Positions 1-64,000 of a stretch of 64,000 bases of DNA are shown here, piece by piece. Below the pieces are notes generated by a model. That model was not told where the DNA came from and ran no database searches. It was given only the letters and a program-made list of their open reading frames with translations. A program made the translations under genes and the position numbers. Each line of letters opens with the position of its first letter. Positions within the stretch are counted from its first letter, which is position 1. Source of the DNA: Methanosarcina sp. MSH10X1 (GTDB lineage: Archaea > Halobacteriota > Methanosarcinia > Methanosarcinales > Methanosarcinaceae); NCBI RefSeq assembly GCF_004099695.1, contig NZ_SCHL01000005.1, positions 62,001-126,000 of the forward strand, read 5' to 3'.

Positions 1-461
1 CTCGGGTTCTCTCTCAAAAGCATTACCTCGGATGTTCTGCACTTGCAGTCTATTCCGTCTACTGGTATGTAACGTATACTATCGGTTACATCTACTGTCC
101 GTAATATCCATTGATCGTAACCTTACATGTTTTTAACTTCAGGAGGTTCTATTTCAATATAGTTTATTTGTGTTTTATTTAATTCCTTCCTTATATTTTC
201 TTAAATATTAGTAAATCCAGGTATATTATTCCATTTTATTAAGTTATTCAGCGCAGAACTTTTTTCAAAAGGCTTTTACCAGAGCTTTTCGCTAAAGCCT
301 TTTTTCAAAAGGCTTTGAGCTAAGATACCTGATAATTATATACATGAATGGTACAATACATTTCTTGCTATTTATTATAAATTCTTATAAAGCCCGGCCG
401 TCGAAATTCCTTAAAATCCGGGTACTCTTTGGCACTCTTATAAATTACAGAGATGGTATAA
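1..461. other. Gene-free left edge
   Basis: No convincing reading frame is visible on either strand. The stretch is A/T-rich and holds a 23-nt palindrome at 294-316 (described separately) with a decayed relative just before it (about 255-277), and a TATA-like TTATAAAT at 438-445 for the gene starting at 462. Confidence 0.5.
294..316. repeat. Single copy of the 23-nt hairpin module
   Basis: AAAGCC and GGCTTT arms flank a T-rich/A-rich centre, 23 nt overall, and are preceded by the 4-nt spacer CGCT at 290-293. Length, arm design and spacer match the units of the array at 43545-44018. Confidence 0.7.
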
Positions 462-1403
462 ATGCTTAAAACACGCCTGAGGGATTTTCTTGTCACGAAA
501 GACAACTGGCTCTTTGCAGTTTCCGACTATTTCCGAACTGATGGAATCCGGGCCACGCTCCGCTATGTGCCCGATGAAAAAGGGGAGAGGGAGTTAAACG
601 GGTTACGATACAAAAAATACGATTTTGGCCCGGCTTTTGAATTCATGAGGGAGCACAGGCCCGAATGGGTGCAGGATGTTCATGTGGTTCCCGAGGCTGA
701 GGTAAAAAAGGTGCTTCGCCCCTCCGATGTAATTCCCGAACTTGTAAACTCGGACAGCCGCGTAAGAGCAATTGTAAAAACACTTGATCTGGCAGGCATT
801 CCCAGGACCAGCATGGGAGTTACGGGCTCAATGCTTGCAGGTCTCCAGAACGAAAGCTCGGACATTGACTTTGTTGTATACGGTCCTATGTGGTTCAGGG
901 CAAGGGATGCAATAACTGCTGCAAAGCAGCAGGAAGGTCCAGTTGGGGAAATCGACGAGGAGATGTGGCAAAGAATCTACAGGAAGAGAATTCCCGATAT
1001 TTCTTTCGACGAATTCATGCTGCACGAATCCAGGAAAGGTAACAGGGGCATGGTTGAGGGTACTTACTTTGACCTTCTTTTCGTAAGGGAGTGGGACCAG
1101 ATAAAAGAGCCTCTTCTGCGCGGAAAGGATACCGTAAATCTGAAAATCGAGGCAAGGGTCGAAAATGCTGATTTCGCTTTTGACAGCCCTGCTTATTATA
1201 AAATCGAACACGATGAAATAGACCATGTGCTCTCATATACTCATACCTATGCAGGTCAGGCTCTTCCCGGAGAACTTATAGAAGCCCGGGGCATTGTCGA
1301 AGAAGTAGGGGATATCAAGCGGCTTGTCGTGGGAACTTCAAGAGAGCCAAAAGGGGAATGGATAAAGTCTCTGACCTGGCTTGAACAGTGCGGATACATA
1401 TGA
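462..1403 (+). CDS. Predicted nucleotidyltransferase (polymerase beta-type fold)
   Basis: The 313-residue product carries the minimal nucleotidyltransferase signature: a Gly-Ser pair near residue 121 followed by SDIDFVVYG at about 132-140, with a third candidate carboxylate in YFDLLF near residue 204. In polymerase beta-type enzymes these residues bind the two catalytic metals, so it should transfer a nucleotide to some acceptor. The acceptor cannot be inferred; archaeal relatives are known only as predicted nucleotidyltransferases. The first 90 residues are basic and not recognised. A TATA-like box at 438-445 lies about 20 bases before the ATG and no clear ribosome binding site is seen, suggesting a leaderless or near-leaderless transcript. 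The next gene converges on it, so it is transcribed alone. Confidence 0.75.
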   Translation: MLKTRLRDFLVTKDNWLFAVSDYFRTDGIRATLRYVPDEKGERELNGLRYKKYDFGPAFEFMREHRPEWVQDVHVVPEAEVKKVLRPSDVIPELVNSDSRVRAIVKTLDLAGIPRTSMGVTGSMLAGLQNESSDIDFVVYGPMWFRARDAITAAKQQEGPVGEIDEEMWQRIYRKRIPDISFDEFMLHESRKGNRGMVEGTYFDLLFVREWDQIKEPLLRGKDTVNLKIEARVENADFAFDSPAYYKIEHDEIDHVLSYTHTYAGQALPGELIEARGIVEEVGDIKRLVVGTSREPKGEWIKSLTWLEQCGYI

Positions 1404-1557
1404 AAAACAAAAGGTAACTAAAGAAATTCTGACTTCTTTTCCGGACAGTCCGGGCTGAAAGAAATGGTTTGAAAGAAAAATGAAATCCGGAAAAAAGGCC
1501 TTACAGGAAATTATTTATAGCCTGGCTTCTGTCCCATTTGCTTCTTCTTTCCCCGGC

Positions 1558-3072
1558 CTACATCCTTTTCTTTAATACAACATACAAAAACATTAATTCA
1601 GCGGCAGCAAAGGCTGCTTCAAACCCCGGGGAGCTTTCTTCTTTTTCCATGTTTGAAGCAGGAGTTCCCTGTTTTACCTCTTCAGGGACCTTTTCCCTAT
1701 CAGATATTTTCTCCTCGTTCAGGGCCTGGTTTTCTCTTATTCTGGCTGGAGAAATTTCAACCGATTGAATTTTCTCTTCAGTGCTCGAAATTGCAAAAGG
1801 AGAAAAACCCGGAGTTTCTGCGGTAAAATAGAAGTAATTTTCATTTTCTCCAGTGAGAGCTGCAGGCAGTGGTCTCCATGAGTCTTTACTGTACCGGTAC
1901 AGGGTTACGGTATTTTCGCTCACTCCCTGTTCGGTAATCCAGTCCCTGCTCACTCTGAAATTTATAACAGCATTTTCAAGGTTTTCCGGGCTTGAAAAAC
2001 CACTGTTTCCGATCCAGATATTTACGTTCCTGTAAACCTTTCCGGGGGCAGGCTCCTTAACGATTGAAGATCTGTTTTTCAATATCTCTACAATAGCGGT
2101 TGTTTTCCCAAAGTTCCTTTTCGGATCGAATTCTACAGAAACGATTTCATTCATCCCGCCTTTAAATGTAAAACAGGTGTGGGTACCTTTGAAAACCTGC
2201 TCGTTTGAAACTTCCTTTAATTCAATATTCCTGGTTGATTCCGGTGAACCCGCGCCTCCCCCGCTTCCCCCGCCTCCGCTTCCTCCGCTTCCTTTGTATT
2301 CTCCGTTTCCTTCAGGAGCAGGAGACTTTTCACTTACGGTTATGTATCCTGTTTTTGTCCTGGTATTGTTTCCATAAGTACTGTTAATTGCCTTTAAGGT
2401 GACAGTGTAAGTACCCGGGTTTTCATATGTATAAACCGGATTCCTTTCTTTTGAGTCAATGCTTCCATTCCCATCAAAGTCCCACTCCCAGGAGTCAGGA
2501 ACGGGGGCGGATAGGTCTGTGAACCGGACAATAAGGGGTGCAGCTCCGGTGAGAGGGTTTGCGGAAAAATCAACTTCAAGAGATGGGCAGGTAAGTATTA
2601 CTTCGGAAGAACCTTCCACAGGGGCAGCAGGAACAGAATAAGCGGAAACCGCACCCGAGATTGTAAAGTTTCCGGGCTGGGAATTCAAAGGCACGGTCAC
2701 ATTATACACAACTGTCCTTTCTTTCCCGGCTGAAAGGTTCTCAACCCAGATCCACTCAAGAGTGGACGCTTTGAATGTGCTGATGTTCTGGAACATAGTC
2801 CCGTCATTTTCCAGCTGGTCTGCCTGCCATCCGTCAGGGAGATCTTCATCCAGTTTCAGGGCTTCAAGCTCATGCTCTGCCTTTATATGTACGGTTACCA
2901 CAAAACTTTCGCCTGGATAAACTGTCCCGACAGAGATCTCCCTGTTTGCTTCTATTCCTGCGGCTGAGGCAGGGAATGCCATCCAGACAAGCAGAAAAAT
3001 CAAAGCCAAACCTGAAACAAAGCCTGACAGTTTAATCCGGCTTTTCGTTCTGAAAACCCTGGTGATGTTCAT
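1558..3072 (-). CDS. Secreted surface protein with PKD, PGF-pre-PGF and PGF-CTERM-like anchor
   Basis: Residues 1-37 form a signal peptide. About 40-160 look like a beta-sandwich with NEW3-like spacing. A PKD domain follows at about 165-250 (WEWDFDGNGS, then YTYENPGTYTVTL). A Gly/Ser-rich linker (about 260-280) leads to a PGF-pre-PGF domain (about 300-430, ending FSPFAISS). The tail has SPGF near residue 480, a short hydrophobic segment and basic KKRM, which is the layout of PGF-CTERM anchors processed by archaeosortase A and attached to lipid. It should be an S-layer-associated cell-surface protein. Its role is unknown; PKD domains often serve adhesion. It is monocistronic, with a 399-bp divergent gap to the DUF4139 gene. 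Function beyond surface location is inference. Confidence 0.8.
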   Translation of the reverse strand: MNITRVFRTKSRIKLSGFVSGLALIFLLVWMAFPASAAGIEANREISVGTVYPGESFVVTVHIKAEHELEALKLDEDLPDGWQADQLENDGTMFQNISTFKASTLEWIWVENLSAGKERTVVYNVTVPLNSQPGNFTISGAVSAYSVPAAPVEGSSEVILTCPSLEVDFSANPLTGAAPLIVRFTDLSAPVPDSWEWDFDGNGSIDSKERNPVYTYENPGTYTVTLKAINSTYGNNTRTKTGYITVSEKSPAPEGNGEYKGSGGSGGGGSGGGAGSPESTRNIELKEVSNEQVFKGTHTCFTFKGGMNEIVSVEFDPKRNFGKTTAIVEILKNRSSIVKEPAPGKVYRNVNIWIGNSGFSSPENLENAVINFRVSRDWITEQGVSENTVTLYRYSKDSWRPLPAALTGENENYFYFTAETPGFSPFAISSTEEKIQSVEISPARIRENQALNEEKISDREKVPEEVKQGTPASNMEKEESSPGFEAAFAAAELMFLYVVLKKRM

Positions 3073-3471
3073 AATACTAAGTCCTTAATTATTTTCCAGA
3101 TCTCTTCCTGCGCCTGATTCACTCTTCAGCTCGTTTTTTTATTCTTTCCAGCTTATTTCCGCAATCGAATCCGCATTCCGGCTTATTACCTTTTATTTTG
3201 ACCTCTTCTTCGGGTTTTTCTTTTACAGGCAAAAATTATTAGTTATGTATTGGTGTATATTATTATAACTGTTTCCTGCGTTTTTATCCCGATTATTATA
3301 CTATAGAATCTTTTATACCGGTTCATTCTAAAAAACAGTAACTGATTAAGGGATAGATAGAAAACCTTACAGGAAACCTTATGGCAGGCCAGTAGAAAAC
3401 CGGCTGGATAACTTCAAACGTATTTGTAGTCAAAGCCAAATATAAATAACACAGTTGCCTATTTATCTATT
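3073..3471. other. Divergent intergenic region
   Basis: Separates two divergent surface-protein genes. A TATA box, AAATATAAATAA, at about 3438-3449 sits about 27 bases before the ATG at 3472, fitting a leaderless transcript for that gene. No reading frame or other element was recognised in the rest. Confidence 0.5.
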
Positions 3472-4992
3472 ATGAAAAAACTAAAGAGTTATCTCTGGTT
3501 TATTCTGGCTTTAGGCTTGATTTTTACCGTATCGGCAACTCTGGTGTATCCTGATTTTGCCTTACATCATGATTTTACGGAAAACAGGAATCAGGCAGAT
3601 AGGTCTCACACTGTTGTCAACGGGATCAAATCCAGTTCAAGCGTTGTTACTGAAGTGGAATCTCCAAACCCTCTGGCTATTCTCAAGGCAGGGGCTGCTA
3701 CAACGGATTCAGGCACCGAGGTTACTGTTTATGACAATAACCTTGCCCTTATAAAGGAAAAAAGGGAACTTGAGCTCGATTCCGGAGTTAACAGGGTTGA
3801 ATACGGCGATGTGGCTGCCCTTATTGACCCGACATCAGTAGTGTTTGAAGACACAAGGGATAATGACACTGCCGTGCTTGAACAGAATTACGAATACGAT
3901 CTTGTAAGCAGCGAGAAGCTTCTGCAGAAATTTCTGGACAGGGAAATCACGGTAACCGAAAAGGAAGGAGAAACATACACAGGCACGCTGTTAAGTTATG
4001 ACGATGGAGTAGTGCTCAGGTTAAGTGACGGAAAAGTCATAACGATTTCAGAGGTCTCAAAAGTAGAATTCCCGGATTCGGCAGACTTACTAACAAAACC
4101 TACACTGGTCTGGCAGGTCTACTCGCCTTCGGCAGGCACGCGGGATGTCCTGACATCCTATCTTACGGGCGGTATGAGCTGGAAGGCTGACTATATCGTA
4201 AAAGCCAGTGCAGACGATACGAAAGCTGACGTTCAGGGCTGGGTCAGTATCAACAATGCCGCAGGGACAACTTATGAAGATGCCAGGCTGAAACTGGTCG
4301 CAGGAGAAGTTCACCGCGTAGTCGCGCCCACATCTCCTCGATATGAAGAAGAAGTTGAGGAAGATGTCGCAGAAGGATACTCAGGGGCAAAAGATAACTT
4401 TGTTGAGGAAGCCCTTTTTGAATACCACCTCTACACTCTTGAAAGGCCGGCTACCCTCAAAAATAACCAGGTAAAACAGCTTTCCCTGCTCTCTGCCGAT
4501 GCCGTGCCCGTAGAAAAGGAACTTCTTTTCGATGTTACAAAAAGTAACGATGTCCGGGTTGTCCTGACCCTGAACAATTCAAAAGAAAAAGGTCTGGGGA
4601 TGCCCCTTCCTGCCGGAACCCTGAGAGTTTATAAAGCCGATTCCCAGGGTCAGCTCCAGTTCCTCGGGGAAGACAGGATAGAGCATACCCCGAAAGATGA
4701 GGAGGCAGAGGTTGTTGTCGGAAACGCTTTTGATGTGACAGGCAAGAGAACCCAGACAAACTACAACAGGGTAACCCTGTACGCCTGGAAAGAGAGTTAT
4801 GAGACCGAGATCAAAAATCACAAATCTCAGCCCCAGAAAGTGAAGATTCTGGAACATTTCTACGGTGAATGGAAAATCACAAACACCTCTGACCCATATG
4901 AGAAAAAAGACGCCTTTACTGCCGAATGGGAAATAACAGTGCCCGCGGACAGCTCAAAGAAAGTCACCTACACTGTAGAACAAAGCTACTGA
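3472..4992 (+). CDS. DUF4139 family protein (mucoidy-inhibitor-like)
   Basis: The 506-residue protein begins with a signal anchor (about residues 5-27). The mature part opens with TEVTVYDNNLALIKEKREL, followed by the conserved region typical of DUF4139 proteins (VEYGDVAALIDPTSV, then a long beta-rich stretch ending KKVTYTVEQSY). DUF4139 is the C-terminal domain of mucoidy inhibitor A-like proteins; its biochemical activity is unknown. An acidic insertion occurs at about residues 288-305 (EEEVEEDVAEG). It should face the outside of the membrane. A TATA box about 27 bases upstream suggests it is transcribed alone and leaderless. Family assignment is fairly secure; function is not. Confidence 0.75.
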   Translation: MKKLKSYLWFILALGLIFTVSATLVYPDFALHHDFTENRNQADRSHTVVNGIKSSSSVVTEVESPNPLAILKAGAATTDSGTEVTVYDNNLALIKEKRELELDSGVNRVEYGDVAALIDPTSVVFEDTRDNDTAVLEQNYEYDLVSSEKLLQKFLDREITVTEKEGETYTGTLLSYDDGVVLRLSDGKVITISEVSKVEFPDSADLLTKPTLVWQVYSPSAGTRDVLTSYLTGGMSWKADYIVKASADDTKADVQGWVSINNAAGTTYEDARLKLVAGEVHRVVAPTSPRYEEEVEEDVAEGYSGAKDNFVEEALFEYHLYTLERPATLKNNQVKQLSLLSADAVPVEKELLFDVTKSNDVRVVLTLNNSKEKGLGMPLPAGTLRVYKADSQGQLQFLGEDRIEHTPKDEEAEVVVGNAFDVTGKRTQTNYNRVTLYAWKESYETEIKNHKSQPQKVKILEHFYGEWKITNTSDPYEKKDAFTAEWEITVPADSSKKVTYTVEQSY

Positions 4993-5308
4993 ATTAAAAC
5001 CGGCAGAGAACTGATAAATCCAGATATCCGGATTCTACGCACCCTGTAACTCCAAAAATCCATCAGGGATTTTTTATTCATAAGGACATAAAAAACGGAA
5101 AAACAAAAAAACAGAAAGACAGATAAACGGAAAAACAGCAATAAATATTTCTTTTTTATTCTGCCTTACCACGCCGTTGCCAGGGTTTTTCGATCAAAGC
5201 TTTTACAAAATGGTTTGTGAAAATGGCTTCATCCTCCGTAGTCGGGACTCGGCCGGCAATTCTGCCTGCAAAAACTTATTACTACCATCCCCGCAATTAA
5301 CCCCTCAG
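4993..5308. other. Intergenic region with a hairpin-repeat relic
   Basis: Contains an A-rich low-complexity tract (5085-5150) and, at 5169-5220, DNA resembling the 92-bp unit at 43691 (CACGCCGTTG, then TTTTTCGATCAAAGC). The reading frame of pheA happens to stay open through this relic, which can mislead start calling. Confidence 0.55.
5195..5217. repeat. Decayed copy of the 23-nt hairpin module
   Basis: CAAAGC at the left and TGGTTTG at the right bound exactly 23 nt, preceded by spacer CGAT at 5191-5194. The flanking CACGCCGTTG resembles the 42-nt linker of the array after hmgA. The arms no longer pair fully. Confidence 0.55.
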
Positions 5309-6259
5309 ATGATTATAGGTGTAATGGGACCCGAAGGCTCATACTCGGAAAAGGCTGCAAAGTTATGGATTTTGAGACACGGGCTGGATGGTGCGGAAAT
5401 CAGGTATTTTGCAGATATAGAGGATGCGTTTCTGGCAGTGGTACAGGGGAAATCCGATTTCTCAGTAATCCCGATAGAAAATTCTATTGAGGGCTCGGTA
5501 GGGGTTACTCTCGATCTGCTGCTTGAGAACGGGGCTGAGATCGTCGGAGAGGTAGTTGTCAAAATCGAGCATTGCCTGCTCTCGAAAGGCGGGCCTGAAA
5601 AAATCAGGGTCATACTTTCGCATCCGCAGGGACTTGCCCAGTGCAGGCACTTCCTGAAGACGAATTTCCCTGGAGCCGAACTAAGGAGTACGGGCAGCAC
5701 TTCCCATGCAGCAAGGCTTGCAGGAGAATTTGAAGAGATGGCAGCAATAGCTTCCCCCGAAGCTGCCGAGCGCTATGGGTTAAAAGTGCTTCTCTCAAAT
5801 ATCCAGGACCGTAAAGAGAATTACACCCGTTTTATTGCTTTGCAAGCTGCAGAAGAAAGTCCGGCTGAACAGGTTTCAAGTTCCCAAAAAAACGAACCGG
5901 ATAAAGCAAAACCGCACCTCTGTCCTGAAAAGGGATCGGGGCACGAATTTTACTCTGAAAGTGAAGTCATGTCTGAGAATTCCAGCCTTCCGGCTTGCAA
6001 GACCTCTATTATAGTATATCTGGAAAAAGACAGACCTGGGGCATTATACGAAATTCTCGGGGCTTTTGCAAAAAATAGGATTAACCTTACAAGGATCGAG
6101 TCAAGGCCTTCAAAAAAGGAGCTTGGGGATTATTACTTCTATATCGATTTTGAAGGGCATGCCAGCGATACACTTATAAAAAAGGCGTTAGAGGATATAA
6201 AAAGTAAAACCGATACGTTAAAGGTACTTGGGTCTTATCCCGCTTTTAAAGCACTGTAA
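5309..6259 (+). CDS. pheA: Prephenate dehydratase
   Basis: Converts prephenate to phenylpyruvate in phenylalanine synthesis in the cytoplasm. The start chosen here gives MIIGVMGPEGSYSEKAA, the normal N-terminus of the prephenate dehydratase domain. The frame is open further upstream (to 5177) but that extension is encoded by a dispersed repeat, so it is rejected. The catalytic domain spans about 1-180 with the diagnostic TRFIAL at about 173-178. A regulatory ACT domain (about 232-310) carries ESRP, part of the phenylalanine site of this family. The linker between the two domains (about 182-230) is some 50 residues long, polar and low-complexity, longer than usual. No clear ribosome binding site precedes the ATG. 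It stands alone. Confidence 0.9.
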   Translation: MIIGVMGPEGSYSEKAAKLWILRHGLDGAEIRYFADIEDAFLAVVQGKSDFSVIPIENSIEGSVGVTLDLLLENGAEIVGEVVVKIEHCLLSKGGPEKIRVILSHPQGLAQCRHFLKTNFPGAELRSTGSTSHAARLAGEFEEMAAIASPEAAERYGLKVLLSNIQDRKENYTRFIALQAAEESPAEQVSSSQKNEPDKAKPHLCPEKGSGHEFYSESEVMSENSSLPACKTSIIVYLEKDRPGALYEILGAFAKNRINLTRIESRPSKKELGDYYFYIDFEGHASDTLIKKALEDIKSKTDTLKVLGSYPAFKAL

Positions 6260-6593
6260 TTTTTGGCTCAGACCACAATTATTCAACTTTATAGTTTTAT
6301 AACTGGCTCCCTTTTGAAAATGCAAAAACCGGAACCCGAGTCCTCGGAACCCCGGTAACGCAGGTATGCCTCTGCATGTTCAGAAACGAGGATCTAAAAG
6401 CAAAACCCCGCAAAAATCGCATTGGTGTGCGAATCTCAAAAATGCATATTGCGGAACGTGTACTTTTATATACTATCTTTCTATACTATCTTTCTATAAG
6501 ATCTTCTTACAGTATATTTGCATGTTTCGTGCACAATACTTACCTGTGTTTATTTATATCACAGCCGTTTTCCAGGCTGCAAAAAGGAGCGAG
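6260..6593. other. Intergenic region with a short tandem repeat
   Basis: Two exact copies of a 13-bp unit (TATACTATCTTTC) occupy 6469-6494 and are TATA-like; they may hold the promoter of the following operon. The in-frame extension upstream of 6594 (to 6366) shows no protein-like composition and is treated as non-coding. Confidence 0.45.
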
Positions 6594-7487
6594 GTGGCTC
6601 TGAGTATTGAAGAAATTGTGAAAAAACACGAATCGGCTCTGAAAAAATATAGAGGACTCTATGCCCTTGCAGACCTTTTTGCAAGTTTTCTTGTCCTGTA
6701 TATCCTTTTCGTGCTTTTTAATATGCAAGATTTATTTCTAATGTTTAGCACCTTCGAACCTTATACAGGTGCAAGATACAATATTCTGGGCTTCGGGGTT
6801 ATTTTTGAAACCCTTGGGCTTATTTTCGTGGCTTTTGTACTCTCCCTTATCTTCACAGCCGTCAGGCACTACAGGGCTGAAAAAAAAGATGCGATTGACT
6901 TCATAGAAGATACGCATCCTGTGCTCAGGGAAAGATTGAGGACTGCATATGATAACCGCAACACGGACAACATTATTGTCCGGGACCTTATAGGCGGGGT
7001 AATAATCGATTCAAAACCCGTGAAGTCCTCGTCCTTTCTTAACCGGAGAAAGCTTGCAAAAGACCTGCTTGTAATAGTGTTTGCGGTTTCCGTTCTTGCA
7101 TACGTTGCCGGAACCGGATACCAGACAACTCTCAGCCCCACTGACCTCAACGGAGTGATCGAAAACATTCCCTCTGTCTCGGATTCGAACGGTGACCTTT
7201 ACCCTGTAGAGGAAAATGGCGGAACCTCGAATAACGAGAGCCAGGAAGACCTCTTCGGAGAGCCTGCCGTTATTGTGGTGGAAGGCAAGGAAGTTGACCT
7301 GAAAATTCCTCCGGGCGCAGGGCAGGGCTTTACAAGCCAGGAAACGGGGGAACAAACGAACGAATCGTTCACCCAGTCAGGTCTGGTAAATCCTGAAGCG
7401 GCTGCCTCCCAGTCTTATTATGAGAACTTACCGGAAGGATACAGGAACGTTATCCAGAGTTACTTTGAAGGACTTGCAGAAGAATAA
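6594..7487 (+). CDS. Membrane protein heading the MoxR/vWA block
   Basis: Not recognised beyond being an archaeal membrane protein. After a basic N-terminus (SIEEIVKKHESALKKYRG) there is a hydrophobic pair (about residues 22-45 and 62-88), a cytoplasmic-looking loop (DFIEDTHPVLRERLRTAYDN), a third hydrophobic segment (about 160-180) and an acidic, Asn/Gln-rich C-terminal tail of about 110 residues that should be outside. The start is uncertain: GTG at 6594 lies four bases after AAGGAG, while CTG at 6600 is better spaced and would give MSIEEIVKKH. It lies upstream of moxR, DUF58 and vWA genes on the same strand, so it probably belongs to that membrane machine. There are 175 bp to moxR, rich in hairpins. 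Confidence 0.65.
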   Translation: MALSIEEIVKKHESALKKYRGLYALADLFASFLVLYILFVLFNMQDLFLMFSTFEPYTGARYNILGFGVIFETLGLIFVAFVLSLIFTAVRHYRAEKKDAIDFIEDTHPVLRERLRTAYDNRNTDNIIVRDLIGGVIIDSKPVKSSSFLNRRKLAKDLLVIVFAVSVLAYVAGTGYQTTLSPTDLNGVIENIPSVSDSNGDLYPVEENGGTSNNESQEDLFGEPAVIVVEGKEVDLKIPPGAGQGFTSQETGEQTNESFTQSGLVNPEAAASQSYYENLPEGYRNVIQSYFEGLAEE

Positions 7488-7536
7488 TTTGGAAGATTTA
7501 TCTAAAGTCGGGCTTACCTGCACTGGATTTGTCAAG

Positions 7537-7625
7537 GTTATTTAAAAGCAGTTTTTAAATAACAGGCAGTTGCCTCCAGCACGCTGCTGCAGGAGCAGGT
7601 AAAGTCCGAAAAAAAGCGGACTTTA
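7537..7625 (+). promoter_or_regulatory. Structured leader upstream of moxR
   Basis: Two strong inverted repeats lie in the 175-bp gap. The first has 11-bp perfect arms (7537-7547 and 7553-7563) around a 5-nt loop. The second has 9-bp perfect arms (7600-7608 and 7617-7625) around an A-rich 8-nt loop. The moxR ATG follows at 7663 after AAAGGGTGA. They could be terminator/antiterminator or RNA-stability elements. Confidence 0.5.
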
Positions 7626-7662
7626 ATCCTCTAAAAACAGAAACCTAAAGGGTGAAGCAGAT

Positions 7663-8637
7663 ATGAGTGAGAATATTACCGACTCCGGGCAGGCTGCCAC
7701 GACCTATCAGAACGCGGGCAGGATTTTCAAAAGTTTTTTTGAAGAGATCGGAAATGTTATTGTAGGTCAGAATAAGGTAATGGAGCAGATAGTGATTGCT
7801 ATACTCTGTGGAGGGCATGCCCTCGTTGAGAGTAATCCAGGGCTTGGAAAAACGCTTATGATCTCCACAGTGTCAAAGGCAATGAACCTTAAATTCAGCA
7901 GGATCCAGTGTACGCCTGACCTCATGCCTTCTGACATTACAGGAACAAATGTTATTGAGGAGAAAGACAACAAAAAAGAGTTCAGGTTCCAGCCAGGGCC
8001 GGTTTTTTCAAATGTAGTCCTTGCAGATGAGATTAACAGGGCATCCCCCAAGACCCAGTCAGCCCTGCTGGAAGCGATGCAGGAAAAACAGGTAACTGTC
8101 GGAAACGATACTTTCCTGCTGGACAGCCCCTTTTTCATTCTTGCCACCCAGAATCCCATAGAAATGGAAGGCACGTATCCCCTGCCTGAAGCCCAGCTCG
8201 ACCGTTTTCTTTTGAAAATTCTTGTAGACTATCCCTCCTATGAGGAAGAGATGGAAATAATAAACCGCTACACGAAATCCGAAGTTCCGAAAATTTCCAG
8301 GGGCCTGGATAAAACTACACTTCTCGATTTGCAGAAACTCACACGGCAGGTTCCGATCTCCGAGGAACTCAAACAGCGCGTCCTTTCTATTGTCGGTATG
8401 ACTCGAAAGGACAAAGAACGTATCGAGTACGGAGCTTCGCCGCGGGCGTCCATAGGTCTCATTCTTGCCGCAAAAGCCAGAGCCCTTGTAGAGGGCAGGA
8501 ACTTCGTAAGCAAAGAGGATATTGACTACATGGCATATCCTGTCCTCCGACACAGGCTTATCCTGACCTTCGAAGCCGAGAGAAGCGGAATAACTCCTGA
8601 CCAGGCTATTGAAGATATTATCAGGAAAGTAAAGTAA
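7663..8637 (+). CDS. MoxR-family AAA+ ATPase
   Basis: The 324-residue protein has Walker A in ESNPGLGKTLM (about 54-65), Walker B in VVLADEINRASPKTQ (about 115-129), sensor 1 in FILATQNPIEMEG (about 158-170) and an arginine-finger region in EAQLDRFLLK. This is the standard MoxR layout. MoxR ATPases work as chaperones that load metals or assemble complexes together with vWA proteins. It is followed by a DUF58 gene and two membrane vWA genes, the normal partners of the family. AAAGGGTGA before the ATG is a good ribosome binding site. The client of this copy cannot be told from sequence. Confidence 0.9.
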   Translation: MSENITDSGQAATTYQNAGRIFKSFFEEIGNVIVGQNKVMEQIVIAILCGGHALVESNPGLGKTLMISTVSKAMNLKFSRIQCTPDLMPSDITGTNVIEEKDNKKEFRFQPGPVFSNVVLADEINRASPKTQSALLEAMQEKQVTVGNDTFLLDSPFFILATQNPIEMEGTYPLPEAQLDRFLLKILVDYPSYEEEMEIINRYTKSEVPKISRGLDKTTLLDLQKLTRQVPISEELKQRVLSIVGMTRKDKERIEYGASPRASIGLILAAKARALVEGRNFVSKEDIDYMAYPVLRHRLILTFEAERSGITPDQAIEDIIRKVK

Positions 8638-8692
8638 AACCTGAGCTCTGGCCGATTTCCAGGCAGAAAAGGAACTGCAGAATAAGTTAAAT

Positions 8693-8737
8693 AACCCAGA
8701 AGGGTTTTCCCGGGTCCGGAATAAACCGGGCTTTTTT
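8693..8737 (+). terminator. Two hairpins and a T-run between moxR and the DUF58 gene
   Basis: AACCC/GGGTT (8693-8706) is followed by CCCGG/CCGGG (8709-8730) and six T residues at 8732-8737. It may attenuate read-through from moxR into the downstream genes. Confidence 0.45.
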
Positions 8738-8751
8738 ATTGACGATCCAGA

Positions 8752-9633
8752 ATGACTCGCACAAAACAAAATATCGAAACGGACTTTTTCAGGCAGCTTG
8801 ACCGCTTTACCTTTTCTGTCCGGAAGAGGGTATCGACTGTTTACGCCGGAAATCGCCCATCAACCCGAAGTGGACGAGGCATCGATACCATCGGGTTCAG
8901 GGAATATGACCTTAATGACAGCCCGAAAGATATTGACTGGAAGGCTTATGCGAGAACAGAAAAACTTTATGTGCGCCAGTTTGAGGAAGAGAAAACCCTT
9001 ACGACCCACATCCTTCTGGACGCCAGCAAGAGCATGGATTACCCTGAAAAAGGGACTTCGAAGTTCGAATACGCTGCCATGCTTGCTGCAGGTTATGCCT
9101 ACATGGTAACAAAATATAACGACAGGTTTGCAATCTCGACCTTTACACAGGAAATCGACATAAACAAGCCAAGCCGTGGACGAAAAAATCTTCTGCGTGC
9201 AATCGACAGGCTTGGAGAGCTCGAACTGTCCGGAGGTACTTCCGTAGAGGAAGCTGTCATAAAATACAGCCAGGTAATCAAATCCAGATCCCTTGTAATT
9301 CTTATCTCGGACTTTCTTCAGGAACCGGGGGCAATAGAAACCGCAGTTTCCAGGCTATCGGACCATGACCTGATCCTTATCCAGGTGCTCGACCCCACAG
9401 AAAAAGTACTTCCTCTTCAGGGTAATAGCAAACTTGTAGACCTTGAAACCGGAGAAGAGGTCCGAACTTATGTCAGTGAAAGGTTCAAGGAGAAGTACCT
9501 TGAAAAGCTTGACGACCACGGCGCAAGGATTAAAAAAGCCTGTATGAAAGCAGGTGCTGAATTTTATAGTTTTACAACCGATACCCCCATCTTTGACGCT
9601 TTCTACCATACCATCAGGAGAAGGAGACGCTAA
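8752..9633 (+). CDS. DUF58 / vWA-fold protein
   Basis: The 293-residue protein has the DUF58 core: GRGIDTIGFREYDLNDSPKD, then IDWKAYARTEKLYVRQFEEE (about 43-80), leading into a vWA-like fold. A MIDAS-type DASKS occurs at about residues 88-92 and LVILISDF at about 181-188. DUF58 proteins regularly sit between a MoxR ATPase and membrane vWA proteins and are thought to act with them in assembling or activating a client. The stop lies three bases before the next ATG, so the two are co-translated or tightly coupled. No ribosome binding site is obvious before the ATG at 8752; the T-rich sequence there follows a hairpin. Confidence 0.85.
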   Translation: MTRTKQNIETDFFRQLDRFTFSVRKRVSTVYAGNRPSTRSGRGIDTIGFREYDLNDSPKDIDWKAYARTEKLYVRQFEEEKTLTTHILLDASKSMDYPEKGTSKFEYAAMLAAGYAYMVTKYNDRFAISTFTQEIDINKPSRGRKNLLRAIDRLGELELSGGTSVEEAVIKYSQVIKSRSLVILISDFLQEPGAIETAVSRLSDHDLILIQVLDPTEKVLPLQGNSKLVDLETGEEVRTYVSERFKEKYLEKLDDHGARIKKACMKAGAEFYSFTTDTPIFDAFYHTIRRRRR

Positions 9634-9636
9634 AAA

Positions 9637-11517
9637 ATGCCTTTTGAAAACCCATTTGCTCTTGCCGCTCTCCTGAGTGTCATCCCGCTTATTATTATTT
9701 ACATGCTCCGCCCGAAGCCGGCGGTGCTTTCAATTCCCTCACTCATGTTCGTCCTTAAGCTTGAAAGGGAAAGAAAACGGGTTTATGCCTCACTAACCAA
9801 AATCGTGCAGGATCCGCTTTTCCTTATCCAGCTTCTGATGCTTATCCTTCTTTCCATTGCGGCAGCAGGCTATTATTACAACTCGGAAGAGCCTCTGAGC
9901 GGGGAGCATACCGTGCTAATCCTGGATACCTCTGCGAGCATGCAGGTCGATTCCCGCTTTGAGGATGCGGTTGGGATTGCTGACGGTTACGTGAGCAAGA
10001 AAAACAGCATAATCCTGGCTTCGGATATGCCTTTGACTGCTCTTGAAGGAGGAAGTGCCTCGGCTGCCCATGATATTTTTCAGAAGGTCAGGCCAGGAGC
10101 GGGCACTGCCGACCTGTCTGCAGCAATAACCACGGGCATGCGGGCTCTTTCCACGGAAGGGGGCCGGATTATCGTTGTTTCGGACTTTACCAACTCAAAA
10201 GGCGATGATCCGGTTGCTTCCAAGAACCTGGCTGAATCCTATGGAATTGAGGTGAATTTCGTAAAAGTAGGAAAGCCTGCCGATAATATAGGAATCATCA
10301 ATGGCTGGATTGAAGCTACGGATGGTAATTACGGATACACCGGTGTAATCAAGAATTACAGGGACCGGAACGAAAGTGTTACAATCGAGACAGGCAGAGG
10401 TGCTTCAGAAAATGCCTCAACATCTTTTACCCTTGATGTCCCCGCAGGCGAAACAAACCAGTTCACTCTCGGAAACCTTGGACCTGGCATAACAACAGTC
10501 CGGCTTAATGTGGAAGACAGCCTGCCTGTTGACGATAAAGCCTACATCTCTATCCCTGAAACCTCAAGCCAGCGTATACTCTATGTGACTGATAACGGCA
10601 AACTGCCCTCGAAAACTGCACTCTCCCTGCTCCCGAACAGTAACCTTACCGTTTCAAAATCCGTACCTGCCGAGCTTGATAGTTATTCTCTTGTCGTGCT
10701 TGCGCAGAAAGAGACCCCTATAGGGAACAGTTCGGTCGAGAGAATCGAAAGCTATGTCAGGAACGGAGGCAATGCGGTCTTTATTGTAAGCGGAGCCCTC
10801 GTTCCCGAGAAAACCGAGGTTGGCCTCATAAAGCTCCTGCCTGTGAAACCTCTCAGGCTTGAGGATGCCGAGGAGGGGCTTGAGGTCGAGGAAGTCCTGA
10901 AGAGCAGTATTACGAAGGATATCAGAAGCGAAGAAATCTCAGTCCGCAGATATCTGAATGCATCTGAGAGGACTGGCTCGACAACCCTGGTAGCCCTGGA
11001 AGAGAATGATGTCCCGGTATTAAGTTACTGGCAGGTAGGCAGAGGAACGGTTTTCTATATGGGGCTGAGTGATGAACTCGGGGAAAACTCCTGGAATAAT
11101 TTCCACAACCTGCCCGAATACCCGGTCTTCTGGATAAAACTCATCCAGTGGCTCGGAGGAGCAGGTGACATCTCGGAATACAACCTCGAAACCGGTTCGT
11201 TGACTTCCCTTTCGAAGACCGAGGAAATCCGTACACCTACAAAAACTTTCACTTCAAACCGCATCCTCTTTGACGAAGCCGGAATCTACGAGCTTGCAGG
11301 GAAGAGAATCGCAGTCAATCTGTATGATGACAGGGAATCGAATACTACTGCCGATGCCTCGGAATTGATGAAAAGGGCGGTTTCGGAGGATGAACCCGGA
11401 CTTGTGAGGGCTGATACATATACGGCCAAAAATGACATTACCAGCTACCTTATAGGAGTTTTATTCCTGCTCATACTGCTTGAAATCCTTATTGTGCGCC
11501 AGCGGGGTGAATTATGA
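9637..11517 (+). CDS. BatA-like membrane protein with vWA domain
   Basis: The 626-residue protein begins with the BatA N-terminal region: one membrane helix at about 5-25, a basic loop (LKLERERKRVY) and a second helix at about 62-82. A vWA domain follows with an intact MIDAS start, LDTSASMQVD, at about 93-102. The middle is a beta-rich, CARDB-like extracytoplasmic part, and a segment similar to a glutamine-amidotransferase-like fold lies around 320-400. A final helix (about 600-620) ends in basic RQRGEL. It should hold the vWA and beta domains on one side of the membrane as partner of MoxR and DUF58. The next gene overlaps its end by four bases (ATGA), a firm sign of one operon. Confidence 0.85.
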   Translation: MPFENPFALAALLSVIPLIIIYMLRPKPAVLSIPSLMFVLKLERERKRVYASLTKIVQDPLFLIQLLMLILLSIAAAGYYYNSEEPLSGEHTVLILDTSASMQVDSRFEDAVGIADGYVSKKNSIILASDMPLTALEGGSASAAHDIFQKVRPGAGTADLSAAITTGMRALSTEGGRIIVVSDFTNSKGDDPVASKNLAESYGIEVNFVKVGKPADNIGIINGWIEATDGNYGYTGVIKNYRDRNESVTIETGRGASENASTSFTLDVPAGETNQFTLGNLGPGITTVRLNVEDSLPVDDKAYISIPETSSQRILYVTDNGKLPSKTALSLLPNSNLTVSKSVPAELDSYSLVVLAQKETPIGNSSVERIESYVRNGGNAVFIVSGALVPEKTEVGLIKLLPVKPLRLEDAEEGLEVEEVLKSSITKDIRSEEISVRRYLNASERTGSTTLVALEENDVPVLSYWQVGRGTVFYMGLSDELGENSWNNFHNLPEYPVFWIKLIQWLGGAGDISEYNLETGSLTSLSKTEEIRTPTKTFTSNRILFDEAGIYELAGKRIAVNLYDDRESNTTADASELMKRAVSEDEPGLVRADTYTAKNDITSYLIGVLFLLILLEILIVRQRGEL

Positions 11518-13997
11518 ATCTATCGCTTGAACATCCCGAGATGCTCTTCCTGGTAATCCCTGTAATTGTTGTGGGATTTTACCTCCTTCGGAAGACAAAA
11601 ACGAAACTCGTAGAATGGAGAATGCTTGTCGCTTTCCTGCTTGTGATTGCCCTGGCTTCTCCCTATACTACGGTAACTCAGACCATTAGTGAAGAAGACC
11701 CCTCGCTTGTACTGGTTCAGGACCAGACTTCAAGCATGGGTATTTTCACTGAAGAAGCAGGCGGTGATCTGTATAAGGCTCTTGTAGCCAGTACCCCGAC
11801 AGCTTTAGTCCAGCTAACCGGGGATAAAACCTCGCTTGGAGATACTGTTACGCAATACGCGGGCAGCGGCAACCAGATAGTCCTTGTCAGCGACGGGAAC
11901 AACAATGCAGGCAGAGACCTCCCTGAAGCTCTTGAGTTCGCAAAAGAAACCGACACGCCTGTCTATCTTGTCGAGCCCGAACTCACGACAAATGACCTCA
12001 GTGTCGAGATGGTCGGGGACAAGACTGTTGTCGTGGATAACCAGAATGAATTCGGGATAGTTGTCCGGCAGGCTTCAAATCAAAGCGCCAGCTATTTCCT
12101 TGAGGTTTTTGTGGACGGACAGCTTGCGCAGAGCAGGGACTTTACCCTGGAGGGAAGGAACAATAGTGAGAAACCCCTCCCGATTAATCAGGCTTTTACC
12201 ACCCTCGGCGCTCATAATCTCAGGGTAAAAATCACTCCGCAGGGGGAGGACCGCAATGAGGTTAATAATGAATTCTTCAAGTCCGTGTATGTTATTCCAA
12301 AGCCGAAACTTACCCTTGTTACGAATGAGCCCGATTCTCCTCTCGGGAGGGTTCTTGACAGACTTTACAATGTCTCGATTGTCAGTACCTATCCCGGAGC
12401 AGCGGCTCTCGAAAGCAGCAAGGTTCTGGTGCTTGATAACCAGCTAATGAGTTCTTTTTCCGAAACCCAGATTAAAGAAATAAAGAATTATGTCAGTAAC
12501 GGAGGCGGGCTGGTTGTCGTTGGAGGTGAGCAGGCTTATAACTATGGAAATTATCTTAACTCCTCGCTTGAGGAAATCCTGCCTGTGCTTTCAAAGCCTT
12601 CCGAATATAAAGGTGGAAGGAACCTCGTCCTGATCCTTGATGTTTCTCCGAGTACTGCTGCCCATCAAACCCAGGCAGATATTCTGGCAAATGCTATCTA
12701 TATTATCCAGAATGAAAATCTCAGGGATGCGAATGCCGGAGTTATAGCTTTCGGAAGCAAAGGATACGATGTTTCCGGAGGGTTTGTATTTCTGGGTCTT
12801 TCCCAGAACCGGGAAATTCTGGAAGATAAGATTTCGAGGCTGACTCCCGACGAGCAGAGCAAAACTTCCTTAAACGAGGGGCTCAACACCGCAAAAGCTA
12901 TGCTTGCAGGCAGCGATGGCGAACTTGATGCTATTATTATTTCAGACGGAGCAATTGAGGATTCATATGAGCCAAGCCTTCAGGCTGCAAGAGAACTCCA
13001 GGAACTCGGTGTAAACCTGTATTTTATCCATGTTCAGTCAGTAGCTCCTTCCCAGGCTGATAAAACCAGAAACTATTACGCTGAGAACCTGATGGGAGAG
13101 CTCGGGCTTGAAAATAGCTATTTCCACATTAACAAAGGCGAAAGGGCTAATATAGGCTTTGAGCCGCCGGCAGAGCCTCCTGAAGAGGGAGAAGAAGAGG
13201 AAGTCGTCGAGCTTGATGCTTACCCTCTGCTTGAGTACTCTCCCGACCACTTCATTACAAAGAACGTGAACCTCTCAAATGCCAGTATTACAGGATATAA
13301 TGATGTTACTCCGAAAGCCGGGGCTGAACGCCTTGTTATCACTGTTACCGGAAAGCCTGTGCTTACCACCTGGCGCTTCGGGCTTGGCAGGGTTGCAGCC
13401 TTTACTACGGACAATGGGGAAGGTGAAGGTTCCCGCTGGTCATCTGCCCTTTATGGCAACTCAACAGCAAGACTTATTTCAGGTACCACGAACTGGGCAA
13501 TAGGAAACCCGAGAGCTGAAGAAGGGGCTGCGGTGGACAGCCCGGATACCTGGCTGGGTACGCCTTCCGACCTGACTCTCACCATGTACGATGAGGGAAT
13601 CCCTGAGGTTAAACTGGACGGAAGCCCTCTCGACCTGGCACTTACAGGAAGGAACACCTACGAGGCAAGCATAAATCCCGATTCAATCGGAGTCCATGAT
13701 ATCTCAGGCTACCCGCTTGCGGTAAACTACCAGCTTGAGTATCGGGATGTCGGGCTCAATGAGGATATAGAATCTCTTATCCTTGCAACCGGAGGGAAAA
13801 TCTATACTGAAAAGGATGCAAGAGCCCTTCTCCTGAAAGATGCGCGGCAGAACTCAGAAAGGCAGTCAGATGAACCTGTGAGCCTGAAAATGCCTGTGCT
13901 CCTCGCAGCGCTTATGCTTTACCTGGGTGAGATTCTTGCCAGGCGCATAAAGGAGATGAGAAAGCTTAAAAATGCGCAGATTGAGGTAGAATCGTGA
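11514..13997 (+). CDS. Large membrane protein with two vWA-like domains and GATase-like fold
   Basis: This 827-residue protein starts with two membrane helices (about 8-25 and 37-52). The first vWA-like domain has DQTSSM near residue 69, a changed MIDAS (Thr replaces the first Ser), so metal binding there is doubtful. A beta domain and a class I glutamine-amidotransferase-like region follow (about 260-360, with YVSNGGGLVVVGGEQAYNYG near 325). A second vWA domain starts at about 370 with LILDVSPST, a normal DxSxS motif, and has VNLYFIHV later. An acidic Glu-run (EEGEEEEVVE) lies near 560. A last hydrophobic segment (about 790-806) precedes a basic tail. It overlaps the previous gene by four bases and closes the MoxR block. 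Confidence 0.8.
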   Translation: MNLSLEHPEMLFLVIPVIVVGFYLLRKTKTKLVEWRMLVAFLLVIALASPYTTVTQTISEEDPSLVLVQDQTSSMGIFTEEAGGDLYKALVASTPTALVQLTGDKTSLGDTVTQYAGSGNQIVLVSDGNNNAGRDLPEALEFAKETDTPVYLVEPELTTNDLSVEMVGDKTVVVDNQNEFGIVVRQASNQSASYFLEVFVDGQLAQSRDFTLEGRNNSEKPLPINQAFTTLGAHNLRVKITPQGEDRNEVNNEFFKSVYVIPKPKLTLVTNEPDSPLGRVLDRLYNVSIVSTYPGAAALESSKVLVLDNQLMSSFSETQIKEIKNYVSNGGGLVVVGGEQAYNYGNYLNSSLEEILPVLSKPSEYKGGRNLVLILDVSPSTAAHQTQADILANAIYIIQNENLRDANAGVIAFGSKGYDVSGGFVFLGLSQNREILEDKISRLTPDEQSKTSLNEGLNTAKAMLAGSDGELDAIIISDGAIEDSYEPSLQAARELQELGVNLYFIHVQSVAPSQADKTRNYYAENLMGELGLENSYFHINKGERANIGFEPPAEPPEEGEEEEVVELDAYPLLEYSPDHFITKNVNLSNASITGYNDVTPKAGAERLVITVTGKPVLTTWRFGLGRVAAFTTDNGEGEGSRWSSALYGNSTARLISGTTNWAIGNPRAEEGAAVDSPDTWLGTPSDLTLTMYDEGIPEVKLDGSPLDLALTGRNTYEASINPDSIGVHDISGYPLAVNYQLEYRDVGLNEDIESLILATGGKIYTEKDARALLLKDARQNSERQSDEPVSLKMPVLLAALMLYLGEILARRIKEMRKLKNAQIEVES

Positions 13998-14002
13998 ATA
14001 TG

Positions 14003-14085
14003 GAGCCCTTAATGGGCTCTTACTACCCTTAACGGGTTCTTATTCTCTTAACGGGCTCTTATACTCTTAATTGACTCTTATCTTT
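14003..14085 (+). terminator. Hairpin terminator followed by decaying repeats
   Basis: GAGCCC and GGGCTC (14003-14019) form a perfect 6-bp stem with loop TTAAT just after the stop codon. Three further, progressively degenerate copies of roughly CTCTTAACGGGCTCTTA follow to about 14085. The first unit looks like the operon terminator; the rest look like tandem duplications of it. Confidence 0.6.
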
Positions 14086-14199
14086 ATCATTCAGACAATT
14101 CTCTCCAGAGTCCTTTCTGAAAAACCCTTTTAACGATAGACATTTCTTGAAAGATCCATTAGAAATAATATACTCTTTAAAAATGCCCTCTTAAAATCA

Positions 14200-14796
14200 T
14201 TATATGTACGTTAGAAGAATCAGCGTCACCTGCCCGAAAAAGCCGGCAAAGACCGGCACAATAAGGTTATCATCAATTTTATTGGCTGCGGTTTCCGTAA
14301 GGGTTGCAAGAAAAGCCATTACCAGCGAGACTATCGGGTTTCCGACTATAAGCATCCCGATAAGGAAATCAATAATAAATTCCGAGGCTGAACCTTCAAT
14401 TGATTTATCGTTTTTAAATACCTTTTGAAAGACCCGCCTTTTCCCATAGAATTTTCCTATCAGAGCTGCAGCCAGATCCCCGAAGGTTGTCATAAGAATT
14501 GCAGCATAAGCAATTTCCCGGCTGAACAGTGAAATTACGGAAATGGCTCCGAGCGTAAAAAAGACGTGGCCTCCAAACCTGTCGGCTTCAGTTTTTCTGT
14601 ACATGATATAGAAAAAAGGTATTCGAATCTTATGCTCAATCCGGAGATAGTCAAGCACGAGAACAGTCACAAGAAATAACATGAGCACCCACAGCACAGC
14701 TTCCTTTCCGAAAAATTCGTAGATGAGCACGATAAAGATTGAGACCAGATGCACACTTTTTCTCAGAAGTTCCAGGATAAATTCTCCGGGCGGCAT
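14200..14796 (-). CDS. Polyprenol/diacylglycerol kinase-like membrane protein (SEC59/DGK1/VTE5 group)
   Basis: The 198-residue protein is almost entirely membrane helices (six to seven) with the group's motifs: ELLRKSVHL near the start, YRKTEADRFGGHVFFTLG at about 65-82, FGDLAAALIGKFYGKRR at about 104-120 and ENAANKID-like TETAANKIDDNL at about 167-178. Relatives use CTP to phosphorylate dolichol, diacylglycerol or phytol, so this one may phosphorylate an isoprenoid alcohol or archaeal lipid; the substrate is not known. The motif order matches the phosphatidate cytidylyltransferase-like superfamily. It converges with the vWA operon and has no obvious partner gene. Confidence 0.75.
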   Translation of the reverse strand: MPPGEFILELLRKSVHLVSIFIVLIYEFFGKEAVLWVLMLFLVTVLVLDYLRIEHKIRIPFFYIMYRKTEADRFGGHVFFTLGAISVISLFSREIAYAAILMTTFGDLAAALIGKFYGKRRVFQKVFKNDKSIEGSASEFIIDFLIGMLIVGNPIVSLVMAFLATLTETAANKIDDNLIVPVFAGFFGQVTLILLTYI

Positions 14797-15047
14797 GGCA
14801 AAAGAATCTGTGAAGGTTATAGTATAAAGTTATATCTGTTTCTGTATTTTCCTTGTTGCTGTGTATCTTTTCCGGTGTAATCCCCGACATTAAACGCAAC
14901 GAAAAAAAAGCCTTTAAACAGCAGAAGATAAGAAAGAAGAATAAGAAACTCAGACCCCAGTTGATAGATATGACATAATCTGAAAAAACCGGACAGGGAA
15001 TCCGGTTAATTTATCCGTGCCGGATTCCATCCTTTGAAACGCTAATT

Positions 15048-16238
15048 TTACGAGCCTTCATGTGCAGTGTCATAATCGGAATTGACTACAGTGTCCTTTA
15101 TGCTTGAGTTTTCCTCTATTATGATTTCAGGCCAGACCTTAACCCCGGAGTGTATTGTTGAATTGTTTCCAATGGTTACTTTATGCCCGATAACGGTTCC
15201 GTTTTCGAGGAAACAGTGTTCCCCAATTACGGTTTCGTCCGATACTACCCCGCCTGAAATATTGGAATCCTTTCCAATGGACACATTATCGAATAGATAC
15301 GATGAAAGAATCTTTGCGTTGTCCTCTATAATACAGTTCGAGCCTATAACACTGTAAGGCCCGATGAGGACATTATCGCCTATACTTGTGTTTTCCCCTA
15401 TGACTATTGGTCCCACAAGGGAGGAATTCGAACCTATGCACACGTTGTTTCCTATGGAGAGCGGGCCTTTTATTCTTGCGTTCCGGGTCGTGAAATGCCC
15501 TTCAATTGTCGTTCCGGGAAGGGCATCGAGCATCCAGCGCTGTGCCTGCCTGTATGCTGCCGAACTTCCTACATCAGTCCATTTCCCCCGTACAAGCACG
15601 CCGTTGATTTTCTTATCGGCTTCAAGCATGCAGGGAAAGAGGTCCTTTGCAAAGTCAAATTTTCTGTGTCTGGGGATCCATTCAAAAATCAAAGGATCGC
15701 AAACGTAAATTCCTGTACTCGCAAGGTTGCTGAATATCTGTCCTGCTTTTGGTTTTTCCAGAAAACGATGGATCCGGTTATTTATGTCCATATCCGCAAT
15801 TCCGAATTCTCTCGGATCGTCAATCGAAAGAAGCCCTATAGTTACCGGAGCGTCATTCGATTCATGAAAACGGTACATCTCTCTCAGGTTAAGGTTAAGA
15901 ACGTGATCTCCCCCCAGCACGATAAATGGCTCGTCTTTAAGGTATGCCTCGGCATTTTTTACCCCGCCTGCCGTTCCGAGCTTTTCTCTCTCGTACACAT
16001 AGTCGATATGTACCCCAAACATATGCCCATCCCCGAGTTGCTCTTCGATGAGTTCTCCCATGTATCCCAGGGTTATAACTATCTCATTGAACCCTTCTCT
16101 TGAAAGATGCTCTATCAGATGCCGGACTGACGGCTTATTAAGAATCGGTATGCTCGGTTTAGGGTGCTTGAATGTCAGAGGCCTGAGTCTTGTCCCTGCC
16201 CCTCCGCACATGATACATGCTTTCATATTTTTTCCCAT
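15048..16238 (-). CDS. NDP-sugar synthase with left-handed beta-helix domain
   Basis: The N-terminal half is a nucleotidyltransferase: MCGGAGTRLRPLTFKHPKP (about 9-27), GGDHVLN near 100 for metal and sugar phosphate, and EKPKAG near 165. It should make an NDP-sugar from a sugar 1-phosphate and an NTP; mannose-1-phosphate guanylyltransferase is the nearest common label, but nucleotide and sugar are not certain. From about residue 250 hexapeptide repeats (IGNNVCIGSNSSLVGP and many more) form a left-handed beta-helix that either binds an acyl donor or only aids oligomerisation. Methionines at 16238 and 16226 are both possible starts; the second gives MKACIMCGG, the family's usual opening. A second gene of this class is at 62116-63309. 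Confidence 0.8.
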   Translation of the reverse strand: MGKNMKACIMCGGAGTRLRPLTFKHPKPSIPILNKPSVRHLIEHLSREGFNEIVITLGYMGELIEEQLGDGHMFGVHIDYVYEREKLGTAGGVKNAEAYLKDEPFIVLGGDHVLNLNLREMYRFHESNDAPVTIGLLSIDDPREFGIADMDINNRIHRFLEKPKAGQIFSNLASTGIYVCDPLIFEWIPRHRKFDFAKDLFPCMLEADKKINGVLVRGKWTDVGSSAAYRQAQRWMLDALPGTTIEGHFTTRNARIKGPLSIGNNVCIGSNSSLVGPIVIGENTSIGDNVLIGPYSVIGSNCIIEDNAKILSSYLFDNVSIGKDSNISGGVVSDETVIGEHCFLENGTVIGHKVTIGNNSTIHSGVKVWPEIIIEENSSIKDTVVNSDYDTAHEGS

Positions 16239-16360
16239 ATGTTCTTTTATGAATATATTATTAACGATATGTTATTTTTATCTGAAAGGTTATTTATAAT
16301 GATGACTCAGAAAAACGATTTTTACTCAAAAGAATAGTAATTGTTCAGAAAAAAATATAG

Positions 16361-16777
16361 TTACTCCGAAGAATGACTATCACTTAAAAGAATATCTTCT
16401 TTTCTTTCAACCGTGATTTCCCTTTTCCCTTCATATTCCGAGACCGTACCCGTTAAACCGATTAAATCTCCTTCCCGGATCGAATTATTCAGGGCATCAG
16501 CACCCGCAGTCTTTGGGATAAAAACGGTCAGGACTTCGGAGTCACAGTCAACCTGTAAAAGAAGGTGTTCGCCTTTATAAGTGAGCCGTTTGCTCAAAAC
16601 TTCGGCTTCGAGGAATACTTTTTCCCCTACACCGGATTCCCTTGTGTACTGCCTGATTTCTTCCCCTGACTCCTGTCCAGACGCTGTAAGTTCCGGTCCA
16701 AAGCAAAGATAAGCTGTCATAAGAGAAGTTAATGTCATAAATAGCAGCAGTACCATGACTTTTTCTTCTTTTTCCAT
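16361..16777 (-). CDS. Secreted or membrane-anchored OB-fold protein
   Basis: The 138-residue protein has one N-terminal hydrophobic segment (about 7-27) and then an OB-fold-like domain (about 50-130) with VFLEAEVLSKRLTYKGEHLL, VFIPK, IREGDLIGLTGTVSEYEG and REITVE, the pattern of nucleic-acid-type OB domains. Since the domain follows a signal or anchor, it is probably outside the membrane, where a nucleic-acid ligand would be odd. AGGAGAT is well placed before the ATG. It lies 27 bases after the third FKBP gene, so it may be co-transcribed with the FKBP cluster. Function unknown. Confidence 0.6.
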   Translation of the reverse strand: MEKEEKVMVLLLFMTLTSLMTAYLCFGPELTASGQESGEEIRQYTRESGVGEKVFLEAEVLSKRLTYKGEHLLLQVDCDSEVLTVFIPKTAGADALNNSIREGDLIGLTGTVSEYEGKREITVERKEDILLSDSHSSE

Positions 16778-16804
16778 ACTCTATCTCCTGCTCTGGATCT
16801 GGAA

Positions 16805-17275
16805 TTACTTTACGATTGAGACAAGTTTTATTTCAAGGATTAGAGTTTTGCCTGCAAGTTCATGGTTAAAATCCAGGGTGGCAGAAGTTTCCGTGGAATT
16901 GAGCACCTTAACCTCTCTGCCACCGGGTGTTGTTATTCTCTTTCCCGGCTCAGGGGGTGTCTGGAGTTCAAGCCTTGCCAGGGGAATTTTCTGGACAAGA
17001 TAGTCTTTGTATTCTCCATAAGCTTCCTCGGGAGGGATTATAAGAGTTTTTTCTTCCCCCTCTTTCATTCCAAGTACGCCCTGATCGATACCTTTTATTA
17101 CCTGACCTGCATCCATCCTGAAAAATAAAGGTCTGTAACCCTTTTCTTCCTCATATATGCCTGCTTCGAGAGCTTTTTCCTTCGAGGTGGTATCGAATAC
17201 TGTTCCATCTTCGAATTTTCCAGTATAGTCAATAAGAAGATAGTCTCCTTTTTTTACAGTGCGAGAATTTTCCAT
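16805..17275 (-). CDS. FKBP-type peptidyl-prolyl isomerase (cytoplasmic, SlyD-like)
   Basis: The 156-residue protein has no signal peptide. FKBP strands at VKKGDYLLIDYTGKFEDGT and GQVIKGIDQGVLGMKEGEE flank the active-site region, then PPEEAYGEY introduces an inserted chaperone-type domain and the fold closes with NHELAGKTLILEIKLVSI. This is the long archaeal FKBP plan, similar to bacterial SlyD. It should speed proline isomerisation and help folding in the cytoplasm. CAGGAGA precedes the ATG. It is the third of three consecutive FKBP genes on this strand, 123 bases after the second. Confidence 0.9.
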   Translation of the reverse strand: MENSRTVKKGDYLLIDYTGKFEDGTVFDTTSKEKALEAGIYEEEKGYRPLFFRMDAGQVIKGIDQGVLGMKEGEEKTLIIPPEEAYGEYKDYLVQKIPLARLELQTPPEPGKRITTPGGREVKVLNSTETSATLDFNHELAGKTLILEIKLVSIVK

Positions 17276-17398
17276 TATTCTTTTCTCCTGTACATTTTCC
17301 CTCCGGCATACGGCATCTCAAAATCTATCTGGATCCCGAAAGGATGCACATTTTGAAGAAATGCTATAATTCTCAATTTGATTTTCAGGAACTTAAAT

Positions 17399-17968
17399 TT
17401 ATTCTATTGAAACGAGTTTTATATTAAAAATCAGGGTTTTGCCTGCAAGCCCATGATTGGTATCAATAGTAATATGCGTGTCATTTACAGCCGTTACTTT
17501 GAATGATCTCCCATACATATCCGTAATAGTTTGCCCGGCTTCAGGAAGTTCGGATCGGTTTGTTACGTTTAACTCCTCAATCGGAATAGCCAGAATTCTG
17601 GCTTCATCATACTCTCCATAAGCTTCTTCCGGAGGGATCGTGAGATTCTTTTCTTCCCCTACTTTCATTCCTACTACGCCCTGGTCAAAACCCTGGATTA
17701 CCTGCCCTGAACCTACTGTAAAGGTCAGAGGAGTATATTCTCTCCCTTCAATGTAAATGCCCTCCTGTTTTGCCACGTCCTCCCTTGAGGTGTCAAAAAC
17801 CGTGCCGTTCTCAAGCTTTCCCGTATAGTCTACCTGGACCGTATCTCCGGATTTTACTTCTCTGCTGTCTCCTCCCTCACTCCCGTTATCCGTGCATCCG
17901 CTGCCAAGAATTGTGCTTACCAGGAGCAGTAACGCTATGAAAAAAACCGCTCCTCTGCCGGACTTCAT
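17399..17968 (-). CDS. FKBP-type peptidyl-prolyl isomerase, lipoprotein
   Basis: A hydrophobic signal segment (about 7-22) ends in a lipobox, ILGSGC, with Cys 25 as the likely lipid-modified residue. A short acidic linker precedes a SlyD-like FKBP domain (VKSGDTVQVDYTGKLENGT through NHGLAGKTLIFNIKLVSIE). It should be a folding helper anchored outside the membrane, a counterpart to its cytoplasmic neighbours. Its start codon overlaps the stop of the upstream FKBP gene (ATGA), so the two are co-translated. GGAGG lies about nine bases before the ATG. Confidence 0.88.
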   Translation of the reverse strand: MKSGRGAVFFIALLLLVSTILGSGCTDNGSEGGDSREVKSGDTVQVDYTGKLENGTVFDTSREDVAKQEGIYIEGREYTPLTFTVGSGQVIQGFDQGVVGMKVGEEKNLTIPPEEAYGEYDEARILAIPIEELNVTNRSELPEAGQTITDMYGRSFKVTAVNDTHITIDTNHGLAGKTLIFNIKLVSIE

Positions 17969-18456
17969 TCTTTGCTTTCCTCCACAGAAACTATTCCTAC
18001 CAGAAAGATCAGGGTTTTTCCTGCAAGCTCGTGGTTGAAATCTACGACAAAGTTGCTCTCACTGACCTCTGTGATAGTGCCTGTCAGACCGGTGTCCGTA
18101 GCCAGCCTCATCCCGACTTCGGGAGTAAAATCAACAGCTTCAATCGGTAGTTCTCTTGTTAATTCTTCGCTGCGTTCCCCATATGCTTCTTCAGGTGGGA
18201 TTTCAAGAGTCTTTTCCTCCCCTGCTCTCATCCCGATAACGCCCTCATCAAACCCTTTTATCATCTGGCCTGCGCCGACCGTGAATGTGAGGGGTTTATA
18301 GTCTCTCATTTGATTATATATTCCTGCTTCCATAGCTGCTTCCTTTACGGAAGTATCGAAAATTGTGCCGTCCTCAAGTTTTCCTACATAATTAACTGAG
18401 ACAGTATCCCCTTTCTCAATGCTTTTGCCTGTATCGTTTGTTATATCCTCAGCCAT
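17965..18456 (-). CDS. FKBP-type peptidyl-prolyl isomerase (first of three)
   Basis: The start at 18456 gives MAEDITNDTGKSIEKGDTV and a soluble protein of 163 residues with the SlyD-like FKBP plan (VNYVGKLEDGTIFDTS, GQMIKGFDEGVIGMRAGEE, PPEEAYGERSEE, NHELAGKTLIFLVGIVSV). The frame is open to 18555, and starts at 18483 or 18465 would add a hydrophobic stretch (FSFVLMILM) that could act as a weak membrane anchor. A TATA-like TATTTAACTTTTATTTT lies around 18496-18520, which fits any of the three. It overlaps the next FKBP gene by four bases. Confidence 0.8.
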   Translation of the reverse strand: MAEDITNDTGKSIEKGDTVSVNYVGKLEDGTIFDTSVKEAAMEAGIYNQMRDYKPLTFTVGAGQMIKGFDEGVIGMRAGEEKTLEIPPEEAYGERSEELTRELPIEAVDFTPEVGMRLATDTGLTGTITEVSESNFVVDFNHELAGKTLIFLVGIVSVEESKE

Positions 18457-18576
18457 AAGAATCATTAAGACAAACGAGAACATGCTACATAAACGTACTG
18501 CTAAAATAAAAGTTAAATACCGGTTAAATAGGGATTCTGGGAGCTGTGAACACACAGATTTCCGGAGCTTTTTCTT

Positions 18577-19236
18577 TCAGATTTTAATCGGGGATTCAGT
18601 CTCTTTTAATTCTTTTTGGTATTCAAGATATGAGTAAACAGCCGTAAAACCTGCAATAAAAAGTGCAGGCCCTAGAATAAAAAATAATACAAGTTTCTGG
18701 AAAAAGGTTCCTAGCACAGCAGCTATCCCTGCAATCCTGAACAGTTTTCCTCCAAGTCGGTTGGTCTTCCTCCACACCCTGTCGCTGCTCAGGGTCCAGG
18801 GCGTCCTTATGCCAATGAACCAGTTTCTTTCTGCATTTTCCATAAGGACTCCTATGTAGTAAAACAAAAGCCCTATTCCTACGGGAATCACGGCATTCGG
18901 GCTAATTCTTATACCTGTGTTCCAGAGTAACACCTGGAGATGGACGGTTAGCATAAAAAGAATAAGAAGAATTATAAACCCATCATAATACTTCCTGAAC
19001 TTCGTTATATTCTCTTTCTTAGGATCGATCCTGGGGATTGCAAGGAATAATACTGCAAGTCCTGTAATCACCAGAGGCATGAAAAAAGCTCCCCAGAATT
19101 TTGGCATATAACCGTCTACTTCTCCCCGTGAGTTCCAGTGAGTTGCCATGGGATCAGGCACACGAGGGTAAAAATAGATTGAAACTATGAAAGAAAGGAG
19201 AATCAATCCTGTAATTATAACTGTAGCTTTACGCAT
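18577..19236 (-). CDS. SdpI-like / DUF1648 membrane protein
   Basis: The 219-residue protein has about six membrane helices. The DUF1648 signature is seen at residues 26-45 (PRVPDPMATHWNSRGEVDGY) and the SdpI-type second half carries ENAERNWFIGIRTPWTLSSD, then VWRKTNRLGGKLF. In Bacillus, SdpI gives immunity to the SdpC toxin; in archaea the role is unknown and immunity should not be assumed. A TATA-like TTTAAATAA about 28 bases before the ATG and no ribosome binding site suggest a leaderless transcript. It lies upstream of the FKBP genes on the same strand. Confidence 0.8.
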   Translation of the reverse strand: MRKATVIITGLILLSFIVSIYFYPRVPDPMATHWNSRGEVDGYMPKFWGAFFMPLVITGLAVLFLAIPRIDPKKENITKFRKYYDGFIILLILFMLTVHLQVLLWNTGIRISPNAVIPVGIGLLFYYIGVLMENAERNWFIGIRTPWTLSSDRVWRKTNRLGGKLFRIAGIAAVLGTFFQKLVLFFILGPALFIAGFTAVYSYLEYQKELKETESPIKI

Positions 19237-19478
19237 ACAAGTTATTAAGATTTTTCAATTATTTAAAAAATTGGAAACCCGAAAGTATGCTGATATATGT
19301 CTGGAAACAGGCTGTCGGAAATATAAATATGTCTTATTGGATATATTTCATAAAAATCATTAATAATAAATTTTCCAGAATTAAGAGTCTCTGAAGAAGA
19401 ATCTTTTGAAATTTTATTGATAAATCTACTTTGAGACGCTTGCTAAACCCATTACTCCGATCAATTTAAAAAAATAAG

Positions 19479-19973
19479 CTATTCTTTAATAAGCCTATAG
19501 ACGGCTACTGCCAATCCGAAGCAGCCAATCACAAGGCAGATATAAACAAGACCATTTGAAAGAGGAGTAGCCCAGTATAGAAATGGAATCATTGAAATCT
19601 CGGTTTCTATAAGGATAAAGGGAAGAATCATGTACAGAATAAAAATAAATAAATAACATATAAAAACCTGGGGAAAATCCGGAATTTTTTTAAGATGCTC
19701 GGGAACAAGAACTAGTGGGATAAGAACGGTCATCGGTACTGCAAAACATATCGCTCCTGCGATCAGCCAGCTAATCTCACCATCCATAAATAAGGCAAAA
19801 TTGAGTAATATTCCTGCAAGAATAATCGCTGCGCTACGTAGCTTATTTTTAACTTGAGGCAGGATAACGTATGCAAGGGCAAGAGTCGTACAGCCCACCA
19901 GGAACATAAAGAAATTAATAAAAATTATAATATATAGAAAACCTTCATGATTAGTCATAAAAGCCTCATACAT
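19479..19973 (-). CDS. Multi-pass membrane protein of unknown function
   Basis: The 164-residue protein consists of five hydrophobic segments joined by short loops, with almost no charged residues apart from VKNKLRS and VPEHLKKIPDFP. No family is recognised. A TATA-like, A/T-rich stretch lies upstream and the gene stands alone between the SdpI-like gene and a divergent gene. The membrane location is clear from composition; nothing further can be said. Confidence 0.55.
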   Translation of the reverse strand: MYEAFMTNHEGFLYIIIFINFFMFLVGCTTLALAYVILPQVKNKLRSAAIILAGILLNFALFMDGEISWLIAGAICFAVPMTVLIPLVLVPEHLKKIPDFPQVFICYLFIFILYMILPFILIETEISMIPFLYWATPLSNGLVYICLVIGCFGLAVAVYRLIKE

Positions 19974-20185
19974 AAGAAAAAATTTCTAGGCTTTAATAAA
20001 TTAATAAGTTTAGACATATAAAACTTTCTGCTTACTTGCTCATTAAATCGCTTTTGATTTCTGAATTATATAACTTCTTACACATTTATTTCCGGCATAT
20101 TTTAGAACCTTATGTCTATTTTTTGGCTACCTTTTTCGTTTATTTCCTGCAAACGAAGGGTTAAAATATGCTACAGCGTATACAG

Positions 20186-20216
20186 TATAAATAAAATTAT
20201 TGTGTGGTTAATATTT
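20186..20216 (+). promoter_or_regulatory. TATA box and leaderless start
   Basis: TATAAATAAAA at 20186-20196 is centred about 26 bases before the ATG at 20217, the archaeal TATA-to-start-site distance, so transcription should begin at or next to the start codon. Confidence 0.55.
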
Positions 20217-20741
20217 ATGGCAACGAGTCAGGAAAGACAGAAAGCAAATCTGGCAAGAATGAGAAGGATAATGGACGAAATTGAAAGTACTACAGATGAT
20301 TATGATCTGATTGCCGAATTGCAGGAACTTTTAAGAAAACCGTATTCACTGTCTCTGAAATGGCATTTGATTGTTTTTAAAAGCGAGATTGACAGAAGCT
20401 TATGGTATCTGGAAGACATACGAAAAGAAGAGATTGAAATAGAAAAAAGGAAGCGAAGGCGAGGAAAAGAACCGGATGAAGTGCCGAGCCAGGTTAACTG
20501 TAAATTTTCCGAGATACTGAACTCATTCTGGTTTAATTCTCAGATGGTGTATGATACGAAATCAAACAGGTATAAATTGTCAAAGTCAGGGGTTTCCAGA
20601 ATCACGAGAGCAAACGTTTTTGCAGTCCCAAAGTCCATGATCGGAGACTTTAAACTCCAGTGGAGCGATGCTGTAAAGCAAAAATGGGGAGAAGACAATA
20701 TCGGGCAAAGGGAGCTACTCGAAAGGGGTATCTGCAATTGA
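20217..20741 (+). CDS. Hypothetical charged protein
   Basis: Starting at 20217 gives a soluble 174-residue protein (MATSQERQKANLARMRRIMD). The open frame extends further upstream, but the TATA box at 20186-20196 lies inside that extension. The first 90 residues are helical and charged, with a coiled-coil-like stretch ending in EIEIEKRKRRRGKEP. The second half (FWFNSQMVYDTKSNRYKLSKSG, then SRITRANVFAVPK) has mixed beta character. The strongly basic centre could bind nucleic acid, but no known domain is recognised. It is divergent from the membrane gene and convergent with the glycosyltransferase, so it is transcribed alone. Confidence 0.5.
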   Translation: MATSQERQKANLARMRRIMDEIESTTDDYDLIAELQELLRKPYSLSLKWHLIVFKSEIDRSLWYLEDIRKEEIEIEKRKRRRGKEPDEVPSQVNCKFSEILNSFWFNSQMVYDTKSNRYKLSKSGVSRITRANVFAVPKSMIGDFKLQWSDAVKQKWGEDNIGQRELLERGICN

Positions 20742-20887
20742 GTTTATGCTAGTTTTCCACATTAGTTTTATTATTATAGATGCGGATTCTCTTCAGAAAA
20801 TGCCCTGAATATCTTCCTTAAATCATTTCCTTTATTTCAACGTCTGTAACTTGCAAATTATGTTTTAAATATATCTACTGCAAAATA

Positions 20888-21871
20888 CTATTTTTTAAAT
20901 ACAAATTGACAAACCGACTGGGAAACTGCTGGGAAATTGTTTTCGAGGATTGTTGAGAGGATCGTGTTAAGCAGGATTTTTTTATAGGCTAAATTGAAAT
21001 CATTTCTGGTTAGAAGGTTGAAAGCCAGGTTTCTGTCACCAGCTTCTACATTATGTTTTGCCGTACACATCTCAACAAATTTCATATATTCCTCTAAATC
21101 TTTTTTCATGTAATGTGGTACCTTGCCAAGCTTTAAAGCTTCTTCTCCCGTTTTTAAAAGAGGATGACCCTTTACAGGTTTTTTTCTGTATGCGGCACTG
21201 TTGACAACATTCTGATAGTAAATAGCGCACACCTTACTGCTGTACGCAACGGAATATTTCAGGGCAATTCTACCCCACATATCAATATCTTCACCCCACC
21301 AGAAACCGGTTTGAAATCCCCCAATTTCCAAAAAAATCTTTTTAGGAACGGTTACTGAAGATGTATAAAATATATCCTTATGGGAAATATCTTTCAGGTT
21401 TACTTTAAAATAATTTAGTATTAATCCTTCATCCGGAATAAGCTCTCTTAACTTTTCGTCTTTATCTATTAGCACATTATCAATAAATTCAGTTTTTAGC
21501 GAAGTTGCATACAGGCCTGCCTCTGGATATTTTTCCCTCAGCCTCAGGATTGTCTCCAGATAGTCCGGCATCCATTCGTCATCCGCATCCAGAAAGGCTA
21601 TAAGCTCGGATTTAGTTTCATTAATGCCTCTATTACGTGCTGCCGAGACACCTGCATTTTTTTGGTTGATCAATCGAATCCTGGCATCACTGAAACTCTT
21701 TACTATATCTGCACTTTTATCCGTTGATCCGTCATTTACCACAACTATTTCAAAATCCTGAATTGTCTGGCTTATAACAGATTTTAACGCTCTTTTAACA
21801 TGCGGCTCTTTATTGTAAAGAGGGATAACAACTGAAAACTTAACCAGAATACGCCTCCTTTCAATATTCAA
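20888..21871 (-). CDS. Glycosyltransferase family 2
   Basis: A GT-A glycosyltransferase domain opens the protein: VVIPLYNKEPHVKRALKS, VVNDGSTDKSAD and LDADDEWMPDYLETI (the DxD metal/nucleotide motif), then WWGEDIDMWGRIALKY as acceptor-side motif. It should add a sugar from an NDP-sugar to a lipid, polysaccharide or protein. No membrane helix is seen. The listed start is TTG at 21871, but GGAGG at 21858-21854 falls inside that frame and points to a CTG at 21847, which would give MVKFSVVIPLYNKE, the usual GT2 opening. The NDP-sugar synthase at 15048 may supply a donor; that is inference. Confidence 0.82.
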   Translation of the reverse strand: MNIERRRILVKFSVVIPLYNKEPHVKRALKSVISQTIQDFEIVVVNDGSTDKSADIVKSFSDARIRLINQKNAGVSAARNRGINETKSELIAFLDADDEWMPDYLETILRLREKYPEAGLYATSLKTEFIDNVLIDKDEKLRELIPDEGLILNYFKVNLKDISHKDIFYTSSVTVPKKIFLEIGGFQTGFWWGEDIDMWGRIALKYSVAYSSKVCAIYYQNVVNSAAYRKKPVKGHPLLKTGEEALKLGKVPHYMKKDLEEYMKFVEMCTAKHNVEAGDRNLAFNLLTRNDFNLAYKKILLNTILSTILENNFPAVSQSVCQFVFKK

Positions 21872-22479
21872 TTCTACTAGCTCTGAAAAAGGGGAGGTAA
21901 TTAACTTCTAGAGTTTGGAAAGCCTTGCAGTAACCATCTTCTAAAAAACCATTACCGTAATTCTCCCCTTTTTAATAATAGTAATATATTAATCAAAATT
22001 TATAATAATTTACATATATTAAAATAAGAGTATGTGTTTTTATGAGAAAGAACTGGGAAAGAAAATTTTCGTTTGGTTAGTAGTGCTTTTACCCTGTAAC
22101 GTTTGTATTTTTATGATGTACGGATCGGTGCAAAAAAGTGAAAAAAAAGTTACAGGTTGATTGGCGGAGAAATAATAATTGATTTTTCTGATTCTTAATA
22201 CTGGTTTAATATAATCCAGGCATCGCAACCCACACGTTTTAGGCTTAAAATGAATATTCAAGCTCTTGATAAAATATATAAGGTCTTCAATAGAATAACA
22301 ACTATTCGACAATATTAAATATTATTTACTATTTTATTAAATGGGATTTAAATTTAATCAAGAGCTTTAAAATTGATCCTTAGCTGATCTATCAATGCCA
22401 ATTTCAGATCAATAATCAATGAAGCTTAAAGCCTCCTTCCTGCGATTACTATCTGAGATAAAGAATTGAAAAATATTTT
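21872..22479. other. Intergenic region with long-range inverted repeats
   Basis: An 11-bp inverted repeat (AAAAAGGGGAG at 21886-21896 with its complement at 21963-21973) lies upstream of the glycosyltransferase. Another, AAGCTCTTGAT at about 22260-22270 and its complement at about 22358-22368, lies further on. An open frame at 22040-22312 (minus) shows no recognisable protein and is not called. Confidence 0.4.
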
Positions 22480-23823
22480 GTGTGGGTGTTTTCTGTGTGC
22501 GAATCTAGAAGAATTCTTGCAATTATATTTGCCGCTTTTATATTAATGGCAAATATCGGAATAGGTGTTGTGGCAGCCGAAGAAACAGGTGATAGTCCTG
22601 CAAGCGACGATTCAGCTGGTGATTCATCAGATGATATTGCTGCTGATGTAACAGATGATAGTTCTATTAATGACGCATCAACTGGTGATACAACCTCAGA
22701 TGATTCTGTTGACGAGCCTACTGATGATAGTTCTGCAACTGATACTACAGGTGAAGAGAATTCAGATGATATAACTAATATAGATTACGAAGAAACAAAC
22801 ATAGAAGATACCAATATAGATTATGAAGAAACAAACATAGAAGAAGAAACTAATATAGATTATGAAGAAACAAACATAGAAGAAGAAACTAATATAGATT
22901 ACGAAGAAACAAACATAGAAGAAGATACTACAGTAATAGTTGATGAGGCTGATGATGTTATTACATCTGATGGTCCTGTTATATATGAAGAAACTACCAC
23001 TGATATAACTGATATTGGAACTACAGATACCACTATTGTTGGCGATAGTAATGATGTAGATACTATTACCAACGATGGTCCTGGCACAGTTATATATACT
23101 GAAGAAAAAAACACTGAAATAACTGATATTGACAATACTGAAATAACAGACATCGATAGTACATATTCAGACGATGATACAACTATTGTAGAAAATTCTA
23201 CTATATACGATAATGATTCTTCAGATTACACATCTATTTATAATTCAACAACTGTTATCCAGACAATCGAATCAACAGAGATAGACATAGATAATAGCAA
23301 AACAGTATCTATTGATGTCGAAAATGACAACTCAGTTGTCAATAATGTATACTTCGTACCTACAAAAGATGCTGGTAAGGCAAAGGTTGTAGTAGAAGAT
23401 CTGAAGCCTGAATATATTAAGAAACCACCCACAGGTGTTGTCTACAAATCATTCAACATATTCATTGATAACGACAATAAGCAGGTAATTGACATCGATA
23501 ATGCAGCTGTAGACTTTAAGGTAGAAAAGTCATGGCTCATTGCAAATGGACTGGATTCTTCTGCCATTGTCCTGAAAATATACGAGGGTGGCAAATGGGT
23601 AGAAGTTCCAATAATGATAACAAGTGAGGACTCTAAGTATATCTATTTCAAAGCTGAAGTGGATGAATATTCTACGTTTGCAATTACAAGTAAGGCAATA
23701 ACTGTAGATAAAGTTCTAAAGCAGACCGTAGATACGCCACAGGAAGAAGAAATAGATGAACCAACGAAGAATGTGGTAATAAAACTTTTAGAAGTTATTA
23801 TTGAAATACTTGAGGGCAATTAA
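22480..23823 (+). CDS. Repeat-rich acidic surface protein with PGF-pre-PGF domain
   Basis: A signal peptide covers roughly residues 10-34 (RRILAIIFAAFILMA, then VVAAEE). The mature protein is dominated by Asp/Thr/Ser/Glu repeats, including four nearly identical TNIDYEETNIEEE units encoded at 22774-22926. A PGF-pre-PGF domain occupies about 285-405 (FVPTKDAGKAKVVVEDL to STFAITSKA). Unlike most carriers of this domain it has no PGF-CTERM anchor; it ends in an amphipathic helix, NVVIKLLEVIIEILEGN. It should be secreted and extended, perhaps held to the S-layer non-covalently. GTG codons at 22480, 22486 and 22495 are all possible starts; GGGTG seven bases before 22495 favours the last. Functional role unknown. 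Confidence 0.75.
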   Translation: MWVFSVCESRRILAIIFAAFILMANIGIGVVAAEETGDSPASDDSAGDSSDDIAADVTDDSSINDASTGDTTSDDSVDEPTDDSSATDTTGEENSDDITNIDYEETNIEDTNIDYEETNIEEETNIDYEETNIEEETNIDYEETNIEEDTTVIVDEADDVITSDGPVIYEETTTDITDIGTTDTTIVGDSNDVDTITNDGPGTVIYTEEKNTEITDIDNTEITDIDSTYSDDDTTIVENSTIYDNDSSDYTSIYNSTTVIQTIESTEIDIDNSKTVSIDVENDNSVVNNVYFVPTKDAGKAKVVVEDLKPEYIKKPPTGVVYKSFNIFIDNDNKQVIDIDNAAVDFKVEKSWLIANGLDSSAIVLKIYEGGKWVEVPIMITSEDSKYIYFKAEVDEYSTFAITSKAITVDKVLKQTVDTPQEEEIDEPTKNVVIKLLEVIIEILEGN

Positions 23824-23835
23824 TATTGCCCTTTT
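23814..23835 (+). terminator. Terminator hairpin overlapping the stop codon
   Basis: GGGCAAT (23814-23820) pairs perfectly with ATTGCCC (23825-23831); the 4-nt loop TAAT contains the gene's TAA stop, and TTTT follows. Confidence 0.7.
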
Positions 23836-23864
23836 CTGATCAGCATGTACGAGAAACACATAAG

Positions 23865-23996
23865 ATGGGCTTGATTTATCGTCTTTATCCGTTTCTAAAA
23901 TTTCTTTGGGGTTGGCAAGCAAGTCCAATGGATCGTTTATTTAGTGCTTTGTGTATGATATTGACATTGTTATACATACTTATAATTTTTTCATAG
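23865..23996 (+). CDS. Possible 43-residue membrane protein
   Basis: ATG at 23865 opens a frame of 43 codons encoding MGLIYRLYPFLKFLWGWQAS, then a strongly hydrophobic C-terminal helix (LFSALCMILTLLYILIIFS) before TAG. A basic amphipathic N-terminus followed by one membrane helix is a believable small membrane protein. There is no strong ribosome binding site and it lies only 30 bases after a terminator, so it might equally be chance. Confidence 0.35.
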   Translation: MGLIYRLYPFLKFLWGWQASPMDRLFSALCMILTLLYILIIFS

Positions 23997-24420
23997 CTTC
24001 CCATTAGAACTCTAATGGTATCCTCTTAAAAGTTTCTCGGAAAGGTTCGAATGCACCAATTGTATCCTTTTTTACTGTATCCTCTTTTAATTATTCTTAA
24101 GAGCAATTCTTAAGGCTATTCTTTGACACTTCTGAACCCTTCTAAGATTATTCTAAGAACAATTGCAGCTTGGTTACCAAGCTATTATCCCGAGTTGTCT
24201 TACGTATACTTTCAATATTAAATATATACAGGATCCTATATTATAAAACTAAATTTGTATAAAATACGACAAGGGATGGTAACGAGCACAATAATACAAC
24301 CTGTTAAGACATTACAAAAGATATATGGACAAATACTAGATTTTATATGTAATTCTTGGAAAAAACTTTGATGAAATGGTGAAATACGCAAATAATAGAG
24401 AAATTATAAAATCAATCGTG
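23997..24420. other. Gene-free stretch
   Basis: A/T-rich DNA with several imperfect direct repeats of TTCTTAAG/TTCTAAG type around 24080-24160. No reading frame, RNA or further element recognised. Confidence 0.4.
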
Positions 24421-25115
24421 GGCGACCATCCCACCTTAAAGGATAAGGTCTGCTTCGGGCCGCCCGCCCGGTTGTTCCGGTATTTAGAAATCGTTAATTC
24501 TTCGTTGTCCAGATAACTTTAACCTATATGATTGAAACTCTGTTGTCTTTTTTCCCTGCGATTCCTTAATATAGTGCGTGATTGTGTCAACAATTACATT
24601 TCCTACGGATCGATAGAACTTGCCACTTGACCATAGACTTCCACCCCAATATCGAGTTCTCATCTCAGGATGAAGCTTGAATAGCCTATAAGAACTACCT
24701 CCTTTCAAGTATTGAATTACTTCAGATAGAGAATTACCTGGATGGAATTCTAGAAACAAGTGAACATGATTATTACGACTTCCGTTGCATGTATTTTGTA
24801 TCCTTTTTCCACGCAAATATTACTGAGAATCAACTCGCAATGCTTTTTAATTCGCTTATTGTAGAATATACTGTATCGATACTTAGGCACCATATGATGT
24901 GGTAGGTAATCTGACTATATCCCTGACTAAAAATATGTAGTTCCAATGAATATCACATCCTAGCCATAGGTGGCTGGCACCACCTGTGGCTATGGTGCCA
25001 AAAACCATATTTTACAAAAAATTGATGATTTGCACAGTTATGCAGAGATAAACAGCCAGCGAGGGTTCACGTCATCCCCGACCTAAAGGTCAGGATATTC
25101 GTGACCCTCTGCTCT
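24421..25115 (-). mobile_element. Decayed IS200/IS605-type element
   Basis: The stretch holds a broken TnpA gene flanked by structured ends. A long imperfect hairpin at 25059-25113 (GAGGGTTCACG, ATCCCCGACCT, AGGTCAGGAT, CGTGACCCTC) is the typical subterminal palindrome of this family. Between it and tnpA, 24961-24991 forms a 13-bp hairpin that competes with a second one at 24976-24999. A GC-rich foldback at about 24421-24470 probably marks the other end. No tnpB is present. Exact ends cannot be set without an intact relative. Confidence 0.7.
24484..24905 (-). pseudogene. IS200/IS605 TnpA (Y1 transposase) remnant
   Basis: Two frames are needed to read it. The N-terminal part (about 24793-24905) gives HMV-PKYRYSIFYNKRIKKH, matching the family's HMVWCPKYR but lacking the Trp-Cys codons. 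The frame then shifts near ATEV, and 24484-24816 continues with NNHVHLFLEFHPGNSLSEV (the HxH metal motif), YWGGSLWSSGKFYRSVG and ITHYIKESQGKK. The catalytic Tyr region YI is near the end. With a deletion and a frameshift it cannot make active transposase. A working copy would cut and join single-stranded DNA at the element's hairpin ends. Confidence 0.8.
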
Positions 25116-25228
25116 TCCATAGTAGTAAGTAGTTTGAAAAATGAGAGATCTGAAAAATAAGAAGTCTGAAAAAATAGTAATATTGATCAGGATAACGAAA
25201 AATATTAGCATTATTAAAAGTTTTTAAG

Positions 25229-25300
25229 TGGACCGGTCGGGAATTGAACCCGAGGCCTCTACCATGCCAAGGTAGCGATCTTCCCCTGATCTACCGGCCC
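25229..25300 (-). tRNA. tRNA-Ala (GGC)
   Basis: 72-nt cloverleaf: acceptor GGGCCGG with CCGGTCC, anticodon loop TTGGCAT with anticodon GGC, and T-loop GGTTCAATTCC. Position 3-70 is a G-U wobble pair, the identity mark of tRNA-Ala. CCA is not encoded. Confidence 0.93.
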
Positions 25301-25524
25301 ATATAAGGCTTGCTTGAATCAGCAACCCTCATACACTCGGTATCTTATATAAACCTGTCGCCATGATGGCTCGGCATCCTGTAAATAAATTTTTGGAACT
25401 TGGAAACTTAAAATTTTCAAGCAAAAACTATAAGTAGTAAATTGAGTATTAGAAGTGTTGTCGGATTGGGATGCTTTCCCGAAAAAGCTTTTCAACTTCG
25501 ATAATTCAAAAAAACCTGACATAA

Positions 25525-25601
25525 GGGCCCGTAGCTTAGCCTGGTGGAGCGCACGGCTGATAACCGTGAGGTCCTGCGTTCGAATCGCAGCGGGCCCACC
25601 A
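25525..25601 (+). tRNA. tRNA-Ile (GAT), copy 1, CCA encoded
   Basis: 74-nt cloverleaf with acceptor GGGCCCG/CGGGCCC, anticodon loop CTGATAA (GAT) and T-arm GTTCGAATC, followed directly by CCA at 25599-25601. It differs from copy 2 by one base in the D-loop (C versus T). Confidence 0.93.
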
Positions 25602-25661
25602 TACCTCAATATCCTTTACAGGAAAACTTCAGGTTTTTATAATCACACTTGTCCTTTATTT

Positions 25662-25735
25662 GGGCCCGTAGCTTAGCTTGGTGGAGCGCACGGCTGATAA
25701 CCGTGAGGTCCTGCGTTCGAATCGCAGCGGGCCCA
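25662..25735 (+). tRNA. tRNA-Ile (GAT), copy 2
   Basis: Same cloverleaf and anticodon as copy 1 with a single D-loop change; the next bases are CTA, so CCA is not encoded. A TATA-like TTTTTATAATC lies about 25-30 bases upstream. Confidence 0.93.
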
Positions 25736-26096
25736 CTATACATTTTTAAGTTTTTATCACGCTTTCATCCCGTTTTAGTGCTGTTATCCTGTTTTTGATC
25801 GGTTTATTTTATAATTTGAACTTTTATTCATTTTTTAGCTTTTATCCCACTTTCAGCTTTTTTTTTCGTTTCTAACTCTTTGTTTCGCTTTTAACTCATT
25901 ATCTCATTTTAAGTCTTTCATTTCGTTTTTATTTAAGATCTAAACTTCGGAAGAATAATAATTAAGAGAAAAACGAACTTCAAATACATTGTATGTAACA
26001 GGAAAATTCTCAAAACAGGAAATTTATGAATAGGAATGTAGTAAAAGAGTAGATCGTCAAGGAAAATTTGAGTGGGGTAAATCCCCTTTAAGGATT
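25736..26096. other. T-rich gene-free stretch
   Basis: Dominated by T-rich, loosely repetitive DNA (25741-25930) with many TTTTATC/TTTCGTTT blocks, resembling a degenerate form of the T-rich tandem arrays at 38.3 and 61.1 kb. It may end tRNA transcripts. No reading frame seen. Confidence 0.4.
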
Positions 26097-26510
26097 TCAG
26101 GCAATGTGCTTCAGGCGCTCTATGTTTCTGAGCACGACTCTGCTTTCGGCTATAATTTCTTCCTCGATTTTGCTGACAATGCAATCCATTGGCACTGTAA
26201 GCCTGTATAGTTTGATCGGTCTGCCTTTACCTTTTGATTTCTTTTCTTCCCGAATATCTATCCAGTTGTTTTCGCGGAGATATCTCATTGCGACACTGAC
26301 CTCAGGCTGCCTGAGGCCCGATACCATTTCAATGCTCTGGGATGAAATTTCTCTTCCTTTTGCCAGGCATGCGAGCGTAAGAGCAATTGGTCTGCTGACA
26401 TTAATTCTTCTAAACAATTCTATCATTTCGTATTCTATTGATCCCATAGCTGTCGGAACATCTTCTTTTGTTTTAGAAATATCCATAACTGGACCACTTT
26501 CATCTATCAT
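26097..26510 (-). CDS. Winged-helix transcriptional regulator, paralogue A
   Basis: The 137-residue protein has a helix-turn-helix core at about 45-110: RRINVSRPIALTLACLAKG, ISSQSIEMVSGLRQPEVSVA as recognition-helix region, MRYLRENNWIDIREEKKSKG and GRPIKLYRLT as wing. A C-terminal helix (about 112-137) may dimerise. The layout resembles ArsR-type and related archaeal regulators, but no metal-binding cysteines are present. GGGTGATTAA precedes the ATG. A close paralogue lies 730 bp further on the same strand. Target genes are not known. Confidence 0.8.
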   Translation of the reverse strand: MIDESGPVMDISKTKEDVPTAMGSIEYEMIELFRRINVSRPIALTLACLAKGREISSQSIEMVSGLRQPEVSVAMRYLRENNWIDIREEKKSKGKGRPIKLYRLTVPMDCIVSKIEEEIIAESRVVLRNIERLKHIA

Positions 26511-27242
26511 TTAATCACCCGAAGAACCATTATAGAGTAAATTAATATAAATATTTACTTATGTTTTCTTTTTAATATTTATCGATTTATACTCATATTT
26601 TAGGATGTTTTTAATGCCCGTCTCTTCTACAAGTGGTCAGTTGACATTGTTTGTCCTTTTCGGCAGAGCCTGCGACTTTTATCTCCATATGCTACAAATT
26701 TTAAAAGTATTAGTAACATTCTTTCTCAACTAAGATTCTTCCTCAATTTCAGCCCTGATCTGAAATTATAAAAAAATCTGTCCTGCTTTGTGGAAGGCTA
26801 CAGATGAGTTTCAGCACTTTCTGCTCACCAGTTCTCTAAAGTTATCAGGTTGTAAAAAGAAGTTGTAGTATTTTCTTCAGAGAAAAGATTATCAAGTCTG
26901 CAAGATGCCCTCTTTATCTCTATTTAGATGTTTCTTCCAGGTACAATTTGTATTTATATCCTGCATCCGAAGAAATTCTCCTGCTCTACGTTTTTTGAAA
27001 TTCAGGTTCGGATGGAAAAAGGAATACTTCCGGGATGGAAAAAAGATATTATAAAGATGAAAAAAGAGTCACATAACTCTAAAAGAGTGCTGAAATGCCG
27101 TTAAACGCCTTTACTTCCGGGGTGATCTATAAGAAGTCATATCAGGGTTATAAAACCCGGACTTCAATATTATGATTAAATTTCTTCGAATGTACGGAAG
27201 ATTTAATGGAAACGTCTGTAATATTTAGGCTTTAAATCGGTT
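26511..27242. other. Long gap between the two regulator genes
   Basis: 732 bases of A/T-rich DNA. Several short frames exist (for example 40 codons from 26614, plus strand) but none looks like protein. It should contain the promoter of regulator A; no clear operator was found. Confidence 0.4.
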
Positions 27243-27644
27243 TCAGGAAAGATTCTTGAGACGTTCGATGTTCTGGAGGACGGCTTTGCTTTCAGCCATT
27301 ACGCTTTCCTCTATTGTATTGATAATCGTTTCCATGCGGACCGTCAGTTTATACAACTTGACAGGTCTGCCTTTGCCTTGATTTTTCTTTTCTTCCCGCA
27401 TATCTACCCAGTCGTTTTCGCGAAGGTAGCGCATGGCAATGCTTACCTCCGGCTGCCTCAAACCTGATACCATCTCAATACATTGGGAAGAAATTTCCTC
27501 TCCTTTGGAAAGGCATGCAAGGGTTAGAGCAACTGGCCTGTTGATATTAAGCCTCCTCAAAAGCTCTACCATCTCGTATTCAACCTCTCCCATCTTAAAG
27601 TCATTGCCCTCTAATATAAACTCATTATCTGCCACAACTATCAT
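27243..27644 (-). CDS. Winged-helix transcriptional regulator, paralogue B
   Basis: The 133-residue protein closely matches paralogue A from about residue 18 to the end (LNINRPVALTLACLSKG, SSQCIEMVSGLRQPEVSIA, GRPVKLYKLTV, AESKAVLQNIERLKNLS), while the N-terminal 17 residues differ. The recognition helix is almost unchanged (GLRQPEVS), so A and B may bind similar DNA. No metal-binding motif is seen. Its upstream 550 bp separate it from the divergent hdr operon, which makes hdr a possible target; that is only positional inference. Confidence 0.8.
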   Translation of the reverse strand: MIVVADNEFILEGNDFKMGEVEYEMVELLRRLNINRPVALTLACLSKGEEISSQCIEMVSGLRQPEVSIAMRYLRENDWVDMREEKKNQGKGRPVKLYKLTVRMETIINTIEESVMAESKAVLQNIERLKNLS

Positions 27645-28195
27645 CTACCGTTTATACCGAAAGAATAGTTTATGTTCACTTCCGATATCATTTCTCATCC
27701 AGTATTATCAGATCAATAGAAACATATTTTTTAGATATGTTATTTTTAACTATCTTTTATTGCCTTTATTAAATATATTTCTATTTATATGAGTTTCGGA
27801 TCTGTGGGAGTATCTCACAAAATCTGTTTTTCTCAGTTGATTTAAATAATAATACTTTCTCCTTATATATAATTATATGCCTATAAAAACTTCCTGACAA
27901 TAAAACATCTTACGACTTATACATGGAAAGCCTGCAGTTTGCAAAATAGGGCCGATTATAACTCCGTACCCGAGCATTAGCTTATATTATATAGGATAAA
28001 CACATCTCTCAATGTAGTTTTCCTTTGCTGAGAAAATATAATATAATAATAAACAGAGCAATGGTTGATTAAAGTCCTCTTCTCTTCTGAAATTAGCCAT
28101 ATTTTGCGAGTGCAGACCGATTTCTTTCCTTTTTGTGCCATTCTTTCCGGGTATTCTGGCAAGTATTAAATACGAATCCCCTAAAGTTTAGTATA
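27645..28195. other. Divergent gap between regulator B and hdrA
   Basis: A TATA-like TATTAAATAC at 28164-28173 lies about 28 bases before the hdrA ATG, suggesting a leaderless start. The rest is A/T-rich with no convincing frame. Confidence 0.45.
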
Positions 28196-30604
28196 ATGAA
28201 CGCTGCCCTGGACAAAGCCGCTGTATTTATCTGCCATTGCAGTGGGAACATTTCGGAACGTATTGATATTAATTTTATTAAGAAAACCCTTAAGGCAGAA
28301 GGGGTCCCGGTCTTCGACTACGAGTATCTTTGTTCGAGAGAGGGACAGACCCTCATCAAAAATAAGATTTCTGAAAGGAACCTCGACCGGATAGTGATAG
28401 GCTCGTGTACTCCTTCCAAACACGGCGCTCTATTTAAAAAATGTATTCAGGAAGCAGGTTTGAACCGGGCAATGCTCGAAATTGCAAACCTCAGGGAGCA
28501 CTGTGCCTGGGTACATCCTGACAGAGCCGGAGCGACTGAAAAAGCTCTCTCACTTCTGCGGGGAAAACTGAGACGCCTGGAAAATCTCGAGCCGCTTGAA
28601 GAAATAAAAGTAAATATCGTTCCGCAAGCCCTTGTTATCGGCGGAGGAATTGCAGGGATAACTGCGGCAGTGAACCTTGCAGATAATGGAATTTCCACCT
28701 GCCTCGTTGAGAAGGATTCAAGTATTGGCGGGAATATGGCAAAAATAGGCAAGGTTTTTTCTCCTGACAAGCTTGCAGAAGAGTGCGCAATGTGCTCATT
28801 AAGCCCGCTAATGAATGAGGTGGCAGCTAACCCTAACATAACCCTTCTAACCTGGACTGAGGTAGAACGCTTAAGCGGAAGTGCGGGCAACTTTACAGTC
28901 CGGCTGAGGAAAAAACCGAGATATGTTCGAGATAATTGTACGGGCTGCGGCCGTTGCAGCATGGTCTGCCCTGTTCTGGTTGAAAATGAGTTCAACTGCG
29001 GTCATACGGACAAAAAAGCAATTTCTTTGCGATTTTCGCAATCCGTTCCAAAAACCTACTGTATTGATCCTGATCACTGTCTGCAGCTGAATGGCGAAGC
29101 CTGCGGGAAATGTGCGGAAGCCTGTAAGTCCGGAGCAATTGATTTTTCGCAGAAGGAAGAGATTATAGAGCTCAATGTCGGTGCAGTTATTGTAGCTACA
29201 GGTTTTGAAGAATATGATGCATCCCAGAAACCCCAGTATGGGTACGGAATTTTCAAAAATGTGATTACCCAGATGGAACTTGCCAGGATGCTCGGGATCA
29301 ATGGCCCTACAAAAGGGGAACTACTAAGGCCTTCGGATTCCAGCCTGGATTCCCGCACCGTCAGCTCAACAGGTACCTGTGGAAACGAGAGTTCATATGA
29401 GGATTTTTCTGATAATGACTCCGAAAGGCCTGAAAAGATAGTTATGATTCAGTGCGTGGGTTCAAGGGATGAAAAAGAAGGCGGGAACCGGTACTGCTCC
29501 AGATATTGCTGCATGGCAGCCTTAAAACACTCCAACCTGATAAAGAAAAAATATCCGGGTACTGAAATCACGATTTGCTACGTCGATTTGAGGGCTCTTG
29601 GCTTCTACGAGAACTACTACCGGGCGGTTCAGGATGCGGGGGTCAAGTTTGTTAGGGGAAGACCTGCCGAAGTTGTGGAGAAGCCAGATAAAAGCCTTGT
29701 CGTCAGACTCGAAGATACGCTTACCCAGACGATAAAAGAGCTGCCTGCCGATCTCGTTGTACTTTCTGCTGCCATGATTCCTTCCAGGGGAACCCGGAAA
29801 ATTGCCAGTATATTGAATATCAGCCAGGACGAAAGCGGCTTTATCAAGGAAAGGCACTCGAAGTTGAAACCTGTAGACAGCTCACTGGATGGGATCTTTG
29901 TTTGCGGCACTGCTCAGAGCCCCAAGGATGTTACGGATACTATTTCCCAGGCAGGGCTTGCAGCTGTAAGGGGAAGGGCCTTTATTGCGGACAGCCCGAA
30001 AGCCCTTGTAAACGAAATCCCGACTATAAATCCGCTTCTCTGCACCCAGTGCCAGGAATGTCTCAGGTGTCCATTCGAGGCTTTTTCTTTAAGTGAGAGT
30101 GGAAAGATCACTGTAGACCCACTTGTCTGTACGGGATGCGGATATTGTACTGAACTCTGCCAAAATGGGGCTATCCAGATTGCAAGCTTTACAAAAAGCC
30201 AGCTAAAAGCCGAAATCGAAGGTGTGGTTAAAGAAGGAGATCTGCTGGGCTTTGTAAACAGCGGGGTTGCGTCCTTAACCTGCGACAATATCGGAAATAA
30301 CGCACTTAGCTATCCCTCAAATGTCAAGTTAATTAAGGTGCCAACAAACCTGGTAGTAGATAAAGACCTGCTGCTTCAAGCCTTCAAATGCGGGGCATCG
30401 GCTGTCCTCTTTATAGAAGATCCGCCAGATAGCCCGAGAGCTGAGATTATATATCCTCTAACTGTCAGACATTTCGAGAAGTTGAAAAAAGAAATCGGAG
30501 ATTCAGGAAGCAAACTCTATTTCAAGAAAGCTTATGTTCCAAACACAAAAGGGCTCGCAGGCACTTTTACCAGCCTTGCCCGGGAAGGAGAGATGATTAA
30601 ATGA
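28196..30604 (+). CDS. hdrA: CoB-CoM heterodisulfide reductase subunit A, with degenerate MvhD-like tail
   Basis: The start at 28196 gives MNAALDKAAVFICHCSGNIS, the normal HdrA N-terminus, and 802 residues. The FAD site is GGGIAGITAAVNLADNG near 147. Iron-sulfur motifs: CTGCGRCSMVCP near 248, CGKC/AC near 300, and two ferredoxin motifs near 612-660, of which the first has unusual spacing (C-x2-C-x2-C-x2-C-P) and the second is normal (CTGCGYCTELC). A polar insertion sits near 380-410. The last 130 residues resemble MvhD (VKLIKVPTNLVVDKDLLLQAF) but lack its cysteines. HdrA is the flavin subunit linking ferredoxin or F420 electrons to heterodisulfide reduction in soluble Hdr. hdrC overlaps by four bases. 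A leaderless promoter is likely. Confidence 0.9.
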   Translation: MNAALDKAAVFICHCSGNISERIDINFIKKTLKAEGVPVFDYEYLCSREGQTLIKNKISERNLDRIVIGSCTPSKHGALFKKCIQEAGLNRAMLEIANLREHCAWVHPDRAGATEKALSLLRGKLRRLENLEPLEEIKVNIVPQALVIGGGIAGITAAVNLADNGISTCLVEKDSSIGGNMAKIGKVFSPDKLAEECAMCSLSPLMNEVAANPNITLLTWTEVERLSGSAGNFTVRLRKKPRYVRDNCTGCGRCSMVCPVLVENEFNCGHTDKKAISLRFSQSVPKTYCIDPDHCLQLNGEACGKCAEACKSGAIDFSQKEEIIELNVGAVIVATGFEEYDASQKPQYGYGIFKNVITQMELARMLGINGPTKGELLRPSDSSLDSRTVSSTGTCGNESSYEDFSDNDSERPEKIVMIQCVGSRDEKEGGNRYCSRYCCMAALKHSNLIKKKYPGTEITICYVDLRALGFYENYYRAVQDAGVKFVRGRPAEVVEKPDKSLVVRLEDTLTQTIKELPADLVVLSAAMIPSRGTRKIASILNISQDESGFIKERHSKLKPVDSSLDGIFVCGTAQSPKDVTDTISQAGLAAVRGRAFIADSPKALVNEIPTINPLLCTQCQECLRCPFEAFSLSESGKITVDPLVCTGCGYCTELCQNGAIQIASFTKSQLKAEIEGVVKEGDLLGFVNSGVASLTCDNIGNNALSYPSNVKLIKVPTNLVVDKDLLLQAFKCGASAVLFIEDPPDSPRAEIIYPLTVRHFEKLKKEIGDSGSKLYFKKAYVPNTKGLAGTFTSLAREGEMIK

Positions 30605-31311
30605 TTCCATATGTAAACGAATACGATACCCCGGAATGTAATACCCTTGCAGAAACCGCAAAGAAAAGCATCCGGACACCTGCCTCTCTGGGGCTTGACC
30701 GCTGCATCCAGTGCGGAGCCTGCACGGCTTCCTGTCCTGCAGCCCGCTTTACAGATTACAGCCCGCGCCAGATTGTGAAAAAGGTTATGGAAAATGACCG
30801 CAGTGTGCTTGAGTCCGAGATGATCTGGTCCTGCTTCTACTGCTATTCCTGCAACGTGCGCTGTCCCAGGAATAACAGCCCTGTAACAATTGTGCAGGTG
30901 CTCAGGCAGATGGCTATTAATGAGGGCATCGGGGTTGAAAAGCTTGCTTATTTCCTTGAGATAGGAGAGTATCTTGCAGAAAATGGAGCCAGCAAAGTAC
31001 CTGGAGCCGGAGTTAAGAATATGGAAAGAGACCTTGGAGAACGCTGGATCAGGTTCAAGAAGAATCTTGAATCAACCCGCGTTGAATTGGGGCTCAGTTC
31101 CAGGGATATCAGGAATACCAATGGGGAAGTTCAGGCAATTCTTGAGGCTACTGGCTATTTTGAAAGGGAAAAATGGATCAAAGCAAAAATACAGGAAAAA
31201 CGTTTGCACCGGCTCCTGAAGAACCAGTGTATCAATAAGGAAAACAAAAGCGGAGATTTCAGCTTTGAAAGCGATAGAGAGTATTCCGGACAGCCAGCTT
31301 TTACTATTTAA
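30601..31311 (+). CDS. hdrC: CoB-CoM heterodisulfide reductase subunit C
   Basis: The 236-residue protein carries two complete 4Fe-4S motifs: CIQCGACTASCP (about 39-50) and CFYCYSCNVRCP (about 79-90). HdrC passes electrons from HdrA to HdrB, which reduces the CoM-S-S-CoB heterodisulfide. The C-terminal part (about 110-236) is helical with ERWIRFKKNL and a lysine-rich tail. The ATG overlaps the hdrA stop (ATGA), and hdrB starts inside its 3' end, so the three are one translationally coupled unit. This is the soluble HdrABC type, not the membrane HdrDE type. Confidence 0.92.
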   Translation: MIPYVNEYDTPECNTLAETAKKSIRTPASLGLDRCIQCGACTASCPAARFTDYSPRQIVKKVMENDRSVLESEMIWSCFYCYSCNVRCPRNNSPVTIVQVLRQMAINEGIGVEKLAYFLEIGEYLAENGASKVPGAGVKNMERDLGERWIRFKKNLESTRVELGLSSRDIRNTNGEVQAILEATGYFEREKWIKAKIQEKRLHRLLKNQCINKENKSGDFSFESDREYSGQPAFTI

Positions 31312-32209
31312 AAGCTGTATGGTCGGGCAGGAGTATCCAGGGGTGGAAACCTCAACGCGTTATGTATTTGATAGGCTTGGAGTAGATTACTGCATAAACG
31401 ATAAACAATCCTGCTGCACAGGAATAGGGCACTATACTGATGTTTTTGAAGGACTGACAACAACAGCAATTGCAGCCCGGAACTTCGCAGTCGCAAGAAG
31501 CTGCGGCTATCCCAATATAACCTGTCTCTGTTCAACCTGTTATGCCATAAATAAGGAAGCCTGTGAAGTACTTAATACCAATACCGAGATCCGGGAAAAA
31601 GTTAACTCCATCTTCCGGGAACAGGGCCTTGAGAATCTTGTTTACGAAAAAGACGATATGAACCCGAGGACAAACTTCTACCATGCAGTAGAGATTCTCC
31701 TTAGCAAGGTCAATGAGATCCAGAAGCAGAAGAAGTTCGACTTCTCAGGGGTCAAAGCTGCAGCCCACCATGCCTGCCATTACTATAAAGTTAAGTATCT
31801 TGATGTCCTCGGAAACCCTGAAAACCCCCAGTTGATAGATACCATAGCCGCAGCCTGCGGAGCCGAACCCGTGCGCTGGTACGAAGACCGCACTCTTACC
31901 TGCGGGATGGGCTTTTCCCAGCTCCATCTTAACAAAGACACCTCGCTTCAGGTAACAAAGACAAAACTCGACAGCCTCCAGAAAGCGGGCGTGGAGCTTA
32001 TGATTCATATGTGCCCGAACTGCCATATCCAGTATGACCGTTATCAGCCAGTTATCGAAGAAGAGTTTGACGTAAAGTATGATATGGTTCACATGAATAT
32101 TGCCCAGTTCGTAGCCCTTTCTATGGGGGCTCACCCCTACAAAGTATGCGGTTTCCAGACCCATTCCGTGCCTCTTGAGGAATTTCTGGAAAAGAAAGGA
32201 ATAGTTTAA
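31265..32209 (+). CDS. hdrB: CoB-CoM heterodisulfide reductase subunit B
   Basis: The 314-residue protein has two CCG domains, the catalytic non-cubane cluster sites of HdrB. The N-terminal one is seen as FKSCMVGQEYPGVE, SCCTGIGHYTD and CLCSTCYA; the C-terminal one as HHACHYYKVKYLD, TCGMGFSQ and HMCPNCHIQYDRY. HdrB carries out the two-step cleavage of heterodisulfide to CoM-SH and CoB-SH. The start is TTG at 31265, supported by GGAG nine bases upstream (31252-31255); it overlaps hdrC by 47 bases in another frame. It is the last gene of the operon and is followed by a terminator-like hairpin. Confidence 0.92.
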   Translation: MKAIESIPDSQLLLFKSCMVGQEYPGVETSTRYVFDRLGVDYCINDKQSCCTGIGHYTDVFEGLTTTAIAARNFAVARSCGYPNITCLCSTCYAINKEACEVLNTNTEIREKVNSIFREQGLENLVYEKDDMNPRTNFYHAVEILLSKVNEIQKQKKFDFSGVKAAAHHACHYYKVKYLDVLGNPENPQLIDTIAAACGAEPVRWYEDRTLTCGMGFSQLHLNKDTSLQVTKTKLDSLQKAGVELMIHMCPNCHIQYDRYQPVIEEEFDVKYDMVHMNIAQFVALSMGAHPYKVCGFQTHSVPLEEFLEKKGIV

Positions 32210-32214
32210 AAATT

Positions 32215-32257
32215 CAGGCTTTGAGTTGAGCCTGTCACATTTTTACTCTTTTTGGGA
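32215..32257 (+). terminator. hdr operon terminator
   Basis: CAGGCT (32215-32220) and AGCCTG (32229-32234) pair around an 8-nt loop, followed by T-rich blocks (ATTTTTACTCTTTTT), six bases after the hdrB stop. Confidence 0.6.
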
Positions 32258-32662
32258 CCTCTTGCAATTTATAAAAAAAATTCCGTTTTTTGAGTACAAT
32301 TTCTACGGTTCTTGCAGGCTTTGCTCTCTAAGGCTTTCCTTTTTTCAGGATTTTGCCTTAATCCTAAATCACTTCAAATCTCGTGGGGTTCGGTCATCTG
32401 CGGTCATACTTTATCTATTACTTTTTTATATTCCTGCTTAATCTTAATATCTGTGTCTACCCACTTAGGGGCCTTACTTGCCTTCGCGCTGTTCACTCTT
32501 TATCTTTAGCACCTTAAATATTAAAAACACCAGCTTTATAAAGAAGGTTAACAACTAAAATCTACAGGAAAGATATCAACCAAGAGATAATCGCCTTTTA
32601 ATCCAGCCTTACTGTTGAACGCTATGTAACTTGTATATAGGTTTAATCCTTACTTAATAAGT
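32258..32662. other. Gene-free stretch after hdr
   Basis: T-rich DNA between the hdr terminator and the convergent lipoprotein gene. Short frames here have no protein-like character. No RNA or repeat recognised. Confidence 0.4.
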
Positions 32663-33352
32663 TCAACAGCGTATCACTTTCAGTATAAGAGCTCCAACCA
32701 CTGTAGCAGTAATGCCACTAATGATTGGGTCTTTCCAGAATGATTCCTCATCATTAGTAGGTTGTTCCTCTCTTGTAACAGGCTGCTCTTCGTCTTTAGC
32801 AGGTTGCTCTCCACCCGTAACATACTGTTCCTGAACCGTAACATACTGTTCTTGAACCGTAACTTGCTGTTCATCATCCATATCAGGCTCTTCCTGAGCT
32901 GTGACATGCTGTTCCTGAGCCGTATCAGGTTGTTCTTGAATTGAAGCAGGTATGGGGTCTACAGGAGTATTTTTTTCAGAATCATATTCGCCTTCATAAC
33001 TTTTTATATAGGTTGTGCCAGTTCCACCCGGCTTTGCTTTATCCCCATTACTACCGAGGTATATTGCGCCGTACTCTTTAGGGGAGTTAGGATCGTAATA
33101 ATAAAAACTGATCATACCATTAGACCACACATCACAGTGTCCGGCTGGATACTCTTCTATAAAAGCATCATATGCTGAACTTATGAAGTCTCCAGATTCA
33201 GGAGCTTCAAAATTATCGATAAAAGTAGTTACCTCTTCTTCAGTAGGCATATCTTTATTTTCAGTTGCTGCTTCACACGATGTCAGCAAAACGAAGATCA
33301 AGAACACATATATTATTTTTATTGGCAGTCCCATTTTAACTCCTATTTTCAA
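32663..33352 (-). CDS. Repeat-containing lipoprotein with C-terminal membrane helix
   Basis: A signal segment (about 9-25) ends in the lipobox LLTSC, Cys 26. A small domain follows (about 35-130: TTFIDNFEAPESGDF, then CDVWSNGMISFYYYDPN) that is not recognised. About 140-205 is a low-complexity repeat of EQ/EEQ-x-VT units (QEQHVTAQEEP, VQEQYVT twice). The protein ends with SFWKDPIISG and a hydrophobic helix (TATVVGALILKVI) before RC. With lipid at one end and a helix at the other, the repeat would lie as a loop outside the membrane. A second start at residue 7 is possible. Stands alone; function unknown. Confidence 0.65.
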   Translation of the reverse strand: MKIGVKMGLPIKIIYVFLIFVLLTSCEAATENKDMPTEEEVTTFIDNFEAPESGDFISSAYDAFIEEYPAGHCDVWSNGMISFYYYDPNSPKEYGAIYLGSNGDKAKPGGTGTTYIKSYEGEYDSEKNTPVDPIPASIQEQPDTAQEQHVTAQEEPDMDDEQQVTVQEQYVTVQEQYVTGGEQPAKDEEQPVTREEQPTNDEESFWKDPIISGITATVVGALILKVIRC

Positions 33353-34067
33353 TCTGTTGCAGATAATTTGTATAATCTAAATATGGCATCATAACGAAAT
33401 ACAAAAACATACACATACGAGCTATGGCATAATTAATAGAGAAATAATTAAAATTAAAATAAAGGCGTTGTAGATAAATAAGTTGAATATGATTTCCCTA
33501 ATAATGACATTCACATCTGGCCCTTTTCATAAAATATCATAATTTTCAAAAATGAATTAGCTTCATACATATTTTACAAAATGCTTTTAAATTTTTCCTT
33601 TTTAGTTATCTATTTTATAAAACTAGTTAAATAATGGGGGCCGTGAAAGATAAAAGTGAATATCTTCAAGCCAGAAAAGTATTTCTTAATAAGCTGTAAT
33701 AAGGCTCATTAGAGGTCAAAATTTTATTTTGATTTAGTAAAATCTCACTCAATTTGTTTTAGCAGTTACAAAAAACTTCTAAAGATATCTTTTTAGATAA
33801 AATAGGAAATTTGATAATTCATGAAATAATTAATGAAATAATTAATAAGGCTTAATTAAAGTAAAACACGAACTTCTTAAAATAACCTATTGAAATTCCT
33901 TTAGAGCCTTCCCAAAAGTCAAAATGGTGTATCGTAAAGCTACGTTAGAACTCTGATTTTGAGTATCTATTCCAGTTTTGAATATGTCATTATAATAATT
34001 GGTTATTAAGTTATCACAGCAATTTTTGTCCAGGCTCTAAGTAAAAAAGGTTAAGGAGTAATCTCTA
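33353..34067. other. Long gene-free stretch
   Basis: 715 bases of A/T-rich DNA upstream of the beta-helix gene. A 21-codon frame at about 33632 (MGAVKDKSEYLQARKVFLNK) follows a TATA-like TTTTATAAAA but is too short to call. GGAG nine bases before the GTG at 34068 belongs to the next gene. Confidence 0.4.
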
Positions 34068-36452
34068 GTGAAAAACTTAAAAACTTTTATGATAATACTT
34101 ATCCTTACTCTTTTTTGTCTCGCATTAAGTAGCCCTGCAGCTCTGGCGGCAAATATCGTGATTGACAAACAATCCGGATCCGCTGAACCCGGTCTTTTTC
34201 ATGCACCAAACTATGCAAACGATGCAGCCTGTATTCAGGCGGCACTGGATTACTCAAAAAGTGGAGATACGATAGCTGTCCGCGAAGGGGACTATTATAT
34301 CACAAAAGGAATAGTCCAAAAGGATAAAAGTCTGAACATAATCGGAGAAGGAAAAGTAACTCTTCACATTCAGACTTCTGATAAAGAAATTAACGAGATC
34401 TATTTCGGCGGGTCACTGGTCACAAGCAATACCCTATATGCTGACGCTAAAGAAGGTTCATCTCAGGTGGTTTTAACTGACGCTTCACAGGTTCGACAGA
34501 ATGATCTGATTAAGATCTGGAAAAATGTTCGATGGTGTCCTTTAGATTATCCTGATAATTATCCTGATCAAATGACAGGTGAGATTTATGCTGTTAAAAG
34601 TGTAAATGGAAATGTCATTACTTTAAATGAACCACTTCTTAGAGACTACAAATTGCCCGAAACCGTACAGGTGGAAGTATATAGACCTATCCAGGTGAAT
34701 ATAAAGAATATAAGGCTGGAGGATACGGGTGAGACGATGCCTCATCATGGACTGGTTATGCAATATTGCAAGGACAGTTCGATCACGAATTCCTGGTTCA
34801 ATAACAGTGGATTTGGTGCTATTTGTCTGTATTCCTGTTTTAACATGGATGTTAATAATAACGAAATTTACAATTCACTTCTTCCCGGAAGCGGATATGG
34901 TGTAAATGTAGCCAGCGGTACGGCTCTTATTAATATTGAAAATAATCATATAGAAAATTGCAGGCATGCTATAACAGCCAATTCAGCTGAACTCAAATCT
35001 TTAAATCGAGACATTTTTATTGCCGATAACACTCTGATAGGGGCAAAAATCACTGGTTCTAATGTTATTGATGCTCATGCTGATACTATTAATTTCGTAG
35101 TAACTGGAAATAAGATATACCCGCAAATAACACCTGATACCCTGTACTATTGTACACTTTATGATTACAGGTACATACAGGAGCTTCCATACTATTTTGC
35201 ATTCTCAGATGGTACACAACAGTCTGTCTTTTCCGACAATGAAGTTTTTGGCGGATTTGGAGGAATATTCAAACGCGGTGCTGTAAATGATGGAGTACAT
35301 ACTTACGAAAATAACAAGTTTAATGGTATGTTGGGTAATATGTACGAGGGAGGAAATGGAACCGACAGCAAGCTTATAATTAGAAATAATATTCAAAAAA
35401 GTGGAATGCATGGAATTATTTTCCCCTTTGAAGGAAGTTTCAGGGATATATTGATAAGTGGAAATACTTTTAGTAATCTTTCCCATCAAGGAGTATATCA
35501 GAAGTTTCTGATAAATGGGATTAACTTGGAAATCTCAGATAATACTTTTGAAAATATAAAACAAGATGGGATATATATAGACGGAAATTCTTTCACAAAT
35601 AATGTTGTGAAAATCCAAAATAATGACTTAATAAATGTGAGTAAATCTAATTCTCCTTCCGGAATCACAATCAAAAACGTTCAAAACCCAGAAATTACTG
35701 CAAACAATGCAGAAGGCAGCAGTACCGTAACAGGTACTGCTCATGTAAAACCGCCCGAAGAGTCTATGTCTCAGGAACCCGCAGTTTCAGAAATAGAAGT
35801 ATCTAACAATCGCTTGCGTGAGGCTTCTCCTGGTTTCGTCTACCCGAGTTCACCCTTTATTGATATTGGTGGAAAGGAGAGTGCTAAGTACAGAGACATA
35901 ATGTGGTTTGATCTGAGCAAATATACCAGTAACTCTCAAATTGGTAAAGCGATCCTTTCTCTCTACTGGTATTACCCTGCAGGAAATGCAAGATCTGAGG
36001 ACACTGTAGTTGAAATTTACAGGCCTGCTTCTGCATGGAACTCAAATTATGTAAGCTGGAATGAAAGGGATAAAGATGTTGCATGGAATAACCAAGGAGG
36101 AGACTGGTACGATAAAAACGGTGTCTTGCAAGGTAGCACCCCGTATGCCACTCTAACTTTTAAAGGCAATGTTATCCCTGACAACAGATACTATGAACTG
36201 GATGTAACTGATCTTGTAAAAGAATATACAAGTGGAAAGTATGAAAATACTGGCTTTTTGATAAAAGCCCGCACAGAAAGCAACGATTATATTGCGTTCT
36301 ACAGTAGTGACTGCGGAAACGAAAGTCAAGTGCCAAAAATTCAACTAGATACTACTTTTGTTCAAAGCGAGGGAATTGTGAGTAATGGCTTAAAAGTAGA
36401 TAATCTACTGCAGGCTTTTTTATCTTTAATACGGCATATTATCCAGATTTGA
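34068..36452 (+). CDS. Secreted right-handed beta-helix protein with DNRLRE (disaggregatase-type) domain
   Basis: The 794-residue protein starts at GTG with a signal peptide (about 8-28, ending ALAA). From about 40 to 560 it has Asn-rich parallel beta-helix repeats (VNNNEIYNS, IENNHIENC, FSDNEVFGGFGG, ISDNTFENIKQDG), the NosD/pectate-lyase-like fold. From about 575 to 765 is a DNRLRE module (VSNNRLREASPGFVYPSS, then MWFDLSKY, YELDVTDLVKEYTSG, FLIKA), found in Methanosarcina disaggregatase and other surface proteins. It probably binds or cleaves a cell-surface or matrix polysaccharide such as methanochondroitin; enzymatic activity is not shown by the sequence. The C-terminus has a weak hydrophobic stretch (LLQAFLSLIRHII). 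Transcribed alone. Confidence 0.85.
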   Translation: MKNLKTFMIILILTLFCLALSSPAALAANIVIDKQSGSAEPGLFHAPNYANDAACIQAALDYSKSGDTIAVREGDYYITKGIVQKDKSLNIIGEGKVTLHIQTSDKEINEIYFGGSLVTSNTLYADAKEGSSQVVLTDASQVRQNDLIKIWKNVRWCPLDYPDNYPDQMTGEIYAVKSVNGNVITLNEPLLRDYKLPETVQVEVYRPIQVNIKNIRLEDTGETMPHHGLVMQYCKDSSITNSWFNNSGFGAICLYSCFNMDVNNNEIYNSLLPGSGYGVNVASGTALINIENNHIENCRHAITANSAELKSLNRDIFIADNTLIGAKITGSNVIDAHADTINFVVTGNKIYPQITPDTLYYCTLYDYRYIQELPYYFAFSDGTQQSVFSDNEVFGGFGGIFKRGAVNDGVHTYENNKFNGMLGNMYEGGNGTDSKLIIRNNIQKSGMHGIIFPFEGSFRDILISGNTFSNLSHQGVYQKFLINGINLEISDNTFENIKQDGIYIDGNSFTNNVVKIQNNDLINVSKSNSPSGITIKNVQNPEITANNAEGSSTVTGTAHVKPPEESMSQEPAVSEIEVSNNRLREASPGFVYPSSPFIDIGGKESAKYRDIMWFDLSKYTSNSQIGKAILSLYWYYPAGNARSEDTVVEIYRPASAWNSNYVSWNERDKDVAWNNQGGDWYDKNGVLQGSTPYATLTFKGNVIPDNRYYELDVTDLVKEYTSGKYENTGFLIKARTESNDYIAFYSSDCGNESQVPKIQLDTTFVQSEGIVSNGLKVDNLLQAFLSLIRHIIQI

Positions 36453-37042
36453 AAAAGAATATTTATTTACTGATCTCTGATAGAGATTTATTGATAAATG
36501 TATGACAATGAACAGGCAGATAATTTTTGATGAATAAAGGAATCCAAAACAAAATATCAATGATCTGATACTTAATGAAATATATCTCTCTGTTTTGCTT
36601 TATTATTTCCTGAATTAATTAATGGTCCGTTACGCATGCTGAGACTTATGCTTATGTTACCATATTGATTCTAAGGGACGCTAATGGACAATTTTATGGT
36701 GCATGAAGATTTGTTATTGATCACAGGAAGCAATTAATTCACTTAATGCTTTCATTAATCAGGTAAATGCTTATATCAAGAGTAGGGTACTCTCGCAAGC
36801 AAGGAGCAGGCATTGACCGGTTAAGCAAACTTGTAATTAATGCTTTAAAAACAAGTTAAGTAAGCAAAATTACTGGCAATGCTCATATAACATGCCTGGC
36901 AACCGTTGAAAAGTGGGAAGTTATTTAACTCCTCTTATCTCAAAGAGATCAAAAGGATATTATACTCATTATAGTGAGTTCAGGAATCTGAATTTTTCCT
37001 CATACCACATTGTTATTTGATCATCAGACAGGAGACTTACTT
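36453..37042. other. Gap holding a gene remnant
   Basis: Apart from the decayed surface-protein tail at 36721-36859, the DNA is A/T-rich. AGGAGA at 37030-37035 is the ribosome binding site of the next gene. Confidence 0.45.
36721..36859 (+). pseudogene. Remnant of a surface-protein C-terminus
   Basis: In one frame 36721-36810 reads SQEAINSLNAFINQVNAYIK and continues to a stop; in another, 36767-36859 reads on with KQGAGIDRLSKLVINALKTS before TAA. Together these match the helical tail (AINxLNAFINQVNA ... LI..A..II) common at the end of archaeal secreted proteins, split by a frameshift and cut off from any start. It may be the lost end of the neighbouring surface gene. Confidence 0.5.
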
Positions 37043-38284
37043 TTGGGAACAATTAGCGAAAAAATCTTCTCCCGGGCAGCGGGAACAGAGGCAAGGGCGA
37101 ATGATTTCGTTCTGGCAGATATCGATTATGCGATGGCGCACGACGGCACCTCTATACTTACAGTTAATGCTTTTAAAGAAATGGAAATGAAAAAGGTCTG
37201 GGACCCCTCAAGGATAATAATTCCCTTCGACCATATTGCGCCTGCAAACAGTGAGACATCGGCAACCCTGCAAAAAGAAATCAGGGAATGGGTAAAAGAG
37301 CAGGGCATTCCGAACTTTTATGAGATGGGGGAAGGAATCTGCCATCAGGTGCTTCCTGAAAACGGATTCGCCCTGCCTGGAAAACTGGTTGTGGGAGCTG
37401 ATTCGCATTCCTGCACCTATGGGGCTTTCGGGGCTTTTGCGACAGGTGTGGGAGCCACGGACATGGCTGAGATTTTCGCCACAGGCAAGCTCTGGTTTAA
37501 GGTGCCTGAGAGTTTCAGGTTCATAGTTGAAGGCAGGCTCGAAGAAAAGGTTTATGCGAAAGACCTGACCCTTTACCTTATCGGGAAGACCGGAATTGAT
37601 GGCGCCACGTATAAGGCTGTAGAGTTCTACGGACCGGCTATTTCCGAACTGTCGGTTTCAGGCAGAATGACGCTCTGCAACATGGCAATCGAAATGGGAG
37701 CAAAAACCGGAATTGTTCCGCCTGACAAGCAAACCTTCGATTTCCTGAATAATCGGGCGGCTGCTCCCTATGAACCGGTTTATGCCGATCAGGACGCAGC
37801 CTATTCAAAAGAATTGACTTATTCTGCTGGTGATATCGAGCCTCAGGTAGCCTGCCCTCATCAGGTGGACAATGTAAAACCTGTGGGAGAGGTCGAAGGT
37901 ATCCATGTAGACCAGGTTTTTATAGGGACATGTACGAATGGGAGACTTGAAGATCTTGGGGTCGCGGCAGCAATCCTTAAAGGGAAAAAAGTTGCGGTCA
38001 GGACTATTGTAATTCCTGCATCCCGCACGACTCTCCTTGCGGCAATTGAAAACGGGACAATGGAAACTCTGCTCAAAGCAGGCGTCACGCTTGCGACCCC
38101 TGGCTGCGGGCCCTGTCTTGGCGCTCACCAGGGAGTGCTCGGGGAAGGAGAGGTCTGTATTTCAACCGCAAACCGAAATTTCAAAGGCAGGATGGGAAAA
38201 GGTGGTTTTATCTACCTTGCCTCCCCTGCGACCGCAGCAGCCTCGGCACTTTCAGGTGAGATTACAGATCCGAGAACAGTTTGA
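37043..38284 (+). CDS. 3-isopropylmalate dehydratase / homoaconitase large subunit
   Basis: Aconitase-family large subunit. The start is TTG at 37043 ([14 protein letters not shown]), set by AGGAGA eight bases upstream; the frame is open 11 codons further but without support. Cluster-binding cysteines are seen in [11 protein letters not shown] (about 291-301) and [20 protein letters not shown] (about 350-370); the substrate loop has [20 protein letters not shown]. Two paralogues exist in such methanogens: LeuC for leucine, and AksD for the 2-oxosuberate branch of coenzyme B synthesis. The large subunit alone cannot tell which. The small subunit is not adjacent. T-rich tandem repeats begin soon after the stop. 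Confidence 0.88.
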
Positions 38285-38325
38285 ATCCGGGAAGCAAGAC
38301 CAGGAATTTATCCTTCTTCTATTTC

Positions 38326-38486
38326 CTATTTTTTATTTCCCTGTTTTTTATTCCCTGTTTTTTATTTCCTATTTCTTATTCCCTGTTTTTATTCCCTGTT
38401 TTTATTCCCTGTTTTTATTCCCTGTTTTTATTACCTGTTTTTATTTCCCATTTTTTATTACCTGTTTTTATTTCCCATTTTTTATC
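38326..38486. repeat. 13-14-bp T-rich tandem repeat array
   Basis: About eleven copies of ATTCCCTGTTTTT-type units (variants ATTTCCCATTTTT, ATTACCTGTTTTT) with a 13-bp spacing over most of the tract (for example CCCTG at 38381, 38394, 38407 and 38420) and some 14-bp steps. It begins about 40 bases after the stop of the aconitase-family gene. Confidence 0.85.
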
Positions 38487-38584
38487 TATCTTGTATTTTT
38501 TCAGTCCGGCATTATTAAAATTTTAATTATATCCAGCGGGCATTTATACCATGAATCGCATATATTTTAACAGGAGGGACAACT

Positions 38585-38803
38585 ATTACTGAAGAACTCA
38601 GTCACGAAAACCTTTCGAATTTGATTGAACACTGGATCGAGCATAACGAAAGCCATATACAGAGCTTCAGAGAATGGGCTCAGAAAGCCAAAAAAGATGG
38701 TTTTCTCGATGCTTCTAATGATATCTTTGAAGCTGCCGATAAAATTGAGGAAGCCAATAAGCACCTCAACAAGGCAAAAGAAGGGCTTTTCCATCTACGT
38801 TGA
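38585..38803 (+). CDS. Small helical protein, probable AUU start
   Basis: The frame is open from a stop at 38552-38554. The only standard start, TTG at 38621, has no ribosome binding site. GGAGGG at 38573-38578 is placed seven bases before ATT at 38585, which gives MTEELSHENLSNLIEHWIEH and a 72-residue protein. The product is almost wholly helical and charged (HIQSFREWAQKAKKDGF, then ASNDIFEAADKIEEANKHLN), suggesting a helical hairpin or small bundle. No characterised family is recognised. It is followed by a hairpin terminator and lies alone between leuC-like and archaellin genes. Existence is likely; the AUU start is inference. Confidence 0.65.
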   Translation: MTEELSHENLSNLIEHWIEHNESHIQSFREWAQKAKKDGFLDASNDIFEAADKIEEANKHLNKAKEGLFHLR

Positions 38804-38852
38804 AAGATGTAAAAGCTGAAACTTGAGAACTGATCTTAATATCTCTGTGACT

Positions 38853-38895
38853 GTGACGGGCTTCTCCCGCCACTATTTTTTGTTTTTCTTTTTTG
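38853..38895 (+). terminator. Terminator after the small helical gene
   Basis: GTG-A-CGGG pairs with CCCG-C-CAC around loop CTTCT (38853-38873), followed by a long T-rich run. Confidence 0.65.
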
Positions 38896-38998
38896 TCTGC
38901 GGACAAACTTCCAGGTTTATGCTCAGGCAAGGTATTCTTTCGTCTTTTTATTTGAGTGCTGCCTGTTTCTTTTAAGGCTTCAAGGGAAGAAAACCAGT

Positions 38999-39592
38999 TT
39001 AACTCGTTGAAGCTTGTTTCAAGTTCATAACAGTGTCTATCCTGGCAGGTATAGTGCTTGATACAGGTGTAATTACACCAGTCTCAGGCTTTACCTCAAG
39101 CCTGAATTTACTATTAACTGCTTCTGTGCTCTGTAGTGTCGAATTGGCCGGTGCGGATATGTTGATCTCTACTCTCTCATATGGATCCAGCAATTCATCC
39201 CCATCATTCTCTCCTATAAAATTCCTGGTCCAGTTTGTACTTGCGACATAAGTAGCATTGTCCAGATAAGAGATGATCATCATTCCCCGGCTGCTATCAG
39301 CTCCCACGTTTACTGGCCGCTGATCTTTCGTGAGTTGAAGCGTGAGGATAATATTGTTTACTTTATTGTCACCCGCTTTTGCTATCACGCTTCCCACAAG
39401 TTCAATGGAAGGACCTTCCGGTTCCACATCCCTGTTAGTTGTTGTAACTGTATTGAATGTAGAATGTTCTGCCCCAATAATCACATAAGAGAATACTACT
39501 GCAATCACTAAAAAAGCAGTCATCACGATTGCAGATTCAAGTGCAGTGAAGGCTATTTCACCGTTTTTTAAAATACTGGAAATTCTTTTCAT
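38999..39592 (-). CDS. Archaellin (orphan)
   Basis: The 197-residue protein has the class III prepilin-type N-terminus of archaellins: a short basic leader (MKRISSILKNGE), then IAFTALESAIVMTAFLVIAV with the conserved Glu shortly after the processing site, and a helix that forms the filament core. The globular part is beta-rich (VIAKAGDNKVNNIILTLQLT, DPYERVEINI) and the end, PARIDTVMNL, matches the archaellin C-terminal strand. It would be cleaved by the FlaK/PibD peptidase and assembled into an archaellum-type filament. No fla/arl motor genes adjoin. GAGGAG precedes the ATG. A related pilin role is the alternative. Confidence 0.8.
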   Translation of the reverse strand: MKRISSILKNGEIAFTALESAIVMTAFLVIAVVFSYVIIGAEHSTFNTVTTTNRDVEPEGPSIELVGSVIAKAGDNKVNNIILTLQLTKDQRPVNVGADSSRGMMIISYLDNATYVASTNWTRNFIGENDGDELLDPYERVEINISAPANSTLQSTEAVNSKFRLEVKPETGVITPVSSTIPARIDTVMNLKQASTS

Positions 39593-40079
39593 TCCATATT
39601 TCTCCTCTTTTTATTCCGAATGGACTTATTAAAAAATTTGAAAATTATGTCCCATGATTCTTCTATCTTCTCTCTGGACAGAAATCGGCTGTAAGAGATG
39701 ACGCGCAGAGGCTAATTTGCGTGGTTATCAGGCTTTTTATTAGTTGCTCACTCTACGTAGCCTTCATCAGTCGCCCTACACACTAATAATTTTAAAAGAG
39801 AAATATCCCCTCTTAATTTATTAACTTTTCCTGTTAAGTCCTTAATTTTATATTGATATTTTAAAAACTTAAAACTGCTCCAAAAGCAAATAAGAACCGG
39901 GAAATTTAAAAATGATATCCTTAAATTTGGGAAAAATAAATGGATCTTTACAGGATATGTCCTGTAATAAAGCCTCACCCTGAAACAAATCTCTAATTGC
40001 GATAACGATTCCTTATTTTAATATTTTCTGAGTAAAGGTGGAATTTCACCAGTACGCAATAAAAATTAAAAGAGTGAGT
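39593..40079. other. Gap between archaellin and oxidoreductase genes
   Basis: A minus-strand frame at 39748-39978 has a hydrophobic stretch (FLNFPVLICFWSSFKFL) followed by a short coiled-coil-like segment (YKIKDLTGKVNKLRGDIS). It could be a small membrane protein but has no ribosome binding site and is not called as a gene. Confidence 0.35.
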
Positions 40080-40931
40080 TTAATAAAATTTCTCAATCTC
40101 GTGCTTTGCTTCCTCAAGAGAAAATTTCTGCCTTACAAGCGGTTTCTCCTGAATTGCCGGCACTCTCTCCTCAAAGATATCCCTTTCGTACTTATAGAAT
40201 ATCCCGTTAGGGATTTTATCCCCCCATTCCAGGGACTTTTCGAATGCCTTTATACGGTCGGAAGAGTCGTAGTCATCCCCGAGTTTATAAACTCTATCCC
40301 GATACCATTTGAATGTATTTATCTTGTTAAAGGTAACACATGGTTGAAGAATATCAAGCAGGGCAAAACCCCTGTGTGTTATGGCAGCTTTCATAAGCTC
40401 CTTAAGATGTTCCTGGTCGCCTGCGAAACCTCTGGCTACGAAACTGCAGTTCAGGGAAATAGCCATGGCAAGGGCATTCATTGATTCCTGAAGAACGCCG
40501 TAAGGTTGAATTGTTGTATAGGTTCCCTCGGCTGTAGTGGGAGATGCCTGTCCCTTTGTCAGTCCGTAAACCTGGTTATTATGCACGAACAGGGAAATAT
40601 TAGGATTCCTTCGGATTGCATGAAGAAAATGATTTCCTCCTTCCCCGTAACAGTCACCATCGCCTGCAACTGCGATTACGTGAAGGGAATGGTTGGCAAG
40701 CTTTGCAGCCGTAGCTACAGGAAGAGTTCTTCCATGCAGTCCATTGAAAGTATGGCATTTGATATAATGGGGTAGTTTTCCAGCCTGCCCTATCCCCGAA
40801 ACCATAAGGACTTCCCAGGGCTCAATACCGAGTTCGACAAGTGCCTGTTTGATGGTCGAAAGAATCTGGAAATTCCCGCATCCTGGGCACCAGGCCGGAG
40901 TCTGGCCCTTATAATCTTCAGATGTAGGCAT
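40080..40931 (-). CDS. 2-oxoacid:ferredoxin oxidoreductase, beta subunit
   Basis: The 283-residue subunit binds thiamine pyrophosphate: CPGCGNFQIL near the start (two cluster or structural cysteines), HTFNGLHGRTLPVATAAKLA, and the TPP/Mg motif AGDGDCYGEGGNHFLHAIRRN at about 85-105, then VYGLTKGQASPTT. Enzymes of this family convert a 2-oxoacid, CoA and ferredoxin to acyl-CoA and CO2 or the reverse. The two-subunit form with a fused gamma-alpha chain is typical of 2-oxoglutarate-type or broad-specificity enzymes; the actual substrate is not evident. It overlaps the alpha-subunit gene by 14 bases, so the two are co-translated. Confidence 0.88.
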   Translation of the reverse strand: MPTSEDYKGQTPAWCPGCGNFQILSTIKQALVELGIEPWEVLMVSGIGQAGKLPHYIKCHTFNGLHGRTLPVATAAKLANHSLHVIAVAGDGDCYGEGGNHFLHAIRRNPNISLFVHNNQVYGLTKGQASPTTAEGTYTTIQPYGVLQESMNALAMAISLNCSFVARGFAGDQEHLKELMKAAITHRGFALLDILQPCVTFNKINTFKWYRDRVYKLGDDYDSSDRIKAFEKSLEWGDKIPNGIFYKYERDIFEERVPAIQEKPLVRQKFSLEEAKHEIEKFY

Positions 40932-42657
40932 GTAATTCCTCCTTCAGGTTTTCGATTGTAAATGGTCTTCCATCGTATTTGCTGATCTGGTGGGAAAATT
41001 TAAACCCCGTTTCCGCCCTTATGAGTTTTGCAAACTGTCCGGTGGCGTTGTTTTCGATGCAAATAGTAAGGTCTGCGTCCTCAAGAAGCTTAATATAATC
41101 GAATCTGTCCCTCTCGGAAAGGGGATAGATCTGGCTGAAGTGCAGCATTGCAACCTTCTTATCCTTTGAAGCGGCATCAACCACTTCTTTAATCACACCA
41201 TAGGTAGATCCATGCCCTACAAGCACTATTTTCGGAGAGGGATCCCCATATAAAAACGGAGCCTCGATTTCTTTCTTTATAAGTGGCAGTTTGCTCAGCA
41301 GCCTTTTCTGGACCATTTTTACGCGGGTCTCGGAATCTTCTACAATATGCCCTTCCTCATCATGTTCATCACTATCGGCTACTACAAGATGTTTTCCGGC
41401 TTCTCCGGGGACAGCAAGTAGGGAGATTCCTGTACTGGAATACTTGTAGCGTTTATATTCCTCAATGCCTTTAAGATCCTCTTCCCTTATCCTGTAATCA
41501 TTATAAAGCAGGTTCTCTAAATCGAAATTCTCAAAGGTCCATTCGGTTTCTGCTAGATACTGGTCTGACAGGATGAACACAGGGATCTGGTACTTTTCCG
41601 CAAGTTCGAAAGCCCTGTTAGTCAGGTAAAAAGCCTGCTTTGGAGTCCCTGGCTCGAAAATAACTCTTGGAAATTCCCCGTGACCTGCATGAAGAATAAA
41701 AAGCAGATCGCCTTGCTCGGTACGTGTGGGAAAGCCAGTTGCCGGGCCCGGACGCTGCATTTCCGCAATCACAAGAGGAGTTTCGGTCATTCCCGCAAGG
41801 GAAAGACCCTCTTGCATCAGGGCGAATCCTCCACCCGACGTTCCGGTCATAGCCCTTACGCCTGCAAAAGAGGCTCCTATGGCCATATTAATTGCTGCAA
41901 TTTCGTCTTCAGCCTGCTCAACAACGAGATCATATTCTTTTGCTCTGGAAGCAAGATACTCCATAATTCCTGTTGAAGGCGACATAGGGTATGCCGAATA
42001 AAACTTACATCCGGACATAATTGCTCCCATCGAGATGGCGTGAAGCCCGGTTATAAGCATAAGTTTTTCGTTATCAGGCTCACGGATTCCGAAAGCTTCG
42101 CATCTGGGGCAATTCTTAAGAGCGTATTTATATCCCGCTTCTGCGCAGGCTATATTATTCTGGACTACTTCTTCCCCTTTTCTACCGAAAGTCTCTCTCA
42201 GGATTTGTTTAAGGGCCTCCAGTCCCAGATCAAGCAGCCCAAGTGCCGCTCCGGTTGCTACGGTATTTGCCATAACACTATTCTTTCCTACATCCATTGC
42301 TATCTTTCGGAAAGGAATATCTATGAATTCCGGCTCTTCAAACTTCTTTTTAGCAACTTCGGAATCATAGAGAATAAATCCTCCGTCTTTCACATCCTTC
42401 CTGTGGATCTCTACAGTGTTAAGGTCAAGAGCCAGAAGAATATCGGCCATCTCTCTTGAGGCTGATATTTTCTGGTCAGAAAGCCGGATCTGGTAAAAGT
42501 TGTGCCCCCCTCGTATCCTGGACATGTAGTCCTGGTGCGTAAATACATGATATCCTATCCGGGAAAAAACTTTTGCAAGAGCTCCTCCTACTGTTTGCAG
42601 CCCCTGCCCGGCCTCTCCTCCTATTCGAAGCGTGTAGTCCAGAAACCTAACCCCCAA
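40918..42657 (-). CDS. 2-oxoacid:ferredoxin oxidoreductase, fused gamma-alpha subunit
   Basis: Residues 1-180 are the gamma domain (RIGGEAGQGLQTVGGALAKV, YMSRIRGGHNFYQIRL) and 200-579 the alpha domain (AISMGAIMSGCKFYSAYPMS then PSTGIMEYLA, FAGVRAMTGTSGGGFALMQE, MQRPGPATGFPTRTEQGDLL). The YPMSPST motif stands where characterised archaeal enzymes have YPITPSS. No ferredoxin domain is attached. With the beta subunit it should form a soluble CoA-acylating oxidoreductase. The listed start is TTG at 42657 without a ribosome binding site; CTG at 42642 behind GGGGGTTAGG would give MDYTLRIGGEAG and is a real alternative. Confidence 0.87.
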   Translation of the reverse strand: MGVRFLDYTLRIGGEAGQGLQTVGGALAKVFSRIGYHVFTHQDYMSRIRGGHNFYQIRLSDQKISASREMADILLALDLNTVEIHRKDVKDGGFILYDSEVAKKKFEEPEFIDIPFRKIAMDVGKNSVMANTVATGAALGLLDLGLEALKQILRETFGRKGEEVVQNNIACAEAGYKYALKNCPRCEAFGIREPDNEKLMLITGLHAISMGAIMSGCKFYSAYPMSPSTGIMEYLASRAKEYDLVVEQAEDEIAAINMAIGASFAGVRAMTGTSGGGFALMQEGLSLAGMTETPLVIAEMQRPGPATGFPTRTEQGDLLFILHAGHGEFPRVIFEPGTPKQAFYLTNRAFELAEKYQIPVFILSDQYLAETEWTFENFDLENLLYNDYRIREEDLKGIEEYKRYKYSSTGISLLAVPGEAGKHLVVADSDEHDEEGHIVEDSETRVKMVQKRLLSKLPLIKKEIEAPFLYGDPSPKIVLVGHGSTYGVIKEVVDAASKDKKVAMLHFSQIYPLSERDRFDYIKLLEDADLTICIENNATGQFAKLIRAETGFKFSHQISKYDGRPFTIENLKEELHAYI

Positions 42658-43024
42658 TATTTTTCTTACTTTCTATCTTCAAATCTTTGGCTTGCTAAGC
42701 TTAACCTCACTTTCTCAGTGAGTGTTAATTGTCGGATCTTATTTGCGCCAGCCTTAACTGTGCCGACTTAATTGTATAAGTATTTTGTACGAACATTTAT
42801 AAATGGATGGAATACTCTAAAACTTGAGCTTGCAGCTGCTTTAAACGATAACAGCAAAATAGAAATTTTATTGGCCAATCTTCCTTATCCTGTAGCCACT
42901 GACCCTGTTATCCTTACCTTCCTTTGAGTTCCCCGAGGAAATATTATTATTAAACTTTAAATAATCTTGCTTCCTCCCCTTGCCAGAATAATTTTACCAC
43001 TTCAACAAACCGGAAATCTGGATT
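42658..43024. other. Gene-free stretch upstream of the oxidoreductase operon
   Basis: A/T-rich DNA that should carry the operon promoter. No frame or repeat recognised. Confidence 0.4.
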
Positions 43025-43174
43025 TCAAAATAAATATAGAATCTTTGCAAGAAGAATACAACCAACGAGGGCAATGCTGAGTATCAGTATATCTGCCTGC
43101 AGCACGGTATACACTATTAAAAAGCAAAGCAATGAAGTAATCGCACAGGCCAGGAGATCTACAGGATTGCTCAT
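43025..43174 (-). CDS. Possible 49-residue two-helix membrane protein
   Basis: The frame from ATG at 43174 encodes MSNPVDLLACAITSLLCFLI, then VYTVLQADILILSIALVGC and ILLAKILYLF before TGA. It is hydrophobic throughout, with two potential helices joined around QAD, and a polar start that fits a small membrane protein. No strong ribosome binding site is present. The long run of hydrophobic codons without a stop is suggestive but could be chance. Confidence 0.42.
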   Translation of the reverse strand: MSNPVDLLACAITSLLCFLIVYTVLQADILILSIALVGCILLAKILYLF

Positions 43175-43544
43175 GCCGTCTCTAAGTTAAGTTTACAAAT
43201 ACGCATAATAAGGGTTTCTAATTTATTTGAAAATTATATAAAAAGCTGGCAATATATCTCCCATTCTGCCTGAACTTAAATAATGTTGAACTCTGTAAAA
43301 GGAAAACACGAATTTTCCATAAAAGATACGAAACGCAGTTCTCTGGCAGAATAGGATATAAGTCTCCGGATAAAAAATGAAAATATAAGCTTCCGGCAAA
43401 AGGATAAGCCGAGATTCAGTTCCTCAGGCGATTCCTGCACACTCAAGAAGGTTACAGACTCTCTTGCCTGAAGTGAAACCTATCAGGTGAAATCCAGCTT
43501 TTACTAACAAACCCTCAGGTCGTACCTCCCCTCGAAGATCTCCA
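43175..43544. other. Gene-free stretch before the hairpin array
   Basis: No convincing gene. The frame at 43424-43687 (minus) runs into the hairpin repeats and is treated as chance. Confidence 0.4.
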
Positions 43545-44018
43545 CAAGCCCTCTTTGAAAGGGCTTGTTTAGTGCCGCTTGACCACGCCGCTACGTTGTT
43601 TTCGATAAAGCATGCATTTTTGATCAAACTTTTTTTGAAAAAGTTTGCGATAAAACCTTTTGAGAACAGGTTTTCGCTCAAGCACAACCGTTGCGCCGGT
43701 TGATCACGCCGTTACGTGGGGATTTTCGCTCAAGCCTTTTTGTAAAAGGCTTGTGATCAAACTTTTTTTGAAAAAGTTTGCGTTGCGCCGGTTGATCACG
43801 CCGTTACGTGGGGATTTTCGCTCAAGCCTTTTTGTAAAAGGCTTGTGATCAAACTTTTTTTGAAAAAGTTTGCGTTGCGCCGGTTGATCACGCCGTTACG
43901 TGGGGATTTTCGCTCAAGCCTTTTTGTAAAAGGCTTGTGATCAAACTTTTTTTGAAAAAGTTTGCAATAAAACCTTTTCTCAAAAGGTTTTCGCTCAAGC
44001 CTTTTTTGAAAAGGCTTG
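43545..44018. repeat. Array of eleven 23-nt hairpins with 4-nt spacers
   Basis: Palindromes at 43545-43567, 43625-43647, 43652-43674, 43731-43753, 43758-43780, 43823-43845, 43850-43872, 43915-43937, 43942-43964, 43969-43991 and 43996-44018, each exactly 23 nt. Neighbours are separated by 4 nt (CGAT, TGAT, CAAT or CGCT). Arms vary in matched fashion: CAAGCC/GGCTTG, CAAACT/AGTTTG, AAAACC/GGTTTT, CAAGCCC/GGGCTTG. It starts two bases after the hmgA stop codon on the hmgA sense strand, so it would form the 3' end of that transcript. Confidence 0.88.
43691..43966. repeat. Three tandem 92-bp units inside the hairpin array
   Basis: Units start at 43691, 43783 and 43875, identical or nearly so. Each has a 42-nt linker (TTGCGCCGGTTGATCACGCC, then GTTACGTGGGGATTTTCGCT) and two hairpins. 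Near identity points to recent tandem duplication. Confidence 0.9.
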
Positions 44019-44020
44019 CG

Positions 44021-45277
44021 TTAGAACTTTCCACGGCCTAGCTGGGCATGGGCACGTGCCAGATGTCCTGCAGCCTGGGCGCCTATAAGGGAAACTTCTC
44101 CTGCAAGTACGGCAGAAGCTACAATTTCTGCAAATTTCCTGGAGTTTATTCCGGGAATATCACCTGCGCCTGTAACGCCAAGAAGATTCAGGCAATCCCT
44201 CTGGGTCCCAAGGCCAGTGCCTCCACCGACGGTTCCCACAGGCAGGGCAGGCAGAGTAACAGAACAGTGTATCTCCTCATATTTTGTAAGTTCCATACTC
44301 GTAATTGCAGTGCTTCCTTCAACAACATGAGCCGCATCCTGCCCGCAGGCGAGGTACATAGCAGCAATAACGTTTGCAGCGTGTGCATTGAAGCCGAGTG
44401 CTCCTGCTCTTGCTGAACCAAGCAGGTTTTTGCTATAGTTTACCTCAAACATTGACTCAGGCGTACATTTCAGGGTTTCCTTGACAATCTCTTTTGGAAT
44501 AGTAACTTCGGCTACAACCGTTTTTCCTCTTCCGAGAATTGTGCTTATCGAAGCCGGTTTCTTATCAGTACACATATTTCCTGAAAGGGTAACGGGATGT
44601 GCGCCGAATTCATCTTCTATCAGGTGCGTGACTGCTTCAGTAGCAATGGTCACCATATTCATACCCATGGCATCTTTTGTATCATATGAAAACCTGAGAT
44701 ATACATACGTCCCGGTTACGAAGGGCTTTACGGAAATTAATTTTCCGAACCGTGTCGTTTTTTCGGCAACGGCTTTCATTTGTTCGAAGATTTCAGGACA
44801 TTTTACCCATTCATAAAATTTCTTGGCTCTTTCAAGGCTATCAAGTTTAAAAACAGGCGCTCTGGTCATCTCATCTTCAAAAATCCTGACGTTTGCTCCT
44901 CCCGATTTCGTGATAACGGAACAGCCGCGATTTATACTGGCAACAAGGGCTCCTTCCGTTGTAGCAAGCGGGATATAGTAATCAGAGTTTGCATACTCAC
45001 CGTTTACCTTCAGAAGCCCGGCAACCCCGAGGGGGATCTGAACTGCGCCTATCATGTTTTCAATGTTTTTTTTCGATACGGCTTCCACATCAAAGGAAAA
45101 ATTCTGGATATGATCAAACTCGAGTTTTGCAAACTCCTGTATAGCAAGCCTTCTAATTTTTACTGAAGTTAGCGGGTCTGCGAACTCCTCAATCTTGCGA
45201 AGAGCCACATCTCCATCCAGAACCTTTTGTAAAAGAATTTTCTCTTCCTCACTTAATTCGTAATCCTGTAAAAACAT
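44021..45277 (-). CDS. hmgA: Hydroxymethylglutaryl-CoA reductase (class I)
   Basis: Makes mevalonate from HMG-CoA with NADPH for the isoprenoid chains of archaeal lipids. The 418-residue length and motifs are those of class I soluble enzymes: ENMIGAVQIPLGVAGLL (about 73-89), TTEGALVASINRG (about 107-119), RFSYDTKDAMGMNM (nucleotide site, about 200-213), SGNMCTDKKPA with the catalytic Lys, and GTVGGGTGLGTQRDCL (about 355-370). A His in AAGHLARAHAQL near the end is the catalytic acid. AGGTGAT precedes the ATG. The stop is followed at once by the hairpin array. Unusual direct repeats lie 170-215 bases upstream of the start. Confidence 0.96.
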   Translation of the reverse strand: MFLQDYELSEEEKILLQKVLDGDVALRKIEEFADPLTSVKIRRLAIQEFAKLEFDHIQNFSFDVEAVSKKNIENMIGAVQIPLGVAGLLKVNGEYANSDYYIPLATTEGALVASINRGCSVITKSGGANVRIFEDEMTRAPVFKLDSLERAKKFYEWVKCPEIFEQMKAVAEKTTRFGKLISVKPFVTGTYVYLRFSYDTKDAMGMNMVTIATEAVTHLIEDEFGAHPVTLSGNMCTDKKPASISTILGRGKTVVAEVTIPKEIVKETLKCTPESMFEVNYSKNLLGSARAGALGFNAHAANVIAAMYLACGQDAAHVVEGSTAITSMELTKYEEIHCSVTLPALPVGTVGGGTGLGTQRDCLNLLGVTGAGDIPGINSRKFAEIVASAVLAGEVSLIGAQAAGHLARAHAQLGRGKF

Positions 45278-45917
45278 GAAATCACCTGCTTAAATTATTA
45301 TTTTATTTCCGTATCTTTAAATTGATTGACAGAAGGGCTGAAATATTCAATATTAATTCATTACTTTAAAGTTGTATATCTGTATTAAAATCCGTTTTTA
45401 TTCTAATATATGCTAATATGCGTATGCTAATATGTATAGAATTCACAAACGTTCGCTCGTTTGATCCGCTCAAATGTTTGCCTGTTTGATCCGCGTTTTT
45501 ATAATTTTATTCTAATTATGTGCATATTGGCATATAATTCATTCCTCGACATAATATTCTTGTTATCCAAAACTGTCTAAATGATTTGCACCAGGCATTA
45601 ATGGCTCTGTCGGTCCTACGCAAGCGTTAAAAACTATTTTATAAATATTTTTTATAAAACCAAAATTTACAGGAAGATTCTCAGAGTCATCCAATACTCA
45701 ATGAATCCTTAATAAAGTGGCTAAAATCGGGTTGAGGTGTAGATCAGAGATTCTACGGACCGGTCTCAGGTAAATGTTCCCGGTTAAAGAACAGGCTGGG
45801 AAGGGTATAATCAGATTGAATAAACCATCTTAAAAAAAAGCTTATGTAATACATATCTAATTACTTAAAACCCTTATATCTTAAACGCCTGATTTAATTT
45901 TTAGAAATCCGTCAGGC
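45278..45917. other. Long leader/promoter region of hmgA
   Basis: Holds two 24-nt imperfect direct repeats (45446-45469 and 45471-45494, 20 of 24 identical) and two exact TATGCTAATATG copies (45409-45420, 45423-45434). No frame recognised. Confidence 0.5.
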
Positions 45918-46286
45918 TCAGAAATTAATGATTAGCTGGTTTTCTTCAGTGTATTTCAGAAAAAGTTCGGCGACGTCTTTTGAGCAGATAAATTCGATTC
46001 CAGGAATTAACTCTTCTTCCTTAAGGCCGATCATGTCCGAGGCAAGCTGGCAGCATCGGAACTCTACTCCCATCTCGATGCACTCCTTAACTGTAGCATC
46101 GTATTTGGGTGATCCTCTCGTTTTATCCTTTTTTGCAAGTAACACTCCCATAGGACCCCATAGAATAACCAGCACATTGAGCCCTTTACTCCGGTAATAC
46201 TTCGCAAATTTGAGAGTTTCCTGCGGGCTGGTGCTTTCGTATACCATATTTTTAAGCAGCAGTAGTACCTTTTCGACTTTTGTCAT
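45918..46286 (-). CDS. DsrE-like protein
   Basis: The 122-residue protein has the Rossmann-like DsrE fold pattern: KVLLLLKNMVYESTSPQETL at the start, ALKFAKYYRSKGLNVLVILWG-like second strand, ECIEMGVEFRCCQLASDMIG at about 65-85 and a C-terminal AELFLKYTEENQLIIN. The adjacent Cys pair in FRCC is where sulfur-carrier DsrE proteins have an active Cys, so a role in persulfide handling is possible but not shown. GGAG lies five bases before the ATG. It stands alone. Confidence 0.72.
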   Translation of the reverse strand: MTKVEKVLLLLKNMVYESTSPQETLKFAKYYRSKGLNVLVILWGPMGVLLAKKDKTRGSPKYDATVKECIEMGVEFRCCQLASDMIGLKEEELIPGIEFICSKDVAELFLKYTEENQLIINF

Positions 46287-46856
46287 AAGAACTCCAGGTC
46301 TAATTAATACATTTCTGAAACAGATTACCTAGATGTATATAAAGTTTCACATTGGAAAAGGGGAGTTAATATTTTTTCACTTTATTTAAATAATTCTGCT
46401 CATCTATGAGGGAATTTGTGAAATTCGGGTACTTACACATGGTTAACTAATTCTATCGAAGTGTAAAGTTAGATAGTTATTTTGCCGCTACCCTGCTAAC
46501 CTGAGCTTTTGTAATGGCAAAAATTTTTTAAAGTTCGAGGCTAATTCTAAATGCTTGTTTCTCAAGATCCCGGCTTTGTAAAAACGATCATTCCGGGCTG
46601 AGTAATTTGTAAATTTTATCAGTGTTGTAAACTGAGAGTTCGGTTTGCCATCCTTAAAAGTAGCAGCCAGGCAATAAAGAGAAGAATAATGCCAGAATAA
46701 TCGGTTTTATAACTGGTTCGCAGGAGAAGTCGGAATTCCGATTGAAACCTGAGTTTAATTTAAAGTTTGAACTTACGAAATCTGATTTCAAGATGTCCTG
46801 TTTTCAGACTTACATAAAAAGCCTCAATAAGCATAATCCGGATAATAACGGACTTT
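46287..46856. other. Gene-free stretch between valS and the DsrE-like gene
   Basis: 570 bases of A/T-rich DNA with no convincing frame. It should carry the promoter of the DsrE-like gene at its left-transcribed side. Confidence 0.4.
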
Positions 46857-46885
46857 AATAAAAAAGGTAAGCAGAAGCTTACCTT
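46857..46885 (-). terminator. valS terminator overlapping its stop codon
   Basis: Read on the minus strand, AAGGTAAGC (46885-46877) pairs with GCTTACCTT (46872-46864) around TTCT, then TTTTTT-like sequence. The TAA stop of valS lies within the left arm. Confidence 0.72.
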
Positions 46886-49488
46886 ACAATCACAACAACC
46901 GCACTTTTAACTTCAAGCACATCGACTTCCCTGCCGCCTGAGATTACTTCTTTCCTTATCTCTATGGTTTCGGGTTCAAGTTCGATCGGCTCGCCGTTTA
47001 CAATAACGGTTATTTTTCCCGAAGCTGCCTGGGCTTCAACCGCAGCAGGGTCCTCTGCCTTGAGAGCTTTCACGACAGCACCTGCATCTTTTCTGAATCT
47101 GGGACCCAGAACACCCATATTGGGTTTAACTTCCACCGGTACATATTCAAAGGAAGGGGTACCTTCCATCAACTCGACTTCCGAGTTCGTAGCACCTGCA
47201 ATATCCCCGGTATCGATATTCGAATTGTAGATTTCAAGCTTTTTCAAGGGGGCATTAAGAGCCATTCCCAGGTCGGACTTGTATCTGCGGACCTCACCTG
47301 TGATATCCTTGATCAGTTCTCCTGCAGCTTCGGCTTCCTCGTTTATGAGGCTTTCATCGACTGCCGGCCAGGATTGTGTATGGACACTTTCATCGCTAAA
47401 TCTGGAATACAGTTCCTCCGCAAAGAAGGGTATAAAGGGTGCAAGTAAAAGTGAGAGCGTTTTCATTGTCCGGTAGAGTACATACTGGGCTGCTCTCCTG
47501 CCTTCAGGCTCATCGCCATAAAGCCGGCCTTTTACGAGTTCCAGATAGTTGTCAGCAAGGATTTCCCAGGCAAAGCCTCTTATGGCCTTGAAAGTGGAGT
47601 CAAACTGATACGCGTCAAGCTCTTTTGTAGCAGTGTCCACAAGCCTGTTAAGCTTGCTAAGCAGCCACCTGTCAATTATAAGGAGAGAATCAAGTGGGAC
47701 TTTCTCTGCATCTTCAGACCCAAAGCCCTTCAGGTGAGACATCGAAAACCTGTAGATACTCCACATTTTCTGAAGGAAGCGCGAAGCTGAGACAACATCT
47801 TTCCAGCGGAACATTACATCCGAACCTGTGGAGCCGCCAACCGCACCCCATTGCCTGAAAGCATCGGCACTGTACTGTGAGGTCACTTCTTCCGGGGAAA
47901 TTACGTTTCCAAGGGACTTACTCATCTTATGCCCGTCAGTCCCGAGCACCATGCCGTTGATCACTATGGAATCCCAGGGTTTCTTGCCTTCCAGGGCAAG
48001 GCTCCGCAGGATCGTATAAAAAGCCCAGGTTCTTATAATATCATGTCCCTGTGGACGGATCTGAGCGGGCAGGCGGAGCTCGTGCTTGCTTTCCCAGCCC
48101 GTCACATGTAACGCCGTAATTGAGGAGTCCATCCAGGTATCCAGCACGTCGGTTTCAGGTTCAAATTCAGTTGAGCCGCAGACGCAGGCCTTCTTCGGAA
48201 CGGCTTCATTCGGGTCAATAGGGAGCCAGCTCTCTTCCGCAATCATGACTTCCCCGCAATCCTTGCAGTACCAGATCGGGATAGGGGTTGCGAAAATTCT
48301 CTGCCTGGAAATGCACCAGTCCCATTCCATGGTGCCTGTCCAATTCTGAAGCCTGACTTTCATATATTCGGGATACCAGTTGATCTCGTCTGCAGCTTTC
48401 AGAATAGCGTCATTGTCAATTTTTACGAACCACTGGGGTTCAGAAAGGATCTCTATGGGGGTGTCGCAGCGCCAGCAGAGTCCGACGTTCTGTTCCAGCG
48501 GTTTCTGGTCATAGAGGAAACCTGCGGCTTTCAGGTCAGCAATGACAGCCTCCCTGCACTCGGCAATGCTTAAGCCTTCAAATTTGCCTGCCGCTTTTGT
48601 CATCTTTCCCTGCTTGTCGATTGCTTTTATAAGCGGCAGTCCGTATTTCACCCACCAGCGTACATCCTGCTTATCTCCGAAAGTACAGATCATTACAGCG
48701 CCTGTACCGAATTCAGGCTCAACGTCCTCATCGGCAATCAAAGTCACTTTCTGCTCAAAGATAGGTACTGTAATCTCCTGGCCAATATACTGGCTGTAAC
48801 GCTTATCCTTGGGATTTACTGCAACTGCAACACAGGCTGCCATAAGTTCCGGTCTGGTGGTTGCAATGTCTACCTTGTCAAAATGGACGAAATTAAGCTT
48901 TGTTTGCCTGGTTTCGTACTCAACCTCTGCAAACGCGATGGCAGTTTCACAGCGGGGGCACCAGTTTACAGGGTGTTCTTCGTGATAGATGCGTTCATCA
49001 TTATACATCCTGACAAAGGATTTCTGTGTTTTTACAAAGTATGAGGGCTCCATGGTAACGAATTCGTTGCTCCAGTCCACGGAAAAGCCCAGGCGCAGCA
49101 TTGTTTTGCGCATCCTGTCAATGTTCCCTATAGTCAGTTCCCTGCACAACCTGCGGAACTCGGCACGCGGAACCTGGTTTTTCGTTATCCCGTGAATCTC
49201 TTCAACCTTAACTTCGGTTGGCAGGCCATGGCAGTCCCAGCCCTGAGGGAACATTACATTGTACCCGCGCATACGTTTGTATCGGGCAACAAAGTCAATA
49301 TAGCACCAGTTAAGCGCGTTTCCGATATGGAAATTTCCTGTAGGATAGGGAGGTGGGGTGTCAATAATATATTGGGGGCGGGTATCCTCTCCCCAGTTGA
49401 AGTGGTACATGGAGAGGTTCCATTTCTCCATCCACTTTTCCTCAACCTCGTTTGCATTATATTCTTTCGGAATTTCTGATTCTGTCAT
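46879..49488 (-). CDS. valS: Valyl-tRNA synthetase
   Basis: Charges tRNA-Val with valine. The 869-residue protein has the class I signatures: [16 protein letters not shown] near residue 50 (the HIGH motif) and [12 protein letters not shown] near 518 (KMSKS). The editing domain includes [19 protein letters not shown]. Cysteine pairs CWRCDTP and YCKDCGEV look like zinc-binding sites. The anticodon-binding region follows ([20 protein letters not shown]), and the tail lacks the coiled-coil of bacterial enzymes, as usual for archaeal ValRS. GGAGTG precedes the ATG. A terminator overlaps its stop codon. Confidence 0.96.
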
Positions 49489-49941
49489 AAAGACACTCCA
49501 TGATTGGGAATAGTGTAAGAATTTCTTGGGGTTTTAGAGTGCTTGCGATTATTTAAATATATCTGGTTTTAATTGAAGTGGAATTTCTTATTATTAAGTA
49601 ATCATCCCGGATTTGTCAGGAATATACATCCGTGTTTCATGCTTCCATTTTCAATCCAAGAAACCAGTTTACAGAAAAGAAAATTTATTGTCGGTTCATT
49701 GCTAATCCAAAGGTTATCAAGTACAGTAGTACTGTCAGAAGATTCTAGTTTTCATGAAAATTATGAAATCCATTAAAATGGCAGAAAAGGGTGAAGAGGC
49801 AGTTTCGAGACGAAACTTATAAATGAATTCCAGTCTGGATTCAGCTCGGAACCGGCTCAGATTTAGCTTTAATTGAGCTTAAATAAGTTAGCTTCCTTCA
49901 TTTTAAGCTCTGATTTCTCTCCTTCATATAATCTGTGATAG
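49489..49941. other. Gene-free stretch upstream of valS
   Basis: Contains the valS promoter region; no frame or repeat recognised. Confidence 0.4.
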
Positions 49942-50595
49942 TTATGCATATTTCCATGCCTCACGGATATGCATTGCATTCATTCCGAGGCTCTGCGGCG
50001 GGTAAATATCATTTTCAGGCGTGTCGCCGATTGAAAGCACTTCCCAGGGTTCAAGCCCGAGACGGTCAAGTGCAATTTTAAAGAGCCGGGGGTCAGGTTT
50101 CTTGATACGGTGATCGGAAGACATAATTACGAAATTAAAACGGTCATATAAGTTCAGGAAGCGAAGTTCCTGTTCAGTAAACACCCTCTGGGCATTGGAA
50201 ACTATACATTTCGGGACATTTCGGTATTTCTCAAGCAGGCGCAAGCTCCGGGGGTAGGCTTCAAGCTTTTTTATGGAAGCAGTCCTGAAGGTTTTCGCCG
50301 TTTCAATCCCAAGCCAGAAAGGATCGATTTCCCTGTATGCATTCTCGGCACAGATTTCCGCAAAGATTTCTTCTATGCGGATATCCGGGTGCTGCTGACC
50401 TGAACTTCCGAGCCTGTCTATTACTTTCCACCTGTATTCCTCTCTGAGCCGGTCAGGTTCGATTTTCACTCCCTGATAAAGCAGCCACCTGCTCAGCCTT
50501 TCGTTTGTTTCCCTACTTTTTTCGTCAGTCTTGATATCAATAAGGGTTTTATAACAGTCAAAAATCAAACCTTTTATTTTTCCGTTCTGGAGCAT
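49942..50595 (-). CDS. HAD-superfamily hydrolase, copy 1
   Basis: The 217-residue protein has HAD motif I as IFDCYKTLID (about 11-20; the first Asp is the nucleophile, but the usual second Asp is replaced by Tyr-Lys, DCYKT), motif II in CIVSNAQ (about 135), the motif III Lys in HRIKKPDPRLF (about 163) and motif IV in SIGDTPENDI (about 192). Such proteins are often phosphatases for small molecules; the change at motif I position three may alter activity towards dehalogenase-like or other chemistry. AAGGAG lies seven bases before the ATG. A paralogue follows about 460 bp away on the same strand. Confidence 0.8.
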   Translation of the reverse strand: MLQNGKIKGLIFDCYKTLIDIKTDEKSRETNERLSRWLLYQGVKIEPDRLREEYRWKVIDRLGSSGQQHPDIRIEEIFAEICAENAYREIDPFWLGIETAKTFRTASIKKLEAYPRSLRLLEKYRNVPKCIVSNAQRVFTEQELRFLNLYDRFNFVIMSSDHRIKKPDPRLFKIALDRLGLEPWEVLSIGDTPENDIYPPQSLGMNAMHIREAWKYA

Positions 50596-51055
50596 AGGGT
50601 TTCTCCTTCGTTTTTTCCGTAACCTTTAACATTTTTTGGGTTCCTACATTCTGATTTCCGTAATCCTATCTTCAATTAGTCGCTTAATGATAACCATCAT
50701 ATATAGATTTTATGTAAATATCTATATATTGCACAAATAGCAATATATAGTTTTAATTTATATAGACTTTATTTCGGGCGATGCCTGACCAATCAATATC
50801 CCGATCGGACCGTAACTGGCTGAGTGCAGAAATCAGTCCGGTGCAGTGTAATATTCAAAACCGAAATCTCAAACACCCTCTTAAAATGCTTTTTGCGAAA
50901 AACATCTTCCTGAGACGCCTGGTAAAATAACCGGTATAAAGTTAATCCATATTTAAATTCAAAAAAGTAAGGGATTCTCATAAAAAGAAAAAAGATTAAA
51001 GCAAGGCTTCTGGAGATTTACTACCGTCCTGAGAGGGTGATATTTTTTACGCCAG
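50596..51055. other. Gap between the HAD paralogues
   Basis: Contains a perfect 11-bp inverted repeat at 50722-50750. A 62-codon minus-strand frame (50793-50981) has no recognisable character and is not called. Confidence 0.4.
50722..50750. promoter_or_regulatory. Perfect palindrome upstream of HAD copy 1
   Basis: CTATATATTGC and GCAATATATAG pair exactly around a 7-nt centre (ACAAATA), about 127 bases before the start of HAD copy 1. TATA-like arms facing both ways suggest an operator over a promoter. Confidence 0.5.
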
Positions 51056-51805
51056 TTAGTCCGCCAAGCCGAATTTTTCCCAGGCTTCCTCAATACGCAT
51101 GGCGCGCATTCCCAGTTTTCTTGCAGGCGCTATTTCGTTTTCGTAAGAATCTCCTATTGACATGACACATTTGGGTTCAAGCTCAAGGCCCATCTTTTTA
51201 AGTGCAGTCATAAAAAGCCTGAGGTCGGGTTTCTTGTACCTCACATCCGATGAGAAGATAACAAAATCGAAATAATCGTAAAGCCCCAGGAACCGTAGTT
51301 CAAGTTCGGAGAAAACCCTCTGCCCGTTGGAGATTATGCATTTGGGAGTGTTTATGCAATGTTCAATAAGTTTTATGCTCTGAGGGAAGGGACGGAGTTT
51401 CCGTATTGAGGCTGACCGAAAAACCCTTGAGGTTTCTATTCCGAGGCTTTTTTCGTCAATTTTCCAGATCGAGTTTTCCCTGCAAATTTCTGCAAAAATT
51501 TCTTCGACCCTTATCTCGGGATATATTTCCCTTGAATTCTCCATTTTTTCCATTACTTTAAAAATATACGTGTCCCATAGCTTTTCAGGGCTAATTTTTA
51601 CCCCCTGGTAGGCGAGCCAGGCGCTCAAAACTTCATAAGTTTGCAGGTTATGTTCATCAGTATGGATATCGATTAGGGTCTGGTAGCAGTCAAAAATAAC
51701 TCCTTTTATATGACAGCTTTCAAATGCTTCCTCTCCCTTCCTTGGAGAATAGCTCAGAAATGTGGTCGTGGCTTCATCCTTTTCGAGGTTGTAATCGTCC
51801 GAGAT
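51056..51805 (-). CDS. HAD-superfamily hydrolase, copy 2, probable AUC start
   Basis: Clearly paralogous to copy 1: VIFDCYQTLID (motif I), CIISNGQRVFSELELRFLGL, RYKKPDLRLF (motif III Lys) and SIGDSYENEI (motif IV). Motif I is encoded near 51685-51705, upstream of the first standard start codon (TTG at 51628), so that start cannot be right. From the frame's opening stop at about 51829 there is no ATG, GTG or TTG before motif I. AGGAGGAAGGAG at 51818-51807 directly precedes ATC at 51805, giving MSDDYNLEKDEATT and 249 residues. The DxDxT signature has Tyr at position three as in copy 1. Confidence 0.78.
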   Translation of the reverse strand: MSDDYNLEKDEATTTFLSYSPRKGEEAFESCHIKGVIFDCYQTLIDIHTDEHNLQTYEVLSAWLAYQGVKISPEKLWDTYIFKVMEKMENSREIYPEIRVEEIFAEICRENSIWKIDEKSLGIETSRVFRSASIRKLRPFPQSIKLIEHCINTPKCIISNGQRVFSELELRFLGLYDYFDFVIFSSDVRYKKPDLRLFMTALKKMGLELEPKCVMSIGDSYENEIAPARKLGMRAMRIEEAWEKFGLAD

Positions 51806-51940
51806 GCTCCTTCCTCCTATATCCCTTCATTTAAAGCCTTCTTACATAATTGGCTTTGATTTCCACTCAATTCCCTTTTTTATTTAATTAATCATTTTTT
51901 GTTTTCAACTAATTGGCTTTAATTCTTAGTTAATAGGCTT

Positions 51941-52888
51941 TTATTTTTTATTAATGGCTTTTAAGCACTCATGTGCCTCCTTAATCAAATAGTTTCTATA
52001 GTTGCCCTGATGGACTCTGGCCGAACGAATAAGTCCTATGCTCATGAAAAAAGGCAATACTCCGGTAACATAGTTAAAATCCTTCTCACCAGTGCAATAT
52101 TCCCAGAGAAAGTTCCCTATATACGGTTCGGCTCTCCATCCTCCCCCCCGGTGCAGTTCGAATTCATTTTTAAGTTCTGCAGTAAGGATCCCCAGGTCTC
52201 TTACCGGGTGCGCCTGGTACCAGGAACTTTCAAAGTCGAGGGCATAGGGCTTGCCTTTGCAAAAAATGTAATTGGAGGGGGTAGCATCTCTGTGAACCAT
52301 GCAGCCTTGCTCCCTGTTAAGCAGGGAACTGTACCACCATTGTCCGAGCAGTTTGTTAAAACCCTCTCTGGTTTCATGATCCAGATTCAGGTGGTCCAGT
52401 ACTTCATGGTAGTTTCTGAACTCATTTTCCTTATTGTAAGAGGATTTCGTATTTTCATGGAGCTCTCGGAGCATGTGTGCAACTGCAGAAAGCCTCTCGT
52501 AAAGTTTTTCTTCATGGTTGAAGTACCAGGCCAGGGATTTTCCAGGTATATGCTCGGTTACGAGGACACAATTGAACTTCTTATTAAATGCAAGAGGCTT
52601 TGCAACGTTTATTACGGAAGCAGCCTTTTTAAGGTTCCTGTATTCATTCATCATGCCTTTATAAGGGTTATAATCTTTCATCCTGCCGGTAGGTTCGGCA
52701 AAAAACTTTGCCATTACGCTGAAGTTTTCACCCATAAACTGATACCTGCAGACAGTATGGGAGGAATCATACTTAAAAACGTTAACAGAACATTTTTTAT
52801 TTCGGAGCCTGTGCTCCACAACTTCTTCAGCAAGCCAATCCCTGAAAGGATCTCCAGGTTTTAAAGTGTTAACATAGCGAGATGCCAA
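51941..52888 (-). CDS. Phosphotransferase-fold kinase (APH/LPS-kinase type)
   Basis: The 315-residue protein follows the aminoglycoside-phosphotransferase/small-molecule kinase plan: an N-lobe with VMAKFFAEP (Lys for ATP) and NEYRNLKKA (Glu), a hinge at VLVTEHIPGKSLAWYF, the catalytic loop MVHRDATPSNYIF (about 212-224; His-x-Asp ... Asn) and the metal loop YALDFESSWYQAHPVRDLG (DFE in place of DFG). It probably phosphorylates a sugar, lipid or other small molecule; the substrate is unknown. The start is TTG at 52888. It lies next to two HAD phosphatase-like genes, which might act on the same compound; that is speculation from position. Confidence 0.78.
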   Translation of the reverse strand: MASRYVNTLKPGDPFRDWLAEEVVEHRLRNKKCSVNVFKYDSSHTVCRYQFMGENFSVMAKFFAEPTGRMKDYNPYKGMMNEYRNLKKAASVINVAKPLAFNKKFNCVLVTEHIPGKSLAWYFNHEEKLYERLSAVAHMLRELHENTKSSYNKENEFRNYHEVLDHLNLDHETREGFNKLLGQWWYSSLLNREQGCMVHRDATPSNYIFCKGKPYALDFESSWYQAHPVRDLGILTAELKNEFELHRGGGWRAEPYIGNFLWEYCTGEKDFNYVTGVLPFFMSIGLIRSARVHQGNYRNYLIKEAHECLKAINKK

Positions 52889-53075
52889 CTCAAACTACCC
52901 CCGCTTTTTCGGAAATATTCACGATGTTGTATATTCTCTCCCCGCAGTATGCTCTCATCTCAATGAGTTTTCTAACAAAGAAGCTTCCAGTTCTACGTTT
53001 CAATTTCATAAACTGGCAACAGTATACTATAGTTTGGATATATTATATTGTTATTGGTGTTTGACTGTAAGGGGT

Positions 53076-53741
53076 TTATTTCTCTCTTTCCAGCTCAGGA
53101 CCGCCGACATCAGCCGTGTTATTGTACCCTCTTTCCTCCCAGTATCCCCTGTAAGGCGAATCTCGGAGTTCGATTCTTACAATCCATTTAGCCCATTTGT
53201 ACCCGTACTTATCTTCGGCTACGAGCTGAAGAGGAAAACCCCTGTCCGGAGGCAGGGTTATATCGTTGAGCCTGTATGCAAGGATTATATCGTTTTCTAG
53301 CAGGTAATCCCTGTCAAGAGAGGTAGAATACCCATCCGCGCTGTAAAAGATCACGGTGGTTGCATTTTTCATGGCTCCGGATTCTCCGAAAAGGTCAGCT
53401 ACTCTTACACCTGTCCATTTTGCAGTGAAACTCCAGCCTTCCACACAGTTCAGCTCCACGACTTTCGAAACCTGAGGCAGTGCTGTTATTTCTTCATAAG
53501 TAAGGTTTAAAGGCTTCTCCACCAGCCCGTTAACCTGCAGCCTGTAGTCCTCCCTGTCAATATATTGGGTTCCCCTTATGGCATTATTTCGTTGCTGTGC
53601 GATTGGAGTCAGTGTTTTTCCTTCGTAGGAAAGATTTTCAGTTTCGTTGTTATAGGTATCCGGCTCTCCTCTTTCCGAGACACAACCCGAAGTAATGGAA
53701 ATTATTAATGAAATGATCAGGAATAAAAGAATTAACTTCAT
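53076..53741 (-). CDS. Lipoprotein with sulfite-oxidase-type molybdopterin domain
   Basis: The protein (221 residues) opens with a hydrophobic signal ending in the lipobox ITSGC (Cys 20). From about 60 it has the oxidoreductase molybdopterin-binding domain: YRLQVNGLVEKPLNLTYEEI, then VVELNCVEGWSFTAKWTGV, where the Cys would bind molybdenum, and DYLLENDIILAYRLND plus GFPLQLVAEDKYGYKWAKW. It resembles YedY/MsrP and sulfite oxidase cores. It should act outside the membrane on a small oxo or sulfoxide compound. The signal has no twin arginine, odd for a molybdoenzyme exported folded. No partner membrane subunit adjoins. Confidence 0.82.
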   Translation of the reverse strand: MKLILLFLIISLIISITSGCVSERGEPDTYNNETENLSYEGKTLTPIAQQRNNAIRGTQYIDREDYRLQVNGLVEKPLNLTYEEITALPQVSKVVELNCVEGWSFTAKWTGVRVADLFGESGAMKNATTVIFYSADGYSTSLDRDYLLENDIILAYRLNDITLPPDRGFPLQLVAEDKYGYKWAKWIVRIELRDSPYRGYWEERGYNNTADVGGPELEREK

Positions 53742-53988
53742 GTATTTATTCCGCCCCCCGAGCCTTTTCTTGAAATCAACTCATTTATTATCTTATAGTT
53801 CATTTATTATATTCTTATTATTCTCTTTAAAATATGTGCACAGTTTGAATAAGTTAGTTTTAAGAATCTAATATAGGAGCCCTGATCAGGATAAGAAAAA
53901 TCTGTAAAGTAAAAACTAACAGAGGAGTAAATAATGGGTATAAAGAAAAAACTGAAAATAAAAAAGTGTTAATGGAACCTGAGAATTC

Positions 53989-55188
53989 TCAGGTCTCATC
54001 GTATCCGATTTCTTCTTTTGTAAGGTAGCATGCAGGGTCATCTGCCCAGACATTCCCATATACGGCTTCGGCTCGTACTCTGAAGTTTCCGTTGCATACA
54101 TCAAACCATTTGCATTTGGCACAGCGGTCTCCATGAGCCTGGATAAGCGGTTTTCTGTGCTTGAGCCCTGCCATGAGTTCATCGCTCAGGTCGTTCCAGA
54201 TCTCACTGAACGGGCGTTCACGCACATTCCCAAAGGAGTAATGCCTCCAGAACTGGTCGGCATGGACTGCACCGTCCCAGGATACGCATCCGATTCCTAT
54301 TCCTGAGGAATTGCCCTGGTTCATGGAGAGAAGTTCAAATACTTCAGCAGCCCTTTCCGGATTTTCTGTCAGCATTTTCAGGTAGATATAGGGGCCGTCG
54401 CAGTGGTTGTCCACGGTAAGGACTTCTGCAGGGAAGCCTTTTTCGTGCAGTTCTTTTGTCCTTTGCATAATCAGGTCCACGGCTTGCCTGGACTCTTCAA
54501 GGGAGAGATCTTCGTCCACCATTTTGGAGCCCCTGCCTGCATAAACCAGGTGGTAAAAGCAGATCCTGGGGATATTTTCTTTTTCAAGAAGGTCAAAGAT
54601 CGCAGGGATATCCTTTACATTTTGTTTGTTGATAGTAAAGCGAAGCCCTACTTTTATGCCTTCTTCCTGGCAATTGTGCAGTCCCCTGAGAGCTGCATCA
54701 AAAGCTCCGGGCATGCCCCTGAATTTATCGTTTGTCTCTCTTATGCCATCAAGGGAGATCCCCACATAAGAAAGCCCGACCTCCCTTAGCTTTTTAGCCA
54801 GCTCCTTATCAATCCGGGTACCATTTGTAGAAATTACTGCCCTCATCCCTTTCTCGCGGGCATAGGCTGCAAGTTCTGGCAGATCTTTTCTTAGAGTCGG
54901 TTCCCCTCCGGAAAAGAGGATTACCGGACTTCCGAATTGTGCAAGGTCATCGATTAGAGCTTTGCCTTCCCCGGTCGAAAGCTCGTTTTGAAATTCGATA
55001 TCCTTTGCCTGGGCATAACAATGAACGCACTTCAGGTTGCAGCGGCGGGTCATATTCCAGACCACAACTGGCTTTTTATCTTTTGAGAACTGCAGAAGGT
55101 GAGAGGGGAGCCTCTTTGATTCCCTTCCATAGCGCAGTGCATCGGAAGGCTCCACGGTTCCGCAGTAAAGTTTTGAAATACCTATCAT
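53989..55188 (-). CDS. ahbC: 12,18-didecarboxysiroheme deacetylase (radical SAM)
   Basis: Radical SAM enzyme of the siroheme-dependent heme pathway; it removes the two acetate side chains of didecarboxysiroheme to give Fe-coproporphyrin. The start at 55188 (MIGISKLYCGTVEPSDALRY) is preceded by AAGGATC; the TTG at 55203 is less likely. The radical SAM cluster motif is CNLKCVHC (about residues 53-60), with SAM-binding GGEPTLRKD after it. A C-terminal auxiliary cluster region has CVSWDG and CAKCKWFDVCNGNFR. The related AhbD (heme synthase) is the alternative; the VVVWNMTRRCNLKCVHCYA region favours AhbC. It follows hemD by about 20 bases and cobA, forming a tetrapyrrole operon. Confidence 0.82.
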   Translation of the reverse strand: MIGISKLYCGTVEPSDALRYGRESKRLPSHLLQFSKDKKPVVVWNMTRRCNLKCVHCYAQAKDIEFQNELSTGEGKALIDDLAQFGSPVILFSGGEPTLRKDLPELAAYAREKGMRAVISTNGTRIDKELAKKLREVGLSYVGISLDGIRETNDKFRGMPGAFDAALRGLHNCQEEGIKVGLRFTINKQNVKDIPAIFDLLEKENIPRICFYHLVYAGRGSKMVDEDLSLEESRQAVDLIMQRTKELHEKGFPAEVLTVDNHCDGPYIYLKMLTENPERAAEVFELLSMNQGNSSGIGIGCVSWDGAVHADQFWRHYSFGNVRERPFSEIWNDLSDELMAGLKHRKPLIQAHGDRCAKCKWFDVCNGNFRVRAEAVYGNVWADDPACYLTKEEIGYDET

Positions 55189-55207
55189 ATTGATCCTTTT
55201 CAAATTC

Positions 55208-56011
55208 TTAAAGCTGGTTCTTTATAGCTTTTAGCAGGGCTTCAAAGGTAAACTCGTCGGGAATTACGTTTGTGTTAATTCCATATTTTTTCAGGGTATT
55301 TCCTGTAGGCGTTCCTATAGCTCCTATCACAACCCCGTTAAGAGTCTCTTTTATGGTTTCCTCTGCTCCCAGCCCTTTTGCATGCTTCATAAAACCTTTT
55401 ACCATCATCGAGCTTGTAAAAGCAAAAGCATCCACTTCCCCTGCAAGCGTGCGCTCGATCAGCTCTTTCTGGACTGCTCCTTCAGGAATACTGAGAGTGT
55501 ACACATGGGTCTCATAAACCGTAGCTCCGCACTTCTCGAGCCCTTCTATTAAGACTTTAGCCCCAAATGCGCTCCTTGCGAGATCAACTATTTTTCCTTT
55601 TACTTCAGGGCAAAGAGCCTCCACAATTCCTTCAGAGCTGTAGTCAGCTGGCAGGAAAGAGTTGTCAATTCCGATTTTTACAAGCTCCTTTTCCGTATTA
55701 GGCCCGATTGCGATTACCCTGGTGTTCTTAAGTCCCAGGACAAAGTTTTCCTTTTCGGTCTCAGAGAGCTTTTCAAGGGTAAACGTTATTCCGTTTGCAC
55801 TGGTAAAAACCACGTAATCGGAAGCTCCGGAAAGGACTCTCTGTACAAATGGCTCAAAACCTTCATCTTTTACGTCTTCGAGCTTTATCATGGGAGCATA
55901 TAACGGATTAAAGCCGTAATCCCTGGCAAGGGCCTCTGATTTTTCCCTGTAGTTTTCCGGCCTCATGATTGCAAGGACCGGAATTTTTGTCTTCTCATAT
56001 TCTCCTGTCAT
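55208..56011 (-). CDS. hemD: Uroporphyrinogen-III synthase
   Basis: Closes hydroxymethylbilane to uroporphyrinogen III with inversion of ring D, the common precursor of siroheme, heme, cobamides and F430. The 267-residue protein has the low-conservation two-domain HemD pattern: RVLSGASDYVVFTSANGITF, VIAIGPNTEKELVKIG, ADYSSEGIVEAL and VDAFAFTSSMMVKGFMKHA, then IGAIGTPTGNTLKKYGI. ATG at 56011 follows AAGGGATCAGAT and is preferred over TTG at 56035, which overlaps the cobA stop. It lies between cobA and ahbC on the same strand. Confidence 0.88.
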   Translation of the reverse strand: MTGEYEKTKIPVLAIMRPENYREKSEALARDYGFNPLYAPMIKLEDVKDEGFEPFVQRVLSGASDYVVFTSANGITFTLEKLSETEKENFVLGLKNTRVIAIGPNTEKELVKIGIDNSFLPADYSSEGIVEALCPEVKGKIVDLARSAFGAKVLIEGLEKCGATVYETHVYTLSIPEGAVQKELIERTLAGEVDAFAFTSSMMVKGFMKHAKGLGAEETIKETLNGVVIGAIGTPTGNTLKKYGINTNVIPDEFTFEALLKAIKNQL

Positions 56012-56031
56012 ATCTGATCCCTTCGCATTTG

Positions 56032-56799
56032 TCAAAATTCGGTCCCTGTACGCTGCTCTCCAAGGATCTCATGAAGCCTGACCACATCTCCTACGACTGT
56101 TATGGCAGGGGCCTTTACTTTACGCTCATTCGCAAGTTCTGCGATATTCGCAAGAGTCCCTACGGTAACTCTCTGGTCAGCCCTGGTCCCTCTCTCGATG
56201 ACTGCAACAGGTGTTTCAGGGTCCTTGCCGTGTTTAATTAGCTCATCTGCGTTCCGGCCGAGCATTTTCACGCCCATAAGGATAACAATTGTTCCCCCGA
56301 ATTTTGCCAGGGTTGCCCAGTCGAGCCAGCTTTCAGGCTTTGTGGGGTCTTCGTGCCCGGTTATGAAAGTGACCATAGAAGTGCTTTCCCTGTGGGTTAC
56401 CGGAATTCCGGCATAAGCAGGCACTGCAATCGCAGAAGTGATCCCAGGTACTACTTCAAACTCGATGCCTTCGGCTACAAGTACCTCGGCTTCTTCTCCA
56501 CCTCTTCCGAAGACATAGGGATCGCCTCCTTTAAGCCTGACCACCTTCTTTCCTTCTTTTGCCTTCTGCACGAGCACCTCATTAATCTCAGCCTGTGTCA
56601 TAGTATGGTTGCCGGCGTATTTGCCGACATCGATCTTTTCCGCACCTGCAGGCATTGAGTCCAGAATAGCTTTTCCAGGGAGCTGGTCATAGATAATTAC
56701 TTCAGCACTGTCAATCAGACGGCGGGCTTTCAGGGTAAGAAGTTCAGGGTCTCCTGGGCCCGAACCTACAAGGTAAACTTTTCCGTAATTTCCTGACAT
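56032..56799 (-). CDS. cobA: Uroporphyrinogen-III C-methyltransferase
   Basis: Adds two methyl groups from SAM to uroporphyrinogen III, giving precorrin-2 for siroheme, heme, cobamide and F430 synthesis. The 255-residue single-domain protein has all class III methyltransferase signatures: VYLVGSGPGDPELLTLKA at the start, VVRLKGGDPYVFGRGGEE (about 82-99), VVPGITSAIAVPAYAGIPVT and TFITGHEDP, with GTRADQRVTVGTL near 205. It lacks the fused siroheme-synthase half of CysG. AAAGGAA lies about nine bases before the ATG. It heads cobA-hemD-ahbC. Confidence 0.95.
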   Translation of the reverse strand: MSGNYGKVYLVGSGPGDPELLTLKARRLIDSAEVIIYDQLPGKAILDSMPAGAEKIDVGKYAGNHTMTQAEINEVLVQKAKEGKKVVRLKGGDPYVFGRGGEEAEVLVAEGIEFEVVPGITSAIAVPAYAGIPVTHRESTSMVTFITGHEDPTKPESWLDWATLAKFGGTIVILMGVKMLGRNADELIKHGKDPETPVAVIERGTRADQRVTVGTLANIAELANERKVKAPAITVVGDVVRLHEILGEQRTGTEF

Positions 56800-57198
56800 A
56801 TAATGACGGTTCCTTTTTTCCTTTATATTCCTGATAGATAATCCTCTCTCTTCGCCTGCTTCTTCCGGGTCTCAACAGATGACTTTCACTCTTGCTGGGG
56901 AAGCCCGGTTGAAATGACTATTATCTTCAGGGAAGAAAGTATGTCTTCTAAGAGGAAAGATTGATAGAAATGTAAATCTGTAGGGTTTAAAGGGCTTTTA
57001 TAATAAATAATATCCCATCTTAACATAGTTTTATTTACTTAACTTCTATATATCAAGTCTTATACATCTCGCCCGCGTCCCTGTCTCTTACTTAACCGCA
57101 CTGTTGTCAGTGGGCTTTTGATCAAACTTTTTTGGGAAAAAGTTTGTGTTAACTCATAGTAATTAATAAATACCTCTTAAGTACTTAGTAAATTCGAT
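56800..57198. other. Divergent gap between cobA and rnz
   Basis: Contains a hairpin module at 57123-57146 and a TATA-like TTAATAAATAC at about 57163-57173, some 30 bases before the rnz ATG. No frame recognised. Confidence 0.45.
57123..57146. repeat. Single copy of the hairpin module
   Basis: CAAACTTTTTT and AAAAAGTTTG form a palindrome of 24 nt, one base longer than the usual 23, preceded by the spacer TGAT at 57119-57122. Arm sequence matches the CAAACT/AGTTTG variant of the array after hmgA. Confidence 0.7.
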
Positions 57199-58116
57199 AT
57201 GCTTCGCGTAATCTTTCTAGGCACTGGAGGCTCTCTGCCTACCCGCAACAGAAATCCGTCCGCAGTAATGGTCAACCGGGAAGGAGAGCTTATCATGTTT
57301 GACTGCGGAGAAGGCACTCAGCAGCAAATGATGAGGGCAAAAACAGGGATGATGAGCCTGTCCTCTATTTTTATCAGTCATTTCCATGCAGATCACTTCC
57401 TGGGAATCCCCGGGCTGATCCAGACGATGTCCTTCTTGGGGAGAAAGGAGCCTCTTCTTATCTACGGACCTGAGGGAACAAGGGAATTTACCGAGCTTTT
57501 TAAAGCTCTTGGCTATTTCAATCTTAAATACGAAGTGTGTGGCATTCCTTTGAAGCCAGGGGATATTGTGGAAAAGGAGGGATATGTAATCCGGGCTTTA
57601 AAAACCGAACATAGTATTTCAAGCCTCGGATACGCCCTTATAGAAAATCCCCGTCCGGGGCGTTTTAACCGGGAAAAGGCAATCGAACTGGGGATTCCTC
57701 CCGGCCCTCTTTTTGCAAAATTGCAAAAAGGAAATCCGGTAGAAGTCAATGGAATAATCGTAAAACCGGAAGATGTAATGGGAGCCTTGAGGCCCGGAAG
57801 GACCATCGTATATAGCGGGGATACCAGACCCTGTGAGCCCATTCTCGAAGCCAGCAGGGATGCAGATGTGCTGATTCATGACAGCAGTTTCGCGGACGAG
57901 ATGGCAGACTGGGCGGAAGAGTCCAAACATTCGACAGCAGGAGAAGTTGCAGCCCTGGCAAAGGAAGCCGGAGTCAGGAAGCTTATTCTTACCCATATAA
58001 GCTCCCGATATACCGACGATGCTGAGCCTTTACTTAATGATTCGAAGAAAGTTTTTGAAAACGTGATTATTGCCGAAGACCTGCTGGAAATCGAGGTTCC
58101 CTACAGGTCGGAATAA
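57199..58116 (+). CDS. rnz: Ribonuclease Z
   Basis: Endonuclease that trims the 3' ends of tRNA precursors. The 305-residue length is that of the short form (RNase Z-S). Metal ligands are clear: SHFHADHFLGIPG (about 60-72), further His in TEHSIS, and Asp/His in YSGDTRPCEPI (about 198) and LTHISSRY (about 270). The exosite arm GRFNREKAIELGIPPGPLF is present at about 153-171. Two of three tRNAs in this window lack an encoded CCA and need such processing. A TATA-like box about 30 bases upstream suggests a short or absent leader. Confidence 0.95.
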   Translation: MLRVIFLGTGGSLPTRNRNPSAVMVNREGELIMFDCGEGTQQQMMRAKTGMMSLSSIFISHFHADHFLGIPGLIQTMSFLGRKEPLLIYGPEGTREFTELFKALGYFNLKYEVCGIPLKPGDIVEKEGYVIRALKTEHSISSLGYALIENPRPGRFNREKAIELGIPPGPLFAKLQKGNPVEVNGIIVKPEDVMGALRPGRTIVYSGDTRPCEPILEASRDADVLIHDSSFADEMADWAEESKHSTAGEVAALAKEAGVRKLILTHISSRYTDDAEPLLNDSKKVFENVIIAEDLLEIEVPYRSE

Positions 58117-58335
58117 AACCTCAAATTTTTATTTCGAGCACTCATAAAAAGCGAATACAGGTTATTCCAGGTTATTCTTAGAACCGGCTTAAAGCAAGCA
58201 TAAAAGCTCTAAAATTCTTCAAGGAATTCGAGATAGTTCTTAAAAAAGATTAAAAGTATTGGGTTCTGTATCCGGGCATATTAGCGGAAAGAAACTGTAG
58301 CAGATATAATCTGCATCGAAGCAGGACCGGGCAAC

Positions 58336-58596
58336 TCAAACAAGAGTCCAGTCCAGTTTTTTGTTTTCAGCATCGTAAAGTGTAACCTGCATAGTCTTGT
58401 CTTCTACTTCATAAACTGGCTTGATACCGAAATAAAGAGTATCACCATAATTGATATTTAGTTCACCGTTAACTCTACTGAAATATACTCTGCCTTTTGT
58501 ATTTTTTTCTTCTACTGTTACACCCTTCCACATCAAGTTCTGAATTACGTTTACAACTCTGCACTCAAACCTGTCAACTTCACGTATTTCATTCAT
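58336..58596 (-). CDS. Small hypothetical beta-rich protein
   Basis: The 86-residue soluble protein has alternating beta-type segments (RFECRVVNVIQNLMWKGVTV, GRVYFSRVNGELNINYGD, YFGIKPVYEVEDKTMQVTLY) and no signal or helix-rich part. It might be a small barrel but no family is recognised. A perfect 10-bp palindrome, AGGGATCCCT, lies directly before the ATG and includes a weak ribosome binding site. Its upstream DNA carries 24-bp direct repeats. Confidence 0.6.
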   Translation of the reverse strand: MNEIREVDRFECRVVNVIQNLMWKGVTVEEKNTKGRVYFSRVNGELNINYGDTLYFGIKPVYEVEDKTMQVTLYDAENKKLDWTLV

Positions 58597-58977
58597 AGGG
58601 ATCCCTTTTATTTTTACTTATTTTTGTTAAGGCTTTATTTCAAATCGTTCCTGCTAGAAAATAACTATTTTTATACATAAAATTATTCCTGCTCTTTAAG
58701 AGAGGAGAAAAACATGTAAAAATACCACACTGAGATAAGTAAACTTTATACTGAATCAAATAAAAAATTCTACTGAAGCTCAAATAAAACATTCTACTGA
58801 AGCTCAAATAAAACATTCTACTGAAGCGGGTAAAAACTATATTGAAACAGGTAAAGATTAATTTAAATATTAATCCTTCTAAGAAATGAGCCCTCAGAAA
58901 ATATGGTATTGAAAATAAGTACTTATAAAAGTACTTTAAAAATACCTTACTTAACAGTAACGTACCTGTCTTCTGGC
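58597..58977. other. Gap with 24-bp repeats
   Basis: Besides the repeats at 58744-58860 nothing is recognised. The plus-strand frame at 58903-59106 lies mostly over the AAA gene and is a shadow. Confidence 0.45.
58744..58860. repeat. 24-bp direct repeats
   Basis: Two exact 24-bp units (ATTCTACTGAAGCTCAAATA plus AAAC) at 58767-58790 and 58791-58814, a 13-base partial copy at 58815-58827, and degenerate copies on both sides (58744-58766 and about 58835-58857). Confidence 0.75.
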
Positions 58978-60096
58978 TTAAATGTAAAGTTCGGAAGGTC
59001 CCTGAAGGGGGTCTTTTCTGCCAAGTTTTGCAAGCGCATTTTCGAAATCTTTGCTTGCAACTATTTCCCGGTCTTCTATAATTGCCTGGTGAAGAGCGGT
59101 CTTTAAAACCTTTTCAACAAGATCTCTGCCCGAAAGCCCATTTGCTTTCTTCGCAAGAGCCCGGAAGTTACACTCCTCTACCTGTAGTGGGAAGGTTTTT
59201 ACATTTGATTCGAATATCCTGAAGACCTCTTCTGCTCCGGGAAGAACGAACTCAATTTCTTCCTCGAATCGGCTCCTTATAGCTGAATCAAGGGTGTTAA
59301 TCCTGTTGGTAGAGCAGATGGTGCATACTCCATCGCGTTCCACTATACCATCCATTTCAGTCAGTAGGGCATTTACAATTTCGCTTACGTCTCCTCTCAA
59401 CTCCTGGAATTTTCGGTCCAGGGCTATGGCATCAAGTTCGTCGATAAAGATTATACAGGGAGCCATTTCTTCCGCTCTATCATAAAGCTGGTGAATCTGG
59501 CGAGCTCCGTCTCCCACATATTCTCCTATTAGCTGTGTAGCCTTGACAGGAATGATAGGCACATCGGTTTTATTTGCAAGAGCTTTTGCAAGCATGGTTT
59601 TTCCGGTGCCCGAAGGTCCGTAAAAAAGGATATTTCTTGGCGCCCATTTCCCGAAGCGTTCGGGCTCTTCGAGGAAGCGTTCAATCAGCCTGCACTTTTG
59701 CTTTGCAAGCTCCTGCCCGATTACATCTTCAAATTTAACGCTGCTCTTTATTTCTGCCGAGGAAGGAAGACCGTTTTCCTCTTCCGTTACGATAATTGAG
59801 GTTGAACTTCCTATTATGGATTCTGCAGGTTCCACATCTATAATGCGGTAAGCAAAATCCGGGAACATCCGCCGGTCAAAAAGATAATCTCCCTTGCGGG
59901 CAACATATCCGTTCCACTGTTCTCGGGCATAGAATTCAAAAACATCCCGATTTTCAATAACAGGATATTCGTCCATCATGCCGCTTAACGGATAACCTTC
60001 AGGCTTCAGGATAAGAAGCTCGGAGGTAGATTTTCCAAACTCGGTATTATTTTCATGAGTCTTTTTCGCGTTCACTCTTTGTGAGACTGGTCGCAC
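58978..60096 (-). CDS. AAA-class ATPase
   Basis: The 372-residue protein has one AAA module: Walker A YGPSGTGKTMLAKALAN at about 157-173, pore-loop region KATQLIGEYVGDGARQIHQL, Walker B CIIFIDELDAIALDRK at about 211-226, sensor 1 CTICSTNRINTLD and arginine fingers SAIRSRFEEEIEF. The C-terminal lid has GLSGRDLVEKVLKTALHQA. The N-terminal 110 residues (EQWNGYVARKGDYLF, FPDFAYRIIDVEPAES) form an unrecognised substrate domain. It resembles archaeal single-ring AAA ATPases of unknown client, unlike PAN or Cdc48, which are longer. Start is GTG at 60096. It stands alone. Confidence 0.85.
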   Translation of the reverse strand: MRPVSQRVNAKKTHENNTEFGKSTSELLILKPEGYPLSGMMDEYPVIENRDVFEFYAREQWNGYVARKGDYLFDRRMFPDFAYRIIDVEPAESIIGSSTSIIVTEEENGLPSSAEIKSSVKFEDVIGQELAKQKCRLIERFLEEPERFGKWAPRNILFYGPSGTGKTMLAKALANKTDVPIIPVKATQLIGEYVGDGARQIHQLYDRAEEMAPCIIFIDELDAIALDRKFQELRGDVSEIVNALLTEMDGIVERDGVCTICSTNRINTLDSAIRSRFEEEIEFVLPGAEEVFRIFESNVKTFPLQVEECNFRALAKKANGLSGRDLVEKVLKTALHQAIIEDREIVASKDFENALAKLGRKDPLQGPSELYI

Positions 60097-60746
60097 TTTG
60101 TTATCAACTCGAATACTTTTCTATACCCCTATAGTAATCCGAAGAGCTAATAAAATTAACCCATAAACCACGCAGAATATTCGATTGCGAAAGGCTCACA
60201 TTCTCATTGGGACTGATAGACGGTCTTCTAAAAGCTTTTCACTAAGCAACTTCCGGGTAATTTTCAGACCGGGTCTGTTCTCCAGAGATTCAGGTAATAA
60301 TTAAATATCCAGATCTTCAATGTAACAATGTATATGTCTTACAGGACATATCCATGAGTGTAAAATATTTATATGAGTAAGCAAATAAGTGATTTATTAT
60401 TTCGAAGAGACTTGAATTATCGACTGCGCAAAGTAACAGGCTTTTAGAGGTTCTCATGCAAGAATTTTGGAATTGCGGACCTTTGCAGTGCATACGAAGG
60501 TCTGATCTGAAAGAGAAAGCTAATATATTAGATAAATAATATAAAACTCTTAATTATTGAATCAGAAGTTATTTTCAAACTTGTTTGAAAATTTGCCAGG
60601 AACGTTGAATCAATTACCTGACTAATATATTTATGTATAATTCTTAAATTGTACAGTGATATTAAGTCGGTAATACTGCAGCCTAACGACTTAAAAATTC
60701 CAGTGCCTAAATAAGGTAATTTCAGAGTATGATTTTTATGTTTACT
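60097..60746. other. Long gene-free stretch
   Basis: 650 bases of A/T-rich DNA. The minus-strand frame at 60528-60824 overlaps the next gene's start region and has no protein-like composition. No RNA or repeat recognised. Confidence 0.4.
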
Positions 60747-60926
60747 ATGGAGAATACGGAAGGTTTCGACCAAAAAACTCTTGATAAGATGAATGCTGAA
60801 GTCAAGAAAACGATGAGCAAGCAAGATCCGAAATCAAAGGATTATAAAAAATTATTTGAACAGGTTGAAGATCAGGTCTTCGACAAATATTGTTCCGAGG
60901 TGTTCAGGCCCTCTCTTAAACTTTAA
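60747..60926 (+). CDS. Small charged helical protein
   Basis: From ATG at 60747 the product is 59 residues: MENTEGFDQKTLDKMNAEVK, KTMSKQDPKSKDYKKLFEQ, then VEDQVFDKYCSEVFRPSLKL. It is helical, charged and has a single Cys. ATGs at 60729 and 60738 would add MIFMFT. The sequence looks like a real soluble small protein, but no family or ribosome binding site is recognised. It is followed by T-rich DNA. Confidence 0.5.
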   Translation: MENTEGFDQKTLDKMNAEVKKTMSKQDPKSKDYKKLFEQVEDQVFDKYCSEVFRPSLKL

Positions 60927-61071
60927 TAATTTACCGTTAAGGATTTACCGCTGGTAAATGCAATATCGGTAAATTTATTCCTTATTTACTTTTCATTTTT
61001 TATTAAATTTCTATTCTTCCAATTTGGCTTTGTCGTTATTTTTTCTCTGTATTCTTGATTATCTTCATTTT

Positions 61072-61214
61072 TCGTTATGTATTTTCGTTATGTGTTTCCG
61101 TTATTTATTTCCGTTATTTATTTCCGTTATTTATTTCCGTTATTTATTTCCGTTATTTATTTTCGTTATTTATTTTCGTTATTTATTTTCGTTATTTATT
61201 TTCGTTATGTACTT
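61072..61214. repeat. 13-bp T-rich tandem repeat array, eleven copies
   Basis: Eleven consecutive 13-bp units with strict spacing (starts at 61072, 61085, 61098 and so on to 61202), consensus CCGTTATTTATTT in the first half and TCGTTATTTATTT in the second, with TATGT variants at the ends. It lies 170 bases upstream of the secreted-protein gene. Confidence 0.93.
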
Positions 61215-61382
61215 TGTTATCTGTATTTTTTCCGTTATGTACGTATTTTGTTATCGATACCCTTTACTGACTGTATCTCTCGCTACTCAATCTTTTTTAT
61301 CTGCATTTCCATTCATTTTATCCTGTTCTGGATTTTAGTTGTATCAATAACTTTTTTATATTCCTCTCTCTTATTTTCAATT

Positions 61383-61916
61383 ATGTTTTCTTGCAGTAAA
61401 ACCAGAGCTCTGAGTTTTTTCCTTCTTATTATGCTTTTATTTGTCCCTATAGCAAGTGCAGCCTCAAGTGCAGGCGACATCAAAAAAGCCGAGCTTTATA
61501 AAGCTCCTGAGAATTCTACTATTGAAAACGATCTCTTTGCGGAACTGAGTACAAAAGCCGAGCTTTATAACCAGGGGTTTGAGAAAGTTCCCGCAGCCCT
61601 CAAGAAGCTTGTAGCCAGTGAGGAAATTGCCGGGATAATTGAACTTGAGAACGGCGAAATGCTTTACGTGACTTTACTCATGAGAGGAGGAGCAATAGGA
61701 GACTTCTACACTTATGACACCCCTACCGACCCTAACTCTAAATTCGGGCCTTCTATAACAGTGGAAACCGATGAGAAAACCGTAAGAAAAATTCTTGAAT
61801 CTAAAGAGCCCTTAAAAGAAGCTGTAAAAAACATGAATGACGGCTCTCTACAGGTGGAAACCGAAGGATTCTTCCGGGATACAATGCTCTGGACACTACA
61901 GAAACTTTACGCATAA
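61383..61916 (+). CDS. Secreted protein of unknown function
   Basis: ATG at 61383 gives MFSCSKTRALSFFLLIMLLF with a signal peptide cleaved after about residue 26 (PIASAASSA). The frame is open further upstream only because the 13-bp repeats contain no stop in that phase. The mature part (about 150 residues) has IKKAELYKAPENSTIENDLF, VAALKKLVASEEIAGIIEL-like helix-strand, EMLYVTLLMRGGAIGDFYTY and a helical tail (FFRDTMLWTLQKLYA). No family recognised. A near-perfect inverted repeat at 61962-61980 may end the transcript. Confidence 0.65.
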   Translation: MFSCSKTRALSFFLLIMLLFVPIASAASSAGDIKKAELYKAPENSTIENDLFAELSTKAELYNQGFEKVPAALKKLVASEEIAGIIELENGEMLYVTLLMRGGAIGDFYTYDTPTDPNSKFGPSITVETDEKTVRKILESKEPLKEAVKNMNDGSLQVETEGFFRDTMLWTLQKLYA

Positions 61917-61961
61917 AAGCAGCTTTATTCTGAACTTGATTGTATAAAGCAGGCTTGAAAC

Positions 61962-61980
61962 TCCCTTTCCCGGAAAGGGG
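61962..61980. terminator. Possible terminator after the secreted-protein gene
   Basis: CCCTTTCC and GGAAAGGG lie back to back with one base between them, 46 bases after the stop, followed by TTCCAATTTTAATTT. It may also serve transcripts from the right. Confidence 0.45.
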
Positions 61981-62115
61981 TTCCAATTTTAATTTCTGAG
62001 TTCCTGACTTTATCTTTAAGAATTCCTTATTCGTTCTCAGAAAACCTTGATTTTGTTTCTGGAATTATTTTATTTTTCATAAGCCTGGAGTCGGGATGTA
62101 AGGCTGGAGCCGGTA

Positions 62116-63309
62116 TTAATGTTTGACGATATCCCCTGGATACGTAAATCTTCCTTTTTCCATAATCACGCCGGTATTAATGCTTGAATTGATACCGGTG
62201 TGCACGTCATCTCCCATAATAACTCCGAGTTTTCTCCTGCCTGAGTCAAGAATCCTGCCTTTTACCATTACTTTTATATTTTTTCCATCATGTCGGAGAT
62301 TTGCAACTTTCGTACCCGCCCCGAAGTTGCAGCGGCGCCCGATAATGCTGTCTCCTATATAACTCAGATGACCCACATGGGTATGTTCCATGATGATAGT
62401 ATTTTTTATTTCGACGGCGTTTCCTACCCTGACATGGTTCCCGATTGCAGAGAAAGGGCGGATAAAACAGTTAGGCCCGATATCACAGTTCTCCCCTATT
62501 ATCACAGGGCCTTCTATATAAGAACCGCTCCTGATAAGAGTGCCTTTTCCGATTACAACCTCCCCTTTTATGGTTGCATTCGGTTCCACGGTACCCTCAC
62601 ACCTGCCCTGAAGACCTTTAAGGAGATGTTCCTCTGCTTTTAGGAGGTCCCAGGGATACCCTATATCTATCCACCTGCCGTCAAGAGGGCTGTAACCCAC
62701 AGCTGATCCATTGTCGATCAGCATCTGGAGTGAATCCGTAATCTCAAATTCGTTTCTCACGGATGCCCCTGTTCTATCAATGAGGTCAAAAATGGATTCC
62801 CTGAAGAGGTATACTCCGGCGTTTGCAAGGTTAGTGGGAGGATTTTTAGGTTTTTCTATTATCCTGACAACTCTATTATTCTCAGTTTCAAGCACTCCGA
62901 AATCCGAAGGGTTTTCTACTTCCTTTACGCAAATGACTGCTTCCTCTGTCCTTGAGACAAGGGCTTTCAGGTCTTCCTGTCCTATCAGCATATCCCCATT
63001 AAGTACAAGGAAGGCTCCATCAACATAGCCTTTAGCACAGCCTATAGCATTTGCAGTTCCTAGTTGCTCTTTTTGCCGTACGTATTCTACGCTCGTCCCC
63101 CATTTGCTTCCGTCCTCGAAATACTCCTTTATCTGCTCTTCAAGATAACCGGTAATGAAAACAAAGCCTTCAATGCCTGCTTCTATGGCTGAATTGAGTA
63201 TATGTTCAAGAATGGGCTTATTCGCAACCTGGAGCATGACCTTGGGGCAGTCGGAAGTCAGAGGTTCCATCCTTGTGCCTTTGCCTGCCACAAGGACAAC
63301 AGCCTTCAT
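62116..63309 (-). CDS. glmU: Bifunctional sugar-1-phosphate nucleotidylyltransferase/acetyltransferase (GlmU-like)
   Basis: The N-terminal half is a nucleotidylyltransferase ([18 protein letters not shown] at about 6-23, [25 protein letters not shown], and [12 protein letters not shown]). From about 235 left-handed beta-helix repeats follow ([27 protein letters not shown]), with [20 protein letters not shown] and [15 protein letters not shown] in the acetyltransferase part. With GlmM it should give UDP-GlcNAc from GlcN-1-P. Its ATG overlaps the glmM stop (ATGA), which strongly supports this over other NDP-sugar roles. The order of domain use resembles archaeal MJ1101-type proteins. Confidence 0.87.
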
Positions 63310-64000
63310 TCAAGCGCCTCCTTTACTATCTTTTCAGCCATCTCGAAAATCTCATCAACATTTTCCCGGGCTTCAGCCGTGATTCTCACTTTTGCCTCCG
63401 TTCCCGAAGGGCGGACAAGTACCCAACCGTTATTCATTTCCACACGAATGCCGTCGATATCAAGGACTTTTCCCAGAGGCTCGAGTTTAACCTTTACATT
63501 TTCCATAAACTCTGCTTTCTTTTCGTTTGCACAGGCGAGAGCTCCTCTCTTTGTGGCATATCTGGGAAGCTCTTCTCGAAGCTCGCTTAATTTCTTTTCC
63601 TTCACGATCTCCACAAGCTTTGCAGCTGCGTAGATTCCATCCGGGCAGTAGGAGATCTTCGGGAAAATCCAGCTTCCTGATGGCTCGCCTCCGTAAATAG
63701 CGCCGCACTGTTTTATGCCCTCTGCGACATAGACATCTCCCACTCTTGTCCTCACGATTTTCGATCCCTTAAGACAATCATCAACCATCAAAGAGGTGTC
63801 AACAGGCACGACAACCGTACCTTTGCTGCCGTTGCATTCATAGAGCCCGAAGATTGCAAGCAATTCGTCGCCAGAGACAAAATTGCCTTTTTCGTCCACT
63901 GCCATCATCCTGTCTGCGTCACCATCGTGCGCTATCCCGAGATCGGCTCCGAAATCCACAACAGCTTTTTTGAGCATGGAAAGGTTTTCATCGTTCGGCT
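63306..64000 (-). CDS. glmM: Phosphoglucosamine mutase, N-terminus beyond the window
   Basis: Partial gene: the frame remains open to the right edge ([13 protein letters not shown] at its start here). Visible are the metal-binding loop [11 protein letters not shown], the sugar-binding loop [11 protein letters not shown] and the phosphate-binding loop [15 protein letters not shown]. The catalytic phosphoserine region lies outside. It interconverts glucosamine-6-phosphate and glucosamine-1-phosphate; a phosphomannomutase role is possible in this family, but coupling by a four-base overlap to the glmU-like gene favours GlmM. Confidence 0.87.

Follow-up and report, generated by a model that had tools for sequence, protein, structure and literature searches.

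A hairpin array downstream of hmgA in Methanosarcina is probably one copy of a clade-specific, REP/BIME-like intergenic DNA repeat

Introduction

In Methanosarcina sp. MSH10X1 the gene for hydroxymethylglutaryl-CoA reductase (hmgA) is followed immediately by a cluster of short palindromes whose arms differ from one to the next. A first-pass annotation of this DNA, noting that both arms change together, took the pattern as a covariation signal and proposed that the cluster acts as RNA. Here we ask what the cluster is, and whether the pairing of its arms reflects selection on a transcript or the history of a DNA element. We refer to the whole stretch of 64,000 nucleotides (64 kb) that was analysed as the window. 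The question extends beyond one gene: the best descriptions of REP-like repeats come from bacteria, and the palindromes after hmgA belong to an archaeal family that is abundant in Methanosarcina, for which genetic tools exist. Covarying arms in a set of palindromic repeats do not by themselves give evidence of RNA function; a test that distinguishes the two strands, through orientation and the balance of G-U against A-C mispairs, is needed.

Results

Eleven palindromes begin two bases from the hmgA stop codon

The hmgA open reading frame, encoding hydroxymethylglutaryl-CoA reductase (NADPH), occupies 44021-45277 on the minus strand (PF00368, E=1.1e-140; TIGR00533 above cut-off). Its TAA stop codon, which reads TTA on the plus strand at 44021-44023, is followed by CG and then by the array, whose last palindrome ends at 44018, just as the first-pass annotation had placed it. 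Its count also stands: 43545-44018 contains 11 palindromes of 23 nt, each with a 10-bp stem and a 3-nt loop, 9 of them perfect and 2 with one mispair each. The window as a whole has 18 palindromes of 23 nt, against 0-6 per shuffled window, and 11 of the 18 fall within these 474 bp, a density far beyond chance.

Read on the minus strand, the hairpin closest to the hmgA stop is hairpin 11 (43996-44018, CAAGCC/GGCTTG), with a predicted RNA fold of -10.7 kcal/mol, followed by hairpin 10 (43969-43991, AAAACC/GGTTTT; -6.6 kcal/mol), hairpin 9 (43942-43964, CAAACT/AGTTTG; -5.9 kcal/mol) and hairpin 8 (43915-43937, CAAGCC/GGCTTG; -10.7 kcal/mol). The palindrome scan places further CAAACT/AGTTTG hairpins at 43850-43872 (hairpin 7), 43758-43780 (hairpin 5) and 43625-43647 (hairpin 2), and further CAAGCC/GGCTTG hairpins at 43823-43845 (hairpin 6) and 43731-43753 (hairpin 4). 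The mispaired units are hairpin 3 (43652-43674, AAAACC/GGTTTT), which folds as RNA over 7 bp only, and hairpin 1 at the far edge (43545-43567, CAAGCCC), whose single DNA mispair is a G-U on the minus strand and which is common to genome G029.

The palindromes had been described as uniformly 4 nt apart. This holds for 6 of the 10 gaps (one CGAT, three TGAT, one CAAT and one CGCT), but the other four are far longer, the gaps in order of position being 57, 4, 56, 4, 42, 4, 42, 4, 4 and 4 nt. The 42-57-nt gaps contain conserved spacer modules, among them a 57-nt module at 43568-43624 that ends in GATAAAGCATGCATTTTTGAT and a 42-nt module, CGTTGCGCCGGTTGATCACGCCGTTACGTGGGGATTTTCGCT, at 43781-43822 and again at 43873-43914, both with related spacers at other loci. 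Duplication of modules changes the element, as is seen at hmgA itself, where a 92-bp unit consisting of the 42-nt spacer and two hairpins with TGAT between them is present as an exact tandem triplication (43689-43965; period 92, 3.0 copies, 100% matches), so that 6 of the 11 hairpins are copies of two.

We note other repeats in the window: a smaller related pair of hairpins at 256-316, AGAACTTTTTTCAAAAGGCTTTT and AAAGCCTTTTTTCAAAAGGCTTT, likewise about 23 nt long, and two tandem arrays with a 13-nt period, one at 61069-61220 (TTTTCGTTATTTA x 11.8) and one at 38330-38485 (TTTTTATTCCCTG x 11.5).

The array belongs to a dispersed, polar and composite family

The hmgA array matches 91 pieces across the same genome, which contains 94 exact tandem pairs of the 23+4 pattern (49 forward, 45 reverse) against 0 for a reversed-pattern control. 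Seven arrays of at least two units occur in an unselected 400-kb sample, from which we extrapolate about 60-62 per genome. Gene calls came from a simple codon model, and the analysis covered sampled stretches and array loci, that is, part of each genome.

The element is polar and composite; it lies between genes, near stop codons, and can point either way. Its plus form starts with ACCGTTGACCCGAA-type repeats and continues with GC-rich conserved spacer modules (for example GCGCCGGTTKATCACGC... and CGTTGCGCCGGTTTATCACGC...GATAAAGCATGCGTTTTTGAT), followed by a few types of 23-nt palindrome joined by the linkers CGAT, CGCT, TGAT or CGGT and, at the end, by degenerate palindromes. Loop polarity is kept (CAA 214 versus TTG 14; GAG 58 versus CTC 3). 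Adjacent hairpins are mostly unlike, 154 of 176 neighbours differing in type and 22 sharing the same left arm, and they follow preferred orders, namely AAAACT to CAAGCC (25), AAAACC to CAAGCC (22) and CAAGCC to CAAACT (16). The arms in the window thus differ because the modules differ; they are not eleven versions of one site.

The view that the 23+4 geometry belongs to no described family has so far been upheld, in that a real, recurrent family exists and an Rfam scan of the window returned three tRNAs only, with no match in the array at gathering score. Nor is the repeat described in the open-access literature that we searched.

The element arose once within Methanosarcina and its site at hmgA is old

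Array matches are present in 16 of 31 Methanosarcina genomes, two of them weak, so that half of the genus is without the element. The 14 strong carriers are monophyletic on the hmgA tree (100/99 support), requiring one change, and a single gain of the element on this tree is clear. No unit was found in a 400-kb sample of one non-carrier genome, and none by a search for the 23+4 pattern in a sample of 13 further genera of the family. A scan of all prokaryote genomes available to us gave matches in Methanosarcina only, and plasmid and phage records gave no match to the array; absences that rest on BLAST may miss diverged copies. In viral contigs there were 7 matches to a 17-nt spacer pattern; 7 matches to one hairpin pattern were taken as chance, their sequence being unrelated and without array motifs.

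In at least 12 carriers the element lies directly after the hmgA stop, usually at TAACG or a close variant, whereas non-carriers have unrelated sequence there; the C-terminus of the reductase, GRGKF, is the same in all genomes compared. The array is in the minus form in G000 and G029, and most other carriers have the plus form with different modules. This kept position, together with the differing forms, indicates that the site at hmgA is old and that its content and orientation turn over. Presence at the hmgA stop in at least 12 species could reflect a retained function.

Arm pairing does not follow the transcribed strand

Among 510 units collected family-wide without a pairing requirement, Watson-Crick pairs at the three variable positions number 407, 393 and 391, against 302, 226 and 252 expected under independence, counts that are not independent events because the units are related copies. 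That the arms change together thus holds across the family, but the hairpins in the window are recurring types rather than in-place compensatory mutants, and arm covariation does not show RNA function.

If the hairpins were nevertheless selected as RNA, the array would be a 3'-UTR element serving mRNA stability, processing or the binding of a structure-specific protein or RNase. The family-wide covariation fits such an element, as do the folding of single units as RNA (-5 to -13 kcal/mol), the start of many arrays 1-4 nt after a stop codon and the persistence of the array after hmgA through the clade. However, selection on RNA would be expected to leave an orientation bias, a tolerance of G-U pairs and a loss of pairing in arrays between divergent genes, and none of the three is seen. 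Arrays between genes of the same direction are transcribed equally in the two orientations (24 versus 24), and the transcribed strand has 38 G-U against 44 A-C mispairs, with no wobble preference. Arrays between divergent genes lie outside the transcripts of both neighbours, yet they are similarly paired (8.79 Watson-Crick pairs per unit, compared with 8.95 in tandem and 9.21 in convergent regions; differences not significant). Moreover, the hmgA site holds opposite orientations in different species, mispaired units recur, and the orthologous loci at TFB and OYE are without arrays in most other carrier species. The proposal that the array acts as RNA is not supported by these comparisons, and we regard selection of the hairpins as RNA as unlikely. 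There is an excess of G-U among distinct units read in the plus form (80, versus 39 A-C), which follows the element and not transcription.

The first-pass annotation had named the loss of pairing among copies as evidence against its reading, and such loss is found in part: of 441 oriented units, 175 contain one or more pairs that are not Watson-Crick. Recurrent mispaired variants include CAAGCCTTTT CAA AAAATCCTTG and CAAGCC/GGGTTG, the latter in tandem runs. Locus L196 (6544-6809) shows that tandem amplification of mispaired units can occur: it has eight copies of CAAGCCTTTTTTGAAAAGGGTTG, all with the same mispair, of which six form a single run with a 27-nt period.

Pairing might instead matter at the level of DNA, with the palindromes bound by a dimeric DNA-binding protein or a nucleoid protein, or serving as cruciform sites, and with the 27-bp spacing being important. 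The palindromes persist whichever way the element points and in every intergenic class, the 27-nt period of units is found again in other species, and the DNA strand of the array folds far better than shuffles (z -11.6), although this score largely restates the palindromes. Against this, related species differ strongly in how many copies they have and where these lie, half of the genus does without the element, the long spacers break the 27-bp phase and there is no known candidate protein, and we consider a dedicated DNA site of this kind improbable.

Arrays lie close to stop codons and supply U-tracts in both directions

Array edges are within 30 nt of a stop codon in 21 cases and within 30 nt of a start codon in 2. 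Arrays prefer convergent to divergent regions, with borderline significance (p about 0.05-0.06), and avoiding promoters would produce such a bias too. In the hmgA array, the sense strand of hmgA has 11 runs of at least four T and the opposite strand 17, compared with shuffled means of 1.1 and 4.5, and a scan found no bacterial-type intrinsic terminator (a GC-rich hairpin with a U-run) inside the array. In Methanococcus maripaludis two U4-tracts are enough for aCPSF1 binding and U4-tracts drive termination, and Term-seq of M. mazei showed U-rich 3' ends without preceding hairpins (PMC8716108). Judged from its sequence, a role of the array in 3'-end formation or termination through U-tracts, and not through hairpins, is possible, and ending transcription from both sides would be its most plausible consequence.

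Possible traces of insertion and the search for a mobilising enzyme

The TFB gene is followed by a 248-bp array in this genome and by none in G006, G029 or G013. Beyond the array, 22 nt of the gene end recur with the stop codon included (17/22 identical), and at a second locus, L083, a 32-nt gene-end copy scores above all 3306 control pairs. These copies suggest, but do not establish, that insertion duplicated the gene end. Clear copies flank only two of about 57-58 array sides, with a small overall excess over controls, so target-site duplication is suggestive but not general. It seems improbable to us that the element is a gene-end-targeting archaeal mobile repeat that copies 22-32 bp together with the stop codon, keeps the gene intact and adds a two-way terminator array.

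A gene-end copy at pdxS was discarded because it is positioned inside the next gene, and the OYE locus was unusable for assessing target duplication, since gene-end-like repeats are present there even without an array. These repeats lie 3' of the OYE-like gene at L299, L300 and L303, where the end of that gene (TTTGAGTAAAGGAT) recurs in several degenerate copies, also at loci that have no array. After pdxS, at L241, L243, L250 and L255, we observe a GC-rich intergenic repeat (CCCGAGTCCCGTCTCGGGAGGACGGGGCCCTTTTCGCTTCGCTCAAGAGGGCTGA and relatives) that looks dispersed and also occurs in array-free genomes.

A non-autonomous element that depends on a known transposase, whether a classical REP with its RAYT or a MITE mobilised by an IS family, would likewise be dispersed, near stop codons and missing at some orthologous sites, and could leave duplications such as the 22-32 nt gene-end copies at TFB and L083. 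However, G030, a carrier that is 99% complete in two contigs and has 39 array matches, gives no match to the transposase domain Y1_Tnp (PF01797); G026 gives none either, and this genome gives a single one. We therefore rejected a RAYT/Y1_Tnp partner, and a RAYT is not required now. The spacers, moreover, are not GTAG or CGTC, and no terminal inverted repeats were seen to bound an element of constant length. We consider movement by a known transposase of these kinds very unlikely, and no mobilising enzyme was identified. As a separate observation, genome G010, which is without hairpin arrays, has 79 Y1_Tnp transposase matches, many of them apparently identical.

Discussion

We conclude that the hmgA array is probably one copy of a clade-specific, polar and composite intergenic DNA repeat of a REP/BIME-like kind. 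Such a repeat would have spread as DNA, by insertion and tandem duplication, and would have flipped through recombination between palindromes. Pairing of the arms may persist because palindromic module types are inherited and homogenised. Correction of quasipalindromes by template switching is a known process, and it is possible that pairing is aided by such correction or by use of the palindromes at the DNA level.

The effect of the array at hmgA would most likely be incidental, in that it supplies U-tracts both ways. With so many U-tracts in both directions, transcription of hmgA and antisense transcription from the opposite side would tend to stop inside the array in the aCPSF1/U-tract manner. 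If the arrays do terminate transcription, then core genes of one clade, hmgA and TFB among them, have had their 3' ends rewritten by the spread of the element. The single gain on the tree is of value here, as the species without the element are natural controls.

The element has features in common with several known classes of repeat. A CRISPR array can be ruled out, as the spacers are either 4 nt long or repeated modules and the repeats differ in order. The closest likeness is to the REP and BIME sequences of bacteria, which form the GTAG and CGTC superfamilies (PMC3733652): these too are short palindromes of 20-40 bp, present in many intergenic copies, frequently right after genes, either as single units or as mosaic clusters joined by short linkers, and clade-specific. 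The general description of a REP, a palindrome of 20-40 bp in many intergenic copies, applies to the Methanosarcina element. In contrast to REP and BIME sequences, however, this element is archaeal, has a 27-nt period, carries polar palindromes in the same orientation and contains conserved GC-rich spacer modules. The GTAG and CGTC tags are absent, and AGCG, ATCA, ATCG and ACCG (minus form) flank 416 of 441 oriented units; the alternating orientation of BIMEs is not found either, as the loops keep their polarity. Lacking the tags, a RAYT partner and alternating orientation, the element is a variant of REP/BIME and not a member. A recent survey of REPs that includes archaea leaves out Methanosarcina (PMC12306157).

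Like prokaryotic MITEs, the element is non-coding, dispersed, AT-rich and palindromic, and is present or absent at orthologous sites; unlike them, it varies in length by module duplication, shows no terminal inverted repeats at fixed ends in the loci examined and has suggestive target duplication at two loci only, TFB and L083. With the bacterial STAR and RU/ERIC sequences it shares the character of a dispersed intergenic repeat with variable module number and species-specific abundance (PMC3532100, PMC2759123), although its sequence is unrelated and it belongs to another domain of life. Finally, the element resembles aCPSF1-dependent archaeal U-tract terminators in having many T4-T7 tracts per strand right after stop codons (PMC8716108). 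It differs from them in that its U-tracts lie inside the arms of palindromes and the unit is repeated, and it is as such a putative terminator that the array may act at hmgA.
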